A program made the translations under genes and the position numbers. Positions 1 through 64,000 of a stretch of 64,000 bases of DNA are shown one piece after another (the first letter of the stretch is position 1; each line of letters starts with the position of its first letter). Source of the stretch: an uncultured Eubacteriales bacterium. GTDB lineage: Bacteria > Bacillota > Clostridia > Christensenellales > CAG-138. The stretch covers positions 1 to 64,000 of the forward strand of contig CADACQ010000012.1 in the NCBI GenBank assembly GCA_902786465.1, in the 5' to 3' direction. A model generated the notes under the pieces. It did not search any database, was not told the origin of the DNA, and worked only from the letters and a program-made list of their open reading frames with translations.

Positions 1-359
1 TCCTTGGGGCCGATGCCCTCCATGGGGGACAGGGCGCCGAAGAGCACGTGATAGCGGCCGTTGAACTCCCGGGTCTTCTCCATGGCGATCACGTCCTTGG
101 GGTCGGACACCACACAGATCACGTCCGCCCGCCGCCGAGGATCGGCGCAGATCTCGCAGAGCTCCCCGTCGGTGTAGGTGCCGCAGATGGGGCAGTTGTG
201 GACCTTGCTTCTGGCGTCGGTGATGGCCTTGGCCAGTTCCTGGGCCTGCTCCTCGGGGACGCCCAAGATATGATAGGCCAGCCGGGCTGCCGTCTTGCGC
301 CCGATGCCCGGGAGCCGGCCCAGCTGTACCGTCAGCCGTTCGATGGATTCGATGGCCAT
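1..359 (-). CDS. recR: Recombination mediator protein RecR (partial, 3' end beyond window)
   Basis: RecR acts with RecF and RecO to load RecA on gapped single-stranded DNA in the cytoplasm. The visible 119 residues run from the ATG into the left edge, out of about 198 usual for the family. They show the helix-hairpin-helix LPGIGRKTAARLA at residues 16-28, a four-cysteine zinc finger (C56, C59, C68, C71), and the start of the Toprim domain with VVSDPKDV and ALSPMEGIGP. The start lies one base after the ybaB stop, so the two are co-transcribed. The order dnaX-ybaB-recR is the standard Firmicute arrangement and supports all three names. Identity is secure; only the C-terminus is unseen. Confidence 0.97.
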   Translation of the reverse strand, partial: MAIESIERLTVQLGRLPGIGRKTAARLAYHILGVPEEQAQELAKAITDARSKVHNCPICGTYTDGELCEICADPRRRADVICVVSDPKDVIAMEKTREFNGRYHVLFGALSPMEGIGPK

Positions 360-360
360 A

Positions 361-699
361 TCAGAAGCCCAAATTCATGCCGCCGGTGAGCTTGCCCATC
401 TCCTGCTCCACGGTGGTCGCGGCCTCCTTGAGGGCGCTGTTCACCGCCGAGAGCACCAGGTCCTGGAGCATCTCCACGTCGTCCGGGTCCACGCACTGGG
501 GGTCGATCTCCACAGACAGGACCTCCCGGGCCCCGTTCACCGTGACCTTCACCATGCCGCCGCCGGAGGACGCCGAAAACTCCTGGGCGTTGAGCTCCGC
601 CTGTTTCTTCTGCATGTTCTCCTGCATCCGCTGGGCCTGCTTCATGAGCTGCTGCATGTTGCCCATGCCGCCCATGGGGAATCCGCCGTGCTTTGCCAT
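361..699 (-). CDS. ybaB: YbaB/EbfC family nucleoid-associated protein
   Basis: This is a 112-residue DNA-binding protein of the YbaB/EbfC family, which forms dimers that coat DNA without strong sequence preference; its cellular role is poorly defined. The Met/Gly-rich N-terminus is followed by a long Gln/Lys-rich amphipathic helix (about residues 15-38) and the family core GMVKVTVNG and VEIDP near residues 48-68. Length is typical. It sits between dnaX, which ends 18 bases upstream, and recR, which begins one base downstream, so the three form an operon. No clear Shine-Dalgarno precedes the ATG, so translation may be coupled to dnaX. Confidence 0.95.
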
Positions 700-717
700 A
701 TCAAGATTCGTGTATGT

Positions 718-2439
718 TCAGGTGATGGTCAGTTTGTCCTTGAAGAGGCCCACCAGGTCCGCCACGTCGCTGGCCCCTTCCCGAAGGAGCAGCTGCACCC
801 CAGGCCGAATGGCGTCCAGCTCCCCCTGGATCACGGCCACGCTCCGGGAATTGAGCATCTTCAGCTTCCCCGCGTATTCCGCCGGGAAGGAAACGGTCAG
901 CTGGTCCTCGGTAAGGTCGGTGGCCTGGCCGTAGGCCGCCAGCTGCCGCACGAAGGCGTTCACCTTCTGGACCCGGGCAAGGACCTGCTTCCACAGGGCG
1001 TCGGCGTCGCCCGCCGCCGCGGGCTGGGAGGCCGTTTTAGGCTGGGGCGCTTCCGCCTTGGGGGCCGGGGGCTCCGGCGCCCGCTGGGGCTTGGGCTCCG
1101 GCTTCGGCGCCACCGGCGCCATGGGCGCGGGGGCCGCTGTTGGGGGCTCTGGCACGGCTGTGGGGGCGTCGTAGGCTTCCTCCGGCAGGTATCCCTCCTC
1201 CGGCGGCGGTTCGGGCAGATAGTCCTCGTCGTAGGCGGAGGCCGCCGGGGCGGGAGTCGAAGGGGCCGCCGCCGGAAGGCCGTGCTGCTCCAGTTCCTTC
1301 AATTTGTTCTCCACCAAAGTGAGCCGGGCGCTCAGGGCTTCCACGCTCCCATCGTCCACAGGCTGGGCGATCCGCACTAGCACCGTCTCCAGGAGCATCC
1401 GGGGCGAGGGGAAGTAGCGCATGTCGCTCTGGACCCGCATGAGCTGCTCCATGGCGTAGAGGATGCGGGCGTTGGGGTGCTTCTGGGCCTGCTTCTGGTA
1501 GCGAGCCATGCGATCCGCCGTCACCGCCAGCAGGTCCGCGCAGTCGCCGCAGGCCTTGGCAAGGAGGAGCGCACGCATATGCCCCGCCAGCTCCCCGGCG
1601 AAGACGGCCATGTCCCGGCCCTGGCGCACCACCTGATCGAGGCTGATAAGCGCCCCTTTGGCGTCGCCGGAAAGAAGTGTGTCCGCCATGTCGAAGAGGA
1701 AGTCCTCGTCCATGATGCCCAGCACGTTCTGCACGTCCCTGGCCGTGACCTGGCCGCCGCAGAAGGACAGGCACTGATCGAGGAGGGACAGGGCGTCCCG
1801 CATGCCGCCGTCCGCCGCCCGAGCGATGATCCGAAGACCGTCGGGCTCCACAGAGGCTCCGTCCGCCTTCAGGATGTACTGCATGTAGCCGATGATCTCC
1901 GGCACCGTCAGCCGATGGAAGTCGAACCGCTGGCAGCGGGAGATGATGGTGGCCGGGAGCTTTTGAGGCTCCGTGGTGGCCAATATGAACACCACGTGCT
2001 CCGGCGGCTCCTCCAGGGTCTTCAACAGCGCGTTGAAGGCAGAGCCCGAGAGCATGTGGACTTCGTCGATGATGAACACCCGATATTTTAGCTGCAGGGG
2101 GGCGAACTGGGCCTGGGAGATGAGATCGCGGACGTTTTCCACGCTGTTGTTGCTGGCGGCGTCGATCTCGATGATGTCCGCGTTCTGCCCGGCGGCCGTG
2201 CGACAGCTGTCGCACGCGAGACAGGGCTCCCCGTTCTCGGGATGAAGGCAGTTGATGGCCTTGGCCAGTATCCGGGCCGTGGTGGTCTTGCCCGTGCCCC
2301 GGGAGCCGCAGAACAGATAGGCGTGGGACGGCTGCCCCTCCCGCACCTGGTTCATGAGGATGGTGGTGATATGCTTTTGACCCGCCATCTGCCCGAACCG
2401 CTCGGGCCGGTAGGTCCTGTACAATGCCTGATACGCCAT
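718..2439 (-). CDS. dnaX: DNA polymerase III subunit gamma/tau
   Basis: DnaX is the clamp-loader ATPase that opens and loads the beta clamp at the replication fork. The 573-residue protein shows the RFC-type AAA+ start RPERFGQMAGQ, Walker A GSRGTGKT (45-52), a four-cysteine zinc module (C64, C73, C76, C79), Walker B IIDEVH (123-128) and the sensor SRC motif near 167. From about 390 to 480 there is a Pro/Ala/Glu-rich linker, then a compact C-terminal domain that fits the tau region binding the polymerase. No slippery frameshift site is obvious, so only one product is suggested. It heads the dnaX-ybaB-recR operon. Confidence 0.97.
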   Translation of the reverse strand: MAYQALYRTYRPERFGQMAGQKHITTILMNQVREGQPSHAYLFCGSRGTGKTTTARILAKAINCLHPENGEPCLACDSCRTAAGQNADIIEIDAASNNSVENVRDLISQAQFAPLQLKYRVFIIDEVHMLSGSAFNALLKTLEEPPEHVVFILATTEPQKLPATIISRCQRFDFHRLTVPEIIGYMQYILKADGASVEPDGLRIIARAADGGMRDALSLLDQCLSFCGGQVTARDVQNVLGIMDEDFLFDMADTLLSGDAKGALISLDQVVRQGRDMAVFAGELAGHMRALLLAKACGDCADLLAVTADRMARYQKQAQKHPNARILYAMEQLMRVQSDMRYFPSPRMLLETVLVRIAQPVDDGSVEALSARLTLVENKLKELEQHGLPAAAPSTPAPAASAYDEDYLPEPPPEEGYLPEEAYDAPTAVPEPPTAAPAPMAPVAPKPEPKPQRAPEPPAPKAEAPQPKTASQPAAAGDADALWKQVLARVQKVNAFVRQLAAYGQATDLTEDQLTVSFPAEYAGKLKMLNSRSVAVIQGELDAIRPGVQLLLREGASDVADLVGLFKDKLTIT

Positions 2440-2446
2440 ACGCGCC

Positions 2447-2470
2447 TCCTGTTTTGTTAGTATATCACAA
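2447..2470 (-). promoter_or_regulatory. Extended -10 promoter and ribosome binding site of dnaX
   Basis: Reading on the minus strand, TGATATACT is an extended -10 hexamer about 20 bases before the dnaX ATG, followed by AGGAGG as a strong Shine-Dalgarno. No good -35 hexamer is present at the usual spacing, which suits an extended -10 promoter. Confidence 0.5.
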
Positions 2471-2499
2471 GGGCGACGCGGTGGCTACCTTTTATTTTC

Positions 2500-2546
2500 G
2501 CACCTTTTTCTTTTCGGTGAAAAGAAAAAGGTGCGCGAAAAAGAAA
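2500..2546 (-). repeat. Long-hairpin repeat, single (half) copy
   Basis: A perfect inverted repeat has 16-bp arms (GCACCTTTTTCTTTTC at 2500-2515 and its complement at 2519-2534) around a 3-nt loop. It is followed by the family flank gcgaaaaagaaaagc. The copy lies in the 119-bp gap between dnaX and the ytxC-like gene. The arm ends differ from other copies (GCACC against GCCGC), but the complementary arm has changed too. This is the minus-oriented half of the composite elements seen at 26426, 42661 and 56746. Confidence 0.85.
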
Positions 2547-2558
2547 AGCACATTGGTT

Positions 2559-3302
2559 TTATGGAAATTCTCCCGTGTACAGGCATACCCTTCCTGAAAA
2601 TATCTCGGTAAGGGCGTGGACCAGCTCCGTGCGGGCACCGCCGGAAAGGTCGTAGACGAAGAGTCGGGCCGGGGCCATGCCGATGAGGAGGCTGATGATC
2701 CCCTCGCCGGTCTCGTCCACGTACTCCATCCGAAGCTCCTCCCCGTCCGTCAGCGAGCAGAGGCCGTCCCCATGGAGGCATAGCCGGAGGGAGGGACACC
2801 GGGGCGGCCGGGCGTTCAGCAGCAGCCGCAGCACGTCCGCCGCTTCGCCGTATTCCTTCTCCAGCAGCACCCCTGAGAAGGCGTCCTCCACGCATAGCCG
2901 CCAAAAGAGCAGGGTGGAGCGCATCCGGAACCGCAAAAATCCCTCCAGGCACAGCTTCGCCTCCTCCTGAAGGTAGGCGGTGAGCTGGGCCGCGGTCTCA
3001 TGAAGGTCCTCCCGCTTTCGCGCCGCGGCCACCGCCCGGTCCAGGACCTGCCGCCGGTCCTCCAGCTCCAGGGGCGTCTCGTCCGCCATGGCCGCCACCT
3101 CGAAGGGGGCCAGATCATGGACCAGCACCCCGCTCAGAGCCTTGGCGAGGGCATGCAGCCCCTGTCGCCCCTCCATGCGCACGCCCACGCCGCCCAGGGC
3201 TGCGGACAGGGCGTAGGGCGCGCCGCCCTCCCGGAGCCGGGCGTCCAGCAGACGCTCCAAATCCACGTCGTATTCCATTGTCTGAATGATCCAGGACGAC
3301 AC
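2559..3302 (-). CDS. ytxC: YtxC-like sporulation protein
   Basis: The protein (about 247 residues) carries the YtxC family hallmark in its middle: LEGFLRFRM followed by a second helical block ending LLEKEYGEA, then LLLNARPP and a short beta-rich C-terminus. YtxC is conserved in endospore formers, but its biochemical role is not established. The GTG at 3302 is preferred as start because AAGGA lies seven bases upstream; an ATG at 3278 and longer forms up to 3392 remain possible. The usual C-terminal cysteine pair of many YtxC proteins is not evident, so this is a divergent member. It stands alone between dnaX and a DUF3592-type gene. Confidence 0.7.
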   Translation of the reverse strand: MSSWIIQTMEYDVDLERLLDARLREGGAPYALSAALGGVGVRMEGRQGLHALAKALSGVLVHDLAPFEVAAMADETPLELEDRRQVLDRAVAAARKREDLHETAAQLTAYLQEEAKLCLEGFLRFRMRSTLLFWRLCVEDAFSGVLLEKEYGEAADVLRLLLNARPPRCPSLRLCLHGDGLCSLTDGEELRMEYVDETGEGIISLLIGMAPARLFVYDLSGGARTELVHALTEIFSGRVCLYTGEFP

Positions 3303-3390
3303 CGATCTTTCCTTCCCGATGAAACGCTTTCCTTTCATCCTATGTGGGTCGGTGTCTATTGTGTGCGGAAAATCTCTTTTCGATTCCAAC

Positions 3391-3418
3391 AAAAAAATGC
3401 CTCCGCCGAAGCGGAGGC
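3391..3418 (-). terminator. Intrinsic terminator of the DUF3592-type gene
   Basis: The GC-rich stem GCCTCCGC/GCGGAGGC (3399-3406 with 3411-3418) has a CGAA/TTCG tetraloop. On the minus strand it is followed by seven T residues, immediately downstream of the stop at 3430. Confidence 0.85.
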
Positions 3419-3429
3419 GAAGTGGTTAT

Positions 3430-3876
3430 TTATCCTCGGAACGCGAAGACGCCGACGACCAGGCTCAGCACGACCGCGCCCAGGATGAAGAACCAGCCGA
3501 TGCGCTTCATGCCGCTGCCGATCTCGTTGTCGTCCTGGGTAAGATGCAGATGTTTGGGCTCGCAGGGATCGAACCACACGGTGACTTTGGAGCCCTCGGG
3601 ATGCTCCTCGGGCTTCAGCTCCTCCTTGGCCTGGATCTGCGCTTCGCTCCCGTTGACGGGGAAGCTGAGGACGGGGAAATAGCCGTTGCGGGTCCGATAC
3701 CGGCCCTCGGACACGGTCTTGACGGTGTATTGAAGGACGGTGGCTTCCGCCTGCTCCGTCTCCCGCTCCAGCTTCCGCCGGAACCAGCGGTCCCGGAAAA
3801 TGCCGTAGATGAGGCACACCCAGCCCACGAAGGAGAAGCCCAGGAACAGCAACAGCACCTTATCCCATAGGATCAT
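3430..3876 (-). CDS. DUF3592-type two-TM membrane protein
   Basis: This 148-residue membrane protein has one hydrophobic helix at about residues 5-27 and another at 124-146. Between them is a soluble beta-rich segment (about 40-115) with the pattern YRTRNGYFPVLSFPVNG, then GSKVTVWFDPCEPK, which is typical of DUF3592 proteins. Their function is unknown. The soluble part would face outward if the first helix acts as a signal anchor. It begins 18 bases after the mutY stop and is probably cotranscribed with mutY. No catalytic residues can be named. Confidence 0.7.
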   Translation of the reverse strand: MILWDKVLLLFLGFSFVGWVCLIYGIFRDRWFRRKLERETEQAEATVLQYTVKTVSEGRYRTRNGYFPVLSFPVNGSEAQIQAKEELKPEEHPEGSKVTVWFDPCEPKHLHLTQDDNEIGSGMKRIGWFFILGAVVLSLVVGVFAFRG

Positions 3877-3894
3877 GGTTTTTCTCCTTCCTGC

Positions 3895-4896
3895 CTATCG
3901 CAAACACTTCAAAAACGCTTCCGGCAACGGCTCGCCGCCGGTGTACCAGATGTAGCCCGGCACGTCGTCCCTTTCTTCCACCCTCAGCCGCACCACCTGC
4001 ATGTGCCAGATCACGTGGGTGAAGATATGCTGCCGCTGAACGATCTCCCAGGCCCCCAGGGGCCGGACCCCCAGGGCAGTCAGGGCCTGCCCGATCTCCG
4101 CCTGGGCAAGGTGCCCGGCCACGTTGGGCAGCTCGTAGAGCCCCGACAGCAGCCCCTTCTCGGGGCGGCGGCGGATCAGGAAGCTGTCCCCGCTGCTCAC
4201 GGCGAAGACGGTCATGCTCTCCTGCCGCTTCGCCCTCTTCTCCCCCCGGTTGGGGTAGTCCCCCTGGGTGCCGTGGGCGCAGGCCCCGCAGAAGGGGGCC
4301 AGGGGGCAATCGCCGCATAGGGGCGCTTTGGGCAGGCAGATAAGGGAGCCAAGGTCCATGAAGGATTGGTTCAGGTCCCCGGGCCGATCGCCCATCCGAT
4401 CCCGCAGAAAGCCGGTCCACCGGTCCCGGACCCGCTGGTCGGTCACGTTCCCCCCGTCCTCGTAGAGCCGGGCCATGACCCGCAATACGTTCCCGTCCAC
4501 GGCGGGCTCAGGCTGATCGAATGCAATGGACGCGATGGCCCCGGCGGTGTAGGGGCCCACGCCGGGGAGTTTTACGAGCTCCGCCGCGGTCCGGGGAAAC
4601 AGGCCTCCGTAGTTTTCCACCACCGCCTGGGCGCACTTTTTCAAATTCCGGGCCCGGGAGTAATACCCGAGACCCTCCCACAGCTTCAACAGCCGCTCCT
4701 CGTCGCAGGCAGCCAGGGCCTCCACCGTGGGGAGTTCAGCCATGAAGCGGCCGTAGTAGGGGATCACCGCCGCCGCCCGGGTCTGCTGGAGCATGATCTC
4801 CGACACCAGGACGGCATAGGCGTCCCCCGCCCCCCGCCAGGGCAGGGCGCGCTTGTGGGAGTCATACCATTGGAGCAAAGCGTCCGTAAATTCCAT
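3895..4896 (-). CDS. mutY: A/G-specific adenine glycosylase MutY
   Basis: MutY removes adenine mispaired with 8-oxoguanine, limiting G-to-T mutations. The 333-residue protein shows the catalytic glutamate in SEIMLQQT (E33), the helix-hairpin-helix LPGVGPYTAGAIAS (about 110-123) and catalytic aspartate D134 in AVDGNVLR. It has the 4Fe-4S loop C187-x6-C194-x2-C197-x5-C203, and a C-terminal NUDIX-like domain from about 240 that would read 8-oxoG. The ATG at 4896 gives family length; the frame stays open upstream but that stretch has no family similarity. A TATACT hexamer ends only six bases before the ATG, so the mRNA may be leaderless. It is divergent from the TIGR01440 gene. Confidence 0.95.
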   Translation of the reverse strand: MEFTDALLQWYDSHKRALPWRGAGDAYAVLVSEIMLQQTRAAAVIPYYGRFMAELPTVEALAACDEERLLKLWEGLGYYSRARNLKKCAQAVVENYGGLFPRTAAELVKLPGVGPYTAGAIASIAFDQPEPAVDGNVLRVMARLYEDGGNVTDQRVRDRWTGFLRDRMGDRPGDLNQSFMDLGSLICLPKAPLCGDCPLAPFCGACAHGTQGDYPNRGEKRAKRQESMTVFAVSSGDSFLIRRRPEKGLLSGLYELPNVAGHLAQAEIGQALTALGVRPLGAWEIVQRQHIFTHVIWHMQVVRLRVEERDDVPGYIWYTGGEPLPEAFLKCLR

Positions 4897-4902
4897 GAAA
4901 GC

Positions 4903-4935
4903 AGTATACCATATCCGCGACGAATGTGCTATACT
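4903..4935. promoter_or_regulatory. Divergent extended -10 promoters (mutY and TIGR01440 gene)
   Basis: Two TGNTATACT hexamers face opposite ways in the 70-bp gap. The minus one is at 4908-4903 and would start transcription at or next to the mutY ATG. The plus one is TGC-TATACT at 4927-4935 and serves the gene at 4967, which has AGAAGGACG as ribosome binding site. Neither has a strong -35 hexamer. Confidence 0.5.
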
Positions 4936-4966
4936 GGAGCCATCATAAAAGAAGAAGGACGAAGAA

Positions 4967-5527
4967 ATGGATTTTGAAGCGATCACCCAACAGGCCCGGG
5001 AGGCCATGGACATCCTGCTCAAGGCGGCCAAGCCCAAGCCCGGCCAGCTCATGGTTTTGGGCTGCTCCACCAGCGAGACCGTAGGCAGCCGCATCGGCTC
5101 CAACTCCAGCGCCGACGCCGCCCAAGCCATTTTGAAGGGCATCCTGCCCGCCGTGAAGGAGGCGGGCCTCATCCTGGCCGTCCAGGGCTGCGAGCACATC
5201 AACCGGTCCCTGTGCCTGGAGCGGGCGGATGCGGAGAAGCTGGGCCTCGTGGAGGTATGGGTCAAGCCCCACGCCCACGCCGGCGGCGCCTGCATCACGG
5301 CCTACTACGAGCAATGTCAGGACCCGGTCATGGTGGAGGGCCTGCAGTCGAAGGCCACCCTGGGCATGGACGTGGGTGACACCCTCATCGGCATGCACAT
5401 GCGGCCCGTGGTGGTGCCGGTCCACTCCCCCTTAAGAAGGATCGGTGAAGCGAACCTGGTGCTGGCCTTCTCCCGGCCCCGATACGTTGGCGGCCCGCGG
5501 GCTCAATACGTCCAGCAGACCCGATAA
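4967..5527 (+). CDS. TIGR01440/UPF0340 (YwlG-like) family protein
   Basis: This 186-residue protein matches the TIGR01440/UPF0340 family (B. subtilis YwlG) end to end. The features seen are the VLGCSTSETVG block near residues 30-40, VQGCEHINRSL near 82-92, VKPHAHAGGA near 102-112, and the C-terminal MDVGDTLIGMHMRPV followed by the AFSRPRYVGGPRA stretch. The family is widespread in Firmicutes but its activity is not known to me. Conserved Cys/His residues in the glycine-rich loops would fit nucleotide or metal binding, which is inference only. It is a single-gene unit with its own extended -10 promoter. Confidence 0.85.
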   Translation: MDFEAITQQAREAMDILLKAAKPKPGQLMVLGCSTSETVGSRIGSNSSADAAQAILKGILPAVKEAGLILAVQGCEHINRSLCLERADAEKLGLVEVWVKPHAHAGGACITAYYEQCQDPVMVEGLQSKATLGMDVGDTLIGMHMRPVVVPVHSPLRRIGEANLVLAFSRPRYVGGPRAQYVQQTR

Positions 5528-5570
5528 ATAAATATATTTTTTCTCCCCCGCCAAAAAGGCCCCAAATCGT

Positions 5571-5599
5571 TTGCATTTCCTACAACAAACAGGTATACT
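5571..5599 (+). promoter_or_regulatory. Promoter of the structured RNA
   Basis: TTGCAT (5571-5576) and TATACT (5594-5599) are separated by exactly 17 bases. Transcription would start near 5606, six bases before the closing stem of the RNA below. Confidence 0.75.
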
Positions 5600-5605
5600 A
5601 TCTTT

Positions 5606-5817
5606 CGGTGCTTTTGTATGGGTCTGTGGTTGCAAGTCGAGGCCAGTCGCAGGCGAAACGATCCACGTAAGCGGGCAAAGCCCCGTGAGCATGGTGCGGC
5701 TTAGAAGTAAGACCAACCGGGAGACCGAGAGAGGCAGTAGTGGGGAGCTGAACGGCTTAGGAGCGAACCCTCCTGTTGGCGAGTGTGGGGGCAAAGACCA
5801 GGTCAGCCATACAAAAC
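5606..5817 (+). ncRNA. Structured noncoding RNA, possibly raiA-motif
   Basis: The stretch has no credible reading frame but strong RNA character. A perfect 10-bp closing helix pairs TTTTGTATGG (5612-5621) with CCATACAAAA (5807-5816). The next bases GGTCT and AGACC can extend it. The interior is rich in GNRA-like and purine loops and short GC helices such as the GGGC/GCCC pair near 5678-5692. A consensus promoter sits at the right distance upstream. Size, complexity and Clostridia context recall the raiA-motif RNA, known upstream of raiA or comFC genes. That identity is from memory of the family and is unverified. The next gene, a zinc-ribbon protein, starts 34 bases after the closing helix, so a long leader or riboswitch role is the alternative. 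Confidence 0.65.
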
Positions 5818-5850
5818 GGCATCAACAAAATACCAAAAGGGGAAAGTACA

Positions 5851-6132
5851 ATGTTCGAAGACAAAGTTTTGATCTGCAGGGATTGCGGCCGTGAGTTCAC
5901 CTTCACCGCCGGTGAGCAGGAATTCTACGCCGAGAAGGGCTTCCAGAATGAGCCCGTCCGCTGCAGGGAGTGCAGGAACAACCGCAAGAACGCTTCTCGC
6001 AACGAGAACCGCGAGATGTATGACGCCGTCTGCGCGGACTGCGGCGCGCCCACCAAGGTGCCCTTCCTGCCCCGGAACGACAAGCCCATCTACTGCTCCG
6101 CCTGCTACGCCAAGCATCGCGCCCAGAGATAA
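5851..6132 (+). CDS. Double zinc-ribbon protein
   Basis: This 93-residue protein consists of two treble-clef or zinc-ribbon units. The first uses C9, C12, C38 and C41 and contains the RDCGREFTFTAGEQEFYAEK stretch typical of the Firmicute zf-trcl domain. The second uses C61, C64, C82 and C85. Basic residues cluster between them, so nucleic-acid or ribosome binding is plausible but unproven. AGGGGAAAG lies just before the ATG at 5851. In-frame codons reaching back into the RNA region are not credible because they would read through its closing helix. It is probably transcribed with the structured RNA and ends at a strong terminator. Confidence 0.8.
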   Translation: MFEDKVLICRDCGREFTFTAGEQEFYAEKGFQNEPVRCRECRNNRKNASRNENREMYDAVCADCGAPTKVPFLPRNDKPIYCSACYAKHRAQR

Positions 6133-6141
6133 GCAAACGTC

Positions 6142-6175
6142 AAAAAAGGACCATCCGAAAGGATGGTCCTTTTTT
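6142..6175. terminator. Bidirectional intrinsic terminator
   Basis: A perfect 15-bp hairpin (6142-6156 with 6161-6175, GAAA loop) is flanked by A6 on one side and T6 on the other. It can end the zinc-ribbon transcript on the plus strand and the LRR gene transcript on the minus strand. Confidence 0.92.
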
Positions 6176-6183
6176 CTGCTTCG

Positions 6184-7542
6184 TTACGGTTTCGCCCTGC
6201 CCAGGGCCAGCCGATACTCCGTGTACCGCGGATGCTTGCGCCAGCCGTCGCCGGTCATGTCGTGGCCGCCCACGAAGTGGAAGTTGCACCCCGGCACCTG
6301 CTCTCGGAACGCCTGCTCCGCCCCCCGCGCGTAGGGGAAGGCGTAGGGCGTGGCCCACAGCCGTTCCAGCTGCTTAAGCCCGTAGAGGGGGCTCAGATCC
6401 GACACGGGGCAGGAACAGATGTTGATGTCCAGGAGCTTATCCAGGCCAGACAGGGGACTCAGGTCCGTTACCGGGTCGGCGAACAGCTCGAAGTAGATGA
6501 GCTCGTGGCAGTCCGCCACGGGGCCGATGTCCGTGATATCGTTGCCGGATGTGATGAGGTACTTGAGCTTGGGCATGTTCCGCACAAACTCGATGTTGGT
6601 CAACTTGTTATGGCCCACGTCCAAGGCGATGATGTCATGGCAGTACTGGAGCCATTCCAGATCCGGGTCCTTCAGCGGCGGATTCCGATAGCTGACGCTG
6701 TAGGCCTCCAGGATGCGGCCTTGCTCGTCAGTCCGCGTCACCAGCCAAGTGGCGAAGTGGTCCGCGTCCGTGCGCACGGTCCAGTACTTGGAGGTGATGG
6801 ACCAGACGATCCCCGCCTGGGGGAAGGCGGTCCGAAGGGCGTCCATATCCTCGTTGCTCACGCCGCAGCCGCACATCTCCAGGGAGGTGAGCTTGGTGAG
6901 CAGGGGGAGGGTCCGATAGAAGGGCTCCAGGGAATCGATGGGCCGGTCGTTGAAGTTTAGCTGTTCCGTATCGGGGCCCACCTCCATGCCGCACAGCTCC
7001 AGCTTCCAAAGCACCTCCTGCTCCGGGCAAAACGCCTGCACCATCTGCACTTGCTCCGGCTCGCAGGGAACGGCGGTAAGATCCACGGACCGAAGCTTCG
7101 GAAGGAGCTTCAATACCTCCATATCCCATTCCTCCGGGACCGTGGCGGGAGTGAAGACCTCCGTCTCGTCGGTGATCTCGACGCCGCAGAGAGTGGCGTT
7201 GAATCGCAGCTCCTCCAGGTCCAGGGCCGCCAGAGCTCCGACGTGCTCCCGGACGTCCAGGGTGCAGTTCCGAAGATCAAGCTTCCTCAAAGCCGGATCT
7301 GCCGCCAAGAATGACGCCACCTCCTCCCAGGCGGTCTCTCCCTCGAAGGCGTACTCCGTGGGCAGGGGCGTGGGCTCCGGAGTGGGTTCGGCGGTGGGCG
7401 CCGCGGTGGGCGCCGTCGTGACCGAAGCATCCTTGACCGGCTCCGGGGTAGGCTGGGCCGCCGGTGGTTCGCTGCAGGCCCAGTTCCCGACGCTCAGCAT
7501 CAGGACCAGGCCCAGGCAAAGGATTCGAATGATATTTTTCAT
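6184..7542 (-). CDS. Secreted leucine-rich repeat protein
   Basis: The 452-residue protein starts with a signal peptide (about 1-22) ending in NWACSE. The cysteine suggests a lipoprotein, but the lipobox is poor. A Pro/Thr-rich linker follows (about 28-62), then irregular leucine-rich repeats with units such as LRKLDLRNC, LEELRF, LTSLEMCGCG, IIALDVGHNKLTNIEF, LKYLITSGNDITDI and LDKLLDINICSCPVSDLSPL. It resembles the LRR surface proteins of gut Clostridia, which are thought to bind proteins or host ligands; the ligand here is unknown. It starts at the very end of the NAGPA-type gene upstream (both touch 7542) and shares the Pro/Thr linker style of the whole 6-15 kb locus. Confidence 0.8.
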   Translation of the reverse strand: MKNIIRILCLGLVLMLSVGNWACSEPPAAQPTPEPVKDASVTTAPTAAPTAEPTPEPTPLPTEYAFEGETAWEEVASFLAADPALRKLDLRNCTLDVREHVGALAALDLEELRFNATLCGVEITDETEVFTPATVPEEWDMEVLKLLPKLRSVDLTAVPCEPEQVQMVQAFCPEQEVLWKLELCGMEVGPDTEQLNFNDRPIDSLEPFYRTLPLLTKLTSLEMCGCGVSNEDMDALRTAFPQAGIVWSITSKYWTVRTDADHFATWLVTRTDEQGRILEAYSVSYRNPPLKDPDLEWLQYCHDIIALDVGHNKLTNIEFVRNMPKLKYLITSGNDITDIGPVADCHELIYFELFADPVTDLSPLSGLDKLLDINICSCPVSDLSPLYGLKQLERLWATPYAFPYARGAEQAFREQVPGCNFHFVGGHDMTGDGWRKHPRYTEYRLALGRAKP

Positions 7543-10085
7543 CAGTGCTTTGCTCCGTCTCCGTAATGATTGACTTCGTCGGTTACCTTGGGCACCAGCT
7601 GGGAGTAACCCCAGAGCAGAGCGTCCGCCCAGGTGCGCTGGCCGGCCTTGGCGGACTGCCAGTTGATGTGCTCACCCATGAACACCATGCCCGCCGAAGC
7701 ACCGCCATCCAGGTTATAGGCCACCTGAGCCCCCCGGTCCACAAAGATCTGGGCGAACTCCCGCAGAGTGTAGCCGTACGCCCGGCGGGCATCCCGGCCG
7801 TCGGACACGATGACGAGAAAGTGGCCCGGTTCGATCAGGCCCACGCCGCAGCGGGGGTTTTCCATCTTGACCCGGTGCTTGTCCACATCGGGGCACACCT
7901 GGCCGTTCTCCACCAGGATGGGACCGAAGCTGTAGGCAGCGGTGACGCCGCTGTCCAGCAGGTCCAGGCCCGAGACCTGCCGGGGATGATAGACCTGCAT
8001 GGTGAGATCGTCGTTGATGACCATGGTGCTGTCCCCGGCCCGGTCGGAATAGAGGATGCCGCTGCGGATCAGGATGCCCTTTTGATCCGCTTCAGCCTCA
8101 TTGATGTTGTCCCCCGTGACGGCCAGCACCGCACGATAGTTCCTGGCCAAACGCCAGGGCGGCTCAATGGCCATGGCGATCTCGGTGCGGGCGGACACCG
8201 CGGAGCGGAAGCTGTTGACCTTCCGCATACGCACGTGGGCCACGTACTTCACGTAGGGATGCCCCTTCTCGTCGGAGGTGTTCTCCCGATCGATTAGGAC
8301 AGACAGGATATCGGAGCGATACTCCCAGTGACCATTGTCGTAGTCCTGGATCACCACCTCCGCCGGTTCCCCCGGCTGCCGGAAGTACTGATCGTTCGGA
8401 TCGGGCGAGGGCGTGGGTTCGGGGGTGACGGTGGGCTCCGGCGCAGGCGCCTCGGTGGGTTCCGGGGTGTCCGTGGGGCGCGGCGTATCCGTAGGCGCGG
8501 GGGTAACGTCGAGCACCGGAGACGGCGTGGCCGTGGCCTGGACCGTCTGAGCCGGCCTTACCTCGTCGCCTTTGGGCACCAGCGAATAGCCCACATAGGC
8601 CAGCAAGCCCGCCATGACCAGCAGGAGCAGGGCCATGGATCGGTTCTTCTTCACCAGGCACAAGGCCACGATCACGAAGACGCCGCTGGCCACGTAGAGG
8701 GCGATGGTCCCCCGCCCCAAGCTGCCGATCCATTGGAGCAAGGCGCTCTTGCCCGTCTCCTCCCCTTCCTCGGCGGGGCTCTCCGTGGGCGCGGCCGTGG
8801 GAGCTGCCGTCGATTCCGCCGAGGGAGCCCCGGTGGGGGCGGGCGTGTCCGTGGGCACGGCCGTGGGGGCTTCGGTGGGGGCGGGCGTGGGTTCCGGCGT
8901 GGCGGTGGGCACAGGTGTGGGCGCCTGATAGGCGATCAGGGCGCTTCGATCGATATGCTCGAAGAGGTCGTCCTTCGCCTCGTCCTGTCCCACCGTAGTA
9001 TAGATCAGATCGAACCGGGGGGTTTGGGGAAGGATAGTGCCGAAGGAAGCCTCCGATAGATAGCGTGCGTACCCTTCCTCGGCCACGTCTAGGGCCGTGC
9101 GGCCGCCGTAGACCGCCAAGGGCACGTTCCCGTCCAAGGCGGTCCCCCCGACGGAAGATAGAAGGTACAGCTTCTGCACCTGCAGATCTGAATAGGTGGT
9201 TTGCCGGGTGACGGCGTCTCGCACCAGCTGGGCCGTAAACCGGGCGCGGGCCCGGGTCTGCTCGTCGTCCGGGTCACAGCTGACCACCACCCGGGGGCCG
9301 TAGGTGTGGATAAGGTCGGTCACTTCCCGCTTGAGCTGGGCGCCCTTCCAAAGATAAGACACCCGATTGATGTCGAAGGCCATGTGGTCCTCCTGCTGCA
9401 AAAACAGGGGGATCACGTCGAGGCCCATGGCGTCCAGGACCCGGAAGGCCTCCTGGACCTGGTTGCCGTCGTCCCGGCCCAGGTAGACCACAGCGGTCTT
9501 GATGCCGTGCTCTCCGGCGTAGAGGGGCAGCAGGCCGCCCAGCATATCCAGCTCGTCGCTGACGCCGGACAGGATCAGCATCAGATCCACCTTCTCCCGC
9601 CGGGTCAGGTTGGCAGGTGCAGCGCCCGGGGCCAAAACCTTCGCCTCGCAGAGGCTGATCATGGGAGCCCGGCCGCCGACGGCCAGAATTTCCATCCGGG
9701 AAGCGCCCTCCGCCGGCAGATACATCCGGTAGCTGAGAGGGCTATAGACCGTTTCCGACAGAAGTCGGTTGTCCTCGCTGTAAAAGCGGATGGTGGTGCC
9801 GCAATCCCGGCTGTACCACTGCTTCTCGTCGAACCACTGGAGCAGCACCCCATCGGCTTCCCCTTGCCAGGCGATGGTCAGACTCTGTCCGGAGGTCAGG
9901 GTAAGGCGGGTGCGGTAGTCGTCATCCCGCAGATGGTCGGCGGACGCCTCCCGGCCCGCGGGCACGGTCACGGTATACTCCAGCTCCCCGGCATGCTCCG
10001 CCGAAGCCGCGGCAGGCGCAGCTACGCCCAGGGTCAGGGCCAGCAGCAGGATGAAGATGATCGTTCGTTTTGCCATGGGGTCCAT
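7542..10085 (-). CDS. Membrane protein: degenerate PIG-L domain fused to NAGPA phosphodiester glycosidase domain
   Basis: This 847-residue protein has, in order: a signal peptide (about 4-28), a beta-rich region, and a PIG-L-like domain (about 165-385). Two hydrophobic helices lie near 460-520 between Pro/Thr-rich linkers. A C-terminal NAGPA/DUF2233 domain (about 570-830) carries VIVSDGRD, TLREFAQIFVDRGAQVAYNLDGG and GMVFMGE. The zinc motif HPDDE of active PIG-L deacetylases is replaced by GVSDE, so the deacetylase part is probably inactive, while the glycosidase part keeps its usual core. NAGPA enzymes cleave GlcNAc phosphodiesters; bacterial substrates are mostly unknown. The end of the PIG-L domain shares TTVG-x-D and D-x-FEHI with the next gene, showing common descent. 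Confidence 0.8.
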   Translation of the reverse strand: MDPMAKRTIIFILLLALTLGVAAPAAASAEHAGELEYTVTVPAGREASADHLRDDDYRTRLTLTSGQSLTIAWQGEADGVLLQWFDEKQWYSRDCGTTIRFYSEDNRLLSETVYSPLSYRMYLPAEGASRMEILAVGGRAPMISLCEAKVLAPGAAPANLTRREKVDLMLILSGVSDELDMLGGLLPLYAGEHGIKTAVVYLGRDDGNQVQEAFRVLDAMGLDVIPLFLQQEDHMAFDINRVSYLWKGAQLKREVTDLIHTYGPRVVVSCDPDDEQTRARARFTAQLVRDAVTRQTTYSDLQVQKLYLLSSVGGTALDGNVPLAVYGGRTALDVAEEGYARYLSEASFGTILPQTPRFDLIYTTVGQDEAKDDLFEHIDRSALIAYQAPTPVPTATPEPTPAPTEAPTAVPTDTPAPTGAPSAESTAAPTAAPTESPAEEGEETGKSALLQWIGSLGRGTIALYVASGVFVIVALCLVKKNRSMALLLLVMAGLLAYVGYSLVPKGDEVRPAQTVQATATPSPVLDVTPAPTDTPRPTDTPEPTEAPAPEPTVTPEPTPSPDPNDQYFRQPGEPAEVVIQDYDNGHWEYRSDILSVLIDRENTSDEKGHPYVKYVAHVRMRKVNSFRSAVSARTEIAMAIEPPWRLARNYRAVLAVTGDNINEAEADQKGILIRSGILYSDRAGDSTMVINDDLTMQVYHPRQVSGLDLLDSGVTAAYSFGPILVENGQVCPDVDKHRVKMENPRCGVGLIEPGHFLVIVSDGRDARRAYGYTLREFAQIFVDRGAQVAYNLDGGASAGMVFMGEHINWQSAKAGQRTWADALLWGYSQLVPKVTDEVNHYGDGAKH

Positions 10086-10088
10086 TCC

Positions 10089-11573
10089 TTATTTTTTCCT
10101 GGCTTTGATGGTGCGCATCAGGACGAAGCCCAGCGCGATGCCCAGCAGCAGCACCGCAGCGCCCGCCAGCGTCTGCCCGATGCCGGCGCTCTCGGGGGCC
10201 GGGGTCGCCGTGGGGGTGGGGGTGTCCGTAGGCGCCGCCGTGGGCGTAGGCGTGGGCATGGGAGTCGGCATGGGCGTAGGCGTGGGAGTCGGCGTGGGGG
10301 TCGGCGTGGGCGTAGGCTCCGGCGTGGGGGACGGCGTGGGCGTGGCGTTCAGGATGACCTCCGCCAGATCGTCATGCTCGATATGCTCGAACATGTCATT
10401 GCCCGTGTCCTCGCCCACGGTGGTGAAGGTGAGACCGAAGCGGCGCATGTCGAAGAATCCGTAGTCGTTCCGAGTGGGCCGATAGGAATACTGATGCTGG
10501 GACTTGTGCTCCCCGAAGGCGCGCTGGGCCACCTGGAAGGCGGTCATGCCGTCGTAGGCCGCCAGGGGCTCATAGGGTTCCAGCATGATCCGGCCGTCCT
10601 GGGCCAGATGATGATAGACCTTCTTCACGGTCCAGGTGCCGTACTCCGCCACGGAATCCGGATCGTATTCCGGGTCCTGGGCCAGGGTGGCCGCCTCCAG
10701 GACGGCGTTGGCCGACACCACGTGCTGCCAGTGGCCGTATTCCCCCTTCAGATCCTGGGTCACCACCACCAGGGGCTTGATCTTCCGGTACAACCGGACC
10801 AGGGCCAGCGTGACCTCCTCTGCCTTGAAGGCGGCTTTTTTGCTCTCCGGCTGGGACCCATGGATGTCCGGGAAGCCCAGGAAGTAGGGAAGGGTGTGCA
10901 TCCCCGCCGACCAGACGCTGTTGATGGCCTCATGGACTCGGCCCATGCTGGGGGTGGTCACGTAGGCAAAGGTGCCCGTATAGCCTCGCTCCGCCGCATA
11001 GATGGGGTACACGGCGCCCAGGAAGATCCACTCGTCGTCGGGATGAGTGGTGACGATCAGAAAGTCCGTCCGCTCGATGGGGGGATCCGGCTGGGGATAG
11101 CTGTCGGGCAGCCGGCCGGGGCCCAGGATAGTGAGCTCGCAGATGCCGAAGGGCTCCCCCCTGGCGGTGAGCTCAAGGCGGCTGCACCCCTCCGTCAAGG
11201 TCACGGCGTAGCAGAGGCTGTCGACGTCCAGATCGGAGGAAAGGAGCAACGTCCCCTGCTGATCGTACTGCCGCAGGGTCATATGGGCATTTTGTGTCGC
11301 CATGCGGAAAAACAATCCGCTCATGACCCGGTTCCCCTTGGCCCGGACATGCAGAACGTCTCCGGGGTTGTACGAGTTGTAGGTCACGTATTTGCCGTCG
11401 TGGGTATAGAGGGCGTTGGTCTCCGAATTGTTCTTGATGAAGGTAAAGTTCCTGGTGATGTCTTCCGCTTCTGGTTCGGCCTCCTCCGCCCGCACGGGCA
11501 CGATGCAGAGCAGCATCAGGATGGACAGGCACAGGGCCCAGGGAAGCAGCCGTCTGTTGTTCATGGAGCGCAC
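10089..11573 (-). CDS. Membrane-anchored PIG-L family deacetylase
   Basis: The 494-residue protein starts with a signal peptide, then a beta-rich module (about 35-165) and a PIG-L domain with intact zinc motif THPDDEW near 176-182. Such enzymes remove acetyl groups from GlcNAc-type sugars; the substrate here is not known. A Thr/Pro repeat of about 45 residues with [10 protein letters not shown] leads to a C-terminal hydrophobic helix (about 468-488) and an RKK end, so the enzyme is tethered outside the cell. GTG 11573 or ATG 11564 may be the start; AGGAG lies 3 and 12 bases upstream respectively. It ends three bases before the degenerate PIG-L/NAGPA gene, so an active and an inactive copy sit together. 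Confidence 0.85.
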
Positions 11574-11633
11574 ATTCTCCTACTATAATATGTTAGAAGT
11601 ATATCTTTTTTCCGCTGTCGAATCAAGAGCGTA

Positions 11634-11662
11634 TTGACATTTTCATATGGTTGACGCAAAAT
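11634..11662 (+). promoter_or_regulatory. Promoter of the RCC1/NAGPA gene, possibly leaderless
   Basis: TTGACA (11634-11639) and CAAAAT (11657-11662) have 17-bp spacing. The predicted transcription start is about 11669, next to the ATG at 11670, and no Shine-Dalgarno is visible. A second TTGACG at 11651 with GATAAT at 11676 would instead serve an ATG at 11682. Confidence 0.45.
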
Positions 11663-11669
11663 AAACGAT

Positions 11670-14309
11670 ATGAGTGATAATATGGAAAAGTATACAGAAA
11701 CCAATCGGGAGCTCATGATGGAGGCCCCCTTGGAGCCCGTCGAAGCCCCTGACGCCGAGCCCATCCCCGAGGCCGGACCCACGCCCGAACCCGAGCCGGC
11801 GGTCGAAGCGGAACTTACGCCAGAACCCGAGCCCTCGGCCGAGGCAGGATCAGCGCCGGACACGGCGCTCCCTAAGAAGGCAAAAGCCGCCGAAAAGGAC
11901 AAGCCCAGACGGCCCGTCTTTTTGATCCTCCTGCTGGTAGTCCTGTTTCTGGTCGTCGCCTGTGCGGCGGCGGCCAGCGGCTATGTTTTTTTACGGCTGG
12001 ACCGGCTGGAACAGATACGCCAAGCGGCGGACGATTGCAAAGCACAGGGGGACTATCCGCTGGCCATGGGCTACTATATCCAGCTATTGGCTGACGATCC
12101 CCTCAGCTTCACTCCCTTCACGAACGCCTATGTTTCCGCCGGCGCCGACGGTGTGATTGTCTGCGCGGACGCTCTTTTGGAAACGAGCGAAGGCGCACAC
12201 TTTCTGGCGCGCAGTCAGATGCTGGATTATGCGCTGTCCTGTGCCACCCATCCCGCCGTTCCCGCCTCTTTTGACAAGGACCTGGAGCGCCGCTCCCTGG
12301 TCTGCGAGGCCATTCTGGCCCAGGAGGACGGGGATCTTGAAAAAGCGTTGGATTTGCTGAATCAGGCGGACCTGCGCCGGGAGCTGTCCTACCCCATCGA
12401 ATCCGTCCTGGATCGGGAGGCCACGCTGGCTGCCGCCCTCCAGGCCCGGGAGGAGGGCCGCTACGAGGACGCTATCCAGCTTTTGACCCGGTCCATCCTG
12501 GAGCCGGAGCTGGTGGCGGAGCTCCAGCAGCAGATCGTCGAGGAGCAGGACGCCCGGATCAGGGCCCAGGCCCAGGCCGCCCTGGACGCCCTCGACCCGG
12601 TGACCGCCATCCAGACCCTGCGGGGCCTCTCCAAGGTCGAGGAGCAGATCGCCCTCGAGCAGGCGTTTACCGAGACCTGGGAGAAAAAGCTTTCCGAACT
12701 CCATGCAACCTATGAAAACCGGCTCCTGGCCGGCGCCTGGTACAGCCTGGCCCTGGGGGATGAGCCCCTGCTGACCGGCGACAAGCGGTATGACGGCCTG
12801 GCCGCCGCTCTGACCGGCGAGGGCAAGACGGTGGCAGGCATGTTCTCCCTGATCCAGCTGAAGGACGGCCGCGTCACCCTCCTGGGGGATACCCTGGGAT
12901 CGGCGGCCGCAGCCCAGGAGATCACCGACGCCAAGGACGCCGCCCTGGGTCTCAACCACGGCCTGATCCTCCACGAGGACGGCACCGTGACGAATCTGGG
13001 CGCCCGGCAGTACGACCGGGGAGCCGTGGCCCAATGGACCGACATCGTGCAGGTGGCGGCCGGCGGCTTCCACAGCCTGGGCCTAAAGGCGGACGGCACC
13101 GTAGCGGCGGCGGGCCTCGACCTGGACGGCCAATGCCAGGTAGGGGGCTGGACCGATATCGCGGCTGTGGCCGCAGGGCTGCGCCATTCCGTGGCTCTGA
13201 CCAGGGATGGGCGCGTATTGGCCGTGGGCGATAACAGCTTTGGCCAGTGCGACGTGTCCCAGTGGGAGAACGTGATCGAGGTCCGCTGCGGCGGCAACTT
13301 TACGTTGGGCCTCACCGCCGACTGGCGGCTGCTGGCCACCGGCGACAACAGCTGCGGTCAGTGCAGCGTGTCCGGCTGGCAGGAGGTCCTCTCCTTCGAC
13401 GCGGGCCTCTGGCATACCGTGGCCCTGCTCAGCGACGGCCGTGTGGTGACCACCGGCTCCAGCGACCACGGTCAGCGGGGCCTGGACAACGCCGTCCTCT
13501 TCGCCTCCGGGCGGAAGCTGGAACGGGCCCCTAAGGCTGAGGCCAAGGCCGAGACCGAGTTCGTTTATTACGGCCATCCCTCGAACGGGCCCTGGCTGTA
13601 CTACAATACCGAGGGCTGCCTCATCATCGCCTTCGACACCGAGGCGGGCAAGATCAAGCCCACCCGGGCGGACCTTATCTGCACCGACGGGCACCCGCCC
13701 GTAGGCATCCTTTCCGGCGGCGGCGACACGCCCGCCAACGCCACCCACGCCACCAAACTGGCCAAGCAGAACAAGGCGGTCTTCGCCCTCACTGGCGATT
13801 ACTTCACCTTCGGCTACAACGCCGACGGCCTGCAGATCCGCCGGGGCGTGGTGTTCAAGAAGGATCAGAACGAAGTGGGCTTCGGCTTCTACCCCGACGG
13901 GTCCATGCGGATCATCGACCCCAAGGCCACCACCGCCGAGGAGCTGCTGGCGCTGGGCATCCGGGACACCTGGGTGTTCGGCCCGGTGCTCATCGAGAAC
14001 GGGCAAGCCCGGGACATCAGCTATCATCCCCTGTCCTACAACGACGTGACCATGCGCACCGTGGTGGGGTCCCTCTGTCCCTACCACCATATCGCCATGG
14101 CCTACAGCTCCTCCACCCTGGCCCAGGTCATCGACAACCTGTTGGGCTACGGCTGCGAGATCGCCTACAACCTGGACGGCGGCCGCTCCTGCATGATGGT
14201 CTTCATGGGCAACAAGATCGTGAACCGGTCCATGTATATCAACGACGGCTGGCGGGGCCTCCAGGACATGGTGGGCTTCCTCACCAGCGACCTGGTCCCG
14301 GCGCCATAG
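11670..14309 (+). CDS. Membrane protein with TPR-like region, RCC1 repeats and NAGPA phosphodiester glycosidase domain
   Basis: The 879-residue protein has an acidic Pro/Glu-rich cytoplasmic tail (1-65), one membrane helix (about 86-108), and an alpha-helical TPR-like region (about 115-330). An RCC1-type propeller follows (about 390-615) with repeating VAAGGFHSLGLKADGTV, GDNSFGQCDVSQW and GDNSCGQCSVSGW units. The C-terminal NAGPA/DUF2233 domain (about 640-875) has VFALTGDYF, GVVFKKDQNEVGF and EIAYNLDGGRSCMMVFMG. The outside part probably hydrolyses or binds a phosphodiester-linked sugar. It is divergent from the PIG-L operon and repeats its NAGPA domain, so both strands likely serve the same surface polymer. 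The combination of RCC1 and NAGPA in one chain is unusual. Start may be 11670 or 11682. Confidence 0.8.
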   Translation: MSDNMEKYTETNRELMMEAPLEPVEAPDAEPIPEAGPTPEPEPAVEAELTPEPEPSAEAGSAPDTALPKKAKAAEKDKPRRPVFLILLLVVLFLVVACAAAASGYVFLRLDRLEQIRQAADDCKAQGDYPLAMGYYIQLLADDPLSFTPFTNAYVSAGADGVIVCADALLETSEGAHFLARSQMLDYALSCATHPAVPASFDKDLERRSLVCEAILAQEDGDLEKALDLLNQADLRRELSYPIESVLDREATLAAALQAREEGRYEDAIQLLTRSILEPELVAELQQQIVEEQDARIRAQAQAALDALDPVTAIQTLRGLSKVEEQIALEQAFTETWEKKLSELHATYENRLLAGAWYSLALGDEPLLTGDKRYDGLAAALTGEGKTVAGMFSLIQLKDGRVTLLGDTLGSAAAAQEITDAKDAALGLNHGLILHEDGTVTNLGARQYDRGAVAQWTDIVQVAAGGFHSLGLKADGTVAAAGLDLDGQCQVGGWTDIAAVAAGLRHSVALTRDGRVLAVGDNSFGQCDVSQWENVIEVRCGGNFTLGLTADWRLLATGDNSCGQCSVSGWQEVLSFDAGLWHTVALLSDGRVVTTGSSDHGQRGLDNAVLFASGRKLERAPKAEAKAETEFVYYGHPSNGPWLYYNTEGCLIIAFDTEAGKIKPTRADLICTDGHPPVGILSGGGDTPANATHATKLAKQNKAVFALTGDYFTFGYNADGLQIRRGVVFKKDQNEVGFGFYPDGSMRIIDPKATTAEELLALGIRDTWVFGPVLIENGQARDISYHPLSYNDVTMRTVVGSLCPYHHIAMAYSSSTLAQVIDNLLGYGCEIAYNLDGGRSCMMVFMGNKIVNRSMYINDGWRGLQDMVGFLTSDLVPAP

Positions 14310-14326
14310 CCGCCGGCCGATCTTCC

Positions 14327-14352
14327 AAGCCCCCGGTGTCGGGGGCTTTCTT
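14327..14352 (+). terminator. Intrinsic terminator after the RCC1/NAGPA gene
   Basis: AAGCCCCC and GGGGGCTT form a short GC stem followed by TTCTT, 18 bases after the stop codon. The next gene's Shine-Dalgarno (GGGAGAGA) follows closely, so readthrough is possible. Confidence 0.75.
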
Positions 14353-14370
14353 ACAAAACGGGAGAGAGAT

Positions 14371-15093
14371 ATGAAGAAACGAACGAAACGGATACTGCTG
14401 ATCCTGGCCCTGGCGCTGGTGCTGCTGGGCGCGGTCTGCGCCGTCTATTTCGGCACCTACAGCCGGGCCACCCCCGAAGCCGCCGCCCTGCTCCAGGGAA
14501 GCGACGCCGTGCAGGTGAAGGCCGTCAGCAAGGGCTGGCTCCTGGACGGACCGGGGACCGAGGACGCGCTGATCTTCTATCCCGGCGGGAAGGTGGAAGC
14601 GACGGCCTATCTGCCCCTGCTCACGTCCCTCGCGGAGGACGGGGTGGACTGCTTCCTGGTGCGGATGCCGCTGAACATGGCCTTCATGGACCTGAACGCC
14701 GCCGCGGCCGTCCAGGCGGACTACGCCTACGACCGCTGGTACATCGGCGGGCACTCCCTGGGCGGGGCCATGGCCGCCGTCTACGCTGCCGAGCACGGGG
14801 AGGGGCTTTCGGGCCTCATCCTCCTGGCCGCCTACGCCACCAAGCCCCTGGACGGGCGTCTGGCCGTTTTGGAGCTCCATGGCAGCGAGGACGGGGTGCT
14901 GAACCGGGACAAGTTGGAGCAGGGTCGGCAGTATCTGCCCGCCTCCGCCCTTTCGGAGGAGCTGGCCGGGGGCAACCACGCCCAGTTTGGGGACTACGGT
15001 CCCCAGAGGGGCGACGGCACCGCCACAATCTCCCGGGAGGAGCAGACCCGCTGGGCGGTGGATCGGATCGAAGGGATGATTTTAGGCAAGTAA
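14371..15093 (+). CDS. Membrane-anchored alpha/beta hydrolase
   Basis: This is a 240-residue protein with an N-terminal signal anchor (about 7-28) and an extracellular alpha/beta hydrolase fold. The nucleophile elbow is GHSLGG at 127-132 (S129). The acid is likely the aspartate in LHGSEDGVLN, and the histidine is in GGNHAQFGDYGP near 208. This matches small dienelactone-hydrolase-like (Abhydrolase_5) proteins common in Firmicutes. The substrate is unknown; an ester or acyl group on surface material would fit its position beside the PIG-L/NAGPA genes. It has GGGAGAGA before the ATG and ends at a strong bidirectional hairpin. Confidence 0.85.
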   Translation: MKKRTKRILLILALALVLLGAVCAVYFGTYSRATPEAAALLQGSDAVQVKAVSKGWLLDGPGTEDALIFYPGGKVEATAYLPLLTSLAEDGVDCFLVRMPLNMAFMDLNAAAAVQADYAYDRWYIGGHSLGGAMAAVYAAEHGEGLSGLILLAAYATKPLDGRLAVLELHGSEDGVLNRDKLEQGRQYLPASALSEELAGGNHAQFGDYGPQRGDGTATISREEQTRWAVDRIEGMILGK

Positions 15094-15104
15094 GCTTTTC
15101 ATAC

Positions 15105-15140
15105 AAAACAGGGATCGTCGTTGCGACGATCCCTGTTTTT
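15105..15140. terminator. Bidirectional intrinsic terminator
   Basis: Perfect 16-bp arms (15105-15120 with 15124-15139) surround a three-base loop, with A4 and T5 at the outer ends. It separates the convergent hydrolase and htrA transcripts. Confidence 0.93.
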
Positions 15141-15153
15141 CATGTTTCTACGA

Positions 15154-16383
15154 TTATTTCTGCGGCGCGTACTCGCCGAAGGTGACCTCCACGGTCATCT
15201 CCTTGCCGTCCCGCTGGATGGTAATCGTGGCCTTGTCGCCGGGCTTGTAGGCCGAGATGGCGCTGGAGAGGGCGTCGCCGGAAGTGATCTGCTCGTTCTC
15301 CAGCTTCAGGATCAGATCGCCGGGCTGGATGCCCGCCGCCTCGGCGGCGCTGCCGGAGATCACCTTCTCCACCAGCACGCAGCGGGTGCCGTCGGAGTAG
15401 TACCACATGCGGTCCCGGCTCCGCAGGGTCACGTCCTGGGTGGACACGCCGAGGTAGGGCCGGCCGGTGACGTAGCCGTAGTTCAACAAGTCGCTGATCT
15501 CGTCCACCACGCTGTTCACCGGGATGGCGAAGCCCAGACCCTCGGCCTGACTGTCGTTGACCTTGGCGTTGACGATGCCGATGAGCTTGCCCGTGGCGTC
15601 GAAGAGGCCGCCGCCGGAGTTGCCCGGGGAGATGGCCGCGTCGGTCTGGATCAGGGTCATGGCCTGGCCCTCCACCTCGATGGTCCTGTTGACGGCGGAG
15701 ATGATGCCCGCCGTGGCCGTGCCCCGAAGCTCGCCCAGGGGGTTGCCGATGGCGATGACCTCGCTGCCCACGGTCAGGGTCTCGGAGTCGCCCACCACCG
15801 CGGGCACGAGGCCCGTGGCGTCGATCTTGATGATGGCGATGTCGTTCTTGCTGTCGGTGCCCACCACAGCGGCGTCGTAGGAGGTGTCGTCGTTCAGCGT
15901 CACCTTCACGGACTTAGCCCCCTCCACCACGTGGGCGCAGGTAGCGATGTAGCCATCCTCGGTGAGGATCACGCCGCTGCCGCTGCCGGGAATCTCGTAG
16001 CTCTGGCCGTAGCCGTACCAGAAGCTGTTGGTGGTGGCGGTAGTGATGGTGTCGATGCCCACTACGGAGGGAGCGCTCATCTCCACGATCTGGGCCTTGG
16101 TGAACTGGCTGTTCTCCGCAAAGGCGCTGACGACGCCGGCCTTGGTCTCGCTCTCGCCGCTGTTTTGCGCCGGCGCTGCAGTTGCGTTCTCCCGCACCAG
16201 CTCCCGTTGGACGGGGGCGGTCTCCGCCTTCTCGGCGTACATCACATAGTTGTTATGGGTATAGTTGCTGATCATGAGGCCGGCGAAGAGGCCGACGACG
16301 GTGGTCAGCAATATGCAGGTCAGAAACAGGCCCACGCCCACGGACAGGCGCTGCCGCTTTCTGTTCTCCACAGGATATTCCAT
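15154..16383 (-). CDS. htrA: HtrA/DegP-type membrane serine protease
   Basis: A secreted, membrane-anchored quality-control protease of 409 residues. It has a short cytoplasmic N-terminus, one membrane helix (about 14-39), and a trypsin-like domain with catalytic H151 (CAHVV), D181 (KNDIAII) and S256 (SPGNSGGGLF). One PDZ domain lies at about 310-405 with PYLGVSTQ, IQPGDLILKLE and TITIQRDGK. The ATG at 16383 is chosen because AAAGGAG lies nine bases upstream; the ATG at 16392 directly abuts that sequence. Such proteases degrade misfolded extracellular proteins and are often stress-induced, though no specific operator is seen. It stands alone between a terminator and a hairpin-repeat element. 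Confidence 0.95.
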   Translation of the reverse strand: MEYPVENRKRQRLSVGVGLFLTCILLTTVVGLFAGLMISNYTHNNYVMYAEKAETAPVQRELVRENATAAPAQNSGESETKAGVVSAFAENSQFTKAQIVEMSAPSVVGIDTITTATTNSFWYGYGQSYEIPGSGSGVILTEDGYIATCAHVVEGAKSVKVTLNDDTSYDAAVVGTDSKNDIAIIKIDATGLVPAVVGDSETLTVGSEVIAIGNPLGELRGTATAGIISAVNRTIEVEGQAMTLIQTDAAISPGNSGGGLFDATGKLIGIVNAKVNDSQAEGLGFAIPVNSVVDEISDLLNYGYVTGRPYLGVSTQDVTLRSRDRMWYYSDGTRCVLVEKVISGSAAEAAGIQPGDLILKLENEQITSGDALSSAISAYKPGDKATITIQRDGKEMTVEVTFGEYAPQK

Positions 16384-16459
16384 GATGTTCATCTCCTTTA
16401 TTCGATGGTATCATCCTACCCCCCGATTTTGGCGCAAATACGGTGAAAATGTGAGAAGA

Positions 16460-16589
16460 TTTTTTCTTTTCAAGTGAAAAGAAAAAAGAGAAACGCAAAA
16501 AGGGATCGTGGATTGACCACAGTCCCTTTTTTCTTCTTGTGCTTTTCTTTTTGGGCGACTTTTTCTTTTCATGGAAAAGGAATAGTCGC
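16460..16589 (+). repeat. Composite hairpin element, degenerate copy (130 bp)
   Basis: One hairpin (TTTTTTCTTTTC at 16460-16471 with its complement at 16476-16487) and a second, imperfect one (GCGACT near 16555 with AGTCGC near 16584) bound a 130-bp unit. The bases before the second hairpin, gtgcttttctttttggg, match the copy at 42744. An extra bidirectional terminator-like hairpin (AAAGGGA ... TCCCTTT, about 16498-16530) sits inside. The element fills the htrA-lpdA gap. Confidence 0.65.
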
Positions 16590-16595
16590 AAAAGA

Positions 16596-17975
16596 TCAAT
16601 TCAATTTGCTATCCAGCTCCTCCAGCGCAGACGTCAGGGCCTCCTCGAAGGTGGGATGGGGGCGCATGGCCTTGAGAAGGTCGGCGGGGGTAAGGCCGCC
16701 CGCGATGGCTTCGGAGAGCTGGGAGATCATGTCGGAGGCGTTGGTGCACATGAGCTGGGCCCCCAGGAGCTTGCGGGTCTCGGCGTGGGCCACCAACTTC
16801 ATGAAGCCCCTGTCGCCGTTCAGAATCACGGTGCGGCCGTTCGCCGACATCAGCGCCTTGGCGGTCTTCACAGGGATTTCCCGAGCCTTGGCGTCGGCCT
16901 CGGTGAGGCCCACCGCGGCGATCTCGGGCCGCACGTAGACGCAGCCGGGGACCAGGGAGAGGTCCATCTCGTTCCCCTTGCCCGCGATCTCGTCCACGGC
17001 GTAGATGCCCTGAGCTGTGGCCACGTGGGCGAGCTGCACCGGGGAGGACACGTCGCCGATGGCGTAGACCCCGGGGAGGCTGGTCTCGAACCGCTCGTTG
17101 ACCTTGATCCGCCGCCGGTCCATCTCCACGGTCACGCCCTCGCCGAAGAGGCCCGCCGTGTAGGGGCTGCGGCCGATGGCGCAGAGCACCTTCTCACCGG
17201 TGACGGATTGGAGTTTGCCCTTGGTCTCGAAGTTCACCTGCAGGCCGCCTTCGACGGCCTCCAAGTTCTTCACCATGGCCCCGGTGAACACCTGGACGCC
17301 CCGCTTCTTCATGATCATGGCGAGGTTCTGGCCCAGCTCCCGATCCATGTTGGGCAGCAGCCGATCGAGGCCCTCCACCACGGTCACGGCGATGCCCAGG
17401 TCGTTGTAGAAGGTGGCGAACTCCATGCCGATGACGCCGCCGCCGATGATGACCAGGGAGCTAAAGTCGCCGCCCTCGCCTGAGAGCAGCTCGTCGGAGG
17501 TCATGACGCCGGGAAGATCGAGGCCCGGGATAGGCGGCCGGGCGGGCACGGAGCCCGTGGCCAAGAGGATATTTTGGGCCGTGTAGACGCCCTCGTTCTC
17601 GCCGGCTACGGTAACCGTGTTGGGGGCAGTCAGGGTGCCGGTGCCCCGGATAAGGGTCACCTTGGCGGCCTTGAAGAGCCCTTCGATGCCGGAGCGGAGC
17701 TTCTCCACCACCTGCTGCTTGTAGGCGAACATGGCGGAAAGGTCGTAGGAAAGGTTGTCAGCGGTCACGCCCAAAGCGGGGCCGTTCTTCGTTTCCTCGT
17801 AGACGGTGGAGGCGTGGAGCAAAGCCTTGGTGGGGATGCAGCCCCGGTTGAGGCAGGTGCCGCCCACCTCCCGGCGCTCCACCACCGCGGTCTTGAGGCC
17901 CAGTTTGGCGGCGTGGAGGGCAGCCTCGTAGCCCCCGGGGCCCGCGCCGACGACGATGAGATCAAAATCGAACAT
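16596..17975 (-). CDS. lpdA: Dihydrolipoyl dehydrogenase (glycine cleavage L-protein)
   Basis: This FAD enzyme of 459 residues reoxidises the dihydrolipoyl arm of GcvH with NAD+. It shows the FAD dinucleotide fold VVGAGPGGYEAAL (8-20), the redox pair C41/C46 in GGTCLNRGCIPTK, a second nucleotide fold IIGGGVIGMEFATFYNDLG, FAD motif VYAIGDVSSP, and the C-terminal HPTFEEAL base region. All key residues are present and length is typical. Start is the ATG with AAAGGAG upstream. It is the last gene of the glycine cleavage operon, 25 bases after the isochorismatase-like gene, so it most likely serves glycine cleavage. Confidence 0.95.
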   Translation of the reverse strand: MFDFDLIVVGAGPGGYEAALHAAKLGLKTAVVERREVGGTCLNRGCIPTKALLHASTVYEETKNGPALGVTADNLSYDLSAMFAYKQQVVEKLRSGIEGLFKAAKVTLIRGTGTLTAPNTVTVAGENEGVYTAQNILLATGSVPARPPIPGLDLPGVMTSDELLSGEGGDFSSLVIIGGGVIGMEFATFYNDLGIAVTVVEGLDRLLPNMDRELGQNLAMIMKKRGVQVFTGAMVKNLEAVEGGLQVNFETKGKLQSVTGEKVLCAIGRSPYTAGLFGEGVTVEMDRRRIKVNERFETSLPGVYAIGDVSSPVQLAHVATAQGIYAVDEIAGKGNEMDLSLVPGCVYVRPEIAAVGLTEADAKAREIPVKTAKALMSANGRTVILNGDRGFMKLVAHAETRKLLGAQLMCTNASDMISQLSEAIAGGLTPADLLKAMRPHPTFEEALTSALEELDSKLN

Positions 17976-18000
17976 AGGGTCTTCTCCTTTGGTTCAAAGT

Positions 18001-18534
18001 TTAGGCATCCTTCTTTTGGATCAGCTCCAGGGCCTCGTCCATGGAAACGCAATCCGCGAACAGATCCGGCCACACCTCGTTCATGTAGTATTCGCAGGTG
18101 ATTTTTCCGGTCATATACGGATTGTCGAAGGTGGAGTTGGTCCCTTCGGGAAGGATCACGTCATAGCCTCGCTCGAAGGCGGATTTCACGGTGGCGTCGA
18201 TGCAGAAATTGGTCTGCAATCCCACGATCATCAGGGTATCGTCCTTCGCTTCTTCCAGATACGCGGCGAAGTCCCTGTTCCCGAAGCAGCTGTTTATCGT
18301 CTTGACGAACACCTTTTCGCCCTCCCGGGGCGCCACTTCGTCGGCGATCTCAAAGGCCTCGTCCCCCACGGAAAAGCCCGTGCCGGGGCCGGCGTCGTGC
18401 TGAACGTAGATCACCTCGACGGCATTCTCCCTGGCTGCCTCTATGATCTTAGTGATATTGCCGATAAGGCCGTACAGATCATACAGCTCATCATCCATGA
18501 GCGCTTTTTGCATATCGATCACGATCAGTTTCAT
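18001..18534 (-). CDS. Isochorismatase-like cysteine hydrolase
   Basis: The 177-residue protein has the catalytic triad of the isochorismatase/nicotinamidase superfamily: D7 (VIDMQ), K78 (VFVKTINS) and C111 (GLQTNFCIDAT). The isochorismatase loop order is conserved throughout. Substrates in this superfamily include isochorismate, nicotinamide and N-carbamoyl amines, and nothing here selects among them. It is inserted between lplA and lpdA, transcribed in the same direction with 24-25 base gaps, so it is controlled with glycine cleavage. A role in clearing a side product of glycine or folate metabolism is speculative. TAAAAGGAGT precedes the ATG. Confidence 0.85.
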   Translation of the reverse strand: MKLIVIDMQKALMDDELYDLYGLIGNITKIIEAARENAVEVIYVQHDAGPGTGFSVGDEAFEIADEVAPREGEKVFVKTINSCFGNRDFAAYLEEAKDDTLMIVGLQTNFCIDATVKSAFERGYDVILPEGTNSTFDNPYMTGKITCEYYMNEVWPDLFADCVSMDEALELIQKKDA

Positions 18535-18558
18535 AGGATACTCCTTTTACTGTTTAGC

Positions 18559-19542
18559 TCAAATCAGATCGGCGATCAGCCCCAACAGGTCCTCCCGCAC
18601 ATCCGCCTCCAGACCGGATCCCCGCAGCGCCGGTTCGATGGCTTCCTTTCGGAAGCTCCTGCCGGTCAGAGCGGCCTCCGCTTCCGCGGCCAGGCCGTGG
18701 TCCATGGCGTCGGTGTAGAGCCTGGCGGCGCGGATGACCCCTTCATCCACGTTTAGCTGCAGCTCTGCGCCGCCCCAGGGGAACCGGCCCTCAGTGCGGC
18801 AGGTGAAGGGCAGCTTTTGGCCGAAGCGCCAGGCCCAGCTGGCATAGGTCTCCCGCAGGTCGGCGACGCGGTCCCGATCCGCGTCCGTCAAGACCCGCGG
18901 CGCGCTTGGCAGACCGTACACCTGCTCAAATGCTCCCGTCAGCGCCCGTTTCAGCCCGTCGATGGTCAGCGTGGGGCACAGCTCGATCAGGTTCACCACC
19001 CGGGATCTCACTGAGGCGACGCCCTTCGCTTCCAGCTTGGCCTTGGCGGGCGTGAGATAGCGGGACAGCTTCTCCCCGTCCACGTCCACCAGCAGCGTCC
19101 CGTGGTGATAGGACCGGGGCCCGTTGTGATAGAAGGCGTTGCCGGAGAACTTGCGCCCGTCTGCGGTGAGATCGTTCCGCCCCGACAGTTCGGCGGGGAT
19201 GCCGAAGCTGCGGCAGGCCTCCAGCAGCACCCGCTGCTGTTTAGCAAGATCGTAATCCTCTGTGGGGACCAGGAAGGTGAAGTTCAGATTCCCCAGATCG
19301 TGGAACACAGCTCCGCCCCCGGAGAGCCGGCGGGCCAGGTGTCCTCCCTCGCTTTCGAGGAGGGACGAGCGGCACTCGGCCCAGGGGTTCTGGTTCCGGC
19401 CGATGACCACGGTGTTCTCATTCTGCCAGAGATAGAGAAGGCAGCACCCGCCTTTGACGGTCTCCAGCAGGTGCTGCTCCATAGCCAGGTTGAGAAAGGG
19501 GTCGAAGGACCCGCTTTCGTAGGTCGCCAGGGTGTCGATCAT
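18559..19542 (-). CDS. lplA: Lipoate--protein ligase
   Basis: LplA activates lipoate with ATP and attaches it to the lysine of GcvH or other lipoyl domains. The 327-residue protein has the large N-terminal domain with RRLSGGGAVFHDLGNLNF near 74-91, the catalytic lysine in GRKFSGNAFYH near 131-140, and the small C-terminal accessory domain from about 240, as in full-length LplA. The start overlaps the end of the gcvPB reading frame by four bases, so the two are translationally coupled. Its place in the glycine operon indicates GcvH as the main client. Confidence 0.93.
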   Translation of the reverse strand: MIDTLATYESGSFDPFLNLAMEQHLLETVKGGCCLLYLWQNENTVVIGRNQNPWAECRSSLLESEGGHLARRLSGGGAVFHDLGNLNFTFLVPTEDYDLAKQQRVLLEACRSFGIPAELSGRNDLTADGRKFSGNAFYHNGPRSYHHGTLLVDVDGEKLSRYLTPAKAKLEAKGVASVRSRVVNLIELCPTLTIDGLKRALTGAFEQVYGLPSAPRVLTDADRDRVADLRETYASWAWRFGQKLPFTCRTEGRFPWGGAELQLNVDEGVIRAARLYTDAMDHGLAAEAEAALTGRSFRKEAIEPALRGSGLEADVREDLLGLIADLI

Positions 19543-20935
19543 GCCTTGGTGTAGCGGACGATGGGATTCCGGGCCGCCTTCACCTCGTCGGGCCGGCCGA
19601 TCTGGGCGTTGTGGGGCGCGGCGTGCATGAACGCGGGGTCCTGATAGCCCAGCTCGTACAGGGCGCGGAACACCTCCGCCGCCCAATCCAGCGTCTCCTT
19701 GCTCTCCGTCTCCGTGGGCTCCAGCATGAGGGCCTCGTGGACGATGAGGGGGAAGTACATCGTGGGGGGATGCATGCGATGAGGGACTTGGCTACATCCA
19801 GGGCAGACACGCCCGTGGCCTTCTTGAATTCGGACAGATCCAGCACGAACTCGTGCATGCAGATCCGATCGAAGGCGGGGGTGAAGGTGCCCTTGATCCT
19901 CTGCATCAGGTAGTTGGCGTTGAGGACGGCGTTCTGGGCCGCCTCGGGCACGCCCTCCCGGCCCAGGGTCAAGAGGTAGGCGAGGGCCCTTACCACCACC
20001 AGGAAGTTGCCCCTGAAGCCCCGGACCTGGATATGGCCGGGTTCCTCCATGAGGGCGGAATGGGGCAGGAACGGGGCCAGGAACGATTTGCAGCCCACCG
20101 CGCCCGCGCCAGGACCGCCGCCGCCGTGGGGGGTGGCGAAGGTCTTGTGCAGGTTCAGGTGCACGCAGTCGAAGCCCATGTCCCCGGGCCGGACCACGCC
20201 CATGACCGCGTTCAGGTTGGCGCCGTCGTAGTAGCAGAGGCCGCCGGCCTCGTGAACGAGGCGGGTGATCTCCAGGATGTTCTCGTCGAAGATGCCCACG
20301 GTGTTGGGGTTGGTGAGCATGAGGCCCGCCGTGTCAGGGCCCAGGACCGCCTTCAGGGCGTCCAGGTCCACACAGCCGTCCGGCGCCGAGGGGATGTTCA
20401 CCACCTGGTAGCCGCACATGGCCGCCGTGGCCGGGTTGGTGCCGTGGGCGGAGTCGGGAACGATGATCTTGGTCCGGGCCTTGTCGTTCCGGGAGTCGTG
20501 GTACTGCTTGATGAGCAGCACGCCGGTGAACTCGCCGTGGGCGCCGGCAGCGGGCTGGAAGGTCATGTCCGCCATGCCGGTGATCTCGCAGAGGTACTTT
20601 TTGGCGGTCTCGATGACCTCGGCGCAGCCCTCCACCGCGGCCTTGGGGGCCAGGGGATGGACAGCGGCGAAGCCAGGCAGGGACGCCATCTCCTCGTCGA
20701 TGCGGGGATTGTACTTCATGGTGCAGGACCCAAGGGGATAGAACCCGCAGTTCACGCCGTGAACGTGCTGGTTGAGCTCGGTGTAGTGACGGCTCACGTC
20801 CACCTCGCTCATCTCGGGCAGCATAGGCGCAGCTTCCCGCTTCAGCTCTGCGGGCAGCTCCACCTTGGGCACGTCGCAGGCGGGCAAAATGGCGCAGCGG
20901 CGGCCGGGCACGCTCTTTTCAAAGATCAGCTTCAT
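19539..20935 (-). pseudogene. gcvPB: Glycine dehydrogenase (decarboxylating) subunit 2, frameshifted
   Basis: GcvPB with GcvPA forms the PLP-dependent P-protein that decarboxylates glycine. The first 386 or so residues are intact and include HGEFTGVLLIKQYH, the DSAHGTNPATAA stretch, the YYDGANLNA block and the PLP lysine in HLNLHKTFATPHGGGGPGAG. At 19776-19777 the frame breaks: after KSLI the sequence continues in another frame as MHPPTMYFPLIVHEALMLEPTE, the expected family C-terminus. Relative to the usual LIDYGMHPPTMYFP, seven bases are missing. The C-terminal 78 codons then run cleanly to the stop at 19539. As written, the product would end in an unrelated tail at 19580. The start is coupled to the gcvPA stop by ATGA. 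Confidence 0.88.
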
Positions 20936-22245
20936 GCGAGCACCCCCTTTACGATGGCTACAACCTCGTCGAGGGTCGCTTTCGATACCTTCTCTGTGGC
21001 GCACCAGAGGACGCCGCCCTCATAGGGCAAGCCCCCCAGGATGTTCCTCTCGTCCAGTGCTGCCAAGACTTCGTCGGCCTTGGGCATGTCCAGCAGGAAC
21101 TCGTGGAAGAAGGCCCCCTCGTAGCGGAGCTTCACGCCGGGGAGCATGCAGAGCTCCCGGCAGAGATAGTGAGCCTTGGCCATGGCGGATTCCGCCACTT
21201 CCTTCAAGCCCTCGGGCCCCATGGCGGCCAGGTAGACCCCGGCGGTCAAGGCGCAGAGCGCCTCGTTGGAGCAGATATTGCTGCCGGCCTTCTCCCGGCG
21301 GATGTGCTGCTCCCGAGCCTGGAGGGACAGGACGTAAGCCCGGTTCCCGGCGTCGTCCGTGGTCTCGCCCACGATGCGGCCGGGGAGCTTGCGCATATGC
21401 TTCGTCGTAGTGGCCATAAAGCCCAGGTAGGGGCCGCCGTAGCCAAGAGGCAGACCCAGGGGCTGGCCTTCGCCCACGGCGATGTCCGCACCCATATCCC
21501 GGGGGGTCTTCATGATCCCCAGGGCGATGGGATTCACGCCCAGGATGTAGAGGGCGCCCGCCTCGTGGACGGGGGCGGCCATGGCTTCGGCGTCCTCGAA
21601 GAGGCCGTAGAAGTTGGGCTGCTGCACGTAGACGGCGGAGACCTCGGGGGTCAGCATGGCCTTCAAAGCCTCCATGTCCGTCTTCCCGTCCTTCACGGGG
21701 ATCACCTTCACCTCGTCGTTGGTGCCGTAGCAATAGGTGCGGACGGTGTTGATCACGTCCGGATGGGCGGCGCCGGAGATCAGGGTCAAACGGCGCTTCC
21801 GGTCCCGGGCCATGGCGCACCCTTCCGCCGCGGCGGTGGCCCCGTCATAGACGGAGGCGTTGCTTACGTCCATGCCCGTGAGCTCGGAGATCTCGGTCTG
21901 ATACTCGAAGATGGATTGGAGCACGCCCTGGCTCATCTCGGCCTGGTAGGGCGTGTAGGCGGTCAGGAACTCCTCCTTGGCGGGGATGTACTTGACGATG
22001 CTGGGGATGTAGTGGTCGTAGGCCCCGGCGCCACGAAGAATGGCGTCGTAGACCCTGTTCTTGCGGGCCATGGCGTTGAGAGCCCGGCTCACCTCCAGCT
22101 CGCTCTGGCCTGCGGGCAGGTCCAGGGGCCTGTCGAGGTACATGCTCTCTGGCACGTCCTTATAGAGGTCCTTGAACTCCTTGAGCCCGATGGCTTGCAA
22201 CATCTCCTGCCGCTGTTCCTGGGTGGAAGGAACGTAGCTGCCCAT
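20932..22245 (-). CDS. gcvPA: Glycine dehydrogenase (decarboxylating) subunit 1
   Basis: GcvPA is the N-terminal half of the split P-protein and pairs with GcvPB to decarboxylate glycine onto lipoyl-GcvH. The 437-residue length is typical. Recognisable blocks are MGSYVPSTQEQRQEML, the AYDHYIPSIVKYIPAKEEFLTAYTPYQ stretch given here in pieces (AYDHYIPS and AYTPYQAEMSQG), YDGATAAAEG, YGGPYLGFMATT and GRIVGETTD. It starts three bases after the gcvH stop and overlaps gcvPB by four bases. No frame break is present, unlike its partner gene. Confidence 0.96.
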   Translation of the reverse strand: MGSYVPSTQEQRQEMLQAIGLKEFKDLYKDVPESMYLDRPLDLPAGQSELEVSRALNAMARKNRVYDAILRGAGAYDHYIPSIVKYIPAKEEFLTAYTPYQAEMSQGVLQSIFEYQTEISELTGMDVSNASVYDGATAAAEGCAMARDRKRRLTLISGAAHPDVINTVRTYCYGTNDEVKVIPVKDGKTDMEALKAMLTPEVSAVYVQQPNFYGLFEDAEAMAAPVHEAGALYILGVNPIALGIMKTPRDMGADIAVGEGQPLGLPLGYGGPYLGFMATTTKHMRKLPGRIVGETTDDAGNRAYVLSLQAREQHIRREKAGSNICSNEALCALTAGVYLAAMGPEGLKEVAESAMAKAHYLCRELCMLPGVKLRYEGAFFHEFLLDMPKADEVLAALDERNILGGLPYEGGVLWCATEKVSKATLDEVVAIVKGVLA

Positions 22246-22248
22246 CCC

Positions 22249-22626
22249 TTATGCCTCCGTGGCGCAGTGGGCTTCGTAGGCGGCGGCGTCCAGCAGCTCC
22301 TCGGTGTCGGTGACGTTGTCCACCTTGATGATCCAGGCGCCGTAGGGGTCGTTGTTCAGGTTTTCGGGGGCATCCAGGAGCTCCTCGTTGATCTCGCAGA
22401 CGGTGCCGGTCACGGGGCTCATGAGGTCGGACACGGCCTTCACGGACTCCACGTCGCCGAAGGCTTCGCCGGCGGTCACGTCGTCGCCCACCTGGGGCAG
22501 GTTCACGAACACCAGATCGCCCAGGGCGTCCTGAGCAAAGTCGGAGATGCCGATGACGGCCACGTCGCCGTCCATGCGGACCCACTCATGGGACTTGGAG
22601 TACTTGAGATCGGGATTGAAAGTCAT
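22249..22626 (-). CDS. gcvH: Glycine cleavage system H protein
   Basis: GcvH is the lipoyl carrier that shuttles the aminomethyl group between P-, T- and L-proteins. The 125-residue sequence has [27 protein letters not shown] split across residues 11-37 and the lipoylation lysine K63 in [12 protein letters not shown], with the usual C-terminal helix containing [16 protein letters not shown] precedes the ATG. It lies between the gcvT-glyA fusion and gcvPA. Confidence 0.97.
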
Positions 22627-22651
22627 GATTGTATCCTCCTAAATAGATTTT

Positions 22652-25309
22652 TTATTTCTCGATGAGGGTGGAGAGCTTGCCCAGCGCCTTCTCGAACTCG
22701 GCGTCGGTGAAGCAGTACTGCATGGTGAGGTGCTCGCTGCGGAGGGCCATGACCTCCTGGCGGATGTCCTTGTTGCGGAGGATGCAGTCCGCCATGAGCT
22801 CGGCCAGCCGGTCGAACTCCGCGTCGCCGAAGCCGAAGCGGGTCATTTCGCTCATGCCCATGCGCAGGGCGCCGGAGGCGGTGAAGCCCTCCTCGTCGGG
22901 GGTGGCCTGGTAGTTGACGATGATGTTGTTCTTCTCCAGGCGCTCCGCGATCTCGGGGCCCTCGCCGTAGCCCACGCCCACGATGACCTGATGGGTCTCC
23001 GTGTAGTCTATGGCGGGGTCGCCCTTCACGTCCAGGCCCTGGGCCTTCAGAGCCTTGGCGAAGTGCTTGGCGTTGTGGATGATGGCCGCCTGGTAGGCGT
23101 CCTTATACTGGTTCATCTCGTAGGCCGCCATGAGGAAGCCCAGCTGGGTGCCCAAATGGTGGTTGGAGACGCTGCCGGGGAAGGCCCGGGTCTCGATGGT
23201 GTTCCAGAGGCCGTACTTCAAGTCCTCCTTGGTCCAGTTGGTGCCGATGACGCCGCGCTGAGGCCCGAAGAAGGTCTTGTGGGTGGAGCCGGTGACGATC
23301 TCCGCGCCCTCCTCGAAGGGCTTCTGGAAGTGGTCGCCGATGAGGCCCAGCACGTGGGCCATGTCGTACATGATGGTGGTGGGGATGCCCTGCTTGTCCA
23401 CGAACTTGCGGATGGCGGCCACAGGCTCCTTATGGAGGACCATGCTCTTGCCGAAGATGATGAGCTCGGGCTTATACTCGGCGATGACCTTCTTGGTCTC
23501 CTCCACGTCGATCTTGAAGATGTTGTCCTTGCAGACGGGGAAGTTCACCACGGCGCTGCGCTCGGTGACCGGGTCCACGGCGATGTAGTCGTGGAGGGCG
23601 CCCATGGGCTGGGCGGACAGGTGGCCGCCCTTGATGATGTGGTTGTTGAGGACGTACCCAAGGCGCTGGGGCGTGTGCTTCCGGTCCAGCCGGTTCTTCC
23701 AGTCCATGAGGGCGGAGAAGACCGCCATGTTGGACATCTGGCCGGAGACCACCCGGGTCTCCACCTCGGTGCAGCCGAAGTACCGGCGCATCTCCTGGAC
23801 AAGGAGCTGCTCCACCCTATCGATGAACTTGGTGCCCTGATAGTAGAACACGTCCGCGTCGTAGAAGGACTTGATCTTCTTATGCTCGGCGTACCGGAAG
23901 GAGGGGTCGCTGGCGGAGAGGAGCTGGACGGCCTTGCTGGGGGTGTTCTCGGAGGGGATCAGGTTGATGCAGCAGTTCTGCCGCCACTCGTGATTGGCGA
24001 TGGCTGCGTAGAGGAGGTCGATGGCCTTCTGGGTGTTGTCGCCGGTGGACTTGGCGTTCTCCTCCACCAGGAGCTTGTCGTACAGGATGGGCCGGGCGAA
24101 GGGGGGCGCGTCCACCCGCATATGGTAGGGAGGGATACCGGCTTTCAGCCGCTTGCCCCGGACGTCCACGGTGACTTCCTCGAAGTCCAGGATGTCGCTG
24201 TCGATGTAGGCCATGCCGATGGACCGCTTGGCGGTGGTATCGAGGATGGCGGTGAAGAGGCCCTCGCCCTCGGCCTGGTAGTAGGGGACCATGGTGCCGG
24301 AGGTGACGAAGCCCACCAGCTTCTCGCCCTTGTAGACGGGCATGCCGGCGCGGATGACGCCGCGATCGAGGAGGGTGATGGGCCGGATGCGGCGGGGCAG
24401 GGCATGAAGAGCCTCGGGGGCGAAGTCACGGTTCAGGATCCGCTTGTTGGCCGCGGCCTGCTCTTCCAGGGGCTTGCGGCCGATATAATCGCCCTTCTTC
24501 TCGGAGAAGGAGACGGCGAACCGGGCCAGGGACACGGCGAAGATGGGCATGGGCTTGCCCTCCGCGTCGAGACCCATCTCGTGGCCGTAGAGGGGCATGC
24601 CAGCTTCGAGGCGCAGGGTGTCGCGAGCGCCCAGGCCCGCGGGCTTGGCGCCCAGCTCCAACAGCCGATCCCACAGCCAGTGGGCGTCCGAACTCTTCAC
24701 GAACACCTCGTAGCCCAGAGGCTCGCCGGTGTAGCCGGTCTTGGCCACCCAGGCTTCGTGGCCCTCCAGAGGCAGCACGCCCAGAGCGTTCTTCATGGGC
24801 TCGGTGACGGCGGCGCCGCCGGAGAGGGTCATGAGCAGGTCACGGCTCTTGGGACCCTGGACGGCGATGGAGGCGTAGTCCGGGGTGATGTTGGTGATCT
24901 TCACGTCGAAGTTCTTGGCGATGGGCAGCAGGTGATCGAGGTCCTTGTCCGTGTTGGCGGCGTTGACCACCAGCAGGTACCAGTCCTCGAAGAACCGGTA
25001 CAGGTACGCGTCGTCCACGGCGCTGCCGTCCTCGGCCGGGATGATGCAGTACTGGGCCTTATCGAGGTCCAGGGCCAGCACGTTGCTGGTCAGTACGTGC
25101 TGCAGGAAGGCCACCGCGTCGGGGCCCTCCACCCGCAGCCGGCCCATGTGGCTCACGTCGAAGAGGCTGCAGCTGTGCCGGGTGAACAGGTGCTCGGCGA
25201 CGATGCCCTCGGGGTACTGGATGGGCATCTCCCAGCCGCCGAAGTCCACCATGGTGGCGCCCGCCTTCACGTGGGCGTCGTAGAGTTGGGTCCGTTTGAG
25301 CTCGCTCAT
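22652..25309 (-). CDS. gcvT-glyA: Fused aminomethyltransferase (GcvT) and serine hydroxymethyltransferase (GlyA)
   Basis: One 885-residue chain carries two one-carbon enzymes. Residues 1-380 are GcvT, which releases ammonia and forms methylene-THF: FGGWEMPIQYPEG, SCSLFDVSHMGRL, RDTLRLEAGMPLYGHE and a C-terminal barrel ending in PPFARP. Residues about 400-885 are an SHMT-type PLP enzyme with NLIPSENTPS, the ARVVSGQM-like VVSGQMSNMAVF, YDMAHVLGLI and the PLP lysine in GSTHKTFFGPQRG. The GlyA half is long (about 490 residues), like the chlamydial type rather than the usual 415. AGGAGGA lies just upstream of ATG 25309. The fusion would hand methylene-THF directly from glycine cleavage to serine synthesis. 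It is the first gene behind the glycine riboswitch. Confidence 0.92.
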   Translation of the reverse strand: MSELKRTQLYDAHVKAGATMVDFGGWEMPIQYPEGIVAEHLFTRHSCSLFDVSHMGRLRVEGPDAVAFLQHVLTSNVLALDLDKAQYCIIPAEDGSAVDDAYLYRFFEDWYLLVVNAANTDKDLDHLLPIAKNFDVKITNITPDYASIAVQGPKSRDLLMTLSGGAAVTEPMKNALGVLPLEGHEAWVAKTGYTGEPLGYEVFVKSSDAHWLWDRLLELGAKPAGLGARDTLRLEAGMPLYGHEMGLDAEGKPMPIFAVSLARFAVSFSEKKGDYIGRKPLEEQAAANKRILNRDFAPEALHALPRRIRPITLLDRGVIRAGMPVYKGEKLVGFVTSGTMVPYYQAEGEGLFTAILDTTAKRSIGMAYIDSDILDFEEVTVDVRGKRLKAGIPPYHMRVDAPPFARPILYDKLLVEENAKSTGDNTQKAIDLLYAAIANHEWRQNCCINLIPSENTPSKAVQLLSASDPSFRYAEHKKIKSFYDADVFYYQGTKFIDRVEQLLVQEMRRYFGCTEVETRVVSGQMSNMAVFSALMDWKNRLDRKHTPQRLGYVLNNHIIKGGHLSAQPMGALHDYIAVDPVTERSAVVNFPVCKDNIFKIDVEETKKVIAEYKPELIIFGKSMVLHKEPVAAIRKFVDKQGIPTTIMYDMAHVLGLIGDHFQKPFEEGAEIVTGSTHKTFFGPQRGVIGTNWTKEDLKYGLWNTIETRAFPGSVSNHHLGTQLGFLMAAYEMNQYKDAYQAAIIHNAKHFAKALKAQGLDVKGDPAIDYTETHQVIVGVGYGEGPEIAERLEKNNIIVNYQATPDEEGFTASGALRMGMSEMTRFGFGDAEFDRLAELMADCILRNKDIRQEVMALRSEHLTMQYCFTDAEFEKALGKLSTLIEK

Positions 25310-25366
25310 GAAATCCTCCTGTTGATTATTTGCGTATATTTCGTGCGCTCCTGCGCGGGGATACAA

Positions 25367-25405
25367 AAAGGCGCATAGCACTCCAAGGAGCACGCTGCGC
25401 CTCCG
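25367..25405 (-). terminator. Riboswitch-controlled intrinsic terminator
   Basis: On the minus strand GGCGCAG-CGTGCTCC pairs with GGAG-TGCTATGCGCC and is followed by TTTTTG. It begins immediately after the second glycine aptamer and lies about 60 bases before the gcvT-glyA start, which is the expected expression platform. Confidence 0.8.
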
Positions 25406-25566
25406 TTCTTTGCCTGAGAGATTCCCGGAGCTGGACCCCGGTTGCACCTTCGGCGTGAGGGAAGACCCCCACTTTCCGGAGCTTCGTCCCGGCCCGATCC
25501 TTTTGCCTGAGAGTTTTTGCGTGTCCCCTTCGGCGCTGCCGTGCGGCAGTCTCTCCCGGGCCGATC
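25400..25566 (-). promoter_or_regulatory. Tandem glycine riboswitch
   Basis: Two glycine aptamers lie in series on the minus strand. The first (about 25566-25496) has CGGGAGAGAC, the GCCGAAGGGG loop and CTCTCAGGCAAAAGGATCGGG. The second (about 25494-25400) has CCGAAGGTGCAACC and ATCTCTCAGGCAAAGAACGGAGG. These are the conserved family signatures. It precedes a terminator and the glycine cleavage operon, so glycine should turn transcription on. A short hairpin with GGCTTCGGAAG upstream may form the leader kink-turn. Confidence 0.96.
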
Positions 25567-25593
25567 TTCCGAAGCCTATTCGGTTTTTCCACT

Positions 25594-25627
25594 CCCAAAA
25601 GTATCACTTTTGGGGTGGGCTTGTCAA
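25594..25627 (-). promoter_or_regulatory. Promoter of the glycine operon with overlapping palindrome
   Basis: On the minus strand TTGACA (25627-25622) and ATACTT (25604-25599) are 17 bases apart. A perfect inverted repeat, CCCAAAAGT-atc-ACTTTTGGG (25594-25614), covers the -10 hexamer. That is where a repressor would bind, so the operon may have a protein switch in addition to the riboswitch. Confidence 0.65.
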
Positions 25628-25651
25628 TCTTTTTATATGGAAATCGAGGGG

Positions 25652-26401
25652 CTAAATCCAGCCCTTCACCGTGTACCAGCAGATGCCCACGCACTCCCGG
25701 AGGAAGTTGTTGATGGCCAGGTACCACACGTCCGGGGCGCCCAGGCCCCGGGCCGGGATGCCGCCCTTTTGGGCCACGCGGGCGGCGCGATAGACGTGGA
25801 AGCGGGTGGTGACGAAGCCGATGGAGGCATTCTGGCCCAGCTGCTCGTCTATGATGGCCTTGCTGAAGGCGAAGTTCTCCGCGGTGCTAGTGGCCCTGTC
25901 CTCCTGGAGGATGCGCTCAGGGGCGATCCCCCGGCGGATCAGATATCCGGCCATGGCCGACGCCTCGGTGACGCTTTCCCCGTCGCCCTGGCCGCCGGAG
26001 ACCACCAAAAGGGTCTTGGGATGGGCCACGGCGTAGTCGTAGGCGGTGTCCAGCCGGTTGCTCAACACCCAGGTGACCTTCTCCCCGTGGACCGCCGCGC
26101 CGAGGACGATCAGGGCGTCGTAGTCATCGTGCTCGCCCCGGTCCATGGCCCGCAGCATCAGCGAGCCCAGGAACAGCAAAAATAGGCACCCGAGGCCGTA
26201 GCAGACCAGAATGAACCGCCGCAGGAACAGCCAGAAGCCTGCGTCCATATGGGGCCAGAAGAGGCCCAGGAGCAGCAACGGCAAGCCCAGGATGGCGGGC
26301 AGGATCACGCCCAGGTTGTAGTTGGATAGGAAGCAGACGATCAGGGTGTCCAGTACGAGGAAACCGCCCACGATCAGGCATAGGATGCGCAGCAATTTCA
26401 A
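25652..26401 (-). CDS. YdcF/DUF218 (SanA-ElyC) family membrane protein
   Basis: The 249-residue protein has three or four hydrophobic helices in the first 85 residues, then a DUF218 domain. That domain has DALIVLGAAVHGEK, SNRLDTAYDYA, LLVVSGGQGDGESVTEASAM, YLIRRGIAPERILQED, RATSTAENFAFSK and TTRFHVYRA. Relatives such as ElyC and SanA act in envelope maintenance or in handling undecaprenyl carriers; the activity itself is not settled. It ends just before the glycine operon promoter and follows a composite hairpin element. A single-gene unit is likely. Confidence 0.88.
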   Translation of the reverse strand: MKLLRILCLIVGGFLVLDTLIVCFLSNYNLGVILPAILGLPLLLLGLFWPHMDAGFWLFLRRFILVCYGLGCLFLLFLGSLMLRAMDRGEHDDYDALIVLGAAVHGEKVTWVLSNRLDTAYDYAVAHPKTLLVVSGGQGDGESVTEASAMAGYLIRRGIAPERILQEDRATSTAENFAFSKAIIDEQLGQNASIGFVTTRFHVYRAARVAQKGGIPARGLGAPDVWYLAINNFLRECVGICWYTVKGWI

Positions 26402-26425
26402 AGAACGAACTCCTTTTTTTGTTTG

Positions 26426-26560
26426 CCGCTTTTTCTTTTCGGTGAAAAGAAAAAGCGGCGGAAAAAGAAAAGCTTAAGAGGATAATACAGTCTTCGCAGA
26501 TAAGCAATACTATTTCTTAAAGTTCTTTTGGTCTTCCCTTTTCTTTCAAGAAAAGGGAAG
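26426..26560 (-). repeat. Composite hairpin element (135 bp, inverted orientation)
   Basis: A type B hairpin with perfect 16-bp arms (26426-26441 with 26445-26460, GCCGC ends) is followed by ggaaaaagaaaagc. A 70-base spacer ends in aaagttcttttg, and a type A hairpin with 13-bp arms (26533-26545 with 26548-26560) closes the element. This is the reverse complement of the copies at 42661 and 56746. It fills the gap between uvrA and ydcF. Confidence 0.88.
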
Positions 26561-26566
26561 AAAGCT

Positions 26567-29398
<2,832 letters not shown>

Positions 29399-29423
29399 GA
29401 TGATCCTTTTACGTTTTTTCTTT

Positions 29424-29475
29424 GCCGCTTTTTCTCTTTAGGAAAAGAGAAAAAGCGGCGGAAAAAGAGAAACCA
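29424..29475 (-). repeat. Long-hairpin repeat, single (half) copy
   Basis: Perfect 16-bp arms GCCGCTTTTTCTCTTT (29424-29439) and complement (29444-29459) surround AGGA. The flank ggaaaaagagaaac and the following aaatggagtaatggg match the reverse complement of the copy at 56820-56845. It lacks the type A hairpin. Location is the 98-bp gap between ispDF and uvrA. Confidence 0.85.
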
Positions 29476-29496
29476 AATGGAGTAATGGGGGTCGTT

Positions 29497-30606
29497 TTAT
29501 ATAAGATTCGCGATTGCCCGGGCGCTTATGCAGAGGCCCCGGCCTTCGTCGTTCATGCCCTCGGTGGTGGTGGCCTTCAGGGAGACCTGGTCCAGCTGGA
29601 TGCCTAAGTCCTCGGCGATATTTTGGATGGCCTGGGGGAAATAGGGGGCCAGCTTGGGCCGCTGAGCGATCACCGTCACGTCCACGTGGGCCACGGTGAA
29701 CCGCTGTTCCCGCAGGCGGCGGGCCACCTCTCGGAGGAGGATGCGGCTCGAGATGTTTTCGTACTGAGGATCCTTGTCCGGGAACAGGTGACCGATGTCG
29801 CCCAGGCTGGCCGCGCCCAGCAGGGCGTCCATAAGGGCGTGCAGGAGCACGTCCCCGTCGGAGTGGGCGATGAGCCCCTTTTCGAAGGGGATCTCCACCC
29901 CGCCCAGGATGAGCTTGCGGCCCTCGCCCAGCACGTGGGTGTCGAAGCCCGTGCCCGTCCGAGGGCGGATAAGGCTGGCTTGGGCAAAGGCCCAGTCCTC
30001 GGGGGTGGTCAGCTTGTAGCCCGTGCTGCTGCCGGGAGTGAAGGTCAGGGGGCCGATGAACCGGGCGTAGAGGGCGGCATCGTCCGTGGCATTTTGGTCC
30101 CCAGCCTGCTCATAGGCGGAGAGGATCTCTTCGAACCGGAAGGCCTGGGGGGTCTGGGTCCGGACGAGCCTGGACCGGTCCAGAGGTTTCTGGGTGTCGG
30201 TCTCGAACACGGAGTCCGTCATGGGCAGGGACGCGACGCCGCTGCCGTTCGCTTTAGCGCTGTCGATGGCGGCGCGGACGGCGTCCAGGGACTGGAAGCA
30301 CCGGGCGGCATCGTGGATCACGGCGATATCCCCCGGTTGGCCTTGGGCCGCGCGCAAAGCGTTCAGCACGGACTGGCCCCGGGTGCTGCCCCCGTCGCAG
30401 AGGGTGACGGGCACAGGCAGGCGCAGGGCTTCCGCCGCGGGGCGGGTGTCCGCCGTCACCGCGATCACCAGCCTGTCGCAGCCGCTGTGTGCGAGCAACG
30501 ACGCGCTGCGCTCCAAGGCGTTGAATTCGCCCAGGGGCGTGGTCAGCTTGTTGAAGCCCATGCGCTGGCTGCTGCCGCCGCACAGGAGGATGCCGATGAC
30601 GCTCAT
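29497..30606 (-). CDS. ispDF: Bifunctional IspD/IspF isoprenoid enzyme
   Basis: The 369-residue chain fuses two steps of the methylerythritol phosphate pathway to isoprenoid precursors. Residues 1-215 are IspD, the CTP:MEP cytidylyltransferase, with LCGGSSQRMGFNK (7-19), VIHDAARCF and VRTQTPQAF. Residues 216-369 are IspF, the 2,4-cyclodiphosphate synthase, with GTGFDTHVL, the AHSDGDVLLHAL metal site, GDIGHLFPD and SLKATTTEGM. Fusions of this kind occur in several bacteria, and they catalyse non-adjacent steps separated by IspE. The start overlaps the rqcP stop by four bases. Confidence 0.96.
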   Translation of the reverse strand: MSVIGILLCGGSSQRMGFNKLTTPLGEFNALERSASLLAHSGCDRLVIAVTADTRPAAEALRLPVPVTLCDGGSTRGQSVLNALRAAQGQPGDIAVIHDAARCFQSLDAVRAAIDSAKANGSGVASLPMTDSVFETDTQKPLDRSRLVRTQTPQAFRFEEILSAYEQAGDQNATDDAALYARFIGPLTFTPGSSTGYKLTTPEDWAFAQASLIRPRTGTGFDTHVLGEGRKLILGGVEIPFEKGLIAHSDGDVLLHALMDALLGAASLGDIGHLFPDKDPQYENISSRILLREVARRLREQRFTVAHVDVTVIAQRPKLAPYFPQAIQNIAEDLGIQLDQVSLKATTTEGMNDEGRGLCISARAIANLI

Positions 30607-30851
30607 GCTTCCGGCAGGACGGTATAGAGCCCGTCCGCCTCCTCCTTGCGGACCACCTCGGGGGTGGCGTTCACCTTCACCAGCATGTGGTGGCCGCCCA
30701 GCAGGATGTCCAGCACGTCCCCGGGCTTAACCTCGGAGGCGGGCTTGGCCACCTTGCCGTTGATGCTGATGCGGCCGGCGCCGGCCGCCTCGTTGGCCAC
30801 GGTCCGCCGCTTGATGATGCGGGAGACCTTCAGAAACTTATCCAAACGCAT
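30603..30851 (-). CDS. rqcP: S4-domain RNA-binding protein RqcP
   Basis: This 82-residue protein is a stand-alone S4 domain: MRLDKFLKVSRIIKRRTVA at the start, then GRISINGKVAKPASEVKPGD near 26-46. It matches RqcP (YabO in B. subtilis), which works with RqcH to add alanine tails on stalled ribosomes. The small size and conserved RLDKFLK motif distinguish it from larger S4 proteins. It is the first gene of a unit with ispDF. GGGGAAAAGC precedes the ATG. Confidence 0.9.
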   Translation of the reverse strand: MRLDKFLKVSRIIKRRTVANEAAGAGRISINGKVAKPASEVKPGDVLDILLGGHHMLVKVNATPEVVRKEEADGLYTVLPEA

Positions 30852-30889
30852 CTTGCTTTTCCCCTTTTCTCACGGTTTGCTAACACTTA

Positions 30890-30918
30890 ATCATACTACG
30901 GATTCGCCCTGGATACAA
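30890..30918 (-). promoter_or_regulatory. Promoter of rqcP-ispDF
   Basis: On the minus strand TTGTAT (30918-30913) and TATGAT (30895-30890) have exact 17-bp spacing, about 40 bases before the rqcP start. Confidence 0.6.
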
Positions 30919-30947
30919 TAGGAACAACGATAGATAGGGAGGCGAAG

Positions 30948-31532
30948 ATGATCACCTATTTCGTATTGAAGGCGGACGGGGGCAAAACGGCGGGCTGCGT
31001 GCGGCTGGAGAACGGCCGCGCCCGCAGCAGCTGCCCCTGCACCCTGCTCTTGGAGGACGGCGCCGCGGTAGACCTGGGCCCGGAGGAAACGCCTCTGCCC
31101 GCCCGGCCCCTGGGGGCGGCGGTGCTCCAGGGGGAGAAACTGGCGGCCTGGGGCGCTGTGCCGGGGGAAAAGCTCACCGGGCCGGAGCTCCTGCGCCGCC
31201 TGCGGCAGGCGCGGACGACGACGGAAGCGCCGAAGCCGGAACCTATCCCGGAGCCGGAACCCATACCGGAGCCTGAGCCTGCACCTGAACCGGAGCCCAT
31301 ACCGAGCCCGGAAGCGGACCCCGAGGAGGCGCCGGAAGAGGCCCCGGAGCCCTCGGACAGCGCCGCGGCGGCCGCGGATTTCGGCCTCCTGGTCCGGCAC
31401 GCGGGAGAGGTATACGAGGACATCCTCCATCCGCCTCTGCCGGAAGCGTCTAAGGAGGAGCCGACGGAGGAAGTCAAGAAGGATTGGTTTTCGGAGACGG
31501 AGGCTCTGCTGACAAAGATCCGGCGCGGATGA
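30948..31532 (+). CDS. Unknown protein with Pro-Glu repeats
   Basis: I do not recognise this 194-residue protein. Residues 1-85 form a small beta-rich domain (ITYFVLKADGGKTAGCVRLENG) that looks soluble and has no signal peptide. Residues 95-125 are a regular EPIPEPEP repeat, followed by an acidic Ala/Glu stretch and a C-terminal amphipathic helix ending WFSETEALLTKIRRG. GGGAGG lies before the ATG, so translation is credible. It is convergent with the M15-like gene and has no operon partner. The layout (globular head, stiff linker, short helix) would suit an adaptor between two complexes, which is inference only. Confidence 0.65.
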   Translation: MITYFVLKADGGKTAGCVRLENGRARSSCPCTLLLEDGAAVDLGPEETPLPARPLGAAVLQGEKLAAWGAVPGEKLTGPELLRRLRQARTTTEAPKPEPIPEPEPIPEPEPAPEPEPIPSPEADPEEAPEEAPEPSDSAAAAADFGLLVRHAGEVYEDILHPPLPEASKEEPTEEVKKDWFSETEALLTKIRRG

Positions 31533-31537
31533 TCGCG

Positions 31538-32782
31538 TCACGAGTCGATATACTCGAACACCTTTCTAAGAGCCAGGGGGGAATCGCTGAAGATCTCGGG
31601 ATCGTATTCCCCCAGGCCGAAGTGGCTGGCGTCGCAGGTATGGTCGTAGTAGACCCCCCAGAAGAACCCGGCCCGGTAGAAGGCCAGCTCGTACAGCAGA
31701 TAGTTTTGGATGATGGTGGGCACGTGCTCATAGGTCGCGCCCCAGGCGCCGATGTAGGTGAAGTCGTAGTATTTGAGCCCATTCTGCTCCTGGATGCCGT
31801 TGTAGATCAGGTTTTCGCTGATCTCCGTGCAGAAGGTGGCCCAGTTGTCCGGCACCGCCTCGTTGGGGCCGCCGGGGTTCAGATCCACGGCAAGGCCCAG
31901 CACGTGGGGGCTCAGGAAGGGGCTGTTCTCCTCCTGCCGGCCGATGAAGGGGCCGTTGTAGGATCGGACCAGCCGGCTCAGGCGGATCACGCCCGAATTC
32001 CACCGGCCGCCCACATGGACGTAGGTGGTGCGCATATATTCTACGGCCTGGCGGAAGGGCTCCTCGGCGGCCTTGTTCACCCGCCAGCTGTTCCCGAAGG
32101 GCGTGTCGATGGTGGTCGTATTCCGGACGATCCAGCCGTTGTCCACCCAGATCTGGTTGTAAGTGCCCGTTTGGTAGGTGAAGGGCAGCGTGTCGTCGCC
32201 CACATAGGCGGCCATGGCCGGATAGGTGTCCCGAAGATCGTTGGGGATCAGGGTGTGGAGGGCCGTGGTCCGTTCCACGGTGAAGGGCGCGGTGTAGAGG
32301 ACCGTTTCCCCCGCCACGCCGTTGGCGGCCTTCAGGGTGAAGACGTAGGTCCCGGGCTTCAGCGCGGCGAAGTCGATCCGGGCGGACAGGCTCCTGTTTT
32401 CAAAGGGGAAGGTCCTGTCCCACAGGGGGAAGCAGGTGGCCGTCTCGTCTTCGGCGTCTATCACCGCCTCCGCTTCCAGCAAAACGTCGCCCGCCTCGTC
32501 GCTGACGGTCACGGCCACTCGGGTCAGGGGCACCTCGCTCACCACCGTGCCCCCGAAGACGAAGGGACGTTTCTCCGTCAAACGGTACTCCGGGCAGGGC
32601 AAGGGCAGCCCCGCTTCCGGTTCGAAGCGGATGGCCGGGTCCGGCGTAGGGCTGGGCTCCGGCGTCTCCGCCGAAGACGGAGCAGCCGTCGGCGCGGGAC
32701 CGCTTCCTTCCGCCGCCCAGGCGGGCGGCAGCAGAGACGAAGCCAGCAGCAGTATCAAAGCTAAAGTCAGAAAGCGTTTCAT
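31538..32782 (-). CDS. Secreted M15-type peptidase (probable peptidoglycan carboxypeptidase)
   Basis: The 414-residue protein has a signal peptide (1-24, ending PAWAAEG), a Pro/Thr-rich linker and an Ig-like beta domain (about 55-160). The catalytic region has SPHVLGLAVDLNPGG (the H-x6-D zinc pattern of M15 peptidases) and the later GVYYDHTCDASHFGLGEYD, giving the second histidine. These are the hallmarks of D-Ala-D-Ala carboxypeptidase or Ala-Glu endopeptidase enzymes acting on cell wall. The ATG at 32782 is preferred since the signal peptide begins there; an upstream ATG at 32797 is possible. It faces away from the phage cassette and shares its upstream region. Confidence 0.75.
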   Translation of the reverse strand: MKRFLTLALILLLASSLLPPAWAAEGSGPAPTAAPSSAETPEPSPTPDPAIRFEPEAGLPLPCPEYRLTEKRPFVFGGTVVSEVPLTRVAVTVSDEAGDVLLEAEAVIDAEDETATCFPLWDRTFPFENRSLSARIDFAALKPGTYVFTLKAANGVAGETVLYTAPFTVERTTALHTLIPNDLRDTYPAMAAYVGDDTLPFTYQTGTYNQIWVDNGWIVRNTTTIDTPFGNSWRVNKAAEEPFRQAVEYMRTTYVHVGGRWNSGVIRLSRLVRSYNGPFIGRQEENSPFLSPHVLGLAVDLNPGGPNEAVPDNWATFCTEISENLIYNGIQEQNGLKYYDFTYIGAWGATYEHVPTIIQNYLLYELAFYRAGFFWGVYYDHTCDASHFGLGEYDPEIFSDSPLALRKVFEYIDS

Positions 32783-32792
32783 GACGAAATAC

Positions 32793-32821
32793 ATCATATC
32801 ACAGGGAAAGACCCCGGGCAA
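32793..32821 (-). promoter_or_regulatory. Promoter of the M15-type peptidase gene
   Basis: TTGCCC and TATGAT with 17-bp spacing are present on the minus strand. The -35 hexamer lies inside the long palindrome at 32807-32841. The leader would be only a few bases long. Confidence 0.5.
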
Positions 32822-32841
32822 CGAAAGAGCCCGGGGTCTTT
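32807..32841. repeat. 13-bp perfect inverted repeat upstream of the phage cassette
   Basis: AAAGACCCCGGGC (32807-32819) and its complement (32829-32841) form a hairpin with a 9-base loop. It could end transcription, but no gene leads into it from either side, since the flanking genes diverge. It may insulate the cassette or mark an old integration boundary. Confidence 0.7.
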
Positions 32842-32864
32842 GTGATAAATCGGTAAACAGTGAA

Positions 32865-32889
32865 GGCGGCCTCCGTCTGCCGCCCTTTT
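32865..32889 (+). terminator. Terminator-like hairpin before terS
   Basis: GGCGGC (32865-32870) pairs with GCCGCC (32879-32884), followed by CTTTTC. It points toward the phage genes, about 90 bases before their first start, so it may act as an attenuator. Confidence 0.45.
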
Positions 32890-32979
32890 CGCCAGACTGA
32901 AATATGAACGAATTATCGGAGGCACGGGCCCCTTTTCTGTTGTATGCTGATTTCGCCGGAAGGGAAAGGAGGCAAGCAC

Positions 32980-33378
32980 GTGAGCAGACGGATGAGCCCA
33001 AAGCGCATGAACGAGGCCGTGGGGGCGTATTTTGCCCGATGCGACGGGACCAGGGAACGGGTCCCGCAAAAGGGAGGCGGGTTCTCAGAGAGACAGACCC
33101 CCTACACCCTCTATGGCCTCTGCGCGGCGGTATCCCTGTCCCCCCAGGAGGTCCTCGCGGCGGCCCATGGCCAGGGCGGCGCGGAAGGGACCATCCTGCT
33201 GCAGGGGCTCATCCGGGTGGCGGCCTACATCCAGGAGAAAGCCCTTTTGGGGGAGCTCAGCGCTACCGTGGCCCAGGCGGCCCTGAAGGAGCTGGGGCTG
33301 ACGGAGGGGCCTGCAGAGGAAGCCATGGAGCCGCTGCAGGTGATCCTGGACGGGGAAGCGGAGGCGTACAGCCGATGA
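32980..33378 (+). CDS. Probable phage terminase small subunit
   Basis: This 132-residue protein lies directly before and overlaps the large terminase gene. Its helical make-up, with a YTLYGLCAAVSLSPQEVLAAA segment (TLYGLCAAVSLSPQ) that looks like a helix-turn-helix recruited for DNA recognition, fits a TerS subunit. Family membership is from position and architecture rather than a clear motif. GTG at 32980 is chosen because AAGGAGG lies seven bases upstream; the ATG at 32944 has none. TerS would bind the packaging site and regulate TerL. It opens the ten-gene head cassette. Confidence 0.65.
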   Translation: MSRRMSPKRMNEAVGAYFARCDGTRERVPQKGGGFSERQTPYTLYGLCAAVSLSPQEVLAAAHGQGGAEGTILLQGLIRVAAYIQEKALLGELSATVAQAALKELGLTEGPAEEAMEPLQVILDGEAEAYSR

Positions 33379-34709
33379 AGACCCTGCGTTTGACGGGCCA
33401 GCCCAATCCCAAGCAGCAGGCCTTCTTCCTCTCCACGGCCCCCCACACCGCCTATGGCGGGGCCCGGGGCGGGGGCAAGAGCTGGGCCATGCGCCGGAAG
33501 CTGGTGCTGCTGGCCCTCCGGTACCCGGGCCTCCAGGAGCTGCTCCTCCGGCGGACGCTGCCAGAGCTCCAGGAGAACCACGTGCGTCCCCTGATGGCGG
33601 AGCTTTCCGGGGCGGTGAAGTACAACCAGACCCAGCGCTGCTTCCTGTTCCCCAACGGGTCCAGGATCAAGCTGGGCTACTGCGACCAGGAGAAGGACGT
33701 GTACCAGTACCAGGGGCAGGAATACGACGTGATCGGCATGGAGGAGGCAACTCACTTCACCGAAAGCCAGATGACCTTTCTCACCACCTGCAACCGGTCC
33801 GTGCGCACGGACTTCTCCCCCCGGATGTACTACACCTGCAACCCCGGCGGCCCCGGCCACGAATGGGTCAAGCGGCTGTTCATCGACCGGCGCTACCACG
33901 ACGGCGAGCGGCCCGAGGACTATGCCTTCATCCCCGCCCGGCTTACGGACAACACGGTGCTCATGGAACGGGACCCGGGGTATCTTCGGACCTTGCAGCG
34001 GCTGCCGGAGCACCTGCGGCGGGCGTATTTGGACGGGGACTGGGACGTGCTCTCGGGCCGGTACTTCCCGGAGTTCTCCCGGCAGCGCCACGTGGTGGAC
34101 CCCTTCCCCCTCCCCGGCTGGTGGCGGCGGTTCCGGGCCATGGACTGGGGCTATCGGGACCCCTGCTGCGTGCTGTGGGTGGCGGTGAGCCCCGAGGGCC
34201 AGCTGGTGGTCTACCGGGAGCTGTACGTCACCGAGACCCTCTCGAGCCAGGTGGCCCGGAAGGTCCGGGAGCTGTCGGCGGGCGAGAAGATCTCCTACAC
34301 CGTGGCCAGCCCCGACGCCTGGCAGCAGCGGGGCCTCCCCGGGGCCGAGGGGGACTGCATCGCGGACGTGTTCGCGAGGAACGGCGTGCCTCTGCTCCCG
34401 GCGGACAACCGCCGCGTCCACGGCTGGCAGCGGCTGCGGGAAGCGCTGGCCCCCCAGGCGGACGGGGCTCCGGGCCTGGTGATCTTCCCCCAGTGCACCG
34501 AGCTCCTTCGGACCCTCCCCCTGCTCACCTACGACGAGCACGACCACGAGGACGTGAGCGACGGGTGTGAAGACCACGCCCCCGAGGCCCTCCGGTACGC
34601 CGTCATGAGCCGCCACCCCAAGGCGGCGGCCCCGGAACGGAAGGCCCCGCCCGCCTACGACCCCTTTGCCCCGCCCCGGACGCAGAACGAGGGGTTCACA
34701 AGCCTATAA
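33375..34709 (+). CDS. Phage terminase large subunit
   Basis: TerL is the motor and nuclease that packages phage DNA into procapsids. The 444-residue protein has the Walker A-like GGARGGGKSWA near 27-37, Walker B YDVIGMEEATHF near 119-130, and the coupling motif YYTCNPGG near 153-160. The nuclease domain starts at AMDWGYRDP near 256-264, with further acidic residues in VASPDAW and DGCEDHAPEALRY. Length and motifs are complete, so the gene is probably functional. ATG 33375 overlaps the TerS stop by four bases. Confidence 0.94.
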   Translation: MKTLRLTGQPNPKQQAFFLSTAPHTAYGGARGGGKSWAMRRKLVLLALRYPGLQELLLRRTLPELQENHVRPLMAELSGAVKYNQTQRCFLFPNGSRIKLGYCDQEKDVYQYQGQEYDVIGMEEATHFTESQMTFLTTCNRSVRTDFSPRMYYTCNPGGPGHEWVKRLFIDRRYHDGERPEDYAFIPARLTDNTVLMERDPGYLRTLQRLPEHLRRAYLDGDWDVLSGRYFPEFSRQRHVVDPFPLPGWWRRFRAMDWGYRDPCCVLWVAVSPEGQLVVYRELYVTETLSSQVARKVRELSAGEKISYTVASPDAWQQRGLPGAEGDCIADVFARNGVPLLPADNRRVHGWQRLREALAPQADGAPGLVIFPQCTELLRTLPLLTYDEHDHEDVSDGCEDHAPEALRYAVMSRHPKAAAPERKAPPAYDPFAPPRTQNEGFTSL

Positions 34710-34729
34710 AGAATGGAAAGGAAGCAACT

Positions 34730-36292
34730 ATGGAGCGAACCAACGACAAGGAAGCGTCCCGGCAGCTGTGCGAACGGGCATACCGGCTTTTCGACGAGTT
34801 CCGCAGCGCCTATCGGCAGGAGTGGCTGCGCCTCGAGAACAACGAACGCATCTACCGGGGGGACCACTGGTACGACGTGCCGGTGACGGACGAAAACGAG
34901 CCCAGGCCCGTGACCCCCATCATCCAGTCCACCGTGGAGAACGTGAGCGCGGATCTCATGGACCAGGCCCCCGAGGCCTACATCCGGCCCGAGGGCGCCG
35001 CCAACAGCTACGTGGCCAAGGTGGTGGAGGCGCTGATCCGCCGGAACCACGACGTGGCCGGGTATACCGTGGAGTACCAGAAGCTGGTCCACGATCTGCT
35101 GGTGGGCGGCTACTGCGTCCAGGAAGTGGGCTACGACCCGTCCCTGAACAACGGCCTCGGCGGCGCGTTCATCCGCCATGTGGACGATCGGAGCATCCTC
35201 TTCGACCCCCTGTGCGACGACATGCAGGAGGGCCGGGCGGTGTTCAAGCTGTCCCTCAGGACCCGGGCATGGTTCAAGGACCGGTTCCCGGAGAAGTATC
35301 TCGAGATGGGCGAGGACCCCTACGCCGCCAGCGACGCCCCGGCGGACGACATCCTCCGCGGCGACCGGCGCGACACCGTGCTGCTCCTCGAGTACTGGTG
35401 GAAGACCCCCACGGAACGGGAAGGCGTGTTCGCCGTCCACATGGCCCTCATCGCCGGAGGCGTGGTGCTGGCCGACAGCCGCGAAACGAAGCCCCAGGGC
35501 TACTTCGCCCACGGCATGTACCCCTTTGTGCTGACCCCGCTGTACATGCGCAAGGGCAGCCCTCTGGGTTTCGGCATCGTGGACCTGTTCGAGAAGCAGC
35601 AGAAGTACGCGGACAAGCTGGACCAGATCGTGTTGAAGAACGCCTTCATGGCCAGCCATAACAAGCTCCTGGTCACCGAGGCCTCGGGCTTCGACGAGGA
35701 GGACTTGAAGGACTGGTCCAAGGAGGTCCACCGGGGCGAGAGCCTCAGCGGCGTCACCTGGTTCTCCACCCCGCCGCTCCCCGCCTACCTGTTGACCTAC
35801 ATCCAGCGCATCCGGGAGGACATCAAAGAGGAGAGCGGCGCCAACGACTCCTCCCGCGGCAACTTCCGCCAGGGAGTCACCGCAGCGAGCGCCATCCAGG
35901 CCCTGCAGGTGGCCAGCACCAAGCGAGCCCGCATGGCCACCGCCCGGCTCTACGAGGCATTTCGGCAGGCGGTGCGCATGGAGATCGAGGTGGAACGGGA
36001 GTTCAACTTCTTCTTTAGGCCCGTCACCGTTCTGGTGAACGGGGAGGAGCGGACGGAATACTTCGACAGCGCCCTGCTGATCCGCATGGACAAGGGGTAC
36101 GAAGGCATGCCCATGGAGTTCCTCATCTCGGTCAAGGCCGCCAAGCAGGACCCGTTCTCGGCATCCGCCCAAAATGAGCTGATTGTACAGCTGCTGCAGG
36201 CAGGGGCCATCGATCCGAAACGGGCCGTGGAGCTGATGACCTTCGAGGGGAAGGACCAGGTGCTCAAGAGCATCAAAGACGACAGTAAATAA
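34730..36292 (+). CDS. Phage portal protein (P22-like)
   Basis: The portal forms the dodecameric ring through which DNA enters and leaves the capsid. The 520-residue protein opens with a helical clip, ENNERIYRGDHWYD, then RPVTPIIQSTVENVSADLMDQAP split at 60-80. A beta-rich wing has VGGYCVQEVGYDP, the stem has MYPFVLTPLYMRKGSP, and a long C-terminal helical crown contains RQGVTAASAIQALQVAST. This is the pattern of P22/podovirus portals. GGAAAGGAAG lies before the ATG. Reading frame is intact. Confidence 0.9.
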   Translation: MERTNDKEASRQLCERAYRLFDEFRSAYRQEWLRLENNERIYRGDHWYDVPVTDENEPRPVTPIIQSTVENVSADLMDQAPEAYIRPEGAANSYVAKVVEALIRRNHDVAGYTVEYQKLVHDLLVGGYCVQEVGYDPSLNNGLGGAFIRHVDDRSILFDPLCDDMQEGRAVFKLSLRTRAWFKDRFPEKYLEMGEDPYAASDAPADDILRGDRRDTVLLLEYWWKTPTEREGVFAVHMALIAGGVVLADSRETKPQGYFAHGMYPFVLTPLYMRKGSPLGFGIVDLFEKQQKYADKLDQIVLKNAFMASHNKLLVTEASGFDEEDLKDWSKEVHRGESLSGVTWFSTPPLPAYLLTYIQRIREDIKEESGANDSSRGNFRQGVTAASAIQALQVASTKRARMATARLYEAFRQAVRMEIEVEREFNFFFRPVTVLVNGEERTEYFDSALLIRMDKGYEGMPMEFLISVKAAKQDPFSASAQNELIVQLLQAGAIDPKRAVELMTFEGKDQVLKSIKDDSK

Positions 36293-36306
36293 GTATGGAG
36301 GAAACC

Positions 36307-36669
36307 ATGAAAGAAACCATGATGGAAGAGAATCCCTACCGCGCCATGGGCGAGGAGATCGCCAAGCTGGAGGCGGAGGGAAAGCTGCCCGAGGGCTTTG
36401 ACCTGGAGGCCGCCTGTGATGACGAGCGGTTCATCGAATTGCTGCACGAGCTGGAGCCCTACGGGGCTATCCGGGTCTACGCCGCCGAGCGGGTGGCCGA
36501 GGCCGCCAAGGAGCAGGCCCTGACGGAGCTGCGCCGGGAAGCCCTGGAGCGGAAGAAGCTTCCCCAGCCCACCCGCGGCAACCAGCTGCTGAGCGCCGAG
36601 GAAGACTACGCCGCCATGAGCCCCGAAGCTTTCCGGGCTCTGGAGAACCGCTTGAGAAACCACGCATAA
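36307..36669 (+). CDS. Small phage head protein, probable scaffold
   Basis: This is a 120-residue, acidic, wholly helical protein (MGEEIAKLEAEGKLPEGFDL, AAERVAEAAKEQALTEL, LSAEEDYAAMSPEAFRAL) between portal and major capsid genes, the usual scaffold position. It is short for a scaffold, and no family motif is seen, so the call rests on position and composition. The ATG at 36307 has GGAGG five bases upstream; an ATG at 36295 lies closer to the portal stop but lacks a ribosome binding site. Confidence 0.5.
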   Translation: MKETMMEENPYRAMGEEIAKLEAEGKLPEGFDLEAACDDERFIELLHELEPYGAIRVYAAERVAEAAKEQALTELRREALERKKLPQPTRGNQLLSAEEDYAAMSPEAFRALENRLRNHA

Positions 36670-36691
36670 GAGAAAAGGAGGACAACGATCC

Positions 36692-37909
36692 ATGGCAATC
36701 AATACCACCGCTTCTACCGCAAGCAACACCTACTTCAACAAGACCTTCTACGACCGCAAGCTCCTGGACACCGCCAAGACCCGGTTCGTCCACGCCAACT
36801 TCGGTCAGAAGCGCTCCATCCCCCGCAACAACGGCAAGCGGGTGGAGTTCCGCAAGTACGACCTGTTCACGCCCAACACGAACCAGCTCACCCTGGTGGA
36901 GGGCGTGACCCCCACGGGCCAGAGCCTGAGCCAGTCCAAGGTGGAGGCCGAGGTCAAGCAGTACGGCGCCTACGTGGAGATCTCCGACCTGCTGGAGATG
37001 ACCGGGTACGACCCCGTCATCGCCGATTCCGCGGAGCTGCTGGGCGAGCAGCTGGGCACGGTCATCGAATGGGTCACCCGAGACGCCATGAACGCCACCA
37101 CCAACGTCCAGTACGCCAACGGCGCCGCCTCCCGGGTGGCTTTGACCGCCAGCGACAAGCTGACCGTAGCGGAAGTGCGTAAGGCCGTCCGGACCCTGAA
37201 GAAGAACAAGGCCCGCCCCTTCGTCTCCAGCATCGACGGCGCGCCCCGCAAGCCCCATTTCGTCTGCATCTGCTCCCCCGACGCCACCTACGATCTGCAG
37301 AGCGATCCCCTCTGGCAGGACGTGTCCAAGTACAGCAACGCGGAGCAGATCTACTCCGGCGAGATCGGCCGCCTGTTCGGCGTGGTCTTCGTGGAAGCCA
37401 CCGAGGCCAAGGTGTACCAGCAGAGCGTTCTCAACGCCGTCAACGCCAACACCACCACCGCCACCACCTTCGTGCTGAAGAACGCGCCCACCGAGCGTGA
37501 GGTGGCTTACCTGTCCACCCCCGGGAACAAGATCATGATCGGCGACACCGAGTACACCCTGTCCAGCAACAACCCCTACGCCGCCGCAACCCGGACCGTG
37601 AAGCTGACCACCACCGTGTCCCTCACCGCCAACACAGCGGTGTTCTCCCGGGACGCCGGCGCGCCCGACGCCACCACCCATGTGGCGCCCGACGTGCACG
37701 CCACGCTGATCTTCGGCGCCGACGCCTACGGCGTAGTGGACGTAGCCGGGTCCGGCGCCATGGAGACCATCATCAAGCCCCGCGGCTCCGCCGGCACCAC
37801 CGATCCTCTCGATCAGCGGTCCACTGTGGGCGCCAAGGTGGCAGCCTATGCGGCCATGGTGCTCAACCCCCTCTGGCTCGTGAAGATCGAGCACTGCGTG
37901 TCCGCGTAA
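36692..37909 (+). CDS. Major capsid protein, N4-gp56 family
   Basis: The 405-residue protein matches the N4-gp56 capsid family, HK97-fold proteins of podoviruses. Blocks include TYFNKTFYDRKLLDTAK, NNGKRVEFRKY, VEGVTPTGQSLSQSKVEAEV, QYGAYVEISDLLEMTGYD and VVFVEATEAKVYQQS. It has an inserted Thr/Ala-rich beta region near 250-320 and ends VLNPLWLVKIEHCVSA. The frame is intact. AAGGAGG precedes the ATG. High expression is expected in a functional phage; codon use is GC-rich like the neighbours, so no recent transfer from a different base composition is visible. Confidence 0.93.
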   Translation: MAINTTASTASNTYFNKTFYDRKLLDTAKTRFVHANFGQKRSIPRNNGKRVEFRKYDLFTPNTNQLTLVEGVTPTGQSLSQSKVEAEVKQYGAYVEISDLLEMTGYDPVIADSAELLGEQLGTVIEWVTRDAMNATTNVQYANGAASRVALTASDKLTVAEVRKAVRTLKKNKARPFVSSIDGAPRKPHFVCICSPDATYDLQSDPLWQDVSKYSNAEQIYSGEIGRLFGVVFVEATEAKVYQQSVLNAVNANTTTATTFVLKNAPTEREVAYLSTPGNKIMIGDTEYTLSSNNPYAAATRTVKLTTTVSLTANTAVFSRDAGAPDATTHVAPDVHATLIFGADAYGVVDVAGSGAMETIIKPRGSAGTTDPLDQRSTVGAKVAAYAAMVLNPLWLVKIEHCVSA

Positions 37910-37931
37910 GGACGGAAAGGAAGGGTGACCT

Positions 37932-38156
37932 ATGGAACACGGGGAAGAGACCATTCGACTGATCTTGCCGGAAGCGGGCAACGGGCCCTACGTGGAGGGC
38001 GCGCTGAACGGCGTGAACTTCCGCATCCCCACCGGGGTGCCCGTGGAGGTGCCGCTGCACATCTACCGGGTGCTGGAGGAGAGCCGCCGGGGCGACCCGG
38101 CCAACGACCAATGGATGAACAGCTTCACCGCGGCCGGCGGCCGAAAGCTGGCGTGA
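37932..38156 (+). CDS. Small phage protein of unknown function
   Basis: I do not recognise this 74-residue protein. It is a compact beta-rich sequence (TIRLILPEAGNGPYVEGALN, FRIPTGVPVEVPLHIYRVL) with a charged tail. Its position after the capsid gene is where decoration or head-completion proteins occur. The frame ends seven bases before the next start, and GGAAAGGAAGGG precedes its ATG. Confidence 0.6.
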   Translation: MEHGEETIRLILPEAGNGPYVEGALNGVNFRIPTGVPVEVPLHIYRVLEESRRGDPANDQWMNSFTAAGGRKLA

Positions 38157-38163
38157 GGTGCCT

Positions 38164-38709
38164 ATGACCGTGCTGCAACTGATGAAATCGACCCTGCGCA
38201 AGCTGGACCGGCCCACGGACAACGATACCGTGACCCTGTACCAGGAACGGCTCATGGGGTATCTCAACGAAGCGCTGCTGGACCTGACGGCAGAGCTGCG
38301 GCCCTGGCGCCGGGACACGGTGACGCTGGCGAACGGGCAGGCGGAGCTCTCCAGCCTTCCCTGCACCTGTCTCAAGGTCATCGCCGCCCGGATCGACGGA
38401 AAGCGCCGTCTGTTCTACTACGGCTCCACCCGGGGCACGCTCCTGTTCCCCGGGGCGGCGGACGAGGCGGTGGAGCTCACCTACCGGTATCAGCCGCCCC
38501 TGCTGACGGAGCTGACGGACGAGCCCCAGCTCCCCGAGGGGCTCCAGGGGCTGATGGTGGAGTACGCCGCCGCCCGGGAACGGAGTCGATTCGACGCCGC
38601 CTCCCAGAACGCCGCCCGGCTGGATCTCACGCTGTATCGGGAGCTGAAGGGGAAGCTTCGGCGGAACTATCCGGCTCCGGATCAGTCCCAGATCTACCAC
38701 ATCTACTGA
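38164..38709 (+). CDS. Probable head-to-tail adaptor (P22 gp4-like)
   Basis: This protein of 181 residues is helical, with MTVLQLMKSTLRKLDRP at the start. A GYLNEALLDLTAEL helix, a central beta hairpin that contains ARIDGKRRLFYYG, and EGLQGLMVEYAAARERSR toward the end follow. Size, order and helical pattern suit the adaptor ring that binds the portal (P22 gp4 or the equivalent family). GAGG five bases before ATG 38164 supports this start over the GTG at 38158. No similarity beyond the general pattern can be claimed. Confidence 0.6.
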   Translation: MTVLQLMKSTLRKLDRPTDNDTVTLYQERLMGYLNEALLDLTAELRPWRRDTVTLANGQAELSSLPCTCLKVIAARIDGKRRLFYYGSTRGTLLFPGAADEAVELTYRYQPPLLTELTDEPQLPEGLQGLMVEYAAARERSRFDAASQNAARLDLTLYRELKGKLRRNYPAPDQSQIYHIY

Positions 38710-38722
38710 GGAGGAAAGAGCT

Positions 38723-40156
38723 ATGGCATTGCAGACCATCCGCTTCGGCAGCTTTGCCGGGGTGAAGCAGGGCGTATCCACCGGCGGCATCCCCCTCAAC
38801 TGGGCGGAGAACGCCCAGAACGTGAACACGGCCGGCGGGAAGCTGGATCGGGCCAAGGGCTATCGGGCCATCTATCCCTCGGTGACGGGGGCGGCCCGGA
38901 AGCTGAGGCGGCTGTTCATCTGGCCCCGGGAGTCGGGGCAAACGGACTGCCTGGTGGCTCGCCAGGACTCCCTCTTTCGCTACGACCCCACCGAGGAGGC
39001 CTGGGAGGACCTGTATCACTATACGGGCGACATGAACGCGGACACCTTCGACTTTTTGAAGACGAAGATCGGCAGCACCGAGACCCTGCTCATCGGCAAC
39101 GGCCTCGAACCCATCCTCAAATGGGTGGGCGGCAGTTCGCCCATCGCCGCCTTCGGCTCCGCCCAGGGCCTGTCCGACAAGGCGGTGAACTTCCTGGAGC
39201 TGTACTTCGGCCGTCTGTTCGCCGCCGGGGATCGGGAGCATCCCGCCCGGCTCTACTGGAGCCAGGCCCCCGGCGACGGGCGCACCATCGAGGACTGGTC
39301 CGCCGATGAAAGCAGCGAGAACGTGTCCGGCGGCCACGTGGAGGTGGGGACCGATTCGGACCCCATCACGGGCCTCTTCGCCCTGTCGAACCAGCTCTTG
39401 ATCTTCAAGAAGGACAAGCTGTATCGGCTGCTGGGGGATCGGCCCGGGAACTATCGGATCGTGCCCGTGGAGGCGGCCCTCGCGCAGCCCATCCACACGG
39501 CCTGCGTTCTCTACGGGGACCGGCTTTTCTTCCTGACGGACAAGGGCCTCTACTTCTACGACGGCCAGACCGTGCGCCGGACCGCCCACGGGGCGGACCT
39601 GGTGCCCCTCCTCCAACAGGTGGACTTCTCCGCCGCGGCCTCCGCCGCCTGCGGGGACACCCTCTACTTCGCTGTGAAGGAGCATGCGACCAGCGTCCAC
39701 AACGATCTGCTCATTGAGTACGACGTGCTTCGGGACTGCTTCCTGCTCCGGCGGGGGTTCGAGACCGTGGACCTGACCAGCTGCTACGGCACCCTGTACG
39801 TGCTGACGGGCCGGGGGGAGGTGGCCGTCCTCAACGAGGGGGACACCTACGGTGGGGACCCCATCGCCGCCTTCTGGGAGACCCCCTGGCTGGACGGGGC
39901 CTCGGCCCTCACCATCAAGCAGGCCGTGGAAGCGGTGCTCACGGGCACCGGCGGGCCCTTGAAGGTCCTGGCCCTGGGGGAAGCCCGGGAGGGGGACAGC
40001 GTGGGCACGCTCCTGGGCGAAGGGACGCCCACGGAGTTCCTGCTCCGCAGCGTGGGCCGACGGCTGAAGCTTCGGATCGAGAACGTGAACGGCAGCGACT
40101 TCGACCTCTCCGGCGGGGCGGAGCTGCTGTTCGATGAGCAGCGACGGGTGTTGTAA
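38723..40156 (+). CDS. Probable neck/stopper propeller protein (P22 gp10-like)
   Basis: The 477-residue protein is beta-rich with repeated blade-like units: LFRYDPTEEAWEDLYHYTG, LLIGNGLEPILKWVGG, ALSNQLLIFKKDKLYRLLGD, LTDKGLYFYDGQTVRRTAHG and CYGTLYVLTGRGEVAVLNEG. It begins with MALQTIRFGSFAGVKQG and SWAENAQNVNTAGGKLDR-like IPLNWAENAQNVN, as in podovirus DNA-stabilisation proteins that plug the portal after packaging. The assignment follows position and fold. TGAGGAGG lies before the ATG and overlaps the previous stop. Confidence 0.65.
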   Translation: MALQTIRFGSFAGVKQGVSTGGIPLNWAENAQNVNTAGGKLDRAKGYRAIYPSVTGAARKLRRLFIWPRESGQTDCLVARQDSLFRYDPTEEAWEDLYHYTGDMNADTFDFLKTKIGSTETLLIGNGLEPILKWVGGSSPIAAFGSAQGLSDKAVNFLELYFGRLFAAGDREHPARLYWSQAPGDGRTIEDWSADESSENVSGGHVEVGTDSDPITGLFALSNQLLIFKKDKLYRLLGDRPGNYRIVPVEAALAQPIHTACVLYGDRLFFLTDKGLYFYDGQTVRRTAHGADLVPLLQQVDFSAAASAACGDTLYFAVKEHATSVHNDLLIEYDVLRDCFLLRRGFETVDLTSCYGTLYVLTGRGEVAVLNEGDTYGGDPIAAFWETPWLDGASALTIKQAVEAVLTGTGGPLKVLALGEAREGDSVGTLLGEGTPTEFLLRSVGRRLKLRIENVNGSDFDLSGGAELLFDEQRRVL

Positions 40157-40220
40157 AGCGCCCAGGGTCATGCCCGAGGGCGTCTCTGCGGAGGCGTCCC
40201 CGGGCGGAAAGGAGAGAACG

Positions 40221-40406
40221 ATGTCTTACGAAGCGACGGGGCTCATGGCCCTGTTCCCGGTGTATCTGGAGCGCATGGGCCACGAGGAGGACCAGGAGGC
40301 CGTCAACAGCCGCATCGCCCAGAACGAGAACAATCTGAACCAGGATCTTTCGATCCTGTACAACAAGCTCCTGGAGCTGGAAGCGGCTCTGGCGGCAAGA
40401 GAATAG
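40221..40406 (+). CDS. Small coiled-coil phage protein
   Basis: This is a 61-residue protein (MSYEATGLMALFPVYLERM, then NSRIAQNENNLNQDLSILYN and ELEAALAARE). Its C-terminal half is a heptad-like coiled coil. In P22-type gene order the tail needle (gp26), a trimeric coiled coil, sits here, but this product is far shorter. GGAAAGGAGA precedes ATG 40221. Function unknown. Confidence 0.55.
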   Translation: MSYEATGLMALFPVYLERMGHEEDQEAVNSRIAQNENNLNQDLSILYNKLLELEAALAARE

Positions 40407-40416
40407 TGAGGTAAAC

Positions 40417-41172
40417 ATGAGCGAACAGGATAAATACTACAGCAACCAGGCCTTCGAGACCATCTACGAGAAGGCCAAAAAGGACTACGCGCCCCAGCTG
40501 GTCACCTATACGCCCCTGGACGAGCAGACGCTGGCGGAGCGCATCAGCGCGGTGCTGCGGCCCCTGTATGATAAGGCTATCGCCGCCATCTTCCGGGGGA
40601 ACCAACGCCAGGACGCGGAGCTGGACGCCGACGCCATCTCCCGGGGCATGGGCAGCAGCACCTTCGTGACCGACGTGAAGCGGCGGCAGGACAACGCCGC
40701 GGCGGACGACGTGCGGGAGCTGGAGAGCGACTACGGCGCGAAGCTGGCCGATCAGCTCTACAAGGCCATGGAGGGCGAGCGGGATCGTATGCTGGAGGTG
40801 GAGAAGTTCAACGCCCAGCAACGGAACGCAGCCATGGAGCAGGCCTTCGCGGCAGCCAAGTATCTTTATCAGGCGTATCTGGAAGCCAAGGCCGCCCAGG
40901 GGTACGGCGGCGGCAGCGGCTCCGGCGGCAAGAAGGAGGAACGGCTCACCGAAGCCCAGGTGAAGAACTCCCTGGCCCAGGCGGTGGCGGCCGCCCGGGG
41001 ACAGGTCACCACCAACCCCAACGGCGCCGCCTTCTACGCCAAGGGCGACCACGAGACGGCGAGCCGGGTGACCAACAGCGACCTGCCCAAGTACGTGAAG
41101 AAACGGGCCCAAATGAACGGAGATTACTCCGCAAATCAGCTCAAACAGTTCCGGCTGATGAACCTGAAATAG
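40417..41172 (+). CDS. Phage virion protein, helical, possibly ejection-type
   Basis: The last gene of the cassette codes for 251 residues: a helical N-terminal domain (1-165), a Gly/Ser hinge (GYGGGSGSGGKKEE) and a short C-terminal domain (AQVKNSLAQAVAAARGQ, YAKGDHETASRVTNSDLPKY). In P22-like order this would be an ejection protein, and Ala-rich amphipathic helices fit. No family motif is seen. GAGGT lies before the ATG. The frame is intact, and no further phage gene follows. Confidence 0.5.
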   Translation: MSEQDKYYSNQAFETIYEKAKKDYAPQLVTYTPLDEQTLAERISAVLRPLYDKAIAAIFRGNQRQDAELDADAISRGMGSSTFVTDVKRRQDNAAADDVRELESDYGAKLADQLYKAMEGERDRMLEVEKFNAQQRNAAMEQAFAAAKYLYQAYLEAKAAQGYGGGSGSGGKKEERLTEAQVKNSLAQAVAAARGQVTTNPNGAAFYAKGDHETASRVTNSDLPKYVKKRAQMNGDYSANQLKQFRLMNLK

Positions 41173-41465
41173 GGTATGCAGCCCGTTTTTCCGACAGGTA
41201 TTTATAAAAAAGTTTGAACAATGTATGAATACCGCGGCATAAAACAGGCCATATTCAAGCCCGCAACCGCGGGTATGCAGGGGTGCGAAGATGGGTATGC
41301 ATGCCCTTCATGCGGTGGATAAGTCACAAAATCGCAACAATTCAAGGCCTCAGACTGTGGATAACTCGGTGGATGGTGTGGATAGATATGCGAATATGCA
41401 CCCCGCCGCGCGCGGAATGAATATGCAAATCCAGGCTGACGAAGCCGCAAGGCACCAAAAACAAA
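41173..41465 (+). other. Origin-like region with phased DnaA-box matches and short repeats
   Basis: This 293-bp stretch between the phage cassette and mreB codes for nothing credible. TTATCCACA (as TGTGGATAA, 41356-41364) is a perfect DnaA box. TGTGGATAG (41377-41385) and GGTGGATAA (41314-41322) differ by one base each, in the same orientation. Starts are 42 and 21 bases apart, so all are in helical phase. GGGTATGCA occurs at 41172, 41271 and 41292, and ATATGC-type words at 41388-41430. An AT-rich run (tttataaaaaagtttgaac) lies at about 41201-41220. These are typical parts of a DnaA-dependent origin, but also of a DnaA-titrating or regulatory locus. Confidence 0.6.
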
Positions 41466-41497
41466 AAGGAGGGACCGGCTTTTGGAGCCGATCCCTC
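41461..41497 (-). terminator. Intrinsic terminator of mreB
   Basis: GAGGGACCGGCT (41469-41480) pairs with AGCCGATCCCTC (41486-41497) with one G-U type mismatch. On the minus strand it is followed by CCTTTTTGTTTTT, just after the mreB stop. Confidence 0.88.
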
Positions 41498-41507
41498 ATT
41501 ATTCTTT

Positions 41508-42545
41508 CTATGCTTCGTAATAATCTCCTCGCCGGTAATCGTAGAGCACGTTCCGGTAGGTCTTGAGATCCTCCAGGACCCGGCCGGCGCCGATGGCCAC
41601 GCAGGAGGCGGGGTCCTCGGCCACGTAGCAGGGGACGCCGGTCTGCTCGGAAATGAATTTATCGAGGCCGTAGAGCTGGGCGCTGCCGCCGGTGAGGCAG
41701 ATGCCGGTCTCGGTGATGTCTCCGCAGAGCTCCGCGGGGGTCTGCTCCAGGGCGTCCTTCAGCTCCTCCACGATGGCCCTGAGAGGCTCGGAGAGGGCGT
41801 AGGTGATCTCGTTGCTGCCCAGCTGGAGGGCCAGCGGCAGCCCGCCGCCCAGAGAGCGGCCCTTCACGTCCATCAAAATCTCGTCCTTGCGGGGGTAGGC
41901 GGACCCGAAGCGGATCTTCAGATCCTCCGCGGCGGTCTGGCCGATGACGATGCCGTGCTGGCGCTTGAAGTAGCGGACGATGGCCGCGTCGAACTTGTCG
42001 CCGCCCACCTTGATGGAGGTGGCCTTCACCTGCTTGCCCAGGGAGGTGACCAGCATGTTGGCGGTGCCGGCGCCGATGTCCAGGACCATGGCGCCCTTGG
42101 GGGAGAAGATGTCGATGCCTGCGCCGATGGCGGCGGCCATGGGCTCCTCGATGAGGTAGGTGTACCGGGCGCCGGCGCCCTCGCTGGCCTCGATGACGGC
42201 CCGCTTCTCCACCTCGGTGGCCTGGCTGGGCACGGCGATGACGGCCCGGGGCTTGAAGAAGATGCGGCTGCCCACCACCTCCTGGAAGAAGGCGGAGAGC
42301 ATGCGCTCCGTGGCGTCGAGATTGGCGATGACCCCGTCCTGCAAAGGCCGGAAGACCAGCTGATCGTCCGGGGCCCGGCCCAGCATTTCCTTGGCCTTTT
42401 CGCCCAGGGCGGCCATCTTGCCGGAGCCCCGCTCCACAGCCACCACGGAGGGCTGCCTGAGGACGATGCCCTTGCCCCGCACGTAGATGAGGGAATAGGC
42501 GGTGCCCAGATCCACCCCGATATCGGAGGAGGAGAACAAACCCAT
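41508..42545 (-). CDS. mreB: Actin-like rod-shape protein MreB/Mbl
   Basis: MreB-family filaments guide elongasome peptidoglycan synthesis along the inner membrane. The 345-residue protein has IGVDLGTAYSLIYVRGKG (phosphate 1), the ERMLSAFF interaction region, and AVIAVPSQATEVEKRA. The phosphate-2 loop is MVLDIGAGTANMLV, and the adenosine motif is CLTGGSAQLYGLDKFI. The N-terminal MGLFSSSD helix can contact membrane. It is not next to mreC/mreD, so it may be the Mbl or MreBH paralogue rather than MreB itself. AAGGA lies upstream of the ATG. Confidence 0.93.
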   Translation of the reverse strand: MGLFSSSDIGVDLGTAYSLIYVRGKGIVLRQPSVVAVERGSGKMAALGEKAKEMLGRAPDDQLVFRPLQDGVIANLDATERMLSAFFQEVVGSRIFFKPRAVIAVPSQATEVEKRAVIEASEGAGARYTYLIEEPMAAAIGAGIDIFSPKGAMVLDIGAGTANMLVTSLGKQVKATSIKVGGDKFDAAIVRYFKRQHGIVIGQTAAEDLKIRFGSAYPRKDEILMDVKGRSLGGGLPLALQLGSNEITYALSEPLRAIVEELKDALEQTPAELCGDITETGICLTGGSAQLYGLDKFISEQTGVPCYVAEDPASCVAIGAGRVLEDLKTYRNVLYDYRRGDYYEA

Positions 42546-42660
42546 AGCGCTTCCTTTCAGGGTACATAGACCCAGTTTTCGATGATAAAATCATACCATC
42601 CCTGTCGAAATGTGACAATGAAACAAAGTGTGAAATATAGAGGTAGGATCGAAAGCCTTC

Positions 42661-42793
42661 GGCCCTTTTCTTGAAAGAAAAGGGCCACAAAAGAACTTTA
42701 TCTGGAATGTATAATGTGCGTGCTGGACCCATCATCCCCTTCGTGCTTTTCTTTTTCCGCCGCTTTTTCTTTTCACTGAAAAGAAAAAGCGGC
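42661..42793 (+). repeat. Composite hairpin element (133 bp)
   Basis: Type A hairpin GGCCCTTTTCTT (42661-42672) with complement (42675-42686) is followed by cacaaaagaacttta. After a 60-base spacer comes gtgcttttctttttcc and the type B hairpin with perfect 16-bp arms (42759-42774 with 42778-42793). It fills most of the 313-bp gap between mreB and engB; the rest (42546-42660) holds only the mreB promoter region, where I see nothing else. Confidence 0.88.
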
Positions 42794-42858
42794 AGAATGA
42801 AGTTGCAATCTTCATCCATCCCCGGTATACTCACATCATCACCCAAAGGAGCCGAACC

Positions 42859-43491
42859 ATGGAACCCTTTCGCATCAAGAAGGCCCTGTTCGTGACCAGC
42901 GTCACCGAAAAGGGCGGCTATCCCGAGAAACGACCGGAGATCGCCCTGGTGGGCCGAAGCAATGTGGGCAAGAGCAGCCTCATCAACTGCCTGACGGGCA
43001 ACGGGAAGTTGGCCCGCATCAGCGCCGCGCCGGGGAAGACCCGGCTGGTCAACTATTATCTCGCCAACGACAGCTTCTATCTGGTGGACCTGCCGGGGTA
43101 TGGCTTCGCCCAGCGCAGCAAGGGCGAGCGGGAGAGCTGGGGCAAGCTCATGGAGAGCTACCTGACCTCGGGCCGGGTGGACCACCTGTTCCTGCTCCTC
43201 GATATCCGCCACGAGCCCACGGGGGAGGATCGGCAGATGTTCCAATTCCTCCTCTACTACGGCATCCCCTTCACCATCGTGGCCACCAAGGCGGACAAGG
43301 TGGCGAAGTCCAAGCGCCAGCAGGCGGCCAACCAGAACGCCAAGCTGGTGGGCGCGCCGCCCTGGGGGCTGCCCTTCTCCAGCGAGACCGGCGAAGGCCG
43401 GGAGGCGCTCCTCGAACGTTTGGGCAGCATCGTTTCGGAAAAGCTCGGCTCTCCAAAAGAAAATGATGCGGAACCCTTGACAGAACCATAA
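42859..43491 (+). CDS. engB: Ribosome biogenesis GTPase EngB/YsxC
   Basis: EngB is an essential GTPase for late 50S ribosome assembly in most bacteria. The 210-residue protein has the TRAFAC GTPase motifs: G1 GRSNVGKSSLI, G2 in AAPGKTRLVNYY, G3 DLPGYGFA, G4 TKADK and G5 SSETG. The N-terminal FVTSVTEKGGYPEKRPEIA segment is family-typical. CAAAGGAG lies nine bases before the ATG. It starts a short plus-strand run of four genes that continue to the amidase. Confidence 0.95.
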   Translation: MEPFRIKKALFVTSVTEKGGYPEKRPEIALVGRSNVGKSSLINCLTGNGKLARISAAPGKTRLVNYYLANDSFYLVDLPGYGFAQRSKGERESWGKLMESYLTSGRVDHLFLLLDIRHEPTGEDRQMFQFLLYYGIPFTIVATKADKVAKSKRQQAANQNAKLVGAPPWGLPFSSETGEGREALLERLGSIVSEKLGSPKENDAEPLTEP

Positions 43492-43536
43492 CAAGAACGC
43501 ATACTATGGGTCGAGAACTACCCAGGAGATGGAACT

Positions 43537-43839
43537 ATGGCGTTACGGAAATGCCCCAAGTGTGAACTGAATTATCTCAAGCCCGGCGAGACCATCTGCC
43601 ACGTGTGCGCCTCCGCCATGAAGCGGCGGAAGACTGCCGCCGTGGAAGAGGAAGAGGTGGTCATGTGCTCCAACTGCGGCGAAGCGCCGGCGGTGAAGGG
43701 CCACGACCTGTGCGAGGAGTGCCTGCGGGAGCAAAAGCGGGAGGCCGAGCTGGAGCTCATGGCCGACAAGCTCCGGGCCGATGAGGCGGATATGCCCATC
43801 GAAGAGGACATCGACGAAGAAGACAGCGACGAAGAGTAA
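43537..43839 (+). CDS. Double zinc-ribbon protein with acidic tail
   Basis: I do not recognise this 100-residue protein by name. It has two CxxC pairs in KCPKCELNY and ICHVCASAM (first zinc ribbon) and in MCSNCGEAP and LCEECLREQ (second ribbon). A highly acidic tail (EEDIDEEDSDEE) follows. The layout resembles small zinc-ribbon adaptors around transcription or ribosome factors. AGGAGATGG precedes the ATG. It lies 45 bases after engB and 9 before the phosphoesterase start, so it is part of that operon. Confidence 0.75.
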   Translation: MALRKCPKCELNYLKPGETICHVCASAMKRRKTAAVEEEEVVMCSNCGEAPAVKGHDLCEECLREQKREAELELMADKLRADEADMPIEEDIDEEDSDEE

Positions 43840-43848
43840 GGAGTGAGC

Positions 43849-44550
43849 ATGCCCCGCATCTTTGCCATCGGTGATCTGCACCTGTCCCTGTCCGTGGAGA
43901 ACAAGTCCATGGACGTGTTCGGTCCGGGGTGGGCGAACCACGTGGACCGGCTCCGGGAGGGCTGGCAGGACACGGTGAGCGAAGACGACCTGGTGCTGAT
44001 CCCCGGCGACATCAGCTGGGGGCTGCGCCTGGAGGAAGCGGCGGCGGACCTTGATTTCATCCACTCCCTCAAGGGGAGCAAGATCCTGCTCAGGGGGAAC
44101 CACGACTACTGGTGGACCGGGTATACCAAGGTCCAGAGCATCCTGCCCCCGTCCATCCAGGCGGTGCAGAACAACGCCCTCGTCTGGGGCGACGCGATCA
44201 TCGGCGGGACCCGGGGCTGGAACACCCCCGCGAGCCCTGATTTCTCCGAGAGCAAGGATCGGAAGATCTTCGAACGGGAAAAGCTGCGGCTGGGCCTGTC
44301 CCTGACCGCCATGGACGCCCGGGAAGGGCGGTTGCGGCTCTGCATGCTCCACTACCCGCCCTTCAACGAGAAGGGGGAGCCCACGGACTTTGCGAGGCTC
44401 CTGACGGGCCGGGCGGACCATTGCGTCTATGGCCACCTGCACGGGCGCTCCTGCCTGGGAGGCTTCGAAGGGGAATACGAGGGGACGGCCTACCACCTGG
44501 TGTCGGCGGACCATCTTCGCTTCGTGCCCCAGCTCATCGCGGCATTATAA
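43849..44550 (+). CDS. Metallophosphoesterase
   Basis: This 233-residue protein has the calcineurin-type metal motifs in order: IGDLHLS (about 5-11), IPGDISWG, LLRGNHDYWW, HYPPFNEKG and YGHLHGRSC. The sequence matches the family of cytoplasmic predicted phosphohydrolases common in Clostridia. The substrate is not known; phosphodiesters or nucleotides are typical. ATG 43849 has AAGGAG at six bases. It follows the zinc-ribbon gene in the same direction. Confidence 0.88.
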   Translation: MPRIFAIGDLHLSLSVENKSMDVFGPGWANHVDRLREGWQDTVSEDDLVLIPGDISWGLRLEEAAADLDFIHSLKGSKILLRGNHDYWWTGYTKVQSILPPSIQAVQNNALVWGDAIIGGTRGWNTPASPDFSESKDRKIFEREKLRLGLSLTAMDAREGRLRLCMLHYPPFNEKGEPTDFARLLTGRADHCVYGHLHGRSCLGGFEGEYEGTAYHLVSADHLRFVPQLIAAL

Positions 44551-44576
44551 GAGATTTGCCTACATACACTGAGCCT

Positions 44577-45257
44577 GTGAAGAACAGGCTTTTTGTTTTG
44601 CTTTTGGCCCTCCTCCTGGGCTGCGCCCGGACCGTGGACGCGCCCGCGCGGGAGCCCCTGCCCACGGCGGGCCGGTGGTACGTGATCGTGGACGCGGGCC
44701 ACGGAGGCTTCGACGCCGGGGCCTCCGGCACGGACACGGGGGTGAAGGAGAGCGATCTCAATCTGAAGGTGGCCCTGCTGGTCCAGGGGGCCCTGGAGGA
44801 CGCGGGGGTGCGGGTGCTCATGACCCGGACCGGCGAGGGGGCCCTGGGGGACACCAAGCGGGAGGACATGGCCCGGCGGGGGCAGCTGCTGCAGACGGAG
44901 GGCGCGGACGCGGCGGTGTCCATCCACATGAACAAGTTCTCCGACCGGCGGGTCCAGGGGCCCATGACCTACTACCAGGCGGGGGCGGAGGCGGGCCAGA
45001 GCCTGGCCGCCGCTATTATCGGCAGCCTGACGGAGGCCCTGGCGCTGCCCGAGCGGCTGCCCAACCCCGGCAACAACTTCGTGACCCGGGTGCCTCCCTG
45101 CCCCGCCGCGCTGGTGGAGTGCGGGTTTTTGAGCCACCCCCAGGAGGAGCGGCTGCTGCAGGACGAAGGGTACCAGCAGACGCTGGCGGAAGCCATTGCC
45201 CGGGGCGTGCTGGCGTTTTTGGAAGCAACCGAAGAAGGGACCATGGCTATGCCATGA
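44577..45257 (+). CDS. Lipoprotein N-acetylmuramoyl-L-alanine amidase (CwlD-like)
   Basis: The 226-residue protein is an Amidase_3 zinc enzyme that cleaves the peptide from muramic acid. It begins with KNRLFVLLLALLLGC, a short signal with lipobox LLGC, so the enzyme is membrane-tethered. The catalytic region has VIVDAGHGGFDAGASG, ESDLNLKVALLV, VSIHMNKF and LVECGFLSHPQEERLL. These match the spore-cortex amidase CwlD group, where it makes muramic lactam; in this lineage a role in vegetative wall turnover is also possible. GTG 44577 is the only start that keeps the signal peptide. No clear ribosome binding site is present. Confidence 0.85.
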   Translation: MKNRLFVLLLALLLGCARTVDAPAREPLPTAGRWYVIVDAGHGGFDAGASGTDTGVKESDLNLKVALLVQGALEDAGVRVLMTRTGEGALGDTKREDMARRGQLLQTEGADAAVSIHMNKFSDRRVQGPMTYYQAGAEAGQSLAAAIIGSLTEALALPERLPNPGNNFVTRVPPCPAALVECGFLSHPQEERLLQDEGYQQTLAEAIARGVLAFLEATEEGTMAMP

Positions 45258-45280
45258 TCCCTTTTATGTTCGTATCCCGA

Positions 45281-46514
45281 TCAACAGGATTCAGTCATGA
45301 TGTCCAGGATCTCCCGGTCCGTGTCGCGCATGCCCTCCCGGGCCATGCGGCCCACGGTGCGGATGGTGTTGTCCACGCCCTTCTTCACGATGCCCTCGCC
45401 GGAGTAGAACTGGTTCTTGCCGTGGGTGTACATCTCGTACCCCATGAGCCCGGCCTCCACGGCCATGGCGATCTTCCCGGCGCAGGAGGGCTTGGCCCCG
45501 TCGCAGACCATGCCGGAGAGAATGGCCAGGGTGTTCACGATGGTGTGGGCGATGACCTCGTACCCGTCCCCATGGAGGTACGCGATGCCCGCCGCCGCCC
45601 CGCAGCCCGCGCTGACAGCGCCGCAGAAGGCGGAAAGCCGCCCGATGCTGGTCTTCTGATGGATGGTGACCAGGTTCGACACCACCAGGGCCCGAAGGAG
45701 CTTTTCCCGGCCCACCTTCAATTCCTTCGCGTACTCGATGACGGGGAGGCTGGCCGTCATGCCCTGGTTCCCGCTGCCGGAGACGATGACCACCGGCATC
45801 TCGCAGCCGCTCATGGGCCTCGAGCAGGGTCTGGCCGATGCGGGCGCCCCAGCTATGGGTGAGCCCCTCCTGGGAGATGGCGGTGTTGTAGGCGATCTGT
45901 CGCTCCAGCACCACCTCCACGTCGAACAGGTCCACGCGGTCCGCGAAGTCGATGATCCGCTCCACGCTCAAAAGATCGTATTCCGGCTCCTCCTCGGCCT
46001 CCTCCGCCCCGCAGGCCCCCTCCAAAGCGAAGAGGCAGGCCCCGTTCTTCTCGATGCGGGTGATGTTGGTGTGGAGATCCTCGATGACCACCCGAGCACT
46101 GTCGGCCCCGGCCCAAACGGTGACGGCGATATAGAACACCTTGTCCCCGGGGTAGGGCACCACCTCGATGGGGTGGCTGTCCCGGTAGGCGCGGATGGCC
46201 TCCCGGTCCTTTTCGGCCACGTGGGAGATCACCTGCAGCTGCACGTTCGGGTCCCCTGCCACCAGCCCCGCGGCCGCCGCGGCCTCGATGCCCCTGAGAT
46301 ACCCGGTGTTGGGCACCACCACGCTCTTCACGTTCTTGATGATGTTCCCGCTGCACTCCACCCGGCACCGTTCCGGCAGGGCCCCCAGGGCCTGGCGGGC
46401 CTTGGCTGCCCCGTAAGCGATGGCGATGGGCTCCGTACAGCCCGTGGCGGGGATCAGCTCCGCCTCCAGGATACGAATATACGCCGAATAGGCAGGATCG
46501 GTCCGATCGAACAT
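45281..46514 (-). pseudogene. UPF0597/L-cysteine desulfidase family gene with internal deletion and frameshift
   Basis: The family uses an Fe-S cluster to act on L-serine or L-cysteine-like substrates. The first 233 or so codons (ATG 46514, AAGGAGG upstream) are intact, including EAELIPATGCTEPIAIAYG, ECSGNIIKNVKSV and GLTHSWGARIGQTLLEA. At 45814-45815 the frame changes to MSGCEMPVVIVSGSGNQGM and continues through MVCDGAKPSCAGKI to the stop at 45281. From memory of the family, the segment preceding SGCEMPVV (usually ending in AAASDARM) is missing, perhaps some 25-40 codons. As written, neither half forms a complete enzyme. The original function, L-cysteine or L-serine breakdown, is inferred. 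Confidence 0.82.
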
Positions 46515-46547
46515 AGCGACCTCCTTACGCTTCACCACATGAAACAG

Positions 46548-46570
46548 GAGAGGGGTCGCCTCTCCTGCCG
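46548..46570 (-). terminator. Hairpin after copZ
   Basis: AGGAGAGG and CCTCTCCT form an 8-bp stem downstream of copZ on the minus strand. The run after it (gtttcatg) is not T-rich, so termination would be weak. Confidence 0.45.
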
Positions 46571-46582
46571 ATGTTCCGCTGT

Positions 46583-46786
46583 TCAGATGACTTTGAAGCC
46601 CGCGCCTTCCACCGCCTTGGCGATGACCTCCAGGGGCAGGTCCTCCTTCAGGACCAGGGCCACTTCCTTGGTCACGTGGTCAGCCTTGCAGCTCTCCACC
46701 TGGGGCAGGGCCTCCAGGACCCGCTGGAGCCGGGCGGAACAACCGCCGCACCTCATGCCGTCCACCTTGAGATTCAGTTCCTTCAT
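46583..46786 (-). CDS. copZ: Copper chaperone, HMA domain
   Basis: This 67-residue protein is a single heavy-metal-associated domain with the metal site GMRCGGCSARL (C13 and C16) and the ferredoxin-like fold pattern up to EGAGFKVI. It would carry Cu(I) to CopA in the cytoplasm. It is preceded by its own promoter with a CsoR-like site, and GGAGGATAC lies before the ATG. It follows copA in the same direction and forms a copper-resistance set with copA and csoR. Confidence 0.9.
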   Translation of the reverse strand: MKELNLKVDGMRCGGCSARLQRVLEALPQVESCKADHVTKEVALVLKEDLPLEVIAKAVEGAGFKVI

Positions 46787-46815
46787 GCGTGTATCCTCCG
46801 TTGTTTTGTAGTCCT

Positions 46816-46844
46816 ATTGTATACCCCCGGGGCCGTCTCGTCAA
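46816..46844 (-). promoter_or_regulatory. copZ promoter with CsoR-like site in spacer
   Basis: On the minus strand TTGACG (46844-46839) and TACAAT (46821-46816) are 17 bases apart, and the spacer contains CCCCGGGGGTA. The layout matches the copA promoter at 49430, where the palindrome is complete; here one arm is weaker. Copper-responsive control by CsoR is inferred. Confidence 0.7.
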
Positions 46845-46860
46845 CGCCGCCGGGGAGATT

Positions 46861-49386
46861 TCATTCAACGCCGTCCACGATATAGCCGATGGCCTCCACG
46901 GCCTGGGTCAGAGCCTCGTCGCTGACCTCGCCGTCCAAAACCACCCTGGCCGTGCCTGCCTGATGGCTGGCCATGGCCTCCCTAACGCCGGGCACCTTCT
47001 CCAGCGCCCCCTTCACAGCGGCCTCGCAGTGCTCGCACATCATACCGGTGATCCGCACAGTCCTTTCGGCAAAGGCCGACTTCTCCTCCGCTACGACTTG
47101 CTCCGGCAGCGCCACGGGATGCTTCTTGGGCCGGTCCCGCCTGCCGTCGTGCATCTTAAAGAGGTTCAACCGCAGGGCGTTGGTGACCACGCAGAAGCTG
47201 GATAGACTCATGGCCGCGGCCCCAAACATGGGGTCCAGGGCGACGCCGGGGATGAGCCCCGCGGCGATGGGGATGCCGATGCAGTTGTAGAAGAAGGCCC
47301 AGAAGAGGTTTTCGTGGATGTTGCGGAGGGTGGCCCGGCTCAGCCGGATGGCCGCAGGCACGTCCCGAAGGCTGCTCTTCATGAGCACCACGTCTGCCGC
47401 GTCCATAGCTACGTCCGTGCCCGCCCCGATGGCGATGCCCATGTCCGCCCGCATGAGGGCCGGGGCGTCGTTGATGCCGTCGCCCACCATTGCCACCTTG
47501 CCCAGGGCTTTCAGCTCCCGGATCACCTTCTCCTTCCCCTCGGGCAGGACCCCCGCGATGACCCGGTCCACCCCGGCCTGCTGGCCGATGGCCTTGGCCG
47601 TGCGGGGGTTGTCGCCGGTGAGCATGACAACACGTATGCCCATGTCCTGCAGCTCCTTCACCGCCTGGGCGCTGTCCGCCTTCATCACGTCCGCCACGGC
47701 GATGACGCCCAAAAGGCTGTCGTTTTTGGCGAAGAACAGGGGCGTCTTGCCCTGCTCCGCCAAAGCCTCCGCCGCCTGGCGGACGTCCTCCGGCACGGGG
47801 CAGCGGCCCGCAATAAAGGTCAGGTTCCCGCCGGAGAGAACGTCGCCGGAAAGGGTGGCGGTGAGGCCGTTGCCGGGCAGAGCCTCAAAATCCGATACCT
47901 CCGCCGCGGCCAGGCCCAGCTCGTCCCCCTTCTGCAGGATGGCCTTGGCCAAGGGATGTTCGCTCTTCTTCTCTAATGCGTAAGCTAAGGTCAGCAATTC
48001 ATTTTCGCTGACGCCTGCCGCCGGGACCATGTCCGTGACCTTGGGCTCGCCGGTGGTGATGGTGCCCGTCTTGTCGAGGACCACCATGTCCGTCTTCCCC
48101 GTCTCCTCCAGGGATACGGCGTTCTTGAAGAGGATGCCGTTCTTGGCCCCCTTGCCGTTGCCCACCATGATGGCCACCGGGGTAGCGAGCCCCATGGCGC
48201 AGGGGCAGGAGATGACCAGCACGGCGATGGCCCGGCTCAGGGCGAAGGCGAAGGGCCGCCCCAGGGCCAGCCAAACGACGAAGATCACCGCCGCGATGCA
48301 GAGGATGGCGGGCACGAACACGCCGGAGACCCGGTCGGCCACCTTGGCGATGGGGGCCTTGGTGGCGGCGGCGTCGCTGACCATGTGGATGATCTGGCTC
48401 AGGGTGGTGTCCTCCCCCACCCGGGTGGCCCGGCATTTGAGGAAGCCTGATTGATTCACCGTGGCGGCGGACACGCTGTCGCCCTCGGCCTTGTCCACGG
48501 GGATGCTCTCGCCGGTGAGGGCCGCCTCGTTGACGGCGCTGTGGCCCTCCAAAACGACACCGTCCACGGGGATGTTCTCCCCCGGGCGCACCACGAACAG
48601 GTCCCCGGTTTGGACCTCCTCGATGGGCACCTCCGCCTCCTGGCCGTCCCGGACCACCACGGCGGTCTTGGGGGCCAGCTTCATAAGGCTCCGAAGGGCG
48701 TCGGTGGTCTTGCCCTTAGAGCGGGCCTCCAGCATCTTGCCCACGGTGATGAGGGTCAGGATCATGGCGGCTGACTCGAAGTAGAAGCTGTCCATGAGGG
48801 CCATGGTCCGCGCCTCGTCCCCCTTGACCACGGCGTCGGTCATGAGGAACAGCACCACCGTGCTGTACGCGAAGGAGACCCCGGAGCCCATGGCCACCAG
48901 GGTGTCCATGTTGGGCGCGCCGTGGCGGAGGCTCGTGAAGCCGCTGACGAAGAACTTTTTGTTGATGAGCAGGATGACGGCGGACAGGACCATCTGAACG
49001 AGGCCCATGGCCACATGGTTCCCCTCGAACCACGCCGGGATAGGCCAACCCCACATATGGTGGCCCATGGAGAAATACATGAGGATGAGCAGAAAGCCCA
49101 GGGACCACAAAAGCCGCTTCTTCAGCACCGGCGTCTCCCGATCCTTCAGGGCCTCCTCCTCGGCGGCGTGGTCCACCTTCTTCGCCGCGCCTTTCTCGGC
49201 GCAGCCGTAGCCCGCCGCCTCCACGGCCGCGATGATCTTCTCCGGGGCCACGTCCCCCTCCACGCCCATGGAGTTGGTCAAAAGGCTCACCGCGCAGGCG
49301 GTGACCCCCTCCACCCCGTTCACGGCCTTCTCCACCCGGGCGCTGCAGGCCGCGCAGCTCATGCCCGTCACGTCGTATTGCTTCAT
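46861..49386 (-). CDS. copA: Copper-exporting P1B-type ATPase CopA
   Basis: CopA pumps Cu(I) out of the cytoplasm. The 841-residue protein has an N-terminal HMA domain ([11 protein letters not shown]10/C13) and eight membrane helices. The transmembrane metal site is [12 protein letters not shown]. The actuator loop has [10 protein letters not shown], the phosphorylation site is [10 protein letters not shown], and the ATP-binding and hinge motifs are EHPLA and [11 protein letters not shown]. Unusually, a second HMA domain lies at the C-terminus ([10 protein letters not shown]), after the last helix. ATG 49386 has GGAAGGG upstream; the longer frame has no ribosome site. It is expressed from a CsoR-type promoter. 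Confidence 0.95.
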
Positions 49387-49429
49387 AGCCCTTCCTTTTC
49401 CGCGGTCCATGCCGCCTCTCGATGCCCCT

Positions 49430-49458
49430 ATAGTATACCCATAGGGGGTATATGTCAA
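49430..49458 (-). promoter_or_regulatory. copA promoter with CsoR-type operator
   Basis: On the minus strand TTGACA (49458-49453) and TACTAT (49435-49430) are 17 bases apart. The spacer is a near-perfect palindrome, TATACCCCC-TAT-GGGTATA, matching the GC-centred operators of CsoR repressors. CsoR bound there would block RNA polymerase; Cu(I) would release it. Confidence 0.85.
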
Positions 49459-49462
49459 CCCG

Positions 49463-49489
49463 GAAAAAGCCGGTCCTGTCCGGACCGGC
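49463..49489 (-). terminator. Intrinsic terminator of csoR
   Basis: GCCGGTCC (49469-49476) and GGACCGGC (49482-49489) form an 8-bp stem followed on the minus strand by TTTTTCC. It separates csoR from the copA promoter, so copA has independent control. Confidence 0.88.
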
Positions 49490-49495
49490 CTGAAT

Positions 49496-49801
49496 TCATT
49501 TCATCAGCTTCTGCAGGGTGTCCATGAGCTCGTCGATGACTTCGTCGTGCCCGGCGCGGATATCGTCGGCAACGCAGGTGCGGATATGGTTCCCCAGCAG
49601 CTCCCGATCGAAGGCGCTGAGGGCTGCGGACACCGCCGCACTCTGGATCAGGATGTCCGTGCAGTAGGCCCCCTTCTCCACCATGGCCCGGATGCCCCGG
49701 ACCTGGCCCTCGATGCGGCTCAGCCGGTGGATCAAACTCCGGTATTCCTCCTCGGTGCGCGCCTTGGTCTTGCCTGTGCAGCAGCATTCCTTCTCTTCCA
49801 T
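49496..49801 (-). CDS. csoR: Copper-sensing transcriptional repressor CsoR
   Basis: This 101-residue helical repressor of the CsoR/RcnR (DUF156) family has the Cu(I) ligands C-x-H/C type: the cysteine in [10 protein letters not shown], and H and C in GNHIRTCV. The DNA-facing basic helix is [19 protein letters not shown]. The N-terminus carries an extra CCC ([10 protein letters not shown]), which could bind copper as well. ATG 49801 is chosen because it has AAGGA upstream and gives family length. It is upstream of copA in the same direction. Confidence 0.93.
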
Positions 49802-49857
49802 GGTCCTTGTCCTCGTTCTCTTCGTTTGTATGAACATATCACAGGCGTTTTTCCCTG

Positions 49858-52678
49858 TCAACGGTCTTTCCGCGGGTCGGTCGATCCTTTCCGCCGCTTC
49901 TTTTGGATCTGCCGGATCAAGGTGATCACCAGGCCGACGAGGATAGCGACCAAGCTCCCCAGGAACAGCACCGCGGCAAAGACCAGCGCTCGCCTGTTCT
50001 CCGGGAGCGGCGGCGTGGGAGCTGGCATCGCTGGGGCAGCGGCGTTTGGCAGCCGGAGCGGCGCCTCTCCATCACCCACCACCTGGGGCGGCTCCGGCGT
50101 CTCGGGCGGAGTCGGGGCCGGCGTGGCTGTTGGCGTGGGAGACGGGGTCACCGTGGGCGTTGGGGTGGGCGTCACTGTTGGTGCAGGCGTGGGCGTTTTT
50201 GTCACCGCCGGAGTCCGCCTGGGAGTCGGCGTCACCGTGGGAGACGCCGTAGGCGTCGGGGACGGTGTTGCCGTCGGTGTAGGTGACGGCGTCGCTGAGG
50301 GTGTTGGGGATGGAGTGGCAGTTGGTGTAGGCGATGGTGTATCCGTAGACGTTGGGGATGGCGTCGCCGTGGGTGTAGGCGACGGTGAATCCGTGGGCGT
50401 TGGGGACGGCGTCGCTGTCGGTGTGGCCGTCGGTGTTAGAGACGGGGTCACTGTAGGCGTGGGAGACGGTGTTGCCGTCGGTGTAGGCGACGGCGTTGCA
50501 GTCGGTGTAGGCGTGGGCGTAGGCGTTGCCGTGGTTGTCGGCGTCGGTGTCGCGGTCGGTGTAGGAGACGGCGTTGCAGTAGGTGTAGGCGACGGCGTTG
50601 CAGTAGGTGTAGGCGACGGTGTAGCTGTCGGTGTAGGCGACGGCGTCGCTGTCGGTGTTGGCGACGGCGTCGCTGTAGGCGTGGGAGACGGTGTTGCCGT
50701 CGGTGTAGGTGACGGCGTCGCTGTCGGTGTTGGCGACGGCGTCGCTGTCGGTGTTGGCGACGGCGTCGCTGTAGGCGTGGGAGATGGTGTTGCCGTCGGT
50801 GTAGGTGATGGCGTCGCTGTCGGTGTAGGCGTGGGCGTAGGCGTTGACGTGGTTGTCGGCGTCGGCGTCGCGGTCGGTGTTGGAGACGGCGTTGCAGTAG
50901 GCGTCGGTGACGGTGTGGCCGTCGGTGTAGGCGACGGCGTAGCTGTCGGTGTTGGAGACGGCGTTGCTGTCGGTGTTGGCGACGGCGTAGCTGTAGGCGT
51001 CGGTGACGGTGTGGCCGTCGGTGTAGGCGACGGCGTAGCTGTCGGTGTAGGCGTGGGCGTAGGCGTTGCCGTGGTTGTCGGCGACGGCGTCGCTGTCGGT
51101 GTTGGCGACGGCGTCGCTGTAGGCGTCGGTGTTGCTGTCGGTGTTGGCGACGGCGTTGCTGTCGGTGTTGGCGACGGCGTCGCTGTAGGCGTCGGTGACG
51201 GTGTGGCCGTCGGTGTAGGCGACGGCGTAGCTGTCGGTGTAGCCGTGGGCGTAGGCTGTCGGTGTTGGAGACGGCGTCGCGGTAGGTGTTGGCGTCGGCG
51301 TAGCTGTCGGTGTAGGCGACGGTGTTGCTGTCGGTGTTGGCGACGGCGTCGCTGTCGGTGTTGGCGACGGCGTCGCTGTAGGCGTCGGTGACGGTGTGGC
51401 CGTCGGTGTAGGCGACGGCGTAGCTGTCGGTGTAGCCGTGGGCGTAGGCTTTGGCGTAGGGGTGAAGGTCGGCCGCGGCGTGGACGTCGGCGTGGCCGTA
51501 GGCTTGGGCGTAGAGGTAGGTGCCGCTGTGGGTTTCGGCGTAGCGCTGGGAGAGGGCGTCGGTGACGGGGTGCTGGTAGGTATAGCCGTCGGCTGTGGCG
51601 TGTAAGTGGGCGCAGTCGTCGGTGTGGGCGTAGGCGAAGGTACGGCGGTCGGATTCGGCGTTGGCCGTGCGGTCGGGGTAACGGTAGGCCCTGCCGTAGG
51701 CGAAGGCACGGCGGTAGGCCCGACGGTCGGCGAGGGACTGGCGGTGGGCTTCAGCGTCGGCGAAGGGGTCGGCCCTGTGGTGGGCGATGGGGAAGCGGTG
51801 GGAGATACGGTGGGACCGGCCGTCGGCACAGAGGTAGGTGCCGTCGTAGGCGCCGACGTGGGACTGGCGGTGGGCTTTGGCGTGGGTGTTGGCGTAGGCG
51901 TGGGGGTAGGCGTAGGCGTGGGTGTTGGCGTGGGCGTTGGCGTAGGGGTAGGCGTCGGTGTAGGGGTTGGCGTCGGTGTAGGGGTTGGCGTGGGTGTTGG
52001 CGTAGGGGTAGGCGTCGGTGTAGGGGTAGGCGTCGGTGTAGGGGTAGGCGTCGGCGTTGGCGTAGGCGTAGGCGTCGGTGTAGGGGTTGGCGTGGGTGTT
52101 GGTGTAGGTGTGGGCGAAGGCGTGGGGGCAGATGTGGGGGTCGGCGTGGGTGTGGCCACGGGCTGGATGGACGCGCCCAGGATGATCCGGCCCCGAATGT
52201 TGGCGGAGAGGACGCCGGTGACGATCAGAAGCTGATCGTCCCCATAGGCGCCCAGGGAAAGCTGTATGTTGGCGACTTCAAACGCAGCCTTGGTGGCCCG
52301 GACCTGGACCCGGACCGCCATCAGCCCGTCCCCCAGCTGATCCATGGTGGCGGAGATAGGCGACGGCAGGTTTTGGGTGCCGGAAATATCCACGATCATG
52401 GCGTCGATGAGCTCCGGGATGTGGTAGCCCGCCTGGTTCAGGGTCATGGACTCGCCGGACACGGTGATCACCGTGCCCACCCGAACCGCGGCCATCTGGT
52501 CCGGGTCGTTGGTGCTGTCCAAAAAGGCCAGGAGGCCCCGGCTGCCGCTTTGCAGATACGCTTCTTTCCCGCTGCGATAAGTGACCACGCCGGTGAAGCT
52601 GCTCTCCGCCGTCGCAGCATAAAAAGGGAGCCCTGTCAATACCAGCAGCACCGCCAACAGGACCCCGATCCGCTTCAT
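49858..52678 (-). CDS. Giant Pro/Thr-repeat membrane-anchored surface protein (frameshifted in repeat)
   Basis: The N-terminus (from ATG 52678) has a signal peptide ending YAATAESS, then an OB-like beta domain of about 160 residues ([36 protein letters not shown]). A low-complexity Pro/Thr/Ala/Ser region of more than 600 residues follows, made from 6-base units. The C-terminus, in another phase, has a membrane helix ([20 protein letters not shown]) and KKRRKGS, as expected for a wall-spanning stalk. The phase changes near 51257, where one extra T breaks the hexamer; upstream reads TATPSPTP, downstream reads [11 protein letters not shown]. Restoring one base joins head and anchor in one reading frame of about 940 codons. 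Function unknown; the repeat is the longest of several Pro/Thr linkers in this window. Confidence 0.75.
50100..52140 (-). repeat. Hexanucleotide-based coding minisatellite
   Basis: About 2 kb of nearly perfect 6- and 12-base units (on the plus strand gtaggc, gtcggt, gacggc, gttggc) encode the Pro/Thr stalk. Near-identical blocks of about 100 bases recur, for example the gtgggcgtaggcgttgccgtggttgtcggc block at about 50510, 50830 and 51050 (with a variant). Recombination or short-read misassembly could change copy number. Confidence 0.9.
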
Positions 52679-52719
52679 ACCCGACTCCATACAAGAAAGA
52701 GTAGATGTCTTCTTTCGTT

Positions 52720-52748
52720 AGTATATCCCATATCTCGGGGCAATTCAA
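52720..52748 (-). promoter_or_regulatory. Promoter of the Pro/Thr-repeat gene
   Basis: On the minus strand TTGAAT (52748-52743) and TATACT (52725-52720) have 17-bp spacing, about 42 bases before the start at 52678. Confidence 0.65.
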
Positions 52749-52784
52749 CAAGTCCGGGGAAAGGGACGCGTATTTTTCTCGCCC

Positions 52785-52813
52785 TTGTCATCCCTCGTCT
52801 CCTGTGATAGGAT
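52785..52813 (+). promoter_or_regulatory. Promoter of the small gene at 52843
   Basis: TTGTCA (52785-52790) and TAGGAT (52808-52813) are 17 bases apart, with a 30-base leader containing GGGAGG. Confidence 0.65.
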
Positions 52814-52842
52814 ACAACCATAGAAAAGTATGGGAGGCGGGT

Positions 52843-53070
52843 ATGAACTGGCCCTGGAAGAAACAAAAAAAGGCCCCCGCGGAGGCCTACGATCGGGACG
52901 CTCTGGAGCCGGTGATCCGCAGCAGCATCTGCACGGGAGAGAAGGTGGCCGGGTTCCGGGAGAAGGAAGGGGGCCGGTTCCGGGAGGTGGCCCTGATCCG
53001 CACCCCGGCGGACCTGGAAGCCTTCAAGCGCAAGTACGGCATCACGGAGGATATCCCCACCATCTATTGA
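52843..53070 (+). CDS. Small unknown protein
   Basis: The 75-residue protein (MNWPWKKQKKAPAEAYDRD, then EPVIRSSICTGEKVAGFREK, and FKRKYGITEDIPTIY) is charged and has no signal or membrane helix. I do not recognise it by name, though the GITEDIPTIY-type end is seen in short conserved Clostridia proteins. A clear promoter, a good ribosome site and a strong terminator support a real single-gene transcript. Confidence 0.7.
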   Translation: MNWPWKKQKKAPAEAYDRDALEPVIRSSICTGEKVAGFREKEGGRFREVALIRTPADLEAFKRKYGITEDIPTIY

Positions 53071-53079
53071 ACCATTCCC

Positions 53080-53114
53080 AAAAAGGAGATCGCCTGCACG
53101 ACGATCTCCTTTTT
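53080..53114. terminator. Bidirectional intrinsic terminator
   Basis: AAAAAGGAGATCG (53080-53092) pairs with CGATCTCCTTTTT (53102-53114) around a 9-base loop. It ends the small gene on the plus strand and the esterase on the minus strand. Confidence 0.92.
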
Positions 53115-53128
53115 CATTCAACAGAAAG

Positions 53129-53881
53129 TCAATCCAGCAAATACGCCATGAACACCGGTATCCGCTGTTCCCAATAGGCCTCGGAGTGCCTGGCGTCGGG
53201 GACGATCCGGGCGTCCACCGCGGCCCCTGCCCGGGTGAGCCACTGGGCGGTGCGGAACACGCCGGTCAAAAAGCCGGTCTTGGGGTCAGCCTCCGCCGTG
53301 CCCATGTCCATATAGATCCGGGTGGACGGCTGGAGCGGGTGCGCCTTCAGCAGCTCCGCCTCGTGGCCCCGGGCCGCCCACAGGCTGGGGGACAGGGCCG
53401 CCGCCCGGGAGAAGGTGCCGTTGTAGGCCACCGCGGCGTACAGAGCCATGAGCCCGCCCATAGAGCTGCCCGCGATGAGGGTATGCTCCCGGTCCGGCAG
53501 GGTGCGGTACTCCCGGTCGATCCGGGGCTTCAATTCGTTCACGAACCAGTCCATGGTCAGCTGGCCCCGGGCCTCGAACATCAGCCTCCCTTTCCACCAG
53601 ATGTCGAAGGGGGTGTATTCGTTCATCCGGTTCTCGCCCTCCGGATTGCATTCCACCGCCACCAGGATCAGGGGGCGCCTGCTCTTTTCCAAATACTGCT
53701 TCATGCCCCAGCTCTTGCCGTAGGTGGCGTGGCTGTCGTAGAACACGTTGTGGCCGTCGAACATATAGAGCACCGGGTACCGTTCGTCGCTCATTTCATA
53801 CCCCTTGGGCGTGTAGATGTACAGCCGCCGGGGCTTCTTCGTGGGCAGGGTGGGGATCTGGATCTTTTCTACGCGGATCAT
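53129..53881 (-). CDS. Putative esterase, alpha/beta hydrolase (IroE/Fes-like)
   Basis: This 250-residue cytoplasmic protein belongs to the putative esterase (PF00756) group. It has YTPKGYEMSDERYPVLYMFDGHN at the start (split as YTPKGYEM and YPVLYMFDGHN), the nucleophile elbow GSSMGG near 145-150, an acidic site in MDMGTAEAD and the histidine in PDARHSEAYW near 235. Relatives hydrolyse siderophore esters or acetylated sugars; no choice can be made here. ATG 53881 has AAGGGAG upstream. It is a single-gene unit between two terminators. Confidence 0.85.
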   Translation of the reverse strand: MIRVEKIQIPTLPTKKPRRLYIYTPKGYEMSDERYPVLYMFDGHNVFYDSHATYGKSWGMKQYLEKSRRPLILVAVECNPEGENRMNEYTPFDIWWKGRLMFEARGQLTMDWFVNELKPRIDREYRTLPDREHTLIAGSSMGGLMALYAAVAYNGTFSRAAALSPSLWAARGHEAELLKAHPLQPSTRIYMDMGTAEADPKTGFLTGVFRTAQWLTRAGAAVDARIVPDARHSEAYWEQRIPVFMAYLLD

Positions 53882-53950
53882 GGGTCTTGCTCCCTTCGTC
53901 GTTTGCACCATTGTAATCCTGCCGCGCCCATCCCGCAAGGGGCCGCAATC

Positions 53951-53972
53951 AAAAAAGCCCTCGAAGGGCTTT
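53951..53972 (-). terminator. Intrinsic terminator of the radical SAM operon
   Basis: AAAGCCCT and AGGGCTTT (53954-53961 with 53965-53972) form a hairpin followed by TTTTTT on the minus strand. It lies just after the radical SAM stop codon. Confidence 0.88.
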
Positions 53973-53974
53973 CT

Positions 53975-55054
53975 TCATGCTAACGCGTCCTCCTTGTAGT
54001 TCAGCAGGAACCGGGCGCTTTGCCTCTCGTAGAGCCGGGCGGCCAAATCGTCCGCGACGGGGATCAGGATCCGCTCGTGCTCGCACTGGACGGGGGCGAC
54101 TCGGTGCATGTCCCCGGTGAGGCTGAAGTTGAGGCAGGCGCAATGGTGGCGGCAGCGATCAGCAATGGCGCAGCCCTGGCAGTCCAGCTCCGGGGCCAGG
54201 GAAGTCTGGTAGATGGCCAGCTGCTTCTCCCGGTCGACGCCCGTGGACACGTGGCCCATGCGGTAGTCGGGAAGATACAGGAACTGGTTGCAGGGGTACA
54301 TGGACCCGTCCTCCGCCACGGAGGGCTGGCGCATGCCCAGCTTGCATTCGAGGCAGGGCCGGTCATTGAGATAGGCGGAAATCTTCACCAGAAAGGGCAG
54401 GAACAGCAGCGGCCGCTTTTCGTCGAACCGGGCCTCCATCAGCTCCGCCACGGCCTCGTACTGTTCCCGCAGCACGGCCAAAGAAGCGTCGTCCCAGCCC
54501 GCGTCAGGCCGGTAGTCGATGACGGAATTGACGCGGGTGAACCCCCGTTCGTAGAGCCAGCGTACCGATTCGGCCATGCCGCCCACGGTATTAGGGGTCA
54601 CGGTCTGCAGGGCTGCGGCGTTCGGCTGATACTCCAGCAGCAGGTCGATCTTCGGCTCCAGCTGCGCCCGGGTGGGCCGCCCGTCCCGGGTGAGCCGCTG
54701 CTCGTCCTGCAGAAGACCATCGTGGGAGAGGGCGATCTCCATATCGTGATCGTTGGCAAACCGCAAAAAAGCCTCGTCCAGCAGGGTGCCGTTGGTGGTC
54801 ATCTTGAACCGAACGTCCACGGCGCCCTTTTGGGCCGACTCTTTGGCGTAGCGGCAGATCTTTTCCGCCAGTGACCGTTCCAACAGGGGCTCGCCGCCGA
54901 AAAGGGAGAACCCGTTGGTTTTGTGACCATAGGAAAAGACCAGGTCCACCGCCTGTTTGGCCGTGTCCCAGGTCATATGGTTTTTGCAATGGGTCTCGTA
55001 GCAGTAGCGGCAGCGCAGATTGCAGTCCGCCGTGAGATGGAGGGTCAGGTTCAT
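53975..55054 (-). CDS. Radical SAM/SPASM domain maturase
   Basis: The 359-residue enzyme has the radical SAM cluster motif C11-x3-C15-x2-C18 (ADCNLRCRYCYE), the SAM-binding SLFGGEPLLE and TTNGTLL. Its C-terminal SPASM region is rich in cysteine: CLECKLGM, YPCNQF, CQGCAIADRCRHHCACLN and QCEHER, enough for two auxiliary Fe-S clusters. Such enzymes modify side chains in peptides or proteins, as in sulfatase maturases and RiPP maturases. No sulfatase is nearby, while a repeat lipoprotein ends four bases upstream, so that protein is the likely substrate. AAGG lies before the ATG. Confidence 0.9.
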   Translation of the reverse strand: MNLTLHLTADCNLRCRYCYETHCKNHMTWDTAKQAVDLVFSYGHKTNGFSLFGGEPLLERSLAEKICRYAKESAQKGAVDVRFKMTTNGTLLDEAFLRFANDHDMEIALSHDGLLQDEQRLTRDGRPTRAQLEPKIDLLLEYQPNAAALQTVTPNTVGGMAESVRWLYERGFTRVNSVIDYRPDAGWDDASLAVLREQYEAVAELMEARFDEKRPLLFLPFLVKISAYLNDRPCLECKLGMRQPSVAEDGSMYPCNQFLYLPDYRMGHVSTGVDREKQLAIYQTSLAPELDCQGCAIADRCRHHCACLNFSLTGDMHRVAPVQCEHERILIPVADDLAARLYERQSARFLLNYKEDALA

Positions 55055-55058
55055 AGCC

Positions 55059-55439
55059 TTACGCTTCGGGGGTGGCGGTGGGCGCCAACAGCACGCCGGT
55101 GGTCTGAAGGGGCATCTCCGGGGTAGGCTCCGGCTCGACGATGGCCACCTCCCCGTCCAGCACCAACTCCTCCTCCGGGGGCTCCGTCACCAAAATCTTG
55201 CCCATGATGACCGGCTCTTCGGTGGGTTCGGCGATGGCCACCTCCCCGTCCAGCACCAGCTCCTGGTCGGTAGGCTCCGGCATGGCCACCATGCCCTCGA
55301 TCTGAGGGTTCTGGGGGATGGGCACCCGACAGCCCGTGACGCCGCCGATAGCCACCAGGGCCGCCGCCGTCATGGCCGCGCCCCGCAGGGGCTTTCTCGG
55401 GTACTTGGGGCGATAGTCGGTCAGCTTTTGTTGTTTCAT
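55059..55439 (-). CDS. Repeat lipoprotein, candidate substrate of the radical SAM enzyme
   Basis: This 126-residue protein has a basic N-terminus (TDYRPKYPRKPLRG), a hydrophobic run (AAMTAAALVAIGG) and lipobox VTGC with C37, so it is probably a lipoprotein. After this come five imperfect repeats of 14-17 residues, each with a glycine, a hydrophobic patch and an EP-type end: IEGMVAMPEPTDQE, LVLDGEVAIAEPTEE, PVIMGKILVTEPPEEE, LVLDGEVAIVEPEPTPE, and LQTTGVLLAPTATPE. There is no cysteine in the repeats. Multi-repeat substrates beside radical SAM/SPASM enzymes are typical of RiPP-like systems. The strong Shine-Dalgarno AAGGAGG suggests high expression. The family is not one I can name. Confidence 0.7.
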   Translation of the reverse strand: MKQQKLTDYRPKYPRKPLRGAAMTAAALVAIGGVTGCRVPIPQNPQIEGMVAMPEPTDQELVLDGEVAIAEPTEEPVIMGKILVTEPPEEELVLDGEVAIVEPEPTPEMPLQTTGVLLAPTATPEA

Positions 55440-55502
55440 AGGGGCCTCCTTGGGTTCCGTTTGTCCATAACACCGGGGAGGGGCAAAAAAGGTTGCAGGG
55501 GA

Positions 55503-56726
55503 TCAGGCTTTTTTCAGCCCCCGCCAATAGGACCACCGGAGGATCGTCAGGCTCAGGAGCATCATGGCGGCGATGAGAAGGTAGGAGGACTTGTATTCGC
55601 CGGTATGGTCGGCGATGATCCCCGGCACGGCGGAGAACAGGATGCCGCCCAGGTTATAGAAGATCTGCAGCCACTTGAGGAGCTTGGGGTAGCCCGCCCT
55701 GTCGGAAAGGTCCCCGGCCCAGAGCGGCGGGCCCACGTTGTAGACCGAGGCGCCGAAACCCATTAGGGCCACGGGCGCGAAACACCAGAGAAGGCTGACG
55801 CCGTTCATGCACTGGACCAGCGTGCAGCCCAGGATGAACAGGGCCATGAGCAGGGACGTGCACCGCTTGGAGCCGAACCGGTCCGCCAGACCCCCGGAGA
55901 GGAACTTGCTGCACACCAGCACCGTCCCCTGGAGGGACACCACCGTGGCGGCCATCTTCACGGAATAGCCGCAGCTCCGGGCCAGGACCGACAGATGCCC
56001 GGAGAACGCCTGACCTGCGCCGCCCACCAGCAGCATCATTAACGCCAGCATCCACAGCACCAGCTTCGGGAGCCTCTCGGGCCCCTCCTTCTCCCGGGTC
56101 CGGGCATCGCCCGCGCCGCCTTCGCCGAAGGGCTGGAGCCCCTTTTGGGCGGGATCGTCCCGAAGGAGCAGGAAGACGCCGACAGCACTGATCAGCATGA
56201 AGGCCGCCTGCAGCAGGAAGGTGGTGCGCAGGGAATACCGAAGGACCAGGGCCGAGACCAGGGGCGAAAAGACCATGACCGACACGCCGGAGCCCGCGGA
56301 ACTGATGCCCAAGGCAAGGCCCCGGTGGGCGTGGAACCAGTTGGAGAGCAGGAGCGAAACGGGGTAGATGGCGCCCAGGCCGTAGGCGATGCCGCCCAGG
56401 GCCGCGCCGGTATAGTATACGAGGGCGCTGCCGCCGATGGAATAGACCACCGCCGACGCCGCGCCGATGAGGGACGCCAGAAGGATGCCCCGGCGCAGGG
56501 AGAGCTTGCGATAGTAGAGCTCCACCAGGAAGGTGACGGCGAAGGAGAAGAGGCAGCGGATGGAGAGGATGGCGCTGCCCATGCTGTCGCTGAGGCCGCC
56601 CGCCTCGATGAAGGGCAGGTACACCGACAGGATGTTGCTGCACAGGCCCATATTGCACACGAACAGCCACAGCCCGCACAGGCAGACGATCCAGGCGTAA
56701 TGGAGTTGTTTTGATTGAGGTTTCAT
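55503..56726 (-). CDS. Major facilitator superfamily transporter
   Basis: The 407-residue protein has twelve hydrophobic helices in two groups of six, with a charged loop (about 195-220) between them. Family signs are YYRKLSLRRG, the GLGAIYPVSLLLSNWFHAHRG loop (LLLSNWFHAHRGLALG), and DRFGSKR in the second half. This resembles the oxalate/formate antiporter-like branch; the substrate cannot be told. It follows a composite hairpin element and stands alone. Confidence 0.88.
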   Translation of the reverse strand: MKPQSKQLHYAWIVCLCGLWLFVCNMGLCSNILSVYLPFIEAGGLSDSMGSAILSIRCLFSFAVTFLVELYYRKLSLRRGILLASLIGAASAVVYSIGGSALVYYTGAALGGIAYGLGAIYPVSLLLSNWFHAHRGLALGISSAGSGVSVMVFSPLVSALVLRYSLRTTFLLQAAFMLISAVGVFLLLRDDPAQKGLQPFGEGGAGDARTREKEGPERLPKLVLWMLALMMLLVGGAGQAFSGHLSVLARSCGYSVKMAATVVSLQGTVLVCSKFLSGGLADRFGSKRCTSLLMALFILGCTLVQCMNGVSLLWCFAPVALMGFGASVYNVGPPLWAGDLSDRAGYPKLLKWLQIFYNLGGILFSAVPGIIADHTGEYKSSYLLIAAMMLLSLTILRWSYWRGLKKA

Positions 56727-56745
56727 ATGGATTTATTCAAAGCGG

Positions 56746-56879
56746 ACCACTTTTCTTGAAAGAAAAGTGGTGCAAAAGAACTTTACTTGGGATATATGGC
56801 TTCCGCTGCATACCATATCATCCCATTTGCGTTTCTCTTTTTCCGCCGCTTTTTCTCTTTACTAAAGAGAAAAAGCGGC
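56746..56879 (+). repeat. Composite hairpin element (134 bp)
   Basis: Type A hairpin ACCACTTTTCTT (56746-56757) with complement (56760-56771) is followed by gcaaaagaacttta. A spacer ends in cccatttgcgtttctctttttcc, and the type B hairpin with 16-bp arms (56845-56860 with 56864-56879) closes it. In the arms TTTTC is replaced by CTCTTT with matching change on the other side. It fills the gap between the MFS gene and the gate-domain gene. Confidence 0.88.
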
Positions 56880-56888
56880 ACAATAGCT

Positions 56889-58082
56889 CTACAATAAGGA
56901 CATCAGCACGAACAGCCAGTGGGCCGCGATGCCGGCGCAGAAGCCGCCGACGGTGTGGCAGAGAATGGACTTGCCCACCAGCTCGTTGCAGCGGAGCATG
57001 TCCATCATGGACACGTGGGTGGAGAGGTACCCGCTCCAGCACATGCACATGCCGGTGAACACGGCGATGTCGTTGGCGCCCGCCGCTCCCTCCCGAAGAA
57101 GCTCCGGTACCATGCCCAGCGACGCGCCGGCGGAGCCGAGGGCCGTGATGGGCACGGACACGCAGGCGGAGGAGCTGAACCCGAAGAGTGGTTTAAAGAG
57201 GAACTGGAGCTTGTCCCCCAGCAGCGGCAGCACCCGGATACCCTCGTAGGCCGCGCCGGTGTAGGTCCCGTCCGCGGAGGGACCGTAGGTCAGCATCATG
57301 ACCACGGTGCAGATGACCAGCACCCCCGGGATGATCCCGAGGCCCAGCTCCACGCCGTTCTTGCCGCCTTCCATAAGGGAGTTGAGGAGCCGCAGCATGA
57401 ACCCCTGCTTGGGCTTGCTCTCCTCGTCCGCCATCTGCCCCATCTCCCGGGGGGACAGGGCCAAGGTCTCGGTGCCGTACAGCTTCTTGCTGAAGAACAG
57501 CAGCAGCCGGGTGCTGATGACGCTGCCCACCACCGCGCCCAGGTTCCCGCAGAGGACCGCCTTGCCGAGGCTCATGCCCGTGACGGCGGAAAGCCCCGCC
57601 ATATAGCTGGTGACGATGAGCCCCATGCCGAAGGCCGTGCCCAGGTTAGTCAGGGCCGGGATCTGGTACGCCTTGAAATACCGGCGGTACTGCTGCTCCT
57701 TAGCGAGGGCCAGGATGGAGGGGTTGTCGGAGAAGTAGGTGGACACGATCCCCAGGGCCGCCGCGCCGGGCATGCCGTACAGGGGCTTCATGAGGGGCGA
57801 AAGCAGGAAGTTGAACAGCTCCAGCACGCCGAACTCCGTCAGCATCTCGGACAGGGCCCCGGCCAGCACGGCGATGGCCATGATGTAGAACACCGTGTCC
57901 AGCAGGATGCGGTAGGCGGTGTTCATCATGGTATTGATGGCGTTGGTCATGCCCATAGGCGCCATGAACAGGGCCATGACCCCCAGGAACACCGCCAGGA
58001 ACAAAGCGCTTTTCAGCAGCTTCTTCCCCGTCATCATCTTCTTCTGCCGCAAGGCCTCTCTCTTTTCATCGAAGGATGCCAT
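56889..58082 (-). CDS. Nucleoside-recognition (Gate) domain membrane protein, YjiH-like
   Basis: The 397-residue membrane protein has about ten helices and two Gate-type halves: VFYIMAIAVLAGALSEMLTEF with SPLMKPLYGMPGAAALG, and later GVELGLGIIPGVLVICTVVMML with KPLFGFSSSACVSVPITALGSAG. Polar helices with conserved N and S (STYFSDNPSI) recur, as in YjiH/nucleoside-recognition proteins. Transport of a small nucleoside-like or amino-acid solute is plausible, but not shown. It is 20 bases upstream of nothing but repeat and lies downstream of glsA-glnA in the same direction, so it may supply their substrate. Confidence 0.75.
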   Translation of the reverse strand: MASFDEKREALRQKKMMTGKKLLKSALFLAVFLGVMALFMAPMGMTNAINTMMNTAYRILLDTVFYIMAIAVLAGALSEMLTEFGVLELFNFLLSPLMKPLYGMPGAAALGIVSTYFSDNPSILALAKEQQYRRYFKAYQIPALTNLGTAFGMGLIVTSYMAGLSAVTGMSLGKAVLCGNLGAVVGSVISTRLLLFFSKKLYGTETLALSPREMGQMADEESKPKQGFMLRLLNSLMEGGKNGVELGLGIIPGVLVICTVVMMLTYGPSADGTYTGAAYEGIRVLPLLGDKLQFLFKPLFGFSSSACVSVPITALGSAGASLGMVPELLREGAAGANDIAVFTGMCMCWSGYLSTHVSMMDMLRCNELVGKSILCHTVGGFCAGIAAHWLFVLMSLL

Positions 58083-58101
58083 GTTCTCTCCTTTGGATCG
58101 A

Positions 58102-59028
58102 TCAGAATAAGCGAACGTCCATGGCTTTGGACAGATACTCCAATATGGCGATGCCCGCCACGCTGTTGCCCCGGACGTCCAAGGCCGGGCCGAAGACGCC
58201 GATACCCATGCGGTCCACCAGCGTAGCCGCGATGCCGCCGCCCACGCCGCTCTTGGCGGGGTAGCCCACCTTCACGGCGAACTCCCCGGACCCATCGTAC
58301 ATGCCGCAGGTGAGCATGAGGGTCCGGATGATCCGGGCATGCTCCGCCGCCATGAGCCGCTCCCCCGTGGCGGGGTCCAGGCCCCGATTGGCCAGGACCA
58401 GGGCAAGATGGGCGATGTCCTCCGCCGTGACGTACAGGGAGCACATGCGGAAGTAAACGTCCAAGTCCTCGCCAACGTCCCCCTCCAGCATCTTGGTCGC
58501 CTTCAGATGGTAGGCGAGGGCCCGGTTCTTATCCCCGGTCTCCCGCTCGGAGAGGTACGCCTCCCCGCAGAGGGAGACGGTCTCGGACCCGCAGAGTTTC
58601 TTGAAGTACCGCAGCAGCCGTTCGAACTTCTCGGACCCGCTGCGGCCCTTGATGGCTCCCACCACAGCGATGGCGCCGGCGTTGATGAAGGGGTTGTAGG
58701 GCTTGCGGTCCACCTCCAGGCGGATGATGGAGTTGAAGGGGTCCCCTGTGGGCTCCAGGCCCACCCGACCGGAGAAAAGATTCTTCTCACCCCTGTCCTG
58801 CAGGGCGAGGGCCAGGGCCACCACCTTGGCGATGCTCTGGACGGTGAAGGGCGTTTTCGAGTCCCCGGCGCTGAAGCGGCGGCCGTCCACGGTCTGGACG
58901 GACACGCCCAAAAGATCCCTGTCCACTTGCCGCAGATAGGGGATGTACTGAGCGGTCTTGCCCTGGCTGGTGAAGGCGCGCCCGTAGGCGAGGGCGTCTT
59001 CCAGCATGGTTTGGGTGATCTCGGGCAT
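58102..59028 (-). CDS. glsA: Glutaminase
   Basis: GlsA hydrolyses glutamine to glutamate and ammonia. The 308-residue protein is a serine-lysine beta-lactamase-fold enzyme with the catalytic pair S65/K68 in FTVQSIAKVV. Substrate motifs are EPTGDPFNSIIRLE, KPYNPFINAGAIAV and VKVGYPAKSGVGGGI. Length and order are typical. It starts four bases before the end of glnA is reached, so the two are one operon. A gate-domain transporter follows. Confidence 0.95.
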   Translation of the reverse strand: MPEITQTMLEDALAYGRAFTSQGKTAQYIPYLRQVDRDLLGVSVQTVDGRRFSAGDSKTPFTVQSIAKVVALALALQDRGEKNLFSGRVGLEPTGDPFNSIIRLEVDRKPYNPFINAGAIAVVGAIKGRSGSEKFERLLRYFKKLCGSETVSLCGEAYLSERETGDKNRALAYHLKATKMLEGDVGEDLDVYFRMCSLYVTAEDIAHLALVLANRGLDPATGERLMAAEHARIIRTLMLTCGMYDGSGEFAVKVGYPAKSGVGGGIAATLVDRMGIGVFGPALDVRGNSVAGIAILEYLSKAMDVRLF

Positions 59029-59032
59029 GCTC

Positions 59033-60457
59033 TTACGCGTTGTAATACTTGTCGAATTCGGCGGGATGGGGGATCTTAGCCAGCTCCACGCATTCCTTCC
59101 GCTTCTCTTGGATGAAGTTCTGCAGCAGCCGCTCCGGGAACACGCCGCCTCGGGTCAGATACTCGTGATCCGCTTCGAGGGCGTCCAGAGCCTGATCGAG
59201 AGAGGTGGGCAGGTGATGGAGCTTGGCCTTCTCCTCGGGGGACAGGCTATAGAGGTTCATATCGTAGGGACCCCAGCCGTTCTCGTGGGGGTCGATCTTG
59301 TTTTGGATGCCGTCGAGGCCCGCCATCAGCAGGGCCGCGTAGCAGAAGTAGGGGTTGCACGTGGCGTCCGGGTTCCGGATCTCGAACCGGCGGAGCTTGG
59401 GCGACTTAGCGTAGGCAGGGATGCGGATGACCGCGCTCCGATTGGAGGTGGCGTAGCCCACGGTCACCGGCGCCTCGAAGCCTGGCACCAATCGCTTGAA
59501 GGAGTTGGTGCTGGGGTTGGTGATGGCGCAGAGGGAGGCGATGTGCTTCAAAAGGCCGCCCATGAACCAGTGGGCCTCGCGGCTCAGATGGGCGTAGCCG
59601 TCGTCGTCGGAGAAGACCGGCTCCCCGTCCTTCAAAAGCAGCATATGCACGTGCATGCCGCTGCCGGCCTCGCCGTAGACGGGCTTGGGCATGAAGGTGG
59701 CGGTCTTGCCGTACTTCATGGCGGTGTTGCGGACGATGTACTTCACCAGCATGGTGGCGTCGGCCATCTTGGACATCTCGCCCAGCTTGGGCTCGATCTC
59801 GAACTGGCCGGAGGCGCCCACCTCGGGATGGTGGTACTTCACGGGGATGCCCGCTTCCTGCATCCTCAGGCACATTTCGCTGCGGCACTCATAGGTGCGA
59901 TCCAAGGGCTTGGCCACATGGTAGGCCCTCTGGTAGGGGACCACGTAGCCCTTGCCGTTGGAGGCGCTGTTCCAGTAGCTCTGCTCCGCGTCCAGGGACA
60001 TGCCGATGGAGCCAGGCTTCACCTCCCAGTTGATCTGATCGAAAAGATAGAACTCGAACTCCGGCAGCACCAGCATGGTATCCGCGATGCCGGTAGAGCG
60101 CATGTACTCTTCCGCGGCTCGGACGATGTTCCGGGGGTACTGGTCCAGGGGCCTGTTCTTGGGGTAGTCGATGACCATGGCGTTACCGGTCATGGACAGA
60201 GTCTTGATATCGCAGAAGGGGTCGATATAGGCCGTATCCAGATCGGGGATGAAGACCATATCGCTCTTCTCCACCACTGCGTAACCGTAGTTGGAGGCGT
60301 CGAAGCCAACGCCGTCCGTCATCATGTCCTCGCTGAAGTTCTCCGCGGGGATGGTCACGTGGCGGAACTGGCCGTGGATGTCCACCATCTTGAAGTCCAC
60401 CATCTCGATCCCTTCGTCCCGGATCATACGCAAAATGTCCTGCACCGAATTCGCCAT
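59033..60457 (-). CDS. glnA: Type I glutamine synthetase
   Basis: GlnA makes glutamine from glutamate and ammonia with ATP. The 474-residue protein shows the beta-grasp start, metal and substrate sites LPEFEFYLFD, HHPEVGASGQFEIE, the GSGMHVHMLL block, TNPSTNSFKRLVPGFEAP (split here) and the PLP-independent core NRSAVIRIPAY with RRFEIRNPDATCNPYF. All catalytic residues are present. A consensus promoter and GGAGGAG ribosome site precede it. It is followed immediately by glutaminase, which reverses its reaction. Confidence 0.96.
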   Translation of the reverse strand: MANSVQDILRMIRDEGIEMVDFKMVDIHGQFRHVTIPAENFSEDMMTDGVGFDASNYGYAVVEKSDMVFIPDLDTAYIDPFCDIKTLSMTGNAMVIDYPKNRPLDQYPRNIVRAAEEYMRSTGIADTMLVLPEFEFYLFDQINWEVKPGSIGMSLDAEQSYWNSASNGKGYVVPYQRAYHVAKPLDRTYECRSEMCLRMQEAGIPVKYHHPEVGASGQFEIEPKLGEMSKMADATMLVKYIVRNTAMKYGKTATFMPKPVYGEAGSGMHVHMLLLKDGEPVFSDDDGYAHLSREAHWFMGGLLKHIASLCAITNPSTNSFKRLVPGFEAPVTVGYATSNRSAVIRIPAYAKSPKLRRFEIRNPDATCNPYFCYAALLMAGLDGIQNKIDPHENGWGPYDMNLYSLSPEEKAKLHHLPTSLDQALDALEADHEYLTRGGVFPERLLQNFIQEKRKECVELAKIPHPAEFDKYYNA

Positions 60458-60538
60458 GATTTTTTCTCCTCCTGAATCGTATAGTTCATATGTTTTCGAC
60501 CCGCCGCCGCGGTTTTTTCCCGAATGGATCCAGTTTCA

Positions 60539-60566
60539 TTGTAGCACGGATCCCATAAAGCGCAAG
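60539..60566 (-). promoter_or_regulatory. Promoter of glnA-glsA
   Basis: On the minus strand TTGCGC (60566-60561) and TACAAT (60544-60539) have 16-bp spacing, followed by an 81-base leader with no clear riboswitch. A GlnR-type palindrome (TGTNA-N7-TNACA) is not visible. Confidence 0.65.
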
Positions 60567-60590
60567 GCTTTGATATGAATATATAAAATG

Positions 60591-60619
60591 AGCCGCTTTC
60601 CCGAAAGAAAAGCGGCTCG
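60591..60619 (-). terminator. Terminator hairpin of the ABC transporter operon, hairpin-family-like
   Basis: GAGCCGCTTT (60591-60600) pairs with AAAGCGGCTC (60610-60619), followed on the minus strand by ATTTTATATA. It lies just after the DUF3899 stop. The GCCGCTTT core resembles the type B hairpins of this genome. Confidence 0.75.
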
Positions 60620-60635
60620 TATGCTCTTTGTTCCG

Positions 60636-61013
60636 TTATAGGCCGATGCGCAGCAGGAGCCCCGCCAGCAGGAAGGCCGTGCCAACGATCATCCAGGGCA
60701 GGAAGAACTTGTTGCCGTGGCGACGCTTTTCCTTTTTCGCTTCGGCATACTCGTACAGATCGTGGTACCGTCGTTTGGTGCCCACCGTCGAGAAGGAATA
60801 GCCAAAGATGTCGAAGACGCCGAAATAGGCCGTCATCAGCAGCAGCCCCAGCAGCAGCGTCACCGCCCCGGCCATGGTCAGGGCGTTGTAGTAGTGGATG
60901 CGCAGGGTGAACCCGTCCCTAAGCAGGGACAGGCCCGTAATCGCCACGGCGACGCCGGCGGCAGCCGCGTACTGCTTCCAGGGATGGCGGAAGAAACGGC
61001 AGATCGCGTTCAC
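60636..61013 (-). CDS. DUF3899-like membrane protein
   Basis: This 125-residue protein has three or four hydrophobic helices (AAAAGVAVAITGLSLL, ALTMAGAVTLLLGLLLM, and FLPWMIVGTAFLLAGLLL at the C-terminus). A charged loop, VFDIFGYSFSTVGTKRRYHDLYEYAEAK, lies in the middle (given here only as landmarks FDIFGYSF and KRRYHDLY). The pattern matches DUF3899, of unknown function. GTG 61013 has AAGGA six bases upstream and lies two bases past the oppF stop, so it is the last gene of the transporter operon. Confidence 0.75.
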   Translation of the reverse strand: MNAICRFFRHPWKQYAAAAGVAVAITGLSLLRDGFTLRIHYYNALTMAGAVTLLLGLLLMTAYFGVFDIFGYSFSTVGTKRRYHDLYEYAEAKKEKRRHGNKFFLPWMIVGTAFLLAGLLLRIGL

Positions 61014-61015
61014 CT

Positions 61016-62350
61016 TCAGTCCTTCAGCTCCTTCATGTACCGTTCGTACTCCGCGTCGTTGCAATACACGAAGTGATCCTTCTTCAGCTCCCGCAGGGAG
61101 GGCATATCCCCATGCTCATAGTCATGGGCCTCGGCGGGGTTGTAGGTGATGCGCTTGCGCTCCCGCTCGGACCTGGGGTTGGGCTTGGGGATGGCCGACA
61201 GCAGGGACCGGGTATAGGGGTGCATGGGGTTCTTGAACAGCTCGTCGCTGGGAGCCTTCTCCACCACCTTGCCGAAGTACATGACCACGATGGAATCGCA
61301 GAAGTACTTGACCACGGACAGATCGTGAGCGATGAAGATGATGGACAGGTTCAGATTCCGCTTGAGGTCGTTCAAGAGGTTGATGATCTGGGCCCGGATG
61401 GACACGTCCAGCGCCGAGATGGGCTCGTCGCAGATCAGGAGCTTGGGGTTCATGATGAGCGCCCGGGCGATGCCGATACGCTGCCGCTGGCCGCCGGAGA
61501 ATTCGTGGGGGTAGCGGGAGGCGTGCTCCTCCACCAGGCCCACGGTCTCCAGCATCTTCACCACCTTCTTGTGGTTCTCGGCCTTGTTGCGGAAGCCCTG
61601 GATCTGCAGGCCCTCCTGAATGATGTCCTCCACGGTCATGCGGGGGTCCAGGGAGTCGATGGGGTCCTGGAAGATCATCTGGATCTCGTTCATCAGCTTG
61701 CGGCTGACGTTATCGTTGTCGAACTTGATCTGCTTGATCTTCTCCTTCTGGACCGCATGGATCTCCCTTACGTTCTCCTCGATCTCCCGGATCTTGGCTT
61801 CGATCTCCGTCGCTTTGGCGGGATCGGCCTTGGCCTCCTCCCTCAGAGCCTTGATCTTCTCGTTGGCATGGATGCGGGACCACTTGATCTCCTTCTTGTT
61901 CCAGCGATTGCCGGCGCTGATGCGGACGCCCCGATAGTAGATGGCACCGGAGGTGATGTCGTAGAGGCGGATGATGCAGCGGCCCGTGGTGGTCTTGCCG
62001 CAGCCGGACTCGCCCACGATGCCCAGGCACTCGCCTTCCTTCAGGTCGAAGGAGATGTTGGACACGGCCTTGAGCTTTTGCCGGTTCACGCCCCTGCCGA
62101 AGAAGAAGAACATCTTCAGGTTCCGCACGGACAGCAGGATGTTCTTTTTCCTGAGCTCCGGCTTCTGCTTGACCCGGGGGTTGATCTTATACTTCCGGTT
62201 GAAAGCCACCTGCTCATCCGGCGAATCGATCTGATCATGGACGTCTTCGAGATCGTCCGGAATGAACTCCACTTCCGGGGTCTCCTGTATCACACGAGCT
62301 TCCTGGTTCTCCTCGGGAGTGATTTCGATATTATCCATTGGATTGCTCAT
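61016..62350 (-). CDS. oppF: Oligopeptide ABC transporter ATP-binding protein OppF, with helical insertion
   Basis: This ATPase drives peptide uptake with OppD. The 444-residue protein has an acidic N-terminal extension (1-60), Walker A GESGCGKTT near 113-121, Q-loop near 228, signature FSGGQRQR near 284, Walker B LLICDEPISALD and the C-terminal oligopeptide region NPMHPYTRSLLSAIP. Between Walker A and Q-loop, residues about 145-215 form an added charged helix (KALREEAKADPAKATEIEAK and further), about 70 residues longer than usual. Start overlaps oppD by four bases. Confidence 0.92.
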   Translation of the reverse strand: MSNPMDNIEITPEENQEARVIQETPEVEFIPDDLEDVHDQIDSPDEQVAFNRKYKINPRVKQKPELRKKNILLSVRNLKMFFFFGRGVNRQKLKAVSNISFDLKEGECLGIVGESGCGKTTTGRCIIRLYDITSGAIYYRGVRISAGNRWNKKEIKWSRIHANEKIKALREEAKADPAKATEIEAKIREIEENVREIHAVQKEKIKQIKFDNDNVSRKLMNEIQMIFQDPIDSLDPRMTVEDIIQEGLQIQGFRNKAENHKKVVKMLETVGLVEEHASRYPHEFSGGQRQRIGIARALIMNPKLLICDEPISALDVSIRAQIINLLNDLKRNLNLSIIFIAHDLSVVKYFCDSIVVMYFGKVVEKAPSDELFKNPMHPYTRSLLSAIPKPNPRSERERKRITYNPAEAHDYEHGDMPSLRELKKDHFVYCNDAEYERYMKELKD

Positions 62351-63840
62351 TTGGCACCTCCCGCTAAGGAATTACGGATACGCTCGCTGACGATCCGAGG
62401 CATTTCCACCTTGGGCGCTTTCTCGTCCAGCAGCCAGGTGGCGGCATAGTGAGTATCGGACACCTTGAAGAAAGGCGGCTCCTCCCTGAAGTCGATGTTC
62501 ATGGCGTACTTGCTCCGAATGGCGAAGGCGTCGCCCTTGGGCGGATAGATCATGTTGGGCGGCGTGCCGGGGATGGCCTCCAGCTTCTCCTTGCTGTCCA
62601 CGTCCGGGATGCTGGAGAGCAGGGCCCAGGTGTAGGGATGGCGGGGATCGTAGAAGATCTCGTCGGCGGTGCCGTATTCCACGATCTTGCCGGCGTACAT
62701 GACCGCCACCCGGTCCGCCATGTTGGCCACCACGCCCAAGTCGTGGGTGATGAAGATGCAGGACAGGTTGCGCTCGGCCTTGATCTTATTGATGAGCTCC
62801 AGGATCTGGGCCTGAATGGTCACGTCCAGAGCCGTGGTGGGCTCGTCGCAGATCAGGATCTCCGGGGAAGCCGTCAGGGCGATGGCGATGACGATACGCT
62901 GCCGCATGCCGCCGGAGAACTCGAAGGGGTACTGCTCGAAGCGGCGTTCCGGTTCGGGGATGCCCACCTCCCGCATGATCTCCAGGGCCCGGCGCTTGGC
63001 CTCTGCCTTGGTGATGGAGAGCTTGTTGTCGAAGTCCACCTTCAGCTGGGCCAGCTCCTGCTTGAGAGCCGCTTTCTCCTCGCCGGAGGCGGCCGCCAGC
63101 TTTTGCTTCAGCTCGTTTTTCTGCTGCTTATACTCGTTGGTGACCTGGGCTTTGTACTCGGCCACCTGCTTTTTCGCTTTCTTCTCGGTTTCCGTCAGGA
63201 CGGCCTTCAATTCCTTGGCTTTACCCATGTACTCGTCCCGGGTCTTCTTCTCAAAGGCCTTGAACTCCGCCTTCTTCTGCTGGATGAGGGCCTTGTTGGC
63301 CGCCTTCTGCTCCGCAGTGAGCCCTTCCTTGGCCTTGGTCTCGGCGATGAACGCATCCAGCTTCTTCTGCTCGGTGGTGATGGCGATGTTCATCTTGGCC
63401 AGGGTGTTCTTGTACCGGATCAGATCGTCGCTGATGAGATCGTTGTACATGAGCTTGAGCTTGTCGGCGTTCAGGAGCATGGCCTCGGTGATCTGTTTGC
63501 CGATCTTCACGATGGGGTTCAACGAGGACAGGGGGTCCTGGAAGATCATGCCGATCTTGTGGCCCCGGATCTTGTAGAATTCGTCCTCGGAGACCTCCAG
63601 CAGGTTTTCGCCCCGGTAGATGATGTTGCCGTCGGCGATGATGGCGTTGTTGGCCAGGATGCCCATGATGGTCTTGGACGTGACGGACTTGCCGGAGCCC
63701 GACTCGCCCACGATGCACAGGGTCTCGCCCTGATAGAGGTCGAAGGACACATTGCGCACCGCCTTGAGGATGCCGTTATCCGTCTTGAAGTTGATGACGA
63801 GATTGTTGACGGACAATACTTTTTCTCTCTGGTCTGCCAT
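62347..63840 (-). CDS. oppD: Oligopeptide ABC transporter ATP-binding protein OppD, with long coiled-coil insertion
   Basis: The 497-residue protein has Walker A GESGSGKS (45-52), Q-loop IFQDPLSSLNP near 99-109, signature FSGGMRQR near 298-305, Walker B ILICDEPTTALD and the C-terminal region DPRHPYTWALLSSIP. Normal OppD is about 330 residues; the excess is a Lys/Glu/Ala-rich coiled coil at about 125-275 (QKKLDAFIAETKAKEG, KKQVAEYKAQVTNEYKQQ), lying in the helical subdomain that faces the permease. ATP motifs are intact, so it is probably active. ATG 63840 has AAAGGA upstream. Confidence 0.93.
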   Translation of the reverse strand: MADQREKVLSVNNLVINFKTDNGILKAVRNVSFDLYQGETLCIVGESGSGKSVTSKTIMGILANNAIIADGNIIYRGENLLEVSEDEFYKIRGHKIGMIFQDPLSSLNPIVKIGKQITEAMLLNADKLKLMYNDLISDDLIRYKNTLAKMNIAITTEQKKLDAFIAETKAKEGLTAEQKAANKALIQQKKAEFKAFEKKTRDEYMGKAKELKAVLTETEKKAKKQVAEYKAQVTNEYKQQKNELKQKLAAASGEEKAALKQELAQLKVDFDNKLSITKAEAKRRALEIMREVGIPEPERRFEQYPFEFSGGMRQRIVIAIALTASPEILICDEPTTALDVTIQAQILELINKIKAERNLSCIFITHDLGVVANMADRVAVMYAGKIVEYGTADEIFYDPRHPYTWALLSSIPDVDSKEKLEAIPGTPPNMIYPPKGDAFAIRSKYAMNIDFREEPPFFKVSDTHYAATWLLDEKAPKVEMPRIVSERIRNSLAGGAK

Positions 63841-63841
63841 C

Positions 63842-64000
63842 TTAGTCACTTCCTTTCAAGGACGGGTTGATCGCATCCCGCAGGCCGTTGCCGAACAGGT
63901 TGAAGGAGATCTCCATCAGCGCCAGGACTACGGCGGGGAAGATGACCAGGTTCGGGTAGATCCCCAGATACTGCTGGTTAGAAGCCATCATGACGCCGAA
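63842..64000 (-). CDS. oppC: Oligopeptide ABC transporter permease OppC (C-terminal part)
   Basis: The last 52 codons read QYLGIYPNLVIFPAVVLAL, EISFNLFGNGLRDAINPSLKGSD and stop, which is the typical end of OppC/DppC permeases (FNLLGDGLRDALDP in relatives). The rest lies beyond the right edge. It overlaps or touches the oppD start, so permease and ATPases are one operon. Confidence 0.88.
   Translation of the reverse strand, partial: FGVMMASNQQYLGIYPNLVIFPAVVLALMEISFNLFGNGLRDAINPSLKGSD

Follow-up and report, generated by a model that had tools for sequence, protein, structure and literature searches.

The ten-gene cassette at positions 32980-41172 of the window, by which we mean the whole 64,000-nt stretch of DNA that was analysed (G000:C12:1-64000), is probably, on the evidence of genes, the head-neck-nozzle locus of a gene transfer agent (GTA) descended from a P22-like temperate podophage. 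The best reading of the system as a whole is a podovirus-type GTA that appears to be spread over at least four loci. We would sooner regard it as a host-owned gene-transfer particle than as a dying virus, because its intact genes are common to most of the family and its promoter is shared with distant lysis genes. On balance we lean slightly towards a wider picture, in which an ancient GTA has been kept by a whole Clostridia family (partly labelled Christensenellaceae at NCBI), and its scattered particle, lysis, fibre and DUF6291 genes would be switched on together, as a regulon, by a dedicated promoter that depends on an activator and whose recognition element would vary between genera with its 22-bp spacing fixed.

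Gene content of the cassette and the predicted short tail

The source assembly consists of 58 contigs with a total of 2.0 Mb and is 70.8% complete. The ten genes are real, every ORF is intact, and their order and place are those given in an earlier note on this DNA, as is the direct flanking by an M15 peptidase gene (PF13539) on one side and by mreB, named from its sequence, on the other. Searches of Pfam and PHROGs gave family matches for TerS, TerL, portal, capsid, adaptor and the 477-aa protein, and no clear family for the other four products. The features of the locus are as follows.

32805..32860, + strand: terminator-like hairpin, then a T-rich stretch, upstream of the promoter (by eye from the sequence and an alignment of 9 genus members)
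32905..32948, + strand: shared promoter element TGAACGAATTATCGGA-N22-TATGCT, a putative activator site plus -10 (upstream alignments, pattern searches)
32980..33378, + strand: small terminase TerS, 132 aa, GTG start (PF16677 GP3_package, 3.1e-7; longer ORF from 32944)
33375..34709, + strand: large terminase TerL, 444 aa, retaining Walker A/B and the three nuclease aspartates (PF03237, phrog_979)
34730..36292, + strand: portal protein, 520 aa (PF16510 P22_portal, 1.4e-22)
36295..36669, + strand: small helical protein, probable scaffold, 124 aa (between portal and capsid; no Pfam or PHROGs family match; its profile picks up proteins of 261-281 aa on sister contigs)
36692..37909, + strand: major capsid protein, 405 aa (PF13252, 1.2e-10; phrog_1357, 8.2e-70)
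37932..38156, + strand: small protein, 74 aa (phrog_15239, 0.0014; conserved cluster)
38158..38709, + strand: head-tail adaptor, 183 aa (PF24175 SU10_adaptor, 2.8e-11)
38723..40156, + strand: short-tail nozzle (beta-propeller), 477 aa (phrog_3287, virion structural; fold match to tail nozzles)
40221..40406, + strand: small coiled-coil-like protein, 61 aa (ORF 40134-40406; conserved cluster of 56-90 aa at 30 loci)
40417..41172, + strand: helical protein, 251 aa, probable internal/ejection or tail-tip protein (conserved cluster; all-helical model)

The GTG assigned to TerS at 32980 is preceded by AAAGGAGG, and the best start of the ninth gene, as read from the sequence, is the ATG at 40221; its 61-aa product would be, as our guess, a tail plug or needle. 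The earlier note had spoken of broken host genes in the window, and we saw one, that for the serine dehydratase alpha chain (about 45281-46538), which lies in two frames.

The same note had described the block as lacking a tail and its 477-aa product as a propeller stopper. The beta-propeller stood, but the structure model (pLDDT 91.6) matched the tail nozzles of Pa223, VP1, P22 (gp10) and T7 (gp12) in a fold search, so the particle encoded is predicted to have a short tail, the identity of the nozzle being taken from the predicted fold. The proposed adaptor agreed with its SU10_adaptor match. In TerL, the Walker A motif, the Walker B glutamates and the three nuclease aspartates were invariant in 20/20 aligned family sequences. 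The 251-aa protein gave an all-helical model, for which the fold search returned no match at E<=0.001. The window's own copy had no match to the peptidoglycan-binding family PF01471, which was found at E<=0.01 in 6/8 relatives, with three above the cut-off and with six of the eight picked for their look; in some relatives from other genera, PG_binding_1 lies at the N end of this last protein.

A shared promoter element and the distant loci

Alignment of upstream regions brought out an element common to TerS and an NlpC/P60 endolysin gene, of which the genus form is TGAACNNATNATMGKA-N22-TATSCT. The window contains one match against none expected (chance 0.00), and the 12/12 genus genomes contain 46 sites at up to 2 mismatches, with 0 for the reversed pattern as control. 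When the gap was left free between 16 and 28 across the collected loci, all 32 hits, at 18 distinct sites, had a gap of 22. We assigned 39/46 sites by tblastn: 11 to TerS, 8 to the endolysin, 11 to a holin-like pair and 9 to DUF6291, one of these nine resting on a partial match; in 8/9 of the DUF6291 sites, TATGCT is replaced by TACCAT or TACACT. Two of the 7/46 sites left without assignment were inspected, one of which, in G038, precedes a D5-type primase, and the other matched no query protein. In the source genome, the sites of the cassette, endolysin, holin pair and DUF6291 lie on four contigs.

In another group, five loci have a ATTCCGGGA-like element exactly 22 bp before TATGCT upstream of TerS. 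With a gap of 14-30 allowed, this pattern was found nowhere else in 4.6 Mb of searched sequence; since it was derived from those five loci, its information lies in the spacing and in the lack of other matches alone. The ATTCCGGGA-like element was missing upstream of TerS at several other loci examined. Pairwise comparison of upstream sequences in other genera revealed no clear common block, by a method that is weak because gene starts were taken as the longest ORFs.

The view that lysis and control genes are lacking holds for the surroundings of the cassette, but on other contigs of the same genome this promoter stands before the endolysin and the holin-like pair; we identified no regulator gene. 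The endolysin gene (G000:C1:71957-72697), found by profile search, has no evident signal peptide by eye. Its profile gave strong matches (E<1e-28) in 9/12 genus genomes, and weaker ones, to other NlpC-type genes, in 12/12; the eight endolysin loci compared have the same neighbours. A promoter site precedes the endolysin in 8/12 genus genomes, and G045 (97% complete) showed neither such a site nor a strong match. The holin-like pair, which has no Pfam match, consists of a 107-aa membrane-type protein and a 93-aa protein that we consider a putative holin from its size, membrane character, neighbours and shared cluster.

A tail fibre was recognised in 1/12 genus genomes, G042, whose holin locus begins with a 389-aa fibre with a start matching the family fibre profile. 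Locus clustering in several other genera placed a BppU_N-type fibre, endolysin and holins beside the capsid genes, and these endolysins have NlpC/P60 and/or PG-binding domains; in other cases fibre, endolysin and holin form a separate small locus, e.g. L095. BppU_N was found in 32/103 family genomes and the PF05105 holin in 29/103, some of them away from the cassette, so that either many are missed by these Pfam models or the genes differ. In several other genera, TerL-portal and scaffold-capsid lie on different contigs.

The scarcity of a recognisable fibre makes receptor binding uncertain, and the Discussion in PMC12946183 raises for FpGTA a role in killing relatives or in lysing the producer without productive delivery. 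A host-owned particle that kills relatives in the manner of PBSX or only lyses its producer, with DNA packaged and not productively delivered, is unlikely here, though it keeps some weight; against it, the intact adaptor and nozzle fit delivery, as does the PG-binding domain that some relatives have in the last protein. The long tail of PBSX also differs from the short tail predicted for the present particle.

Distribution, descent and phage relatives

The capsid was found in 92/103 family genomes, belonging to 23/26 genera, and in 44/50 good genomes, and the portal in 88/103 and 44/50, as compared with 95/103 and 50/50 for UvrA, used as a core-gene control. There is one capsid match in 89/92 genomes and more than one in G008, G049 and G075. 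Across the order, sampled evenly, 59/395 genomes had matches, 39 of them in the family, and a sample of the class gave 43/393. By title, most of the best 80 among 261 named relatives are MAGs of rumen, gut and other anaerobic Clostridia, some of them labelled Christensenella or Christensenellaceae. The position between M15 and mreB, at which the earlier note would have sought the ten genes in relatives, is not general: both flanks were seen in 1 (L043) of 40 relatives' stretches, of 1-20 kb, and M15 alone in 3 more.

We compared the descent of the capsid with that of UvrA only. Most genera represented by at least two labelled members come out as clades in the capsid tree; among 51 genomes with both proteins, multi-member genera are monophyletic in 7/8 cases for the capsid and 8/8 for UvrA. 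The two sets of distances correlate at 0.43 over all genomes (0/2000 permutations as high). As genus means the correlation is 0.60 over 20 genera (0/2000 as high), from which g7 and g11 were left out after being seen as outliers, and 0.16 over all 22 genera (366/2000 as high). The two trees have 17/48 splits in common, and 11/28 well-supported capsid splits conflict. Inheritance thus looks mostly vertical, with exceptions. Under midpoint rooting, with 0.31 at the base of the tree, metagenomic phage contigs and a second capsid copy of G049 lie inside the family capsid clade (node support 0.86 and 0.93); because of this nesting, phage exchange or repeated domestication is likely, and for the same reason we hold the GTA reading slightly less firmly.

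Within the genus, all ten genes are under purifying selection, with dN/dS medians of 0.17-0.40 and no stops in the compared codons (10-11 genomes), which supports the selection suggested earlier; four flanking host genes gave 0.085-0.418 (5-9 genomes). Decay or absence in relatives, which the note had counted against its proposal, was found in a minority: the capsid is missing in 6/50 good family genomes, and a few relatives have a truncated nozzle or split portal frames, the portal lying in different frames in G030, G099 and G101. Thirteen portal matches were flagged with an internal stop, that of the window being the natural stop at the end of the profile, in a check limited to the genus.

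Among the metagenomic phage contigs, L259 (39.7 kb, of which 20.9 kb was analysed) is a P22-like temperate podophage with the same order as the cassette, TerS-TerL-portal-scaffold-capsid-small-adaptor-nozzle, which continues into a fibre and an NlpC/P60 endolysin. Unlike the cassette, it keeps an integrase, an HTH repressor and ArdC, and its portal, scaffold and nozzle are longer. Median lengths in the GTA set and in eight chosen sister contigs are 151 and 270 aa for the scaffold, 542 and 630 aa for the portal and 475 and 577 aa for the nozzle, in a comparison that treats related loci as independent and places L064, L065, L066, L068 and L081 outside the GTA set. A shorter scaffold and portal would suit a smaller head, which we take as a hint. 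All 60 capsid matches in the phage database are below 60% identity.

Two further candidate marks of a GTA were set aside. An insert in the capsid was dropped, since phage contigs have it too. Carbon content per residue was not used, GC content being a confounder; relative to the sister phage contigs it is lower in 7/7 proteins, with p<0.05 in 3/7 (portal, TerL and the small protein) and 0.0500 for the adaptor. A bias of GTA proteins to cheap amino acids is described in the consulted part of PMC9662315.

The sister phage contigs with the same genes, their nesting in the capsid clade and the few split or truncated frames would favour a prophage in decay, the recent remnant of a full podophage. 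We consider such a remnant improbable, because the same genes occur in most of the 26 genera, almost always with one match per genome, they are under purifying selection free of stops, and the lysis genes lie at separate loci under the shared promoter; family-wide retention likewise contradicts the fresh deletion or recent loss that had been offered as an option. A P22-like prophage would carry integration, control and replication genes with its virion genes, and none was read between M15 and mreB. The intact prophage including this block that the earlier note had thought a longer assembly might reveal was not seen in the source assembly (71% complete), where the TerL family PF03237 has one match.

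A capsid-forming satellite of the cf-PICI kind, relying on a helper phage and likewise among the earlier options, has in its favour the head genes without an obvious fibre locally and the G038 promoter site before a primase. In cf-PICI satellites, an integrase and an own replication module accompany the capsid genes; the ORF list of the locus gave neither integrase nor replication gene in the cassette, the parts are dispersed on several contigs, and retention is family-wide, which leaves this possibility very little probability. Least credible is a domesticated capsid compartment with a non-DNA function, which would agree with the capsid having the highest identities across the family among the ten proteins, but against which stand the invariant motor and nuclease residues of TerL and the purifying selection on portal, adaptor and nozzle.

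Relation to known GTAs and biological meaning

The GTA option of the earlier note drew support from family-wide presence, purifying selection, invariant TerL residues and dispersed co-promoted loci with lysis genes. The consulted part of PMC9662315 (Kogay et al., 2022) gives six features of GTAs, including that mostly random host DNA is packaged, that the whole genome is not packageable and that DNA is delivered to other cells. Three of the six were seen here: particle proteins derived from tailed phages, in the cassette; full endogenization, often at several loci, with four contigs in the source genome and TerL-portal apart elsewhere; and mostly vertical, co-diversifying inheritance, with exceptions, as it was seen with g7 and g11 left out and not with both included. 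On this account we call the system GTA-like, and it is most likely a GTA. According to the same source, RcGTA and other alphaproteobacterial GTAs are similar in vertical inheritance and in genes scattered over several loci; they differ in their unrelated host phylum and their proven activity, and RcGTA also in its 49 nm tail.

In the open-licence PMC literature, preprints aside, only PMC12946183 (Nat Commun 2026) was found to deal with GTA-like packaging in this group, and FpGTA, of the Gram-positive gut anaerobe Faecalibacterium, is the nearest published case. The paper describes a ten-ORF operon encoding TerS, TerL, portal, scaffold, capsid and short-tailed-phage proteins, a second operon with fibre/RBP, holin and endolysin, no replication genes, and 40-nm capsids containing 8.4-8.9 kb of random host DNA. 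Compared by this published text, both systems have a ten-ORF TerS-TerL-portal-scaffold-capsid operon, and the present one may work like FpGTA, as its anatomy, likened by description, would suggest. The counterpart of the second operon is split into two loci in this genus, with holin and endolysin apart and a fibre in 1/12 genomes, and is together in several other genera. The present system differs further in the length of its cassette (8.2 kb vs 10.5 kb), in its host lineage, judged by contig names, and in the single promoter element that links at least four loci; FpGTA has particle and DNA data, and the present system is known from its genes. Class-level capsid clades f39 and f51 were considered as FpGTA, but near the f39 capsids we recognised neither TerL nor portal. 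What is new relative to known GTAs is the host lineage, the number of loci and the promoter-defined regulon.

If the GTA reading is right, a putative trans-acting activator would switch the promoter-bearing loci on together in some cells. TerS and TerL would then load short host DNA fragments through the portal into small capsids, which adaptor and nozzle would close; holin and endolysin would lyse the producer cell, and the particles might attach to sister cells and deliver their DNA.

A short-tailed system that is spread over several loci, occurs family-wide and has a readable promoter would offer a sequence handle for finding the activator and the remaining members of the regulon. PMC12946183 reports GTA-like packaging in Christensenellaceae (3/25 events), with genes identified in Faecalibacterium only, and for capsid-packaged host DNA in gut Christensenellaceae the cassette provides a concrete candidate for the genes responsible. 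If true, an ancient family-wide GTA might be the source of the genes that lie behind the packaged Christensenellaceae DNA reported from human stool.

Genes preceded by the GTA-type promoter

The GTA-type promoter, a putative activator site plus a -10 element recognised from sequence, precedes DUF6291-type genes at nine loci (L440:7372-8109, L449, L451-L456 and L432; 9 of its 46 sites, one assigned by partial match), located on contigs G000:C28 of the window's own assembly, G047:C69, G039:C6, G039:C37, G041:C18, G044:C11, G045:C2 (two) and G048:C211. The -10 was a variant, TACCAT or TACACT, at eight of these nine genes, and at L452 the gene of a G39P-type helicase loader comes after the DUF6291-type gene. 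The promoter element has also been found, with one mismatch, upstream of genes for a 170-aa protein and a D5-type primase (L458:5586-7973, on G038:C101), and this locus looks as if a mobile element were exploiting the host's GTA promoter.

Host genes of the window

Two host features are as follows.
22655-25447, minus strand: glycine cleavage T-protein (GCV_T) fused to a serine hydroxymethyltransferase-like domain in a single 931-aa ORF
45281-46538, minus strand: serine dehydratase alpha chain (PF03313), apparently lying in two reading frames
The latter is either a broken host gene or an error of assembly.

Capsid genes elsewhere

Short contigs from MAGs labelled Atopobiaceae and Eggerthellaceae (L167, L168) carry the capsid at 66% identity, for which our guess is contamination during binning. 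The capsid encoded on an 8557-bp IMG/VR 'viral' contig (L239) is 100% identical to that of the window, and 9 of the 10 cassette genes have a match there; the contig is either a host genome fragment catalogued as a virus or packaged DNA. In two other Clostridia families (f39 and f51; L319-L327), where no TerL or portal was recognised near the capsids with the profiles used here, a short cassette contains a full-length capsid and a small protein, accompanied in the f39 loci by a nozzle, and these cassettes are possibly further GTA-like systems.
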